25,839 bases of DNA from a virus. The notes below the pieces were generated by a model. It searched no databases, was not told the DNA's origin, and saw nothing but the letters and a program-made list of their open reading frames with translations. Location: positions 4,612 through 30,450 of IMG/VR virus record IMGVR_UViG_3300030101_000953. One strand, written 5' to 3'. Of this stretch, positions 1 through 25,839 are shown in pieces. A program made the translations under genes and the position numbers. The number at the start of each line of letters is the position of its first letter. The first letter of the stretch is position 1.

Positions 1-2
1 AC

Positions 3-182
3 GATTTACTAGCGATGGAAGGACAGATACGCAAGAGAAGACAGAAAGAAGTATATGACAAGCAAGTGTTCAGAGAAAAGGTTATAACATATGTCGTATT
101 GGCAGTGGTTCTTGCTATTGGTACTAGTGTTTTGGGTGGGTTTGTATACGGTCTTATGGGGTTCGACAGAGGTTGGTGGTAA
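3..182 (+). CDS. small membrane protein, possibly 5'-truncated by window edge
   Basis: The frame is open from the window edge and ends with TAA at 180-182. The first ATG is at 15 and would give a 55-residue protein: a basic head (GQIRKRRQKEVYDKQ), then a hydrophobic span at about residues 24-50 (VITYVVLAVVLAIG...VYGLMGF), ending in GWW. This predicts one membrane helix, probably with the basic end in the cytoplasm. No ribosome site is visible before ATG 15, so the gene may start upstream of the window. Its last 92 nt overlap the next gene in another frame. The size and single helix would suit a lysis accessory or other small phage membrane protein, but no family is recognised. Confidence 0.55.
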   Translation, partial: DLLAMEGQIRKRRQKEVYDKQVFREKVITYVVLAVVLAIGTSVLGGFVYGLMGFDRGWW

Positions 183-561
183 CTGCGTAAGAAAAGACGG
201 TGGACAATACACGTTTGAGTGGCTTTGTACAGACAACAGTGGTATAATACATCTAGCACAATCTGACAACATCAAACAATGTTACACCTGCTTTCTCAAG
301 AAGTTCAGCGACTGGACATGGGAGCAAGAGAAAAGACTAGGCATAAGAGAAGACCCCAAATACATCACATGCCGTAGGTACAAAAGAAAAACAGCAAAGA
401 ATGGACAACAAGTCTGTTTATACAAAGGGGCAAATGACACATACACACTGGTAGTAGAGGGACAATGCCCAACAGAGTACAGATGTAAGTACGACCCTAA
501 TGGCAAAGAGCCCAACATAGACAGTGTAGTAGACTCACTCAACGATAGCTTTAAGAGATAA
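91..561 (+). CDS. Cys-rich protein with N-terminal membrane anchor, unknown function
   Basis: This 156-residue protein starts at ATG 91, with a purine-rich AGAAAAGG about ten bases upstream. Residues 6-24 (WFLLLVLVFWVGLYTVLWG) form a strong membrane or signal-anchor helix. The remainder is hydrophilic with eight cysteines (32, 46, 64, 67, 94, 109, 126, 132), which is compatible with an exported, disulfide-bonded or metal-binding domain in the periplasm. There is no lipobox. The membrane helix is encoded by the same DNA as the helix of the preceding gene. No later ATG offers a better start, and the Cys-rich part (from about 182 on) has no competing frame. No family is recognised. Confidence 0.65.
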   Translation: MSYWQWFLLLVLVFWVGLYTVLWGSTEVGGNCVRKDGGQYTFEWLCTDNSGIIHLAQSDNIKQCYTCFLKKFSDWTWEQEKRLGIREDPKYITCRRYKRKTAKNGQQVCLYKGANDTYTLVVEGQCPTEYRCKYDPNGKEPNIDSVVDSLNDSFKR

Positions 562-562
562 C

Positions 563-799
563 ATGGAAATAGACCCAGTAATATTTTGGAACGTAATACT
601 AACACTTGTTATAGCTCCTGCTATATGGACATTTCGTAATATGATGATTGAAGTAAAACGTATAGATATACTTCTCAACAGAACAAGAGAAGAGTATGCC
701 TCACGTGCCGAGTTGAAAGATGAGATGCAACATCTTATGGATGCACTACACAGGGTCGAAGATAAATTAGATAGAGTATTAAGTAGGGATAAATCATGA
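563..799 (+). CDS. membrane protein with C-terminal coiled coil (spanin- or holin-like topology)
   Basis: A 78-residue protein with a short N-terminal hydrophobic helix (residues about 8-23, FWNVILTLVIAPAIWTF) followed by a charged heptad-like segment (residues about 28-74, ending HRVEDKLDRVLSRDKS). A single membrane helix plus a coiled coil is the plan of many small phage proteins, including inner-membrane spanins and some holin accessories. No characteristic motif decides between them. The gene begins one base after the previous stop, with AAGAGA upstream, and its TGA overlaps the next ATG (ATGA at 796-799), so it is translationally coupled to the structural genes. Confidence 0.6.
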   Translation: MEIDPVIFWNVILTLVIAPAIWTFRNMMIEVKRIDILLNRTREEYASRAELKDEMQHLMDALHRVEDKLDRVLSRDKS

Positions 800-2592
800 G
801 CGAGCCACAAATAGGAATTCCACCAGGTTTTGGTACAAACCCCCCAAAAGAACCTGAAGCACCAAAGCAAAAACCTGTAGACCAGTATATGGGAGAGCAG
901 GCTCTCAATCCTACGCTGTCACCGCAAGCAGTGTATCAACCACAGATGCAGAAAGTGTATCAGGGCGAGCTCATAGATGAGAATGTAGGAGCTGTAACTG
1001 GTGATTTAACAAAACAACCCACTGTTGCAGGTACAGCTTTTGCAGGAGGACAAACAGGGCAGGCTGCTCTTGCTACTCCTACGATAATAGGACAGGCGCC
1101 CACAGTAGATGCTGCTACAGGAGCTGCTAGAAGAGAAGAAGCTGCACAAGGCACTACAACTATTGCGGATGCTCAGACAGGTGTGTCAACACAGATACAG
1201 CCCATCAAAGGTAGAGAAGTAGGTGCAAAAGAAATAGCTGAAGCTGCTACTGCTGACAGAGCCTTTATGGAAGATATGACAGCCGCACAGAGCGGCTTTG
1301 TAAGTGATGCACAAGCTGCAACTATGACTGTGTCACCTGAGATGACTGTGCAAGGACAGCTAGCAGAAATATCAAAACAGTTTGAAGGTGGTAAAGTACC
1401 AGCATTTGCTGCTGGCATAGTCCGTAAAGCGAACGCTATAATGGCACAGCGTGGTATGTCTGCCTCATCAATGGCAGGTGCCGCAATAACACAAGCTGTC
1501 ATGGAAGCCTCCCTACCAATAGCTACCCGTGACGCACAGACATACTACACCACTGCCATGAAGATTATGTCTAATGAGCAACAGGCTAATCTGTTTAACT
1601 CACAACAGAATATGAAGGTTGACTTAGCCAATGTCTCTAACAGACAGCAGATGACTCTAGCTAGAGCTCAGGTAGAAGCCTCTCTAGCTAATCAAGAATT
1701 AAAGAATCAGCAACAAGTGAACATCCTCAATGCTACACGACATGCTGAAGCGGCGAACATGACGTTTACACAAGAACAAAACCGAGTGTTCGCCAACTCT
1801 AAGATGATGGAGACTATGAATCTTCAGAACTTGAGTAACGAACAAACTACAGCTCTTGCTAACGCAGCCACACTCGCACAGATGGACATGGCTAACTTAA
1901 ATGCTAGACAACAGATGGCTGTGAACAATGCTAATAACTTTTTTAGCATGGATATGGCAAACTTGACAAATGAGCAACAATCCCGTATAATTAACCAACA
2001 GCAACAACAACAAGTATTGTTGTCTGACCAAGCATCACTCAATGCTGCAGAACAGTTCAACGCTACCTCACAGAACCAAACAACACAATTCTTTGCAGGA
2101 CTAGGCGCCGACATAAGTAAATTCAACGCAACATCCGCTAACGCATCTAACCAGTTCAATGCAGGACAGGCAAATGCTATGGCACAGTTCAACGCTAACG
2201 TGCAGAATGCACGTGAACAGTTCAACGCTAATAACAAGCAAGTTATAGCACAAAGTAATGCAAAATGGCGTCGTGATATCAACACTGCAAACACAGCAGC
2301 ACAGAACGCTGCTAATCAGGTAAATGCAGCAAATTACTACAATTTATCCAACACAGCACTCAACAACATCTGGCAACAGTTTAGGGATGAGGCAGATTAC
2401 GCCTATACAGCCTCAGAAAACGCCGCTGACAGGGCATTCAACTATGCTATGGCTATCTTAGAGTCAAATGTTACACAGAGCCTCTTTGACCAAAAAATAG
2501 CGCATGCAAACGCAAGTGCAATTGGTGGGTTCTTAGCTGATTTAGGTGTAAGTTATATAGCAAGCACAGCAGGAGGAGATAGTGACAAATAA
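796..2592 (+). CDS. Asn/Gln/Ala-rich virion structural protein with hendecad repeats
   Basis: This 598-residue protein has three regions. Residues 1-190 are Pro/Ala/Gly/Thr-rich and probably extended. Residues 195-250 include MAQRGMSASSMAGAAITQA and TRDAQTYY, a stretch I recall from marine phage virion proteins (recollection, not a search). Residues 258-554 are 27 consecutive 11-residue units such as FNAGQANAMAQ and FNANVQNAREQ, with no insertion or deletion; this is the hendecad periodicity of long helical coiled coils. The C-terminal 40 residues return to ordinary sequence (IGGFLADLGVSYIASTAGG). It sits directly before the two giant virion proteins, the place of gp14 in T7, so an internal core, ejection-channel or tail-associated role is inferred. 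AGGGA lies upstream of the start. Confidence 0.75.
   Translation: MSEPQIGIPPGFGTNPPKEPEAPKQKPVDQYMGEQALNPTLSPQAVYQPQMQKVYQGELIDENVGAVTGDLTKQPTVAGTAFAGGQTGQAALATPTIIGQAPTVDAATGAARREEAAQGTTTIADAQTGVSTQIQPIKGREVGAKEIAEAATADRAFMEDMTAAQSGFVSDAQAATMTVSPEMTVQGQLAEISKQFEGGKVPAFAAGIVRKANAIMAQRGMSASSMAGAAITQAVMEASLPIATRDAQTYYTTAMKIMSNEQQANLFNSQQNMKVDLANVSNRQQMTLARAQVEASLANQELKNQQQVNILNATRHAEAANMTFTQEQNRVFANSKMMETMNLQNLSNEQTTALANAATLAQMDMANLNARQQMAVNNANNFFSMDMANLTNEQQSRIINQQQQQQVLLSDQASLNAAEQFNATSQNQTTQFFAGLGADISKFNATSANASNQFNAGQANAMAQFNANVQNAREQFNANNKQVIAQSNAKWRRDINTANTAAQNAANQVNAANYYNLSNTALNNIWQQFRDEADYAYTASENAADRAFNYAMAILESNVTQSLFDQKIAHANASAIGGFLADLGVSYIASTAGGDSDK
1567..2457 (+). repeat. 27 contiguous 33-nt / 11-residue (hendecad) units inside the structural gene
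   Basis: Starting at codon 258 (MSNEQQANLFN), the protein can be cut into 27 consecutive blocks of exactly 11 residues. A small or hydrophobic residue recurs at the block start, and F/L/A/V-N at the end (LAN, MAN, QFN, QVN). The best-conserved blocks, codons 443-486, also repeat at DNA level: cagttcaacgct or close variants recur at exact 33- or 66-nt spacing (ttc at 2056, 2122, 2155, 2188, 2221). Two further upstream blocks (AQTYYTTAMKI and the one before it) can be aligned weakly. This is a protein-coding repeat, not a CRISPR: there are no spacers and the frame is maintained. Confidence 0.8.
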
Positions 2593-2849
2593 TGTTTAGC
2601 ACAATTATTCAAAACATAGCAAAAGGCATGGTTGCTCGTAGACTTATAGGGGGCGGAAAAGATGGAAAAGGTGTGTCAGCACAGGATTATCTTAAAGATG
2701 TAGTAGCTGAAAGAGTTAGCCTAGACGAGTATATGAGAACTACAAAAGTAGCAGGCAAAACTAAAGGTAAATCTTTTGCAGCTAAATCAGTAAGTCCTGA
2801 GAGTGGTATTATGACATACAGGCGTGCAGTAGAAAAGATGAGGTCATAG
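2592..2849 (+). CDS. small basic protein of the structural module, unknown
   Basis: An 85-residue protein, starting at the ATG within TAATG of the preceding stop. It has a short amphipathic N-terminus (MFSTIIQNIAKGMVARRLIGGG) and a lysine-rich remainder (KVAGKTKGKSFAAKSV). No cysteines, no clear membrane helix and no recognised motif. Its position between the hendecad protein and the other virion genes, on the same strand and tightly coupled, suggests a virion or assembly protein, but that is inference from context only. Confidence 0.6.
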   Translation: MFSTIIQNIAKGMVARRLIGGGKDGKGVSAQDYLKDVVAERVSLDEYMRTTKVAGKTKGKSFAAKSVSPESGIMTYRRAVEKMRS

Positions 2850-2850
2850 C

Positions 2851-3420
2851 ATGGAAGCAGAATTTAAAGAAGAATTGAAGATGCCATCCGGCAGAACTCG
2901 TTCCATGTTTGAGGCACCTGTGCCGGGGCAATCATTAACCAAAGAACCCGGTAAATATCCTTGGGAAAGTCCTCCACAATTCAATAATATTGATGAAGCT
3001 ATGCAACATTATCTCAATCGTTTTCAAGACGAAAAGGTAATGTTTAATTTATTTTCTCTTATGGAAGCAAAAGTGCCCGTCACATCAATAGCAGAAAGCA
3101 TGATATTGCACGGCTTTGCCGAAGGTTTGTACAATCCTGATGTAGGTATGTTAGTGGCTAATGATTTAATGGAAGTATTAGTTGCTATGGCTGAAGAGGC
3201 TGACATCAAATATGAAATGGGCGTAAGAGATGATATGAGCGAAGACTATCGTAGAGCAGGTGAGTTAAAAGCTGTAATGGCAGAACGTGAGAAAGGCGAT
3301 GTGCCTAAAGTAAAAGAAGTTATTGAACAAGCAAAACCTCAACAAACTCCACAGCAAGGAGGCTTGATGGCTAAAGCACCTGCACCAACACCAGAACCCC
3401 AACCAGAAGAAGTAATGTAA
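2851..3420 (+). CDS. conserved-looking marine phage structural-module protein
   Basis: This 189-residue protein has a central block that looks conserved: PGQSLTKEPGKYPWESPP (residues 25-42), a helical region with SIAESMILHGFAEGLYNPDVG (about 75-95), and a final low-complexity Pro/Gln/Glu tail (about 160-189). I recall the LTKEPG..PW..PP pattern from marine podophage and myophage proteins without an assigned function; this was not verified by a search. GAGGT lies about eight bases before the ATG. Its TAA shares a base with the next ATG (TAATG), so it is co-translated with the large internal virion genes. A role in virion structure or assembly is inferred. Confidence 0.65.
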   Translation: MEAEFKEELKMPSGRTRSMFEAPVPGQSLTKEPGKYPWESPPQFNNIDEAMQHYLNRFQDEKVMFNLFSLMEAKVPVTSIAESMILHGFAEGLYNPDVGMLVANDLMEVLVAMAEEADIKYEMGVRDDMSEDYRRAGELKAVMAEREKGDVPKVKEVIEQAKPQQTPQQGGLMAKAPAPTPEPQPEEVM

Positions 3421-6413
3421 TGGCACTATTATCATCAGTATTTGGAACCGCACTAGGAGCTGCTGCTAAAGTAGGCTCAAGAGAAATACGTGAATCTCGT
3501 GAAAGAGACAGAGCTAGTGCAGAAGAATTTAAACAACTGATACAAAAACAAAAAGCTGCATACGCTGAGAAACAAGCTGCAGCAAAAAAGAAAAGTGATG
3601 AAGTTACCGATATAGCAGGGTTTCTTCAAGGTCAGGAAGGCTATGATAAATTTAATAGCACTGAACTAAATGACTTGGCAAAAGAGTTAATATCTTTAAG
3701 TGGTGGTGATGCTGCAAAAGCTAAAGGGTATTTTGTAGACAATGTTAAAGAAGGTAAAGTAAAACTAATTCCACAGCAAATGGTGGCACCCACAGTAACA
3801 GGCGCTACAGACATAGGACTTGTAGATGGCAGACCTCAAAGACCTAAGCTTGATGTAGAGATAAAACCAATATCTGAAATTGTAGAGGCACAAAAGAAAA
3901 AAGAAGCAAAGAAGGGCGATGTTGTATCACAAACATTGTTAGCTTTATCTCCTGTGAAAAAGAAAGGTTTTTTTGCGGAAGCATTAACTGGTAAAGATAT
4001 GGGCACCATACAAAGAGAAGCCTTAGCCTCACTTGGTATGACAGAAAAAGACTTACAAGTAATGTCAGAGAGTATTACTAATAATGTAGATGGACCACAA
4101 AGTGCAGCATTTAAAATACTTGCGGAAGAAAATGATGGCGAGTTTGCCATACAAAGTGCTAAAGAAATGTCTAAAACTGTTTTAAATATGTTAAACACTG
4201 CTGATGGAGCTAAATTATATAATCCTAACCTTACTAAAGATATGGTTGCAGGCTACAAAGATGTGCCAGTAGGGTCATTAGCAGGACTTAGGTCGCCTGA
4301 AGATGCTATTGCTGGTGCTAGCACAGTTAAAGAACCCATAATTAAAAAATTTCATCCAGTAAAAGAGTTTATAAGATTAAATAATTTATTTTTATCATCA
4401 ACAAATGAAGATGAAAGATTAAAGTATGCAAAAGAATTACTAGGTGTAAGTGCTATAGTAATGAATGAAAATGCTAATATGCAGCAGACAAGTCAAGTAT
4501 CAAACGCAGTTAAGGATTTAACAAACGGCACTGTAACTCGATTAAAAAATTTAGCACCAACCATACCATCTAAAATGAGAGATGACATAAATTTTGATGC
4601 AGAGATGGTAGATATAGATAGGTTGACAAGTGAAGCGCTGCTCTTACAAGCAACTCCGGGTGCTGGCGTGCAAGCAATAAATAAATTTTTAGAGTTAAAT
4701 CAAAAAGCAACTGAGTTATTTAGGAAAATAAGACCATTTGATGAGCTTTCTAAATTTAAAGACAAACACAAAAATACTATTAAACTTGTGAATACTTTAG
4801 AAGCCTCTGCTGGACTAATGGCAAAGTTTCCAACAGATAAAAGAACAGAATATACAGAAGTAATATACGGTGGAGAAAATATAGATGCTTTAAGTGAACA
4901 ACTGAATCAAGCATTAGAAGATAAGAATGAAGCAAAAATAGATGCTATACACAAATTAGCCGCTAGAATTACAGGTGAATTACAAGATGCTAGCCCAGGT
5001 GGAAAACAAGAAGAAATAAACGCCCTAAGAAAAATATTAACAGAACAATTCACAGCACAAAAAAGAGAAGAGACCGGTAATCTTAACGCATCATTAGATG
5101 ATAGAGAAAAAGCAAGAATTGAAGAAATACTAACGAATAAAGTATTTAACAACGGTGTAACTAAAAAGGTAGGAAAAGATATATTTATGTTAGTCCCTAG
5201 TAGGAATGCTGCAGGGGGCACTGAAATGAAACGTATACCTATTAGTATAAAGGTGGATGGAAGCACGGTTAATTTGTTACCGGGTCAAGATACTACTGAT
5301 TATCAAAAAAGCGTTAAAACTCACGAAAAAATGGATAACGCTCTTGTGCGTTTAGGTCGGCTAGACACATTACTAGACAAAAATGGTTTGATACTAGGAG
5401 GGACAGGAGAGTTTATAAATACTGTTTATAACACTGTGGGTGTATTTGATGAAGTTCTACAAGCTACTGCAAATATAAAAATTCTTAAAAATTTTACTAA
5501 TACTGAATTATTAGCGTTTCAAACAGAAGCGCAACAAATTACTACACAGTTCATATCCGCTGCAAAAGATGAGTTATTTGATGACCCCAGACTGTCAGAC
5601 CAAGACTTATCACTAGTTATAAAATATATAAGTGTGTTAAATACCCCTGCTAATGCAACAAAATTTATATCTAAAGCACAAGCAGCTGTGGCTATAGCAG
5701 GGCTAAGAAGAATATTTCTTAAACAAAGAGTTTTACGTGCATTAGATATGTTAGGAAAGACTGGTGCTGAAGCTTTTAGTTTTGATGATTTTACAACTGC
5801 TAGTGTGAAGATACATAAGTTCGATGATAATGGCAAGTTAATCCCTGGAGCAACCATACAAAAAGGTCTTCAGATGGTAAACTTAGAAAAAGACAGTTTA
5901 GCTAGAAATATTTTTGTTGATTTATTACGGCAAAGAGGCTTAAACGCAGCAGCTCAACAAATATTTGGTAAGTTTGAGCAAGTAGACGACCCTAATAGAC
6001 CCGGTCAAAAAATAAATAAACTCGTAGGTCTTGATTACGAAAAAATGAAAAACTACTTCAACGAACAAGGTGGTGGTTATAGACACAATAAAAACAGACA
6101 ATTATTAGTTGGTGCTCAAGCTGCAAATGAGTTGATGAAAGATTTAGCAGCCACATTTGAACTTACACATCAAACAATTAGTGAAGTTTCTGGCTACGGG
6201 GTAGTAGGAGACCCTGACAGACGTTTTGATGCAGGTGCAAATAGTGGAGCGTATGGTGTGCTGTCCACCAATGTTCAAACAGAAGGATATCAAATTGATA
6301 CAGACGCATACGATGAAAACGTAGCGAATGCAATACGTATACTAGGTCAGGACACTTATGACAAGATGGTGGCTTCAGGTAGAAAATTTTATGGTGTTAG
6401 GATATTAGGATGA
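3420..6413 (+). CDS. large internal virion protein (T7 gp15-like by size and position)
   Basis: A 997-residue, mostly helical, lysine/glutamate-rich protein. A charged coiled-coil-like segment occupies residues about 20-60 (RESRERDRASAEEF...KKKSDE). A later region (about 640-770) contains GRLDTLLDKNGLILGG, FQTEAQQITTQF and DDPRLSDQDLSLVIKYI, patterns that resemble helical parts of other phage internal proteins. There is no signal peptide, and no transglycosylase or hydrolase motif is seen. It starts at TAATG and ends ATGA into the next gene. In T7-like phages two very large proteins in this order (gp15, gp16) form the internal core that is ejected to build the DNA channel; the same role is inferred here from size, order and helicity, not from demonstrated homology. 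Confidence 0.65.
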   Translation: MALLSSVFGTALGAAAKVGSREIRESRERDRASAEEFKQLIQKQKAAYAEKQAAAKKKSDEVTDIAGFLQGQEGYDKFNSTELNDLAKELISLSGGDAAKAKGYFVDNVKEGKVKLIPQQMVAPTVTGATDIGLVDGRPQRPKLDVEIKPISEIVEAQKKKEAKKGDVVSQTLLALSPVKKKGFFAEALTGKDMGTIQREALASLGMTEKDLQVMSESITNNVDGPQSAAFKILAEENDGEFAIQSAKEMSKTVLNMLNTADGAKLYNPNLTKDMVAGYKDVPVGSLAGLRSPEDAIAGASTVKEPIIKKFHPVKEFIRLNNLFLSSTNEDERLKYAKELLGVSAIVMNENANMQQTSQVSNAVKDLTNGTVTRLKNLAPTIPSKMRDDINFDAEMVDIDRLTSEALLLQATPGAGVQAINKFLELNQKATELFRKIRPFDELSKFKDKHKNTIKLVNTLEASAGLMAKFPTDKRTEYTEVIYGGENIDALSEQLNQALEDKNEAKIDAIHKLAARITGELQDASPGGKQEEINALRKILTEQFTAQKREETGNLNASLDDREKARIEEILTNKVFNNGVTKKVGKDIFMLVPSRNAAGGTEMKRIPISIKVDGSTVNLLPGQDTTDYQKSVKTHEKMDNALVRLGRLDTLLDKNGLILGGTGEFINTVYNTVGVFDEVLQATANIKILKNFTNTELLAFQTEAQQITTQFISAAKDELFDDPRLSDQDLSLVIKYISVLNTPANATKFISKAQAAVAIAGLRRIFLKQRVLRALDMLGKTGAEAFSFDDFTTASVKIHKFDDNGKLIPGATIQKGLQMVNLEKDSLARNIFVDLLRQRGLNAAAQQIFGKFEQVDDPNRPGQKINKLVGLDYEKMKNYFNEQGGGYRHNKNRQLLVGAQAANELMKDLAATFELTHQTISEVSGYGVVGDPDRRFDAGANSGAYGVLSTNVQTEGYQIDTDAYDENVANAIRILGQDTYDKMVASGRKFYGVRILG

Positions 6414-9400
6414 GCAAAGACAACGATAAAGATAAATCAGCAAAAGACTTTTTGTATGCGGGTGTAGACCCAGAGGTTGCATCAAACTTTTTCGAGAATG
6501 ACATACTCAGTGATATACAAACTCGTACAATGCCTAGAGATGAGCGCCCAACTATAGGGGACTCTATTTTAAACTACGGTTACGAAGCGTATAAGAAAAA
6601 TGTTCTTAACCCTGCAATAGATTCTATTAGTCCATTTAAGTTTCCAGAGGAAGGGCTTCAAGAAATAGATTATCAAGGTGTTTTAGATTATGTAAAAAAC
6701 ATAAAACTAAAAGAAGCTGATGAAGTGAGCCCATACAGTTTTGCTACCACTTTTGGTGCAAAAGTTCTTTCAAATAAAGCAAAAGACATTGATGCTCGAA
6801 ACGCAAGAATGAATGCAAAAATAGAAGAGGGTATAGACTATGGACAACAGATACATGTGCCTATTATAGATGCACTTAAAAAGTCTTACAAAGAGGGGTC
6901 TTTCAGACCTTTTACTAATGCCTTAACAAAAAGTTCAGGTGCTCCTCTTGGGAACCGTCCTTATGGCATGAGTGATGTGTTGATGGTTGGAGCATTTAAG
7001 TTAAAAGATTTACTTGCACCTGAAGTATTATCCGCAACTGAAGCAAGTAGTTTTATAGAAGATTCGTTAGTTCTACAAGGAAAGTTAGGTTTTGCAGACA
7101 CAGAAGAAGAGTATATGAAAGCTTTACGAGCTCACGTCACTAAAAAGAACGGGGGGTTTGATAGAGAAATAAAAATAACAAAAGATGATGAAGCAGGTGT
7201 TTTTGAACCAAAATACTACGTTCAAATAGAAAAAGATGACGGTACATTTACAAAAGCATCTAACCCTTTACAGACAACATATGATTTTATGGCTAGAGCG
7301 TCGGGTCAGCTGGGATTTGATATAGCTGCAGGTTCAGTGGATATGTTGGCTGCTTCACAGTCAGCAAGAGTGGCACAAGGCACTACAAAAGCTCTAGTGG
7401 GAAAAATACCTATAGTAGGACAAATTGTTCCAAAATTAATGGGAGCTGCTGCTTTCATGTACGTAGCATATTCATCTGGTGTTGCTTACGAAGAAGTTAG
7501 AAATAAATATTTAAAGAAATATTTAGGTTTAACAGATGAAGAAGCAGACGTTTTTGAAAGTATGATTAAAGTAGGGACTGCACCTGTCAGAGGTGACTTA
7601 AGCGATGAAGAAATACTTAGTGCAAGAGTAACTGCTGGAGCTAACGTATTTGGTACTGTAATAGACAAAGTGATACAAGCAGGGACTTCTTTACGTACAC
7701 TTAGAGAAGGCGGATTAGACGACGTAGATGATGCAACATTAGAAAAGTTACAAGCAGACTTAGCAGGTATGCAAGAAAACATAGCTATCGGACAGAGCAG
7801 AAAAATACCTTTTATAGGCAAAGGAAATACAGAAAATCCTTACATATCTGGTAATTATAACATGGACGTGTATCCTCAAATGGTAATTGCTAGTCAAAAG
7901 AAGGAGCTAACCAAGCCGGGAGGAGAGCTTGACTTAGGGGTTGATTTAGGAACATTTTTATTACATCAATATACTCCTAGTCCCATACTTAATAGATTCG
8001 CAATGTTTACATCACAAACTAACCCTATTATTCCAGGGGCGATGAAATTACTTTCAAGAAAACTTGTAAATTACTCTAAGCAATTTTTAAAGCAGGAGCT
8101 AATATCATTTGATGACTATAGACAATTTAAAGACGTGTACAAACAACTAGACTCAGTCTATAGAACAATGAGTAAAGAAGGCAAAAACAGCTTTGATAGA
8201 ATGGCTAAGAAATTAGGTGCATTAGATGAGACTTTTGCCATGTTACGAGCGTATGATGCTAAGTTAAAATATAATGTTGTATTCGATGCGATAGGTAACG
8301 CCTCTTATGACTTAACAGGTCTTAGAACTAAATTAATAAAAACTATGTTTGAGGGTGAGGGGCAAATACCTAAGTCAGGTATGGAACTAAAGGACACACC
8401 ATTAAAAGATATAAAAGCTTCTAAAAAGAACATATTTAAGTCTGAGGGTTCTTATACACTAAATCAAATAAGAGACGACTTATTAGAGCTTGGAGGAGTT
8501 ACAGGAAAAGGAACTACACGTAAGAGAACATTAACTGTGAATCAGATGAGGGCAGCCACAGAACAATTTAAAGAAAAATATGTAGACTTTTTGCCCAAGG
8601 ACAGTGAATTATTTAAAATGTCAAATGTTCAAACTCCTGCAGAATTATTACATCAATACGCTATATTATTAGGTAGAGTTGCATACAAAAAATATGCAGA
8701 TGTGGGAGTTAAAGAAGGTAATAAAGTGTTATTTGACCAAGCCATATCTATGAGAAATGATATACTTGATTTATTATCTAACCCAATAGTTGGTAAAGCA
8801 GATGGCGTAAAAGCAGAAGATGTTGGTCAGATTAAAACTCTCATGGGAGAGGCAAATGATTTCTATAAAGAAACTCTAAGATTGCGAGGAAAAATAGAAG
8901 AGGGACAAACTTTTCAAAGAGAGCTTATATCTGCACTAAAGAGAGGCGATTCATCTATATTGTTAAACAAGCTTTTAACAACGCCAACACGGGGGTTTGG
9001 TGTAGAACAGTTACGTAATATAGACGCTCAAGTTAAGTACTTAAATAAAAAGTTATTTGATGCAGGTCCTAAACTAAAAGTACGAGTTGATGGGAAGGAG
9101 TTTGAAGGCGCAACACTAGAAGCAGGTTCTTTAGATGATTTGTTAGGTCAAAATGGATTAAGTAGACTACGTACAAAATTATCTAAATTCAATATTCAAG
9201 AGGATATGTTTGATGATGTAACAGGAAATCTGTCAAATACATATCAGGATTTACAACTAGATTTTTCTGCTCAGCTTTACTTAAAATTAGCTAATCAAAC
9301 AGGGGTATTTCCGGGAAGGAAAAAAGATGATGTAGGTATATCAGAGTTTTTAGAATCTTTAGATGATGACCAACTTTCTTTGTTAGGCATAGATAACACA

Positions 9401-10273
9401 ACTAAAAATTACTTCATAGACACTTCTAACGATTTAGCTAGTATATTTGATAACACTTTCGTTAATCAAGTTAGAGAAATATCAGCAAAAGGTAGACTTT
9501 TTGATGTAGTAAAAGATGTGTTTGACAAAGGGGACATGGACACAGGACTTAGTAGGCTATTACTAGACAAGGAATTTAGAACTGCTGATGGTAAAACTAT
9601 ACCACTAAATGAATCTGTGATGATAAAAGACAATCCTTTTGAGCAAGCACAAAGGAAAGAGATGTTGCGTACAGCTATACTTAACTGGATGTTTGACCCA
9701 AGAGATGGTGGTGGAAACGTATTTAAAAGAATAAATAAAAATACACCGTTAGCTGATGCAGGCACTGAAATTATTGATGCAGGTAAATTAGACCTTCTCA
9801 TGGAGCGTCTTCAAGGAAGTGAGATGGCTAAAAAGATATTAACAGAAAGAGACTTTGCCATACTAGATGTCATAAGACAGGTAGGTTTTGGACTAGCAGG
9901 CTCGGCTACGGACGCAGGTACTGCTCTATCAGGTGCTCAAATAATAGGAGAATTATTTACAATAGATGGCAGAAAGCTAATAGGTGGGCTCGCTAGAATT
10001 AGAGCGCAGAAAGGCATAGCTAACTTTTTTACAAATGAAAAAGTAATAAATCTTATGACAAAAATGTCTGATGTGCCATATAAGCAAAAAGGATATTATC
10101 AACAAATATTGTTTGGCTATGGTGCATTAAGTGACATGGCAGCTAAGATATATCAAGACAATAAAGTTGAAGAGAGCGAAATAGAAGAAGATACTTTAGA
10201 GGGCACACAACCAAGTTTTGAGCAATTTGAAATAGGCTCATTAAATGAACAAACTAACAGACTATTAAATTAG
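6410..10273 (+). CDS. giant internal virion protein (T7 gp16-like by size and position)
   Basis: A 1287-residue protein, close to the length of T7 gp16 (1318). It is largely helical, with one hydrophobic stretch near residues 344-362 (MGAAAFMYVAYSSGVAYEEV) preceded by IPIVGQIVPKL, which could insert into or lie on the host membrane. Another Gly/Ala-rich stretch (FGLAGSATDAGTALSGAQII) lies near the C-terminus. The N-terminal soluble lytic transglycosylase signature present in T7 gp16 is not visible. The start is coupled to the previous gene by ATGA (6410-6413). The gene converges on the minus-strand replication arm, and the two stop codons overlap. A role in genome ejection is inferred from order and size. 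Confidence 0.65.
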   Translation: MSKDNDKDKSAKDFLYAGVDPEVASNFFENDILSDIQTRTMPRDERPTIGDSILNYGYEAYKKNVLNPAIDSISPFKFPEEGLQEIDYQGVLDYVKNIKLKEADEVSPYSFATTFGAKVLSNKAKDIDARNARMNAKIEEGIDYGQQIHVPIIDALKKSYKEGSFRPFTNALTKSSGAPLGNRPYGMSDVLMVGAFKLKDLLAPEVLSATEASSFIEDSLVLQGKLGFADTEEEYMKALRAHVTKKNGGFDREIKITKDDEAGVFEPKYYVQIEKDDGTFTKASNPLQTTYDFMARASGQLGFDIAAGSVDMLAASQSARVAQGTTKALVGKIPIVGQIVPKLMGAAAFMYVAYSSGVAYEEVRNKYLKKYLGLTDEEADVFESMIKVGTAPVRGDLSDEEILSARVTAGANVFGTVIDKVIQAGTSLRTLREGGLDDVDDATLEKLQADLAGMQENIAIGQSRKIPFIGKGNTENPYISGNYNMDVYPQMVIASQKKELTKPGGELDLGVDLGTFLLHQYTPSPILNRFAMFTSQTNPIIPGAMKLLSRKLVNYSKQFLKQELISFDDYRQFKDVYKQLDSVYRTMSKEGKNSFDRMAKKLGALDETFAMLRAYDAKLKYNVVFDAIGNASYDLTGLRTKLIKTMFEGEGQIPKSGMELKDTPLKDIKASKKNIFKSEGSYTLNQIRDDLLELGGVTGKGTTRKRTLTVNQMRAATEQFKEKYVDFLPKDSELFKMSNVQTPAELLHQYAILLGRVAYKKYADVGVKEGNKVLFDQAISMRNDILDLLSNPIVGKADGVKAEDVGQIKTLMGEANDFYKETLRLRGKIEEGQTFQRELISALKRGDSSILLNKLLTTPTRGFGVEQLRNIDAQVKYLNKKLFDAGPKLKVRVDGKEFEGATLEAGSLDDLLGQNGLSRLRTKLSKFNIQEDMFDDVTGNLSNTYQDLQLDFSAQLYLKLANQTGVFPGRKKDDVGISEFLESLDDDQLSLLGIDNTTKNYFIDTSNDLASIFDNTFVNQVREISAKGRLFDVVKDVFDKGDMDTGLSRLLLDKEFRTADGKTIPLNESVMIKDNPFEQAQRKEMLRTAILNWMFDPRDGGGNVFKRINKNTPLADAGTEIIDAGKLDLLMERLQGSEMAKKILTERDFAILDVIRQVGFGLAGSATDAGTALSGAQIIGELFTIDGRKLIGGLARIRAQKGIANFFTNEKVINLMTKMSDVPYKQKGYYQQILFGYGALSDMAAKIYQDNKVEESEIEEDTLEGTQPSFEQFEIGSLNEQTNRLLN

Positions 10274-10569
10274 TCAGGCACTACAACAGTAAGCTTTTCT
10301 GTCCTGTCTAATATTTCTTGACCACGAGCTTTCATGCTCTTGCCAATATTTATAAGAAACTGTTGGCTTTCTGGTGTGACTCTATAGTCATCTTTACGCA
10401 ACACTGGTATAGCGTGTTCACCTATAAGATTGTTGACCATCTCGTCCCACGGATACACAGCATGTGAATCTGTTTCGTGTTCACCAAAGATACTTATAGC
10501 AACACCTGTAGTTGTGGGCATCAGGCGCACCTCTACATCGCTTGTTAGATGAAGTATTCTACTTGACAT
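10270..10569 (-). CDS. hypothetical protein, 99 aa
   Basis: Last gene of the minus-strand arm. Its TAA (10270-10272) overlaps the TAG of the converging giant virion gene. The protein has an N-terminal beta-like half (ILHLTSDVEVRLMPTTTGVAISIFG) and a helical C-terminal half (SQQFLINIGKSMKARGQEILDR). It has no cysteines, no membrane helix and no recognised motif. Its start overlaps the end of the upstream putative nuclease gene by 11 nt, so the two are coupled. No function is proposed. Confidence 0.6.
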   Translation of the reverse strand: MSSRILHLTSDVEVRLMPTTTGVAISIFGEHETDSHAVYPWDEMVNNLIGEHAIPVLRKDDYRVTPESQQFLINIGKSMKARGQEILDRTEKLTVVVPD

Positions 10570-10978
10570 TGTCTTTCACCGCCTTGATTACATCAGAAGA
10601 AAACAACTTCTGTATATTGAGTAAGTACATACGAGATGCCATATGGTCTCCTCCCTTTACGCTTTTAACGTAGTCAAGAGAGTCAATAATACGGCGTAAA
10701 AAAGGAGTCCGGAATACAAGTGTCGCATACGTCTCGTCGTTAATGCAGAGATTGTGAAACCAGTAATCCGATTCTGTTGCTTTGATTCCTGAGGGTTTTC
10801 CATAACATTCATACTCTATCGCTATATTTCCAGACTTTTGCCAGATATCACGCTCTGATTTAACTTCAATCTTTGCGTTCTCAAACATGTCAAGAACCTG
10901 ACTTTCACGTATCTTACCATACTCAAGGTCAATGTCAAACTTCTTTCTGTCTTTTACGCTAGGTGCTGTTTTGTTCAT
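10559..10978 (-). CDS. putative PD-(D/E)XK-type nuclease
   Basis: A 139-residue protein with the order expected of a small restriction-like nuclease fold: a helix with G21 and E25 (YGKIRESQVLDMFENA), then IEVKSERD (E38, K40, D44), then SGNIAIEYE (G50, N51, E55, E57) and GIKATESDYWFH. The strand order and the EVK/IEYE acidic-lysine cluster resemble phage Holliday-junction-resolvase-like and endonuclease-like proteins, but which acids are catalytic cannot be told by eye. It follows the ribonucleotide reductase gene by 2 nt. The GGGGGAT around the reductase stop supplies its ribosome site. It could recycle host DNA or resolve recombination intermediates; this is inference. Confidence 0.55.
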   Translation of the reverse strand: MNKTAPSVKDRKKFDIDLEYGKIRESQVLDMFENAKIEVKSERDIWQKSGNIAIEYECYGKPSGIKATESDYWFHNLCINDETYATLVFRTPFLRRIIDSLDYVKSVKGGDHMASRMYLLNIQKLFSSDVIKAVKDNVK

Positions 10979-10980
10979 GG

Positions 10981-12894
10981 TTATCCCCCTATGTCAACAA
11001 TCTCGCATGAATCCCCACTACAAGCAAATGTTTGTGAAGAATTTGTAGTATCTTCTTTTTCATAGTCCTGTAACCTAGCCCAATCAATATGAGTGAATTC
11101 ACTGCTAAGCTTATCGTATACATCTTTTGTGCAATCCTGATAGGGGGCTTGCTGATAAGTATGTTCTGAGTGTGGTAAAAAAGACACACCAGACATCTCG
11201 TCAAAGTGTTTATATACAAAAGCACCTACTTCCATCCATTCATCATCACGAACTGTAACTGTTACAGAGGGCTTGTGCTCACACCAGTGTCTCTGATACA
11301 CTAGCCACATCTCTAGCTGTTCTATAGCTGTCATGTCATGACGAGTAACAGCATTAGCAGGAGACTTCATAGGAAAGCTAAACACAGTTTGTGTATCCGG
11401 TTTCATAACATCCGCTTCGCTAGGGACGCCCTGCTCTTTTAAGAATAGAGTAAGAGGGTCTTTATTGTCACCACGCACAGTCCTAATATAATAAGGGCTA
11501 TGACGAGCGTGAATGCCACTGCTTGAGTCAACAAGTTGTGATACTGTTCCGCTTGGTTTGACACACGTAATCGCTTTGCTCTCTGAGATATCGAGTATCT
11601 TTGCCCACTTTTGATTTGTCTCAACTGCCTTTCTCCTCATCTTTTCTAAGAACTCTGATAAGTGAAAACCTTTTTCACCTCTACCATTAGTCCATTTACA
11701 ATCCATAATACCTGTCAATGACACACCAAGAAGTCTTTCTTCTTCTGTGTTAGTCTTCCATATTTTACGCAAGTATGGAAAATTTGTGAATGTAGATTGA
11801 ATTGTGCCCATGATGGTGGCTAGTTCTACCTTACGTTCTATAGACTCAGGATTATCATCAGCTCTTATTACAACTTCTGTTAAATTACAGAACTGGTACG
11901 GACGCAAGATTATCTCAGAACAAGGGTTAGTACCAAACTCATGCTCAGAATCACGCCTGCCGTACTTTTGTGCTTGCTTTTTAGCAGCAGTTCTATTGAA
12001 TATACCTCTCTCACCAGATTTACTTTCTACAAGTGAAGTCCACTCACGTAAGAAGGTTTCACCATCCGGTTTATCTGTGTATGACACGGAGTTGTTAGCT
12101 AATGCCATTTGTGGTGCTGTTTCCCACCACGTGCCGCTCTTAGCGTGGCGCATACGCCCATCTGACAGATTTGATAAGCTAATCATAGCGGAGCGTCTAA
12201 CGCCCCCTGAGACGACAACCTCGCCGACCTTACACATCAAGTTATGGCAGTCATAGCTAGACAGCTTACGACCTGCATTGTCACGGAACAATTTTATTGT
12301 GAATGAGAACAGGTCTACTAAAGGTGCAGGACCTGATGCTCTACCACCGAATACACCTAGTCTTGCTCCTGCAGGACGAACCTTAGATACGTCCCAACTA
12401 GGGACTCTGCCAGAATATAGTGTGCTTATCAGCTTTCTCAGAGCCTTAGCCCATCCTTCTTTACTGTCACTCACAACTATTGTCTCATCTGCGTCCACTA
12501 ACTCTGCAGGAACTTCTGGTAGCTTAGCTACGTATTGTCTCTCTACAGAGAAACCCACACCAGTGCCACATAACAATATATACATAGCTTCATCAAAAGC
12601 TTTTGCGTCATCAATGGGCAAGTAAGAACAGTTGTATCCTGCAGTATTGTCTCTCTCAAGAGCAGGTCCGGCTGTCATAAGAGCTCTCATAGACGGCATA
12701 ACTTGCAGTTGATATATAGCGTCCCATATCTCTTCACGTGTGTCAGTGTCAATGTTAGCTTTACTACACACGTAATCTGTGTATCTGCTAACTGTTTCAA
12801 ACCATGTTTCTCTACGGTTCTCTTCCGGTAGCCATCGAGCATATCTTGATACTGCTATAAAGTGTTGATAATCTGTTGGTAGTACGTTACTCAT
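10981..12894 (-). CDS. nrdJ: adenosylcobalamin-dependent (class II) ribonucleotide reductase, monomeric RTPR-like
   Basis: This 637-residue protein reduces ribonucleotides to deoxyribonucleotides for phage DNA synthesis, using a B12-generated radical. Visible active-site features are C89 (YNCSY) and C336 (FCNLTEVV), the expected disulfide-forming pair; TNPCSE at 322-327, with the thiyl-radical C325 and E327; and a C-terminal shuttle pair C625-x4-C630 (ACSGDSCEI). VSGGVRRSAMISL (228-240) is typical of the family. Length and layout match the monomeric triphosphate reductase of Lactobacillus leichmannii (739 residues) in shortened form, rather than class I NrdA. No separate small subunit is present or needed. 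AGGAGA lies seven bases before the ATG. It is part of the replication operon; the host or environment must supply cobalamin. Confidence 0.93.
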   Translation of the reverse strand: MSNVLPTDYQHFIAVSRYARWLPEENRRETWFETVSRYTDYVCSKANIDTDTREEIWDAIYQLQVMPSMRALMTAGPALERDNTAGYNCSYLPIDDAKAFDEAMYILLCGTGVGFSVERQYVAKLPEVPAELVDADETIVVSDSKEGWAKALRKLISTLYSGRVPSWDVSKVRPAGARLGVFGGRASGPAPLVDLFSFTIKLFRDNAGRKLSSYDCHNLMCKVGEVVVSGGVRRSAMISLSNLSDGRMRHAKSGTWWETAPQMALANNSVSYTDKPDGETFLREWTSLVESKSGERGIFNRTAAKKQAQKYGRRDSEHEFGTNPCSEIILRPYQFCNLTEVVIRADDNPESIERKVELATIMGTIQSTFTNFPYLRKIWKTNTEEERLLGVSLTGIMDCKWTNGRGEKGFHLSEFLEKMRRKAVETNQKWAKILDISESKAITCVKPSGTVSQLVDSSSGIHARHSPYYIRTVRGDNKDPLTLFLKEQGVPSEADVMKPDTQTVFSFPMKSPANAVTRHDMTAIEQLEMWLVYQRHWCEHKPSVTVTVRDDEWMEVGAFVYKHFDEMSGVSFLPHSEHTYQQAPYQDCTKDVYDKLSSEFTHIDWARLQDYEKEDTTNSSQTFACSGDSCEIVDIGG

Positions 12895-12902
12895 TTCTTC
12901 TC

Positions 12903-13073
12903 CTATCTTTGTTCTACGGTTACGTCTTTAACTGTTATACCAGAGACCTCATGTATTAGGTCTTCTACGTATTCTTCTAAAAGTACAGGTAATTCTTCCA
13001 AGTCGGGGGTAAACTCCGATGAGTCAATCTTAGCTATTATTTTTATAATTACTTTGACGTCTTCTCTTGGCAT
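12903..13073 (-). CDS. small acidic protein, 56 aa
   Basis: A short frame fills the space between ribonucleotide reductase and the DUF3310 gene. It starts at ATG 13073, preceded by AGAGGA at ideal spacing, and ends with TAG eight bases before the reductase start. The protein begins MPREDVKVIIKIIAKID, continues with an acidic middle (PDLEELPVLLEEYVEDLI) and ends GITVKDVTVEQR. Predicted as two beta strands around an acidic helix. The start overlaps the upstream gene by 25 nt, like its neighbours. No family is recognised. The good ribosome site and exact fit between two genes support it being real. Confidence 0.65.
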   Translation of the reverse strand: MPREDVKVIIKIIAKIDSSEFTPDLEELPVLLEEYVEDLIHEVSGITVKDVTVEQR

Positions 13074-13297
13074 TGCAGTTCCTCTTTTAGTCTATTTAGG
13101 TACCAGAGGGCTTTGTCTATATCTTGAATTGACTTACCCTTGTCTCTGTATCTCCATAAATATTTAATCACATTACCTTTTAAATATCCACAAAATTCTA
13201 TGTGAGACATGGAAGCTTTCATGGCATCAATACACTCTATGTCACCATTTGTATAATGTGGTGGATGATTAACGAAGTCTTTAAATTTTATAGTCAA
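13049..13297 (-). CDS. DUF3310 protein (related to T7 gp1.7 nucleotide kinase)
   Basis: The 82 residues carry the DUF3310 signature: VNHPPHYTNGDIECIDAM (residues 9-26), then GYLKGNVIKYLWRYRDKGK (37-55) and DKALWYLNRL (60-69). This family is widespread in phages. T7 gp1.7, which includes it, phosphorylates dTMP and dGMP, so a role in nucleotide supply fits the neighbouring ribonucleotide reductase. The family motif reaches almost to the N-terminus. The only in-frame start before it is TTG at 13297, which overlaps the previous TGA (TTGA), implying translational coupling. Family assignment is confident; the enzymatic role is borrowed from T7. Confidence 0.85.
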   Translation of the reverse strand: MTIKFKDFVNHPPHYTNGDIECIDAMKASMSHIEFCGYLKGNVIKYLWRYRDKGKSIQDIDKALWYLNRLKEELQCQEKTSK

Positions 13298-13551
13298 TGT
13301 ATTGTCACTTTCTCTTGTAATTGTTTCATATCTTCAAACCCTGCACTAACTAAAGTATCTGGGTCATACATAGAATAATACAAAACTCCATGTAAGAGTA
13401 AAGTATAAAATGTCATTTCATCAGGATGTAGTGAATTAGGACTAAAATTATAACATATCTCTAAGTCATAACTACCCATACCATCCACATTTGTGTGAAC
13501 TATGAGGGCGGCATCGCCTTCTTTTAAATTAATTACTTTTTGTTTTGGCAT
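13294..13551 (-). CDS. hypothetical protein, 85 aa
   Basis: A small soluble protein beginning MPKQKVINLKEGDAALIVHT, with a beta-rich first half, then FYTLLLHGVLYYSMYDPDTL and a helical end (FEDMKQLQEKV). No cysteine pairs, catalytic motif or recognised family. It starts inside the last 19 nt of the endonuclease gene and ends in TTGA with the DUF3310 gene, so it belongs to the tightly coupled nucleotide-metabolism cluster. Function unknown. Confidence 0.65.
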   Translation of the reverse strand: MPKQKVINLKEGDAALIVHTNVDGMGSYDLEICYNFSPNSLHPDEMTFYTLLLHGVLYYSMYDPDTLVSAGFEDMKQLQEKVTIH

Positions 13552-13892
13552 GATACGAGCTCTATAAAATGTTCTGCATCTACAACTACTAAAGGTTTTT
13601 GTCTATTCATCTTTATAATCAACAATGGCTCGCCCTCTTTTTCTATATTGTCGTGTGAGATAGCCTGCTCGTAATAGTTGTATATTGTTCTAATTCTTTC
13701 TGTGTTCTTACACTCTATGTTATAGGGGAACTTTCTATATGCTGATGTTGACAGCTGTACGTCAACCCCATTTACCCCCATAGGGGTTGAGCGCACATCT
13801 AGTGAGGTTAGCCTCTTAAATACACTAAGGAGCTTTTCTACTACCCATGTCTGTAGTTTTCGCCCCTTTGCTTTGGCTGAGCGAGGGCTCAT
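13533..13892 (-). CDS. PD-(D/E)XK endonuclease (VRR-NUC / Holliday-junction-resolvase-like)
   Basis: From ATG 13892 the protein is 119 residues. AKAKGRKLQTWVVEKLL (6-22) is the N-terminal helix, STPMGVNGVDVQLS (35-48) holds catalytic D44, YNIECKNTE (57-65) holds E60 and K62, and EQAIS includes Q76. This is the D...ExK...Q arrangement of small phage endonucleases. A longer frame reaches 14054, but its extra 54 residues are a Ser/Lys/Arg-rich string that reads as the wrong frame of the overlapping upstream gene, so the internal ATG is preferred even though its ribosome site (GAAGAAG) is very close. Probable role: junction or nick processing, or degradation of host DNA. Confidence 0.78.
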   Translation of the reverse strand: MSPRSAKAKGRKLQTWVVEKLLSVFKRLTSLDVRSTPMGVNGVDVQLSTSAYRKFPYNIECKNTERIRTIYNYYEQAISHDNIEKEGEPLLIIKMNRQKPLVVVDAEHFIELVSCQNKK

Positions 13893-14082
13893 CTTCTTCG
13901 ATACGGACTTCAACAATACTTTTTGCCGGGATGATTGTCGTCGTACCTGAGCTTTGGATTTGTGGGAACTGGATATCGTGGTTGAGTTGCGAGATGAAGT
14001 CTTGCGCTTCAAACTTGGAGACTTTGAAATACTTTGTTTCAATTTTGTCATCATCAGCCCTCTTCTTTATTAATAGTGTCAC
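13825..14082 (-). CDS. small protein, GTG start, overlapping two nuclease genes
   Basis: Between the exonuclease and the endonuclease this frame encodes 85 residues from GTG 14082: VTLLIKKRADDDKIETKYFK, then KFEAQDFISQLNHDI and TTTIIPAKSIVEVRIEE, ending GSRKAP. Its composition is that of an ordinary mixed alpha/beta protein, whereas the competing frame across the same DNA is a Ser/Lys/Arg-rich string. The frame stays open upstream to 14319, but that part lies inside the exonuclease gene and reads as shadow. The gene overlaps the exonuclease by 29 nt and the endonuclease by 68 nt. The start is uncertain because no ATG is available and the ribosome site (AAGAATGG) is weak. No family recognised. 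Confidence 0.55.
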   Translation of the reverse strand: MTLLIKKRADDDKIETKYFKVSKFEAQDFISQLNHDIQFPQIQSSGTTTIIPAKSIVEVRIEEDEPSLSQSKGAKTTDMGSRKAP

Positions 14083-14944
14083 GCCATTCTTGGGTGATGT
14101 GGGTGTACCAAACAAATCTGGGGTTTCGTCCCTTGCTTGGGATTTGTCTTCTGAATTCCAAACCGTCCCAACACTTGGATTTGAAGGGACAATAGTTGCA
14201 CTCAATGCCCAAGGTGCGGTTTCCCGTAGACTTTTTGTAATAAAATTCTTCAACGTCGGTGAAACACCGCTTAAAAGGTCTTCCATCAGATATTGCTTTG
14301 TGTACATTCTGTATTTCATTTTTGGTATTCTCCTTATGCTTACCGTTTGGTGGGGCTTCAGCTACAGCTATCTGCCCCGTTGATTTGTTTACCGCAATCC
14401 AACCTTTAAAGGGCTTATTGGATGCAAGCCCATAACCATACCCTTGTGTCACATAGCCAAAAGAGTCTGAGTTATGTATTTTTTCAAACGCATCATCTGC
14501 GTTAAACTTTGTTTCAAAAGCATAAGGAGAGGCTGTCTTAATATCATATATACCATCGTCTAACTCTATGTCGTATTCGCCTTGTATCTCGCTATCGTTT
14601 ACTTTGAGTGAAACTTTTTTGTGCTTATTCTTTACTTCTACTCCTGCGCCTTTTAATAAAGCTATTACAACAGCTTCTAATACATCGCCTATAATCATAC
14701 GCATTTTAAAATCATAGTCAGGAGCTTCAGCCTCTGTATTTGCTGCTTCCATTTGCAACTGGCACAGAGGTTTGCCTACGTTACTCATTCTTAATCTGAA
14801 TGGTTCCTTTCTTTTTGTGAACTGTTTCTGTAATGCTTGTTTAGCTAATTCACCAAACTCGTCTAGGATATGAGGAGGCATTTCTGCCTCCCCACTAGCT
14901 GCCTTAGAAAGGAAAGAAAACAAAGCAGCTTGATGTTTGTTCAT
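14054..14944 (-). CDS. Cas4/RecB-like exonuclease with predicted Fe-S cluster
   Basis: A 296-residue PD-(D/E)XK exonuclease. Nuclease residues: GDVLEA (86-91), GEYD with D125, YDIKTAS with D134 and K136, and QGYGYG with Q167. Four cysteines match the Cas4/AddB arrangement that clamps a 4Fe-4S cluster around the nuclease: C61 (PLCQLQ) far upstream, then C249-x2-C252-x5-C258 (ECNYCPFKSKC) near the end. Such phage enzymes degrade DNA ends in replication, recombination or host-DNA breakdown. The start is the ATG in TGATG shared with the stop of the preceding ssDNA-binding candidate. The protein's end overlaps the next small gene. Confidence 0.85.
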   Translation of the reverse strand: MNKHQAALFSFLSKAASGEAEMPPHILDEFGELAKQALQKQFTKRKEPFRLRMSNVGKPLCQLQMEAANTEAEAPDYDFKMRMIIGDVLEAVVIALLKGAGVEVKNKHKKVSLKVNDSEIQGEYDIELDDGIYDIKTASPYAFETKFNADDAFEKIHNSDSFGYVTQGYGYGLASNKPFKGWIAVNKSTGQIAVAEAPPNGKHKENTKNEIQNVHKAISDGRPFKRCFTDVEEFYYKKSTGNRTLGIECNYCPFKSKCWDGLEFRRQIPSKGRNPRFVWYTHITQEWRDTINKEEG

Positions 14945-15783
14945 CAGATAACCGCCGACAAATCATCATCCAAATCGTCAATAGTTGCATCGGCGTCAAT
15001 CACTTTATCTGTCTTTTGAAGACATTTATTGTGCTCTGACATAATGTAACTATTTTCACTCGCTACATAGTCCACAAAGTGGCTCAACAACTCTTGGTCC
15101 TCACCAGTAAACTCAATCGGACCAGAGTCGACGGAGAAGCCTGCCACATAGTAGACGTTACTGCCCTTCTTATGTTTTGCCAAGTCTGCCCGTAACTTGT
15201 AAAACAAGAAAGGTTTTTTCTGTGCTGACAAGCTGTCTAACACATCCGAGATAGGCATAAAATTAGCCCCTCTCGCTCTCCAGACGACGGGAAGCCCCCC
15301 TACCTCGACGCTCTCGCCATCTGAATTCACTGCATCCTCAAAGAACATTTTACCGTAAAGCATACGGAATGGGCTTATCTGCTGTTGCTTGTATAAGTCA
15401 TCAGCAGTGAGTGTGTCCCTCTTGGATTTAGGTACGTAGCCACAGCGCATGCCACCTAACATATCTGGTATCTCTGTCTGTGGGTACAGATTTTTAGCCA
15501 TACAGGACTTGTTGACTAACTCGTTAATCTTCGGGTCGTACTGAAGATATTGATAACGCTGAAGAAATAACTGAAAGCTAGCTTTCTTTGCATAAACGGT
15601 TGTGCCGTCATGCGTAGTAGACCAACTTCCCGGCGGAATAGACCTGCCATCATCGTCTTCAATGTCTCTATTTATTTTTAATATGGTGTGACCAATAGAT
15701 GAGACTGTAGGGGTATCTTGTCCTATAACCTCAGCTATTTTGTCAAAACCTATTTCACTATTTACTGTTGGTAATGTGGTCAT
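14944..15783 (-). CDS. probable single-stranded DNA-binding protein
   Basis: This 279-residue protein lies between the DNA polymerase and the exonuclease, where T7-like phages carry their ssDNA-binding protein (gp2.5). It is beta-rich, with GSWSTTHDGTTVYAKKASFQ (residues about 52-71), RGANFMPISDVLDSL and KGSNVYYVAGFSVD, and ends in an acidic tail (DADATIDDLDDDLSAVI), a hallmark of phage and bacterial SSBs that recruit partner enzymes. I recall similar proteins in many marine phages labelled hypothetical. OB-fold homology cannot be shown by eye, so the function is inferred. It has a near-perfect ribosome site (AAAGGAGGT) and is probably made in large amounts. Confidence 0.6.
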   Translation of the reverse strand: MTTLPTVNSEIGFDKIAEVIGQDTPTVSSIGHTILKINRDIEDDDGRSIPPGSWSTTHDGTTVYAKKASFQLFLQRYQYLQYDPKINELVNKSCMAKNLYPQTEIPDMLGGMRCGYVPKSKRDTLTADDLYKQQQISPFRMLYGKMFFEDAVNSDGESVEVGGLPVVWRARGANFMPISDVLDSLSAQKKPFLFYKLRADLAKHKKGSNVYYVAGFSVDSGPIEFTGEDQELLSHFVDYVASENSYIMSEHNKCLQKTDKVIDADATIDDLDDDLSAVI

Positions 15784-15796
15784 ATAGACCTCCTTT
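15784..15796 (-). promoter_or_regulatory. strong ribosome binding site, AAAGGAGGTC
   Basis: On the minus strand AAAGGAGGTCTATATG precedes the ssDNA-binding candidate. It complements the anti-Shine-Dalgarno sequence over eight or nine bases and is among the strongest sites in the window. It stands in a 50-nt gap in an otherwise overlapping operon, consistent with high, independent translation of this gene. Confidence 0.8.
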
Positions 15797-15833
15797 CAAT
15801 TTTAGATTTGTTATTTATAAAACATTTCATTTA

Positions 15834-17930
15834 CTAAGTCAAATGAATATTTTCCATTTCTAACCAATTATATCCCATTTCTAAATCTACACCAAATGGA
15901 ACATCCCATTTTACATCATAATAACTCTCAAAAGTGCTGGTCACATCAGACATAGCTCTGTGAGCAAGTTTAGATACAATATCTTCCTCACCGGGATATA
16001 CATCAATTACCACCGAGTCGTGTACAGTATTGATAATAAGAGACTTAATTCCTTTTTTGCTAAACGCACTTTGTAATCGAATGAGAGCGAGCGGCATAAT
16101 GCAACCACCTGCCAAACCTTGTACGGGATAATTTTTAATAGCGGGTGCGTTACTGGCTGCGCCACTCGCAAGACGCTCAGTGCCCGGAAAAGCAAATTGT
16201 TGACCCGTATACAAAGTAACAGAGCCCTCAGTGATAGCCTCAGCTTGTAAGTCCTCATGCCATTTTGCCAACCGTGGGTATTTATCCATGAAATCTCTGT
16301 AGTAAGCCATTTCACTAGGCGTCCCATGTGTGCCACCATATAACGGTTTAAACGTGTGTGCTTTCGCCATAGTCCTTTCATCTTTAGTTACATCCTTTTC
16401 GTCTTTGTCAAATATAATAGAAGCTGTATATTTGTGAACGTCACTGCCGTCAAGTATATCTTTTTTCATAACTTCATCACCAGATAACTGTGCAGCAACT
16501 CTAAATTCTAGTTGTGAATAGTCAGCTTGTAATATTTTGCCACCTTCAAACCTAGACACGACTACAGCACGAACAGGAAATGTATTTCCTCGTGGCTGAT
16601 TCTGAAAGTTAGGGTCAGAAGAGGACAATCGTGTCGTTCTAGTCACACATTGATTATATTTAGGGTGCAAAATAGAATTTGGCTTGACATTTCTCTCAAT
16701 GCCACCAACAAAACTGGACAAGTATACATCAACAGCGTTAAGACGTATCGAACATTGCAAGAACTTCTCTGCAGTTTTATTGCCTTTACTCTTAGCATCA
16801 CCTAAAAGACGCATCAAAGTAGTCTTATCTGTGGCAAACCCATTAGCAGATACATCTCTAACATCTCTTGGGTTCATTGTGAGCCCTGCAACTGCGGCAT
16901 GTTTCTTCAAAAGATAGCCTGCACCTTTACAAATCCTACATTTTGACTCTTTTTTCCACAGTTGCCCATTCTTTTTTCTCTTAAAGAACTTACCTTTGCC
17001 AGAACAGGTGTTGCAGTGTAGTGCAGTTGTCTTGTGAATGCGTTCTGTCATACCTTTTATAACATTTACAAAGGCGCCCACGGACATTCTTGGTCTAGGA
17101 AGTGGCTTACCCTTGTCATTTAAACCAATATTGAACATTTGTGCCCAGTTTTTCTTATTTTTCACCTTACGTGAGTAAATCATCTGACTAATCTGCTCCG
17201 GCGAAGCAAAGTTTACTGGTGTATCCCCCATAACTTCACGCATAATCTCGTGCATAGTGCGTTCGAGCTCAAGCTTCTCTTTGCGATACGCCTGCTTAAC
17301 ATCCTGCAGAGCTTGCAAGTCAATCTTAATACCATTGCGTTCGATTGTGGCTAATGTGAATAAGAAGCCATTCATTAGTTTAAGATGCTTCTCCATCACA
17401 CTGTTTTTAAACAGTTTTTTCTGATGCTCATACAACTCTCTAGTAGAAATTATGTCAGCTTTGCCGTATTCCTCTACAATTTCACAAGGCATGCGGTCGA
17501 ATCCAACTCCTCTTGTCAAGTAATCTTTTGTCAAGTCAGACTTTTTTAAACTGACTTTTCTTCTGATACAAGCATCATGCAAACTAAGGCTATACTTCTG
17601 CCCTTTCAATAATAAATATTCTCCAATCATAGTGTCATAAACTCTGCCACTATAACTAAAGCCGCTTTCCCACAGCCAAACTAAATCAAATTTTATGTTA
17701 TGCCCCACTAACAGAGTGGTATCATTTAGTATTTGTTGAACTTGTGAATGAGCTTGGTGTAAATCAACTCCTTTTTTCTCATGGTAGAACCACACGAATT
17801 GTGGTGTTAGGTTATCACAAGTGTTATACTGTACAGAAACTAATCTGTTATTGGGGTGAAACGGAGTCGGGTCTGCTCGCTTAGTCTCACCTACGTGGAA
17901 GGTAGTTTCCACATCTAATGTTGTAATCAT
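15834..17930 (-). CDS. polA: family A DNA polymerase with DnaJ-like zinc-finger insertion
   Basis: A 698-residue replicative polymerase. The 3'-5' proofreading domain shows LDVET (D6, E8), GHNIKFD (D82) and YGKAD (Y155, D159). The polymerase domain shows TTRLSSSDPNFQNQP (432-446), motif A LQADYSQLEFR (D470), motif B RTMAKAHTFKPLYGG (R519, K523, F527, Y531) and motif C NTVHDSVV (H637, D638). Between them, residues 306-338 hold two CxxCxGxG repeats (C306/C309 and C331/C334), a DnaJ-type zinc finger on the thumb side. A polymerase with a partial DnaJ central domain was described for SAR116 phage HMO-2011. F527 sits at the E. coli F762 position, associated with virulent phages. The start overlaps the helicase stop (ATGA). 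Confidence 0.95.
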   Translation of the reverse strand: MITTLDVETTFHVGETKRADPTPFHPNNRLVSVQYNTCDNLTPQFVWFYHEKKGVDLHQAHSQVQQILNDTTLLVGHNIKFDLVWLWESGFSYSGRVYDTMIGEYLLLKGQKYSLSLHDACIRRKVSLKKSDLTKDYLTRGVGFDRMPCEIVEEYGKADIISTRELYEHQKKLFKNSVMEKHLKLMNGFLFTLATIERNGIKIDLQALQDVKQAYRKEKLELERTMHEIMREVMGDTPVNFASPEQISQMIYSRKVKNKKNWAQMFNIGLNDKGKPLPRPRMSVGAFVNVIKGMTERIHKTTALHCNTCSGKGKFFKRKKNGQLWKKESKCRICKGAGYLLKKHAAVAGLTMNPRDVRDVSANGFATDKTTLMRLLGDAKSKGNKTAEKFLQCSIRLNAVDVYLSSFVGGIERNVKPNSILHPKYNQCVTRTTRLSSSDPNFQNQPRGNTFPVRAVVVSRFEGGKILQADYSQLEFRVAAQLSGDEVMKKDILDGSDVHKYTASIIFDKDEKDVTKDERTMAKAHTFKPLYGGTHGTPSEMAYYRDFMDKYPRLAKWHEDLQAEAITEGSVTLYTGQQFAFPGTERLASGAASNAPAIKNYPVQGLAGGCIMPLALIRLQSAFSKKGIKSLIINTVHDSVVIDVYPGEEDIVSKLAHRAMSDVTSTFESYYDVKWDVPFGVDLEMGYNWLEMENIHLT

Positions 17931-19063
17931 ACTGTATATCTATTCCTTTTTGTATCAAGATTGCAAACTATGTTACCATGAAATCCACTTAACTTATTTT
18001 TAGATATAGTCAAATATCTACGTGTGTCATCATTGTTAGTGATGTCATTCTTACCGATGCCTATGATTAGGTCAGCTTCAGCAGCTTTACCCGTCTTACT
18101 ATTCTCCATCATAGCGTAAGTTACGTGTGTGCGCTCCTCTGCATCAGCAGATGCTTGACTAATACCAATACCAAAAAGCTTGTGCCTTTTGCATATCTCT
18201 CTAAACTTTGTGTATATGCTACGAAGCTTTTCATCTGTTCTCGCAAAGTTACCATTGACATTAACTTTATCTAACTGGTCAATAATCAAAATATCGGGCT
18301 TCTTGTGCTCACAATAAACATTTAACCACTCAATAGATGCGTCCACTCTATCGACCATAGTTATATTAGGCGCGATTTGCAAAAATTGTGAACGAGCCTG
18401 AGACTTGTTTTGGTACAATTCTTCATGCGTGTAGCCGGTGTATGAACACACAGAGCGAACCATAGTACGACGAGCAGGCTCTTCATTAGTTATAATGTGA
18501 ACATTAGCGCCTTGTGAACAGAATCCGCCCGGTGATGCCGCAAGTGACACATAGAAAGCAGTCTTACCAACTTCTGGTCTGGCAAAGGCAATCATAAACT
18601 CACCTGCCTTACCACCACGCACATGCTTGTGCAGACTAGGTATGTTAAACTCCCAACAACTTTCATTCTGCTCAAACTCTAACAGAGTGTCTAAGTCAGT
18701 TGGTATCTCCTCATAGTCATCTTTCGGCACAAAACCTTCCTGTGACTTCTCTACAATACTTTTTATATCAAGCAGTTTGTCAGTCGAGCCCTCCATAATA
18801 GATAAAGCCAAGTCAGCTATCCGGCGCCCCACCTCTTGTTGCCACAATGTACTGACCACATCTGTAGCCACATCCTCTCCTATATGAGGTAAACCATCAA
18901 TGTCATCAAGCATATCGGACACAATCTCTCTCTTTGCACGTGTTGCAGTAGGATTATCTATTCTATACAGCTCACGCAGTTCAAGTATGGTTAGGTCTCT
19001 TTCATATCTTTTATGACCTTTCTCTAACGTATCATGTAAGTCTCGTAACTCATCTGGGAACAT
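17927..19063 (-). CDS. DnaB-type replicative DNA helicase
   Basis: A 378-residue RecA-fold helicase that unwinds the fork ahead of the polymerase. ARPEVGKTAF (161-170) is the Walker A loop in the DnaB style, where the first position is Ala. ITNEEP (191-196) supplies the catalytic acid, PDILIIDQLDKV (256-267) is Walker B, and GISQAS (300-305) and ENSKTGKAAEADLIIGI (320-336) are the later helicase motifs. About 140 N-terminal residues precede the motor domain. Unlike T7 gp4, primase is a separate gene just upstream. GCAGGTCT precedes the ATG; the end overlaps the polymerase by 4 nt. Confidence 0.9.
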   Translation of the reverse strand: MFPDELRDLHDTLEKGHKRYERDLTILELRELYRIDNPTATRAKREIVSDMLDDIDGLPHIGEDVATDVVSTLWQQEVGRRIADLALSIMEGSTDKLLDIKSIVEKSQEGFVPKDDYEEIPTDLDTLLEFEQNESCWEFNIPSLHKHVRGGKAGEFMIAFARPEVGKTAFYVSLAASPGGFCSQGANVHIITNEEPARRTMVRSVCSYTGYTHEELYQNKSQARSQFLQIAPNITMVDRVDASIEWLNVYCEHKKPDILIIDQLDKVNVNGNFARTDEKLRSIYTKFREICKRHKLFGIGISQASADAEERTHVTYAMMENSKTGKAAEADLIIGIGKNDITNNDDTRRYLTISKNKLSGFHGNIVCNLDTKRNRYTV

Positions 19064-19122
19064 AGACCTGCTTATCTTATCTTTGTTAGCGTTGTAAAAA
19101 TCCTTTTTTAACAGTAGCTTAA

Positions 19123-19890
19123 TTATTTGTTGTTCAATACTAATCTCTCTATCTCCTCTGGGCTAAAATATTTCAAATCATCATCTACTCTGACTATACC
19201 ACAAGACACATAGTAAGCCAAATGCTTTTGCATCAATAATGCCTTACGAGTTGCGTCTGGGTCAAGACAAATGTGAATGTGGTCGAATTTACGAAGTGAG
19301 CTCACGTTCACATCACGTAGGTTTGTACCAAGCAATGCTATGCCGGTAGCAACGGGGGATATGGCGCAGGCACTTGCAGCATCTTCAACAAGGACGCCTA
19401 CTTTACTGTTACCGCAAGTGAACAGACGATTTGATTTGCCATATCTGTACCACTTAGGTTTTGTGAATCGGTTCAGACTTCTACCAACAGCATCACAAAC
19501 GTAGTGATTATTTTTTATCATAAATACAACTCTATCTTGCTTTGAGTCATACATTATTTCTGCATCACGATTATTATAAGCTGTCATGCAATTATTTTTT
19601 TCTACATAGGAACGAGCTTTTTCGTTCTGTGTAAAAATTGTGAATGAGTCCGGGGTCAGGAAATTTTCCAATACATCACTACTGTCACGTATTTTTTCAC
19701 GTATCTCGTCAGAGCTACGAGTAAAATTTTTTATACCTTTTATTTTACAGTTAGCACTGTAGCAGTTCCAAAGAACTTTTCCATTGACACGAGAGATTGT
19801 AAACGTATTACGTTTATGACAACTGGGGCAGTTGGTTCTAATTGTTTCATTACCTTGTGGTAAATTATCTTGAATAAACTTGTCGAGCAT
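19123..19890 (-). CDS. DNA primase with zinc-binding and TOPRIM domains
   Basis: A 255-residue protein that makes RNA primers for lagging-strand synthesis. The N-terminal zinc module has C21-x2-C24 (NCPSCHKR) and C43-x4-C48 (NCYSANCKIKG), as in T7 gp4 and bacterial primases. The catalytic TOPRIM domain has E169 (GVLVEDAASA) and the metal pair D210/D212 (CLDPDATRKA). KPKWYRYG (144-151) lies between. It is about the size of the primase half of T7 gp4, with the helicase encoded separately 59 nt downstream. First gene of the replication operon, preceded by a promoter candidate and AAGG nine bases before the ATG. Confidence 0.9.
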   Translation of the reverse strand: MLDKFIQDNLPQGNETIRTNCPSCHKRNTFTISRVNGKVLWNCYSANCKIKGIKNFTRSSDEIREKIRDSSDVLENFLTPDSFTIFTQNEKARSYVEKNNCMTAYNNRDAEIMYDSKQDRVVFMIKNNHYVCDAVGRSLNRFTKPKWYRYGKSNRLFTCGNSKVGVLVEDAASACAISPVATGIALLGTNLRDVNVSSLRKFDHIHICLDPDATRKALLMQKHLAYYVSCGIVRVDDDLKYFSPEEIERLVLNNK

Positions 19891-19931
19891 CTTATATAAC
19901 CTTATGTAGCCTGCGGCGTTTAGCCGACCGT

Positions 19932-19960
19932 ATCATAGATTTCAAAAAACGTCAAGACAA
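19932..19960 (-). promoter_or_regulatory. sigma70-like promoter candidate for the replication operon
   Basis: On the minus strand TTGTCT and TATGAT are separated by 17 nt, a fair match to TTGACA/TATAAT. It lies about 42 nt upstream of the primase ATG, directly after the terminator of the upstream cassette; the -35 element overlaps the terminator T-tract by two bases. The leader then carries a small inverted repeat (CGGC/GCCG). It would restart transcription for the replication genes using host RNA polymerase. Confidence 0.5.
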
Positions 19961-19984
19961 AAAAAAGCCCCTCCGAAGAGGGGC
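19959..19984 (-). terminator. Rho-independent terminator after the metallopeptidase gene
   Basis: Read on the minus strand: GCCCCTC, tetraloop TTCG, GAGGGGC, then eight T. The seven-base GC-rich stem with a stable UUCG-type loop and U8 tract is a textbook intrinsic terminator. It ends transcription of the cassette at 20063-24966. Confidence 0.92.
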
Positions 19985-20002
19985 AAGTTGGGAGGAAAGA
20001 AC

Positions 20003-20058
20003 CCTAGCTAAGATAAGCTAGGATTACGCCCTCTCCCCAAAAGGAGAAAGGGAGAGGG
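20003..20058 (-). other. two tandem hairpins in the 3' untranslated region of the cassette
   Basis: Between the metallopeptidase stop and the terminator lie two perfect inverted repeats. CCCTCTCCC/GGGAGAGGG (20029-20037 with 20050-20058) has nine base pairs and a 12-nt loop and begins 4 nt after the stop. CCTAGCT/AGCTAGG (20003-20009 with 20016-20022) has seven pairs and a six-nt loop. With the terminator they give three stem-loops in a row on the same transcript. They could protect the 3' end, be processing sites or form a small RNA; none of these is shown. Confidence 0.6.
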
Positions 20059-20062
20059 TATC

Positions 20063-21487
20063 TTAGAAGTCCATTTCTTCTGCGTCTGCCTCATAAGCAT
20101 CAATGACTAACTTGGCAATATCTCTCATGGACATATCAGCTTTATCAAAAGTCATGAGAACACGTTCAATCTTCATCTCCTCTGACTCTTTAGTAAAGAA
20201 GCCATCAGCGATATCGAAGGGAACCATGTTGTCTATGGCATACCTATGTCTGTCAACAGAGGACTGAATAGTTTTGAACTGATTCTTTCTGCCCTCGTCA
20301 GTAGCACCTAACTTGAGAGACTTTTGCTGAGGAACTTTGTACGACTGAGAGTATCTGAACTCGTCATCTTCATCATACGGAAAATCCCAGTAAGTATCAG
20401 CTCGTCTGCCATAGCCGTAGTAGTTGCCCATACCCCATGTTTCTCTGGCTTTTGGGTCACGCTTGACGGGTAGCTTTGACCAGTTAACTTTGAACACAGC
20501 AGGTATCAGCATACGTTCGAGCCATTCAAGGTCAAACTTCTCTGAACTAGTGTGCTGACGTTTGTAGCCGACAGAAATATTAGTACACTCTGGTATCAAT
20601 GAAGTGTAGCTAGCGCTGTCAGTAAATACACCAGAGCTCTTGGACATCTGTTGTTTAGGTGGTAAGTTTTTGTTAAGCTCGCCACACAACGCATTTGCAA
20701 ACTCGTCAGAACAGCATCTGCCACCGGTTTGGCTAGTGATTACATCACCATAGTCTTGTCTGTCGAAAGCAACACAATAGTCGATGTCCTTGACAAACTC
20801 TGGTTTGTTTTGAGCAAGCCACTTAGAACCGACAGCACCACACTCTTCACCATGATGAAACACATACAAGCCAGGAATACCTTCCTCAATCATACGACAC
20901 ATGATATAGCAACCGAGCTTGTCATCAGCACCTAAAATATTTCTTGTTAGTTCTCTGTATTGCTTGAACTCACAATCAATGTCAAGATTTGTCCACTCTT
21001 CAAACAAAGTATCGTCTGTGCCGTGAAGTTTGCCTCTGTACACAGTGTAGTTATCGAAGTCTGTATTACACTTAGCTTTGACTACTCTGTTCAAATCCCA
21101 TGTATCTTTAACTTCTTTTTCACCAATCACTAGCTTTCGCTTTGGTTTGACGATACCACAATGAATCCAGCCGTCATCTTCAAAGAGTTGTCTAGGTTTA
21201 CCTCTGCTGCCAGCGTCAACAGTGTCTAGGTGACAACTAAACATAACCCTGCTTTCTTTCTTGCCGTCAAGCACAACTGTGCTGAGATTACCTTTCTCAT
21301 CAGTATAGAACTTATTATGAGGAAGATAGTCAGATATTATCTTTATAATATTATCCTCACCGAAGCTCACATGAGATTGTGTTGTAAGTAAATCATACAG
21401 CAACGGCGCCATAGTTTTACCTCGTTCAACGACAGTCATGTCTGACAACTTCTTTTCTTTTAAATTACTTAATTGATAATTATACAT
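20063..21487 (-). CDS. zinc metallopeptidase, M20/M28/M42-like
   Basis: A 474-residue protein with the co-catalytic zinc site of this aminopeptidase/carboxypeptidase group in order: FSCHLDTVD (H86, D88), LGADDKLG (D188), HHGEECG (E214 base, E215), VAFDR (D242) and GYKRQHTSSE (H312). GVFTDSASY (286-294) is also typical. About 100 residues are inserted between HxD and the bridging Asp. The last 130 residues (Tyr-rich, then helical and acidic, ending EEMDF) are not part of the peptidase fold as known to me. No signal peptide, so it should act in the cytoplasm on peptides or N-acyl compounds. Last gene of its cassette, directly after the 679-residue gene (TAA then ATG), with AAAGGAG upstream. Substrate unknown. 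Confidence 0.85.
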   Translation of the reverse strand: MYNYQLSNLKEKKLSDMTVVERGKTMAPLLYDLLTTQSHVSFGEDNIIKIISDYLPHNKFYTDEKGNLSTVVLDGKKESRVMFSCHLDTVDAGSRGKPRQLFEDDGWIHCGIVKPKRKLVIGEKEVKDTWDLNRVVKAKCNTDFDNYTVYRGKLHGTDDTLFEEWTNLDIDCEFKQYRELTRNILGADDKLGCYIMCRMIEEGIPGLYVFHHGEECGAVGSKWLAQNKPEFVKDIDYCVAFDRQDYGDVITSQTGGRCCSDEFANALCGELNKNLPPKQQMSKSSGVFTDSASYTSLIPECTNISVGYKRQHTSSEKFDLEWLERMLIPAVFKVNWSKLPVKRDPKARETWGMGNYYGYGRRADTYWDFPYDEDDEFRYSQSYKVPQQKSLKLGATDEGRKNQFKTIQSSVDRHRYAIDNMVPFDIADGFFTKESEEMKIERVLMTFDKADMSMRDIAKLVIDAYEADAEEMDF

Positions 21488-23527
21488 TTACTTATACTCC
21501 TTTTTAATTATTGCGTCACGTAAGTTATCGAAGGCTTTGACGCTTGAGCCTTCTCTAGGTAAGTCAACGAATTGACTTTCCAATTCTTGTTCGTACTCAT
21601 AGAGCACATCTAGGTTAGTAATAGTTTCCAACCCTCTGACCATAGGCACATGCTTCATATCCGATATGTGTTGCACAGGAACAGCCTCCATCCACAAACC
21701 TCTGTATGCAAAGTGTTTGTCAGCCAGTAAGGACTGGATAAGAAAGTTGTGTCCTGCTTTACGATTCAAAAGTTGATTACTAAAGCTCGCTACAGTTACA
21801 TCATATCTAGTGCCCTCGTACATAACAGTATGAAAAAGTCTGTTGTATTGATGGGAGTGTGATACATTTGGAAGATGCACACCACAATCATAAACAGTAT
21901 CTCCGACAAGGTCATAGTGGTTTCTGTGCGAGAATGCACGTTGATACGTTTTCCAAGTGTCCAACTCTGGAAGAGCCCACGGGGTATTCGTAAGCACATT
22001 ACCATGAAGCAAACAGTTGAGACGATTACTGAAGTAAACACAATCTTGGTAGTCATGAATAGTGTCGTTGTAGAAATTATGACTGTAAAAACGCCAATCA
22101 ATATTAGTACCAGTCTGATACAAACGGTGATTGTCATTTACAGCACAGCCTTCACAACAATAATACGTGTCACTAACTTCCATGTAGACCATATCATCAC
22201 AATGATGTTCTTCACCACAGTTGGGGCACTCAGTATAGTCATTGTCACGGTCATTGTGACGAGAGAAATAACCATCTGTTTTAGCAAGGTTGCACATCTC
22301 GTAACCCAATGCTTTAATCTTACTGTTTCCATCATTTTTAAGAATAAATGTAGTTACATTTTCTTTTTTCTTTGCAAAGATACCATAATTGAATGGATGC
22401 CAGTCAAAGTAAGGAAAAGGTGTAACACGACTGCCACCCATTCCATGAGTAGGCACAGACCACTCAACATCATAGTCAAATATCCTTTGCTTTTTATCAA
22501 CGGAGTAACCACAAGGGAATGTCACATCAATGCCCCGTTCTCTCATTTCTTTGATAAGAAGTTTCTGGAACTCGCTTGTAACACCATACACCCTAGTAGC
22601 GACACGCTGTTTAGTTTTTGGATTGCGATAGTAGATGCCACGAGCTAGAATGATGCCTGCTCTCTTCATGTACATACCGAACGCAACTGGACAATCGCCA
22701 TACCAATCAACTGGTTGGACGTTCTCAACAAATGCTTTGTTTTTGTTGTCATTGTACTTAGAGTAGCTGTCAACGTACAATCTGTCGTGAGCTTTACGGC
22801 TGTCCATACAAGACGAAGGACTACCTTGTTTGTAGATATACATTCGTCTAAAGCCTTTCTTACCACTAGCAAAGTGTAGTGTAGGAGGCTTTGTAATAGA
22901 AAGCATACGAGTGGCAACAATCTCTATCCATTGTTGGTCTTTGATTGGCTCCCACTCTTTAGACTTATCAGAGAAACATTCTAGGTAATTAGCAAGAGCA
23001 CGACCAAGCGTTGTCACTTGTCGTTTCTTCAACCTAGATATGCCACGTTGTACGGGCAACCATCTCTTTTGTCTGTGCTCACACTTCAAGTCATTAGCAA
23101 TCTCATTCTGTATAGACATAGATACGCTGGGGAAGTATGGGTTCTCTTTCTGATGATAACTAGCTCCTCTACGAGCTACATCTACATGTCCCATAGCATC
23201 AGCAGGAAGATTAGGAAACAGAACTACTTGCTTCTTATCTTTGTCCCAGCACATAACTCTGGCTACACGGAAGTAGTCTGCTCTAGGTCTTGCATTAGAG
23301 CTAGGAAGTGTGTCCATAGCCATGACTACTTGATACAAAGTGGTCATGAACCTCTGCATATCTTTCGAGAGTATCGTATACATACGAGAAGATACAACTT
23401 GAACTGGGTGTTTCTGCAAAGAAAGTTCTGCAAAATATTGTAACGGGACGTCATTCTCAGAACAAAAGTTATTTATAAGTTCTTCATAACGCCCCATGAT
23501 TTCATCTAAGATTTTTTCATCATACAT
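21488..23527 (-). CDS. large protein with internal zinc ribbon, unknown function
   Basis: A 679-residue protein, the largest of the cassette. The middle contains GSPSSCMDSRKAHDRLYVDS (about 235-254), then CPVAFGMYMKRAGIILARGI (279-298) and RVYG; a similar SCM...IIARG...RIY pattern is remembered from other uncharacterised large-phage proteins (not searched). A zinc-ribbon-like cluster follows at 434-461: C434, C437, H441/H442, C443, C457/C458, C461. The C-terminal third is aromatic- and His-rich with frequent HN and HY pairs. No helicase, nuclease or transferase motif recognised. GGAGG lies seven bases before the ATG. Coupled to the metallopeptidase downstream. Confidence 0.7.
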   Translation of the reverse strand: MYDEKILDEIMGRYEELINNFCSENDVPLQYFAELSLQKHPVQVVSSRMYTILSKDMQRFMTTLYQVVMAMDTLPSSNARPRADYFRVARVMCWDKDKKQVVLFPNLPADAMGHVDVARRGASYHQKENPYFPSVSMSIQNEIANDLKCEHRQKRWLPVQRGISRLKKRQVTTLGRALANYLECFSDKSKEWEPIKDQQWIEIVATRMLSITKPPTLHFASGKKGFRRMYIYKQGSPSSCMDSRKAHDRLYVDSYSKYNDNKNKAFVENVQPVDWYGDCPVAFGMYMKRAGIILARGIYYRNPKTKQRVATRVYGVTSEFQKLLIKEMRERGIDVTFPCGYSVDKKQRIFDYDVEWSVPTHGMGGSRVTPFPYFDWHPFNYGIFAKKKENVTTFILKNDGNSKIKALGYEMCNLAKTDGYFSRHNDRDNDYTECPNCGEEHHCDDMVYMEVSDTYYCCEGCAVNDNHRLYQTGTNIDWRFYSHNFYNDTIHDYQDCVYFSNRLNCLLHGNVLTNTPWALPELDTWKTYQRAFSHRNHYDLVGDTVYDCGVHLPNVSHSHQYNRLFHTVMYEGTRYDVTVASFSNQLLNRKAGHNFLIQSLLADKHFAYRGLWMEAVPVQHISDMKHVPMVRGLETITNLDVLYEYEQELESQFVDLPREGSSVKAFDNLRDAIIKKEYK

Positions 23528-23538
23528 AATTTACCTCC

Positions 23539-24189
23539 TTACTTGTTTGATATCCAATGATGAATTGTTGTTTTACCAACAACTGCAATACTTTTGCCAA
23601 GTGCCACAGATGAGATAAACGGATTGATAGAGCTGACAGTCTGCTTACCTGCATCTCTGTCAGAGTCATTGGCAGTCATTCGCATCACCATACATTGACT
23701 CTCTGGTAGCTCTGGCGCGAAGCCAAGTATCATGTACATATTCTTGTCTCGTGGGAACATGATAATCTTACCAATATTCCTAGCTTGATTGATGTCAAGT
23801 TCTTCAATACTGGTAAGTTCAACTGGCTCGACTTGAAAATGATATGCACCTCTGATTACCACAGTTTGTGATTCCGTTTCGGGATTGCAACTGAGAGTCA
23901 AACTGCCGAAAGCCTGAACCTCGTCCGTACGTGCATCAGCCATAGGATTGCGTAACAAAAGGGACACACGCATAAAAGTGCTTCTGTGCCCACTCTGGTT
24001 AGGATTACCTGTAAGACCAAGAGAAGCGTAATGGTTAGAGCCATTGGTGTACTTGAATATCATTCCTGGTGGCACACCTTTACGGTCTACAGTCTTGTTA
24101 AGTGCGAAGTCGAACCCCTCGCCATTTAGTGTCTTAGCATAGAAATCATGCCAATGGTCGGTAGTGTAAGTTTTAGTATCTCCAGACAT
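23539..24189 (-). CDS. hypothetical protein, 216 aa
   Basis: Starts at ATG 24189 (MSGDTKTYTTDHWHDFYAKT), seven bases after AAAGGAG; an upstream TTG in frame overlaps that ribosome site and is not used here. The protein is beta-rich and soluble, with GMIFKYTNGSNHYASLGLTG (about 42-61), VRGAY/VVIRGAYHFQVEPVE and a C-terminal VALGKSIAVVGKTTIHHW. AVVGKT superficially resembles a P-loop but lacks the G-x4-GK[ST] spacing. No family is recognised. The start overlaps the upstream gene by 17 nt, and 11 nt separate its stop from the next gene. Confidence 0.65.
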   Translation of the reverse strand: MSGDTKTYTTDHWHDFYAKTLNGEGFDFALNKTVDRKGVPPGMIFKYTNGSNHYASLGLTGNPNQSGHRSTFMRVSLLLRNPMADARTDEVQAFGSLTLSCNPETESQTVVIRGAYHFQVEPVELTSIEELDINQARNIGKIIMFPRDKNMYMILGFAPELPESQCMVMRMTANDSDRDAGKQTVSSINPFISSVALGKSIAVVGKTTIHHWISNK

Positions 24190-24715
24190 TATAGTCACTC
24201 CTTTCAAAATAATAAGTTGATACGTAGTTTTTAGTTTGTGGTGAAGCCTGCAATCTTTGAAGACAAAAAGATATGTAGGCTACATGATGCAACATAGTGT
24301 TGCCGTTGCCATCACGCCAGTCTTTCCAATCATCTGCGTCGTTACTGAAATAATTCTTAATTGTAGACGAACTGAATTGACTAGGGTTTTTTACTCTTGA
24401 AGCTACATCATTGTACATTGCTTGTATTGTATCACTACGAGTTCTCTCCATTTCGTCAATGTGTGGCTTCATGTCGTAACATGGCGTCAACTCGTAACTC
24501 CATGCTTTTAACACTTTATCATGTGGTTGCCAATTACCTCTATTTCTGTGGTAATGACTAGGAACATAATAGTTCTTGTATGACAACATACGAACAGAAT
24601 ACTTCCGTTCTTTTGATATATAATTTTCGACACGACCTAAGCCTCTCACTTGCGTAGTTCTACTCGAGTAGAATACATCAACAAGCTGATTGTCTCTATA
24701 AGCTCTGGGCATCAT
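24173..24715 (-). CDS. hypothetical protein, 180 aa
   Basis: The frame begins with two ATG codons (24715 and 24712) after AAAGGAGGTCT. The second has the more usual spacing; the first forms ATGA with the stop of the zinc-ribbon gene. The protein is basic, rich in Tyr, Arg and Asn (KNYYVPSHYHRNRGNWQPHD near 48-67), with a helical middle (HIDEMERTRSDTIQAMYNDV) and an end NYVSTYYFERSDYNVWRY. No cysteine cluster, membrane helix or known motif. Function unknown; cassette membership is clear from the couplings. Confidence 0.65.
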   Translation of the reverse strand: MMPRAYRDNQLVDVFYSSRTTQVRGLGRVENYISKERKYSVRMLSYKNYYVPSHYHRNRGNWQPHDKVLKAWSYELTPCYDMKPHIDEMERTRSDTIQAMYNDVASRVKNPSQFSSSTIKNYFSNDADDWKDWRDGNGNTMLHHVAYISFCLQRLQASPQTKNYVSTYYFERSDYNVWRY

Positions 24716-24966
24716 AGACCTCCTTTCTCTGGGTCAAAGTTTTTAGGATTACATGCGACTTCATAAATCTTGTCACGTCGCACAGGTTGATAAGCACCTT
24801 TGTGCATCGGCACTAGCGTGAATTGCTGTCCAGTAGAAACAGGAATAGCTTCAGCGCAACTAACACAAAGATGAGGATAATGACAGGCAACAAGCCTGCG
24901 CTCATAGGGATAAAAGTCCCCACACTCAGTACATACACACTCGACCTCACTTTCTTGATACGTCAT
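24712..24966 (-). CDS. small zinc-ribbon protein
   Basis: An 84-residue protein with a compact cysteine cluster: VECVCTECGD (C10, C12, C15), RLVACHYPHLC (C28, C34) and VSC (C37), resembling a zinc ribbon, followed by a basic linker (GAYQPVRRDKIYEVA) with a further Cys. Such small ribbons bind nucleic acid or proteins. It is the first gene of the cassette, with AAGGAG nine bases before the ATG and a promoter candidate upstream. It could be a regulator or a partner of the larger zinc-ribbon protein; neither is shown. Confidence 0.65.
   Translation of the reverse strand: MTYQESEVECVCTECGDFYPYERRLVACHYPHLCVSCAEAIPVSTGQQFTLVPMHKGAYQPVRRDKIYEVACNPKNFDPEKGGL
24713..24726 (-). promoter_or_regulatory. 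strong ribosome binding site, AAAGGAGGTCTATG
   Basis: This site precedes the 180-residue gene and repeats the AGGTCTATG string found before the ssDNA-binding candidate (with TATATG) and the helicase. Because the core is only three bases from the first ATG, the second ATG (24712) may be the true start. Confidence 0.65.
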
Positions 24967-24996
24967 TGAAATTTTCTCCTTTTATTGTTATCCCCT

Positions 24997-25025
24997 AATA
25001 TACCAAAAAACCCCACCCTAAGCAA
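24997..25025 (-). promoter_or_regulatory. sigma70-like promoter candidate for the five-gene cassette
   Basis: On the minus strand TTGCTT and TATATT are 17 nt apart; the -10 is close to consensus and the -35 weak. The -35 lies in the loop and the spacer in the 3' stem and T-tract of the upstream terminator, so the DNA serves both signals. The ATG of the zinc-ribbon gene follows about 31 nt after the -10. Confidence 0.45.
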
Positions 25026-25037
25026 ATAGAGTGGGGT
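25005..25037 (-). terminator. Rho-independent terminator between the small membrane genes and the cassette
   Basis: Minus strand: ACCCCAC, a 14-nt loop, GTGGGGT, then further T residues. Seven base pairs, mostly GC, followed by a run of six T including the stem end. It lies 28 nt after the stop of the 31-residue membrane protein and closes that small-gene operon. Confidence 0.85.
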
Positions 25038-25064
25038 CATTTAGCAGTGAACTGTGAGCTTGTT

Positions 25065-25160
25065 CTATGTGAACAATGCTGTGTATACGATAGCGTTTAG
25101 TATGAGTGTACCAATGACTAAAATAGTCATTATTAAAAGTAAAGCCTGTCCCTCATTCAT
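25065..25160 (-). CDS. 31-aa single-helix membrane protein
   Basis: From ATG 25160, preceded by GGAGG ten bases upstream, the product is MNEGQA followed by LLLIMTILVIGTLILNAIVY and TALFT: essentially one membrane helix. The frame is open further upstream to 25280, but that extension lies inside the neighbouring gene and reads as its shadow. The start overlaps that gene by 8 nt. A terminator follows. Function unknown; phage micro-membrane proteins of this kind are often host-takeover or lysis factors, which is speculation here. Confidence 0.65.
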   Translation of the reverse strand: MNEGQALLLIMTILVIGTLILNAIVYTALFT

Positions 25161-25377
25161 GGCAGAAGTTCCTCCATAATGTGCACTTGTTGTCACCACG
25201 ACAGACTCTTTCATGTTTAGAAGTTTCCCAACAGTCTGAGTTAGGAAAGTATTTAACTTTGAATCTGTCCCAAGTGTCATCTATATTCAATGTTAATATG
25301 ACGGGCAGCACAAAAAACACTAGCACTATGATTGTGAACGAGGAGAACAATCCTTTATTGTGATAAGACTTTTCCAT
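25153..25377 (-). CDS. small membrane protein with Cys-containing tail
   Basis: A 74-residue protein: short basic head (MEKSYHNKG), membrane helix at residues about 12-31 (SSFTIIVLVFFVLPVILTLN) and a hydrophilic tail with C49, C59, C65 and C72, ending NKCTLWRNFCHE. The cysteines after a signal-anchor helix suggest a periplasmic disulfide-bonded domain, similar in plan to the Cys-rich protein at 91-561 but not visibly related in sequence. Starts at TAATG shared with the 43-residue gene; its upstream TTGGAGGT is a good ribosome site. Confidence 0.65.
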   Translation of the reverse strand: MEKSYHNKGLFSSFTIIVLVFFVLPVILTLNIDDTWDRFKVKYFPNSDCWETSKHERVCRGDNKCTLWRNFCHE

Positions 25378-25508
25378 TACAGCACCTCCAAGATTACGTC
25401 ATCATAACCTTTGTCTATCCAATCATCATATGCTCTCTGAGCATCTCTAAAGTAGACGTAGTAGTCATCTACACCACCTACCCAAACTATGTAGTTCCAC
25501 TTCTTCAT
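25377..25508 (-). CDS. 43-aa acidic/aromatic small protein
   Basis: A short frame exactly between two small genes: ATG 25508 sits in TAATG of the previous stop and its own TAA ends in TAATG with the next. AAAGGAA is four to five bases upstream. The protein begins MKKWNYIVWVGGVDDYYVYF, continues with a short helix (RDAQRAYDDWIDKGYDD) and ends VILEVL. The WVGG.D.YY...A...Y..W...GYDDV pattern is remembered from short marine phage proteins of unknown function (not searched). Exact tiling and a good ribosome site support it. Confidence 0.7.
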   Translation of the reverse strand: MKKWNYIVWVGGVDDYYVYFRDAQRAYDDWIDKGYDDVILEVL

Positions 25509-25729
25509 TATATTCCTTTCTTTTTGTTAAGACCTTTTGGGTCATATTGGTCATCAACAATTTCATCTGGCATAAATCGGCTGCCAGTTCCATCATCAAA
25601 CCAATTATTAATAAACATCAGCACAATCATAAATATCATGACATAGCTGAACCATTTAACAAACCATATGAATAGTCCGTAGGCTTGTTGTGCCTGCTCA
25701 AGAGCCTCTTGCTTAACGTCTTTGCTCAT
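25508..25729 (-). CDS. small single-span membrane protein
   Basis: 73 residues: a helical head (MSKDVKQEALEQAQQAYG), a long hydrophobic aromatic helix (about residues 19-42, FIWFVKWFSYVMIFMIVLMF) and an acidic then lysine-rich cytoplasmic-type tail ending NKKKGI. No recognised family. Its start forms ATGA with the preceding gene and its stop TAATG with the next. Confidence 0.65.
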   Translation of the reverse strand: MSKDVKQEALEQAQQAYGLFIWFVKWFSYVMIFMIVLMFINNWFDDGTGSRFMPDEIVDDQYDPKGLNKKKGI

Positions 25730-25839
25730 TGTGCTTTCGGTGTAGTTTTAGCAAGAGTTTCTTGTGAACGAAGTCTGGCTACTTCATTGCTCACGTCGTG
25801 AACAAAAGCCTCAAGGTTGTGAAGTTTACTCACAAGTAA
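25726..25839 (-). CDS. small coiled-coil-like protein, possibly 5'-truncated by window edge
   Basis: The frame is open to the window edge. A GTG at 25833 would give 35 residues starting VSKLHNLEAFVHDVSNEVAR and ending TTPKAQ, with leucine/valine spacing of a short amphipathic helix. Only six bases precede the GTG, so its ribosome site cannot be judged and a longer upstream gene is possible. Its TGA overlaps the next ATG (ATGA). Confidence 0.5.
   Translation of the reverse strand, partial: LLVSKLHNLEAFVHDVSNEVARLRSQETLAKTTPKAQ

Follow-up and report, generated by a model that had tools for sequence, protein, structure and literature searches.

The closest described relatives of the system reported here are known as separate components. 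The protein family PHROG_4191, labelled 'peptidase', occurs in Autographiviridae of Klebsiella, Vibrio and Pectobacterium; it is annotated singly, and the partner gene, encoding what we here call an SCM protein, is listed there merely as a hypothetical protein. Peptidase T and the TET aminopeptidases of the MH clan have the metal-ligand pattern of the peptidase studied here, but are themselves free-standing cellular enzymes without an SCM partner. GNAT acyltransferases align with the core of the SCM proteins, which differ from them in lacking the R/QxxGxG/A loop, in an invariant cysteine within a Ser-Cys-Met (S-C-M) motif and in carrying LIM-like repeats. Rac of phiKMV-like phages is a GNAT-type protein whose action ends in the proteolysis of a host protein; it is a single protein, is thought to use host proteases and needs an acetyl-CoA pocket (PMC7552054). 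In contrast, the SCM protein has a phage-encoded peptidase as its partner and no acetyl-CoA pocket motif was seen in it. PHROG_6980, a family of unknown function, is matched by gp30 of Vibrio phage KF1 and by some SCM proteins but not by ZR679, the SCM protein of the present locus. Phage amidoligase operons were also compared, and no amidoligase Pfam match was found in the five proteins of the locus; one BFVD match so named aligned over 108 columns only.

The window, that is the whole stretch of 25,839 nucleotides that was analysed, is part of a 30,450-base IMG/VR virus record (IMGVR_UViG_3300030101_000953). Its DNA polymerase carries a DnaJ-type zinc domain and shares 39-46% identity with the polymerases of Pelagibacter phage HTVC033P, of Roseobacter CRP phages and of HMO-2011, which places the phage in the HMO-2011-type lineage of marine podoviruses. 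Upstream of the primase lie five genes (Table 1) which the first-pass annotation had read as one operon, and this reading was borne out, as all are on the minus strand and overlap or abut one another with a single short gap. The word TTCACAA, said there to be missing from the coding strand of the block, indeed occurs 17 times in the window and not once in the block, with a chance of about 2% in a post hoc count. The GC content and base composition of the block do not stand out as foreign.

Table 1. Features of the five-gene block and its neighbours, in window positions
Feature	Position	Strand	Basis or remarks
Intrinsic terminator 5' of block	25009-25038	(-)	12-pair hairpin and T-run; weak promoter-like word after it
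zf84, small CxxC...CxxC protein	24712-24966	(-)	ORF
u180	24173-24715	(-)	ORF; 4-nt ATGA overlap with zf84
u216	23539-24189	(-)	ORF; 17-nt overlap with u180
ZR679, SCM family: GNAT-like core and LIM-like zinc repeat region	21488-23527	(-)	HMM match; 11-nt gap to u216
Invariant S239-C240-M241 motif of ZR679	22805-22813	(-)	S and C 100%, M 99% in 105 family members
ZR679 zinc ribbon CPNC...CCEGC, residues about 434-464	22136-22228	(-)	Sequence; aligns with LIM-like repeats of the family
pep474, predicted MH-clan (M20/M28/M42-like) di-metal peptidase	20063-21487	(-)	PHROG_4191; abuts ZR679
Intrinsic terminator 3' of block	19967-19984	(-)	7-pair hairpin, then T-run
Promoter of primase-helicase-polymerase operon	19930-19962	(-)	Fused to 3' terminator; TTGAC(A/G)-N17-TA and TGn
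Primase	19123-19890	(-)	Neighbour outside the system
Helicase	17927-19063		Downstream of primase
DNA polymerase	15834-17930		Downstream of primase

Compared with the near relatives L002 and L003, all five block genes had dN/dS values of 0.17-0.39 (u180, 0.36-0.39), indicating genuine coding sequences on which purifying selection acts; the values were several times higher than those of the replication-side genes tested (0.006-0.11). The three small genes were found solely in the clade of the window. Homologues of zf84 (32-49% identity) occupy the equivalent location in L103, L104, L106 and L108, those of u180 (33-41%) were detected in L106 and L108, with ORFs of equal size in L103 and L104, and those of u216 (23-25%) in L104 and L106, while neither zf84 nor u216 matched any phage record. 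The wider conserved unit is the SCM protein with the peptidase, and the best explanation is that the block forms a single transcription unit with a two-protein core and three clade-specific small helpers.

The peptidase pep474 belongs to PHROG_4191 (4e-68), with whose members it also shares the gene order before the primase. As judged from its residues, it is an MH-clan metallopeptidase with all ligands intact, since H86, D88, D188, E214, E215, D242 and H312 (the HxD, D, EE, D and H ligands) are each 100% conserved in 120-122 relatives. The Pfam score for M28 lay just over the cut-off (22.7 vs 21.3) and that for M42 just under it (22.6 vs 23.2), and its relatives switch between both. Over its C-terminal half the peptidase shares 99% identity with that of L005, whereas the whole protein is only about 76-80% identical to those of L002 and L003, which suggests recombination inside or near the gene. 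Profile matches to solved structures included Peptidase T (3gb0, 4e-14) and TET1 (2cf4, 5e-9), and the nearest solved structures were Peptidase T, tripeptidase and TET aminopeptidase. This kinship, together with how common the peptidase is in environmental phages, would fit a role in amino-acid salvage, in which host peptides, selected or delivered by the SCM protein, are degraded to supply phage synthesis. We regard such a role as quite unlikely, as salvage does not call for a partner that is near-obligate, evolves fast and keeps Cys, Tyr, Arg and Asp invariant, and bacterial elements that would have no obvious gain from it also carry the pair.

The second core protein, ZR679, gave no match to phage records in tblastn searches with the whole protein or its core alone, and its family came to light only through the neighbour of the peptidase gene in Vibrio phage KF1 and Rhizobium phage Pasto. 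These neighbouring genes, and that of a 735-kb megaphage, have the S-C-M motif in common with ZR679. The SCM family as defined in the present analysis was obtained from a profile of the genes beside the peptidase which was then iterated, and the iteration united the KF1, Pasto and megaphage genes with ZR679 in one family. Its conserved positions are S-C-M, a Tyr, an Arg and PY-x-D (Ser, Cys, Tyr, Arg and Asp being invariant); ZR679 meets the profile and has them all, as S239, C240, M241, Y276, R296, P372, Y373 and D375. No Pfam or NCBIfam model covers the family, which matches only PHROGs of unknown function; PHROG_6980 was matched by KF1 gp30 (4e-38) and by 11 of 49 SCM proteins, with ZR679 and most others falling short of it. 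The first-pass annotation had called ZR679 a zinc-ribbon protein, and the ribbon is present; the protein belongs to a large family with a GNAT-like core.

A sequence search of the PDB with the SCM profile gave zinc-finger noise alone. For the canonical member L073 a structure was predicted at pLDDT 94; the best structural neighbours of its core are GNAT acyltransferases, with a best VIA Z of 6.9 over 80-90 residues, short of the Z of 8 at which the match would convince, and among the VIA rows shown for the core nearly all were GNAT-type. The C-terminal repeats of L073 resemble LIM zinc domains. L073 does not show the R/QxxGxG/A loop for acetyl-CoA: where it would lie, after strand 4 and before the next helix, the sequence is YGDAVRM (by DSSP; consensus YGDxxR), and for this reason the family was not filed as GNAT. 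In the viral structure library the top matches were uncharacterised relatives alone. The AlphaFold model of ZR679 itself has a pLDDT of 49, and its fold is therefore presumed from homology to L073. Besides, 56 of 101 SCM proteins end in Ala and 24 of these in Ala-Ala, compared with 16 and 6, respectively, among 107 peptidases. An ssrA-like explanation of the terminal -AA was dropped, as ATGA overlaps may account for many of these ends, which are also seen in 57 of 563 other ORFs.

The two core genes are very probably near-obligate partners that are co-inherited in the order SCM then peptidase. Among 75 peptidase loci with at least 1 kb upstream, 74 had an SCM gene, which in 69 lay directly upstream on the same strand; when loci were picked through SCM instead, 20/20 bacterial and 28/29 uncut viral ones had the peptidase downstream. 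Near-duplicates are present in these samples, which consist of the best matches from larger sets. The distance matrices of both protein trees were correlated (Spearman 0.85 vs a permutation maximum of 0.18, 93 pairs), a correlation that also reflects shared genome history. As for the exceptions, L074 and L220 were without a partner in the locus DNA examined, another ORF intervenes in L072, the SCM gene lies apart in L077, L081, L086 and L088, and no SCM gene accompanies the distant peptidases found in phages of Thermus and Lactococcus. L077, L086 and L088 form a separate phage group, in which the peptidase (an LGADCT variant) and SCM genes are on opposite strands near a terminase-like gene.

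The pair is carried by virus genomes of about 40 to 735 kilobases and also by bacterial mobile DNA. In Autographiviridae of Klebsiella, Shigella, Vibrio and Pectobacterium the order is SCM, peptidase, primase, helicase and polymerase, and in Drulisvirus, Maculvirus and Phimunavirus the pair was seen to precede the primase. It was also found in Rhizobium and Bradyrhizobium phages, and in Rhizobium phage Pasto it is at the left end, an early position, beside ArdA. Megaphages carry several copies of the pair genes: four SCM and two peptidase genes stand side by side in the 735-kb megaphage LR756501 (L009 987-8906), and several related records have 4-6 peptidase copies. One phage contig holds two SCM-peptidase pairs in tandem (L089 6962-11342). 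Among bacteria, genomes of Sphingomonadales and Rhizobiales carry the pair, and in several of these cases a ParB-like protein is encoded on one side of it and a DUF7146-Toprim protein on the other. At one bacterial copy an AbiEii-type gene is close by (L187 9638-10681), and this, with the spread of an overlapping gene pair on mobile elements, is what a toxin and its antidote might show, one protein harming the cell and the other restraining the harm. It is very improbable, however, that the pair works in this way, for both proteins are large and enzyme-like, their genes stand apart in the opposite-strand phage group above, and the pair is found in lytic phages.

We compared relatives at the locus, as the first-pass annotation had proposed, and the block proved to vary and to be missing from the lineage at large. 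It stands at the equivalent place in the nearer relatives, those with a primase identity of 52% or more. All seven diverged IMG/VR loci L102-L108, with primases 52-54% identical, encode the peptidase; where the upstream DNA reaches far enough, as in L103, L104, L106 and L108, the block is found in order, though u180 and u216 are not always detectable by sequence there and similar-sized ORFs stand in their place. In 25/25 more distant loci with more than 3.5 kb upstream, both SCM and peptidase genes are missing, and neither was found in the stretches of HTVC033P, CRP-3 and HMO-2011 that were read, the pre-primase region included. The block is thus accessory to the HMO-2011-type lineage and core to the clade of the window, within which it evolves much faster than its neighbours: identity is 26-27% for SCM and 40-47% for the peptidase, compared with 64-70% for the polymerase and 67-77% for the helicase.

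The intrinsic terminators reported to flank the block were confirmed and are the top two of our terminator scan. Each was said to be fused to a promoter candidate, and a promoter is supported beyond chance at the downstream junction only. There the hairpin, T-run, TTGAC(A/G)-N17-TA and upstream TGn are kept in L002, L003 and L005 and also, with equivalent hairpins, in the diverged L103, L104 and L106, and this conservation argues that the junction is real. The upstream junction has TTGCTT-17-TATATT, an 8/12 promoter-like word read by eye and outside the matches of the scan, and the region holds about as many promoter-like matches as chance would give (27 vs 23.1 +/- 4.5 expected); the junction is identical in L003, while L002 keeps the hairpin alone in a diverged form. 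Around the block, an ORF between peptidase and primase in L106 (7529-7963) resembles, by eye, a cell-wall hydrolase, and a tRNA-Glu (UUC) gene that is absent in the window lies directly upstream in L103 (2950-3024), L104 (2801-2876) and L108 (1251-1326). In another phage clade (L024, L029-L032, L042, L051, L052 and L060-L062), tRNA-Arg (UCU) is located about 115 bases past the peptidase.

The position directly upstream of primase, helicase and polymerase in several phage groups, and beside the DUF7146-Toprim protein in Sphingomonad elements, could mean that the pair acts on the primase or replisome of the phage, by processing or by regulation. This appears clearly unlikely, as the conserved terminator and promoter separate the pair from the primase, it has no primase next to it in Pasto, in BDU-MI-1 or in the megaphage stretch, and the HMO-2011-type relatives replicate without it. 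A GNAT-like protein combined with a peptidase and present on bacterial mobile elements recalls detoxification or immunity, in which the two arms would destroy a peptide or peptide-nucleotide antibiotic or a defence signal, much as MccE and MccF inactivate microcin C. MccF is, however, a serine peptidase of another clan, the two enzymes act independently and no small-molecule gene lies near the pair, so that we consider detoxification decidedly improbable.

Co-inheritance, accessory status, an early place in several of the phages and rapid evolution lead us to favour, at somewhat under even confidence, the reading that the pair is an early host-takeover or counter-defence module whose proteins both act on one substrate. 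The SCM protein would use its LIM-like zinc repeats to dock on a host protein or peptide, its GNAT-like core would modify or hold this substrate around the invariant Cys, Tyr, Arg and Asp, and the peptidase would then trim or release the terminal residues. We infer counter-defence solely from position and evolutionary rate; PADLOC models gave no match for the five window proteins or for two other SCM-peptidase pairs. A further reading, which we hold to be rather unlikely, is that SCM is a cysteine-dependent GNAT-fold transferase working without acetyl-CoA that tags a defence or host protein, the tag being completed or reversed by the peptidase; it may use aminoacyl-tRNA, a possibility raised by the tRNA genes that abut the block in two clades.

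The first-pass annotation had put the five genes forward as a candidate for an undescribed accessory system, with host takeover, anti-defence or peptide/protein modification as possible roles. Their co-occurrence and movement as a block, absence from the wider lineage and lack of any ordinary annotation but 'peptidase' agree with an accessory system, with the refinement that the core, and the widely conserved unit that moves, is the last two genes alone. No Pfam, NCBIfam or PADLOC model describes the SCM-peptidase pair and no paper on it was found in the open-access literature; on this absence the pair is new as a system, with component folds that resemble known ones. It appears to be an undescribed, widespread two-part viral tool, the function of which could still prove ordinary. 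Hundreds of sequenced phages, many of them of Klebsiella, carry an unexplained gene labelled 'peptidase', and this gene has a near-obligate partner from an unnamed family, the pair occurring in small podoviruses, in megaphages and on mobile elements of bacteria. A vague annotation thereby becomes a two-gene system that can be tested and for which candidate active-site residues are named, and, if the transferase reading is true, it would be a new two-enzyme protein-modification system common to phages and bacterial mobile elements.
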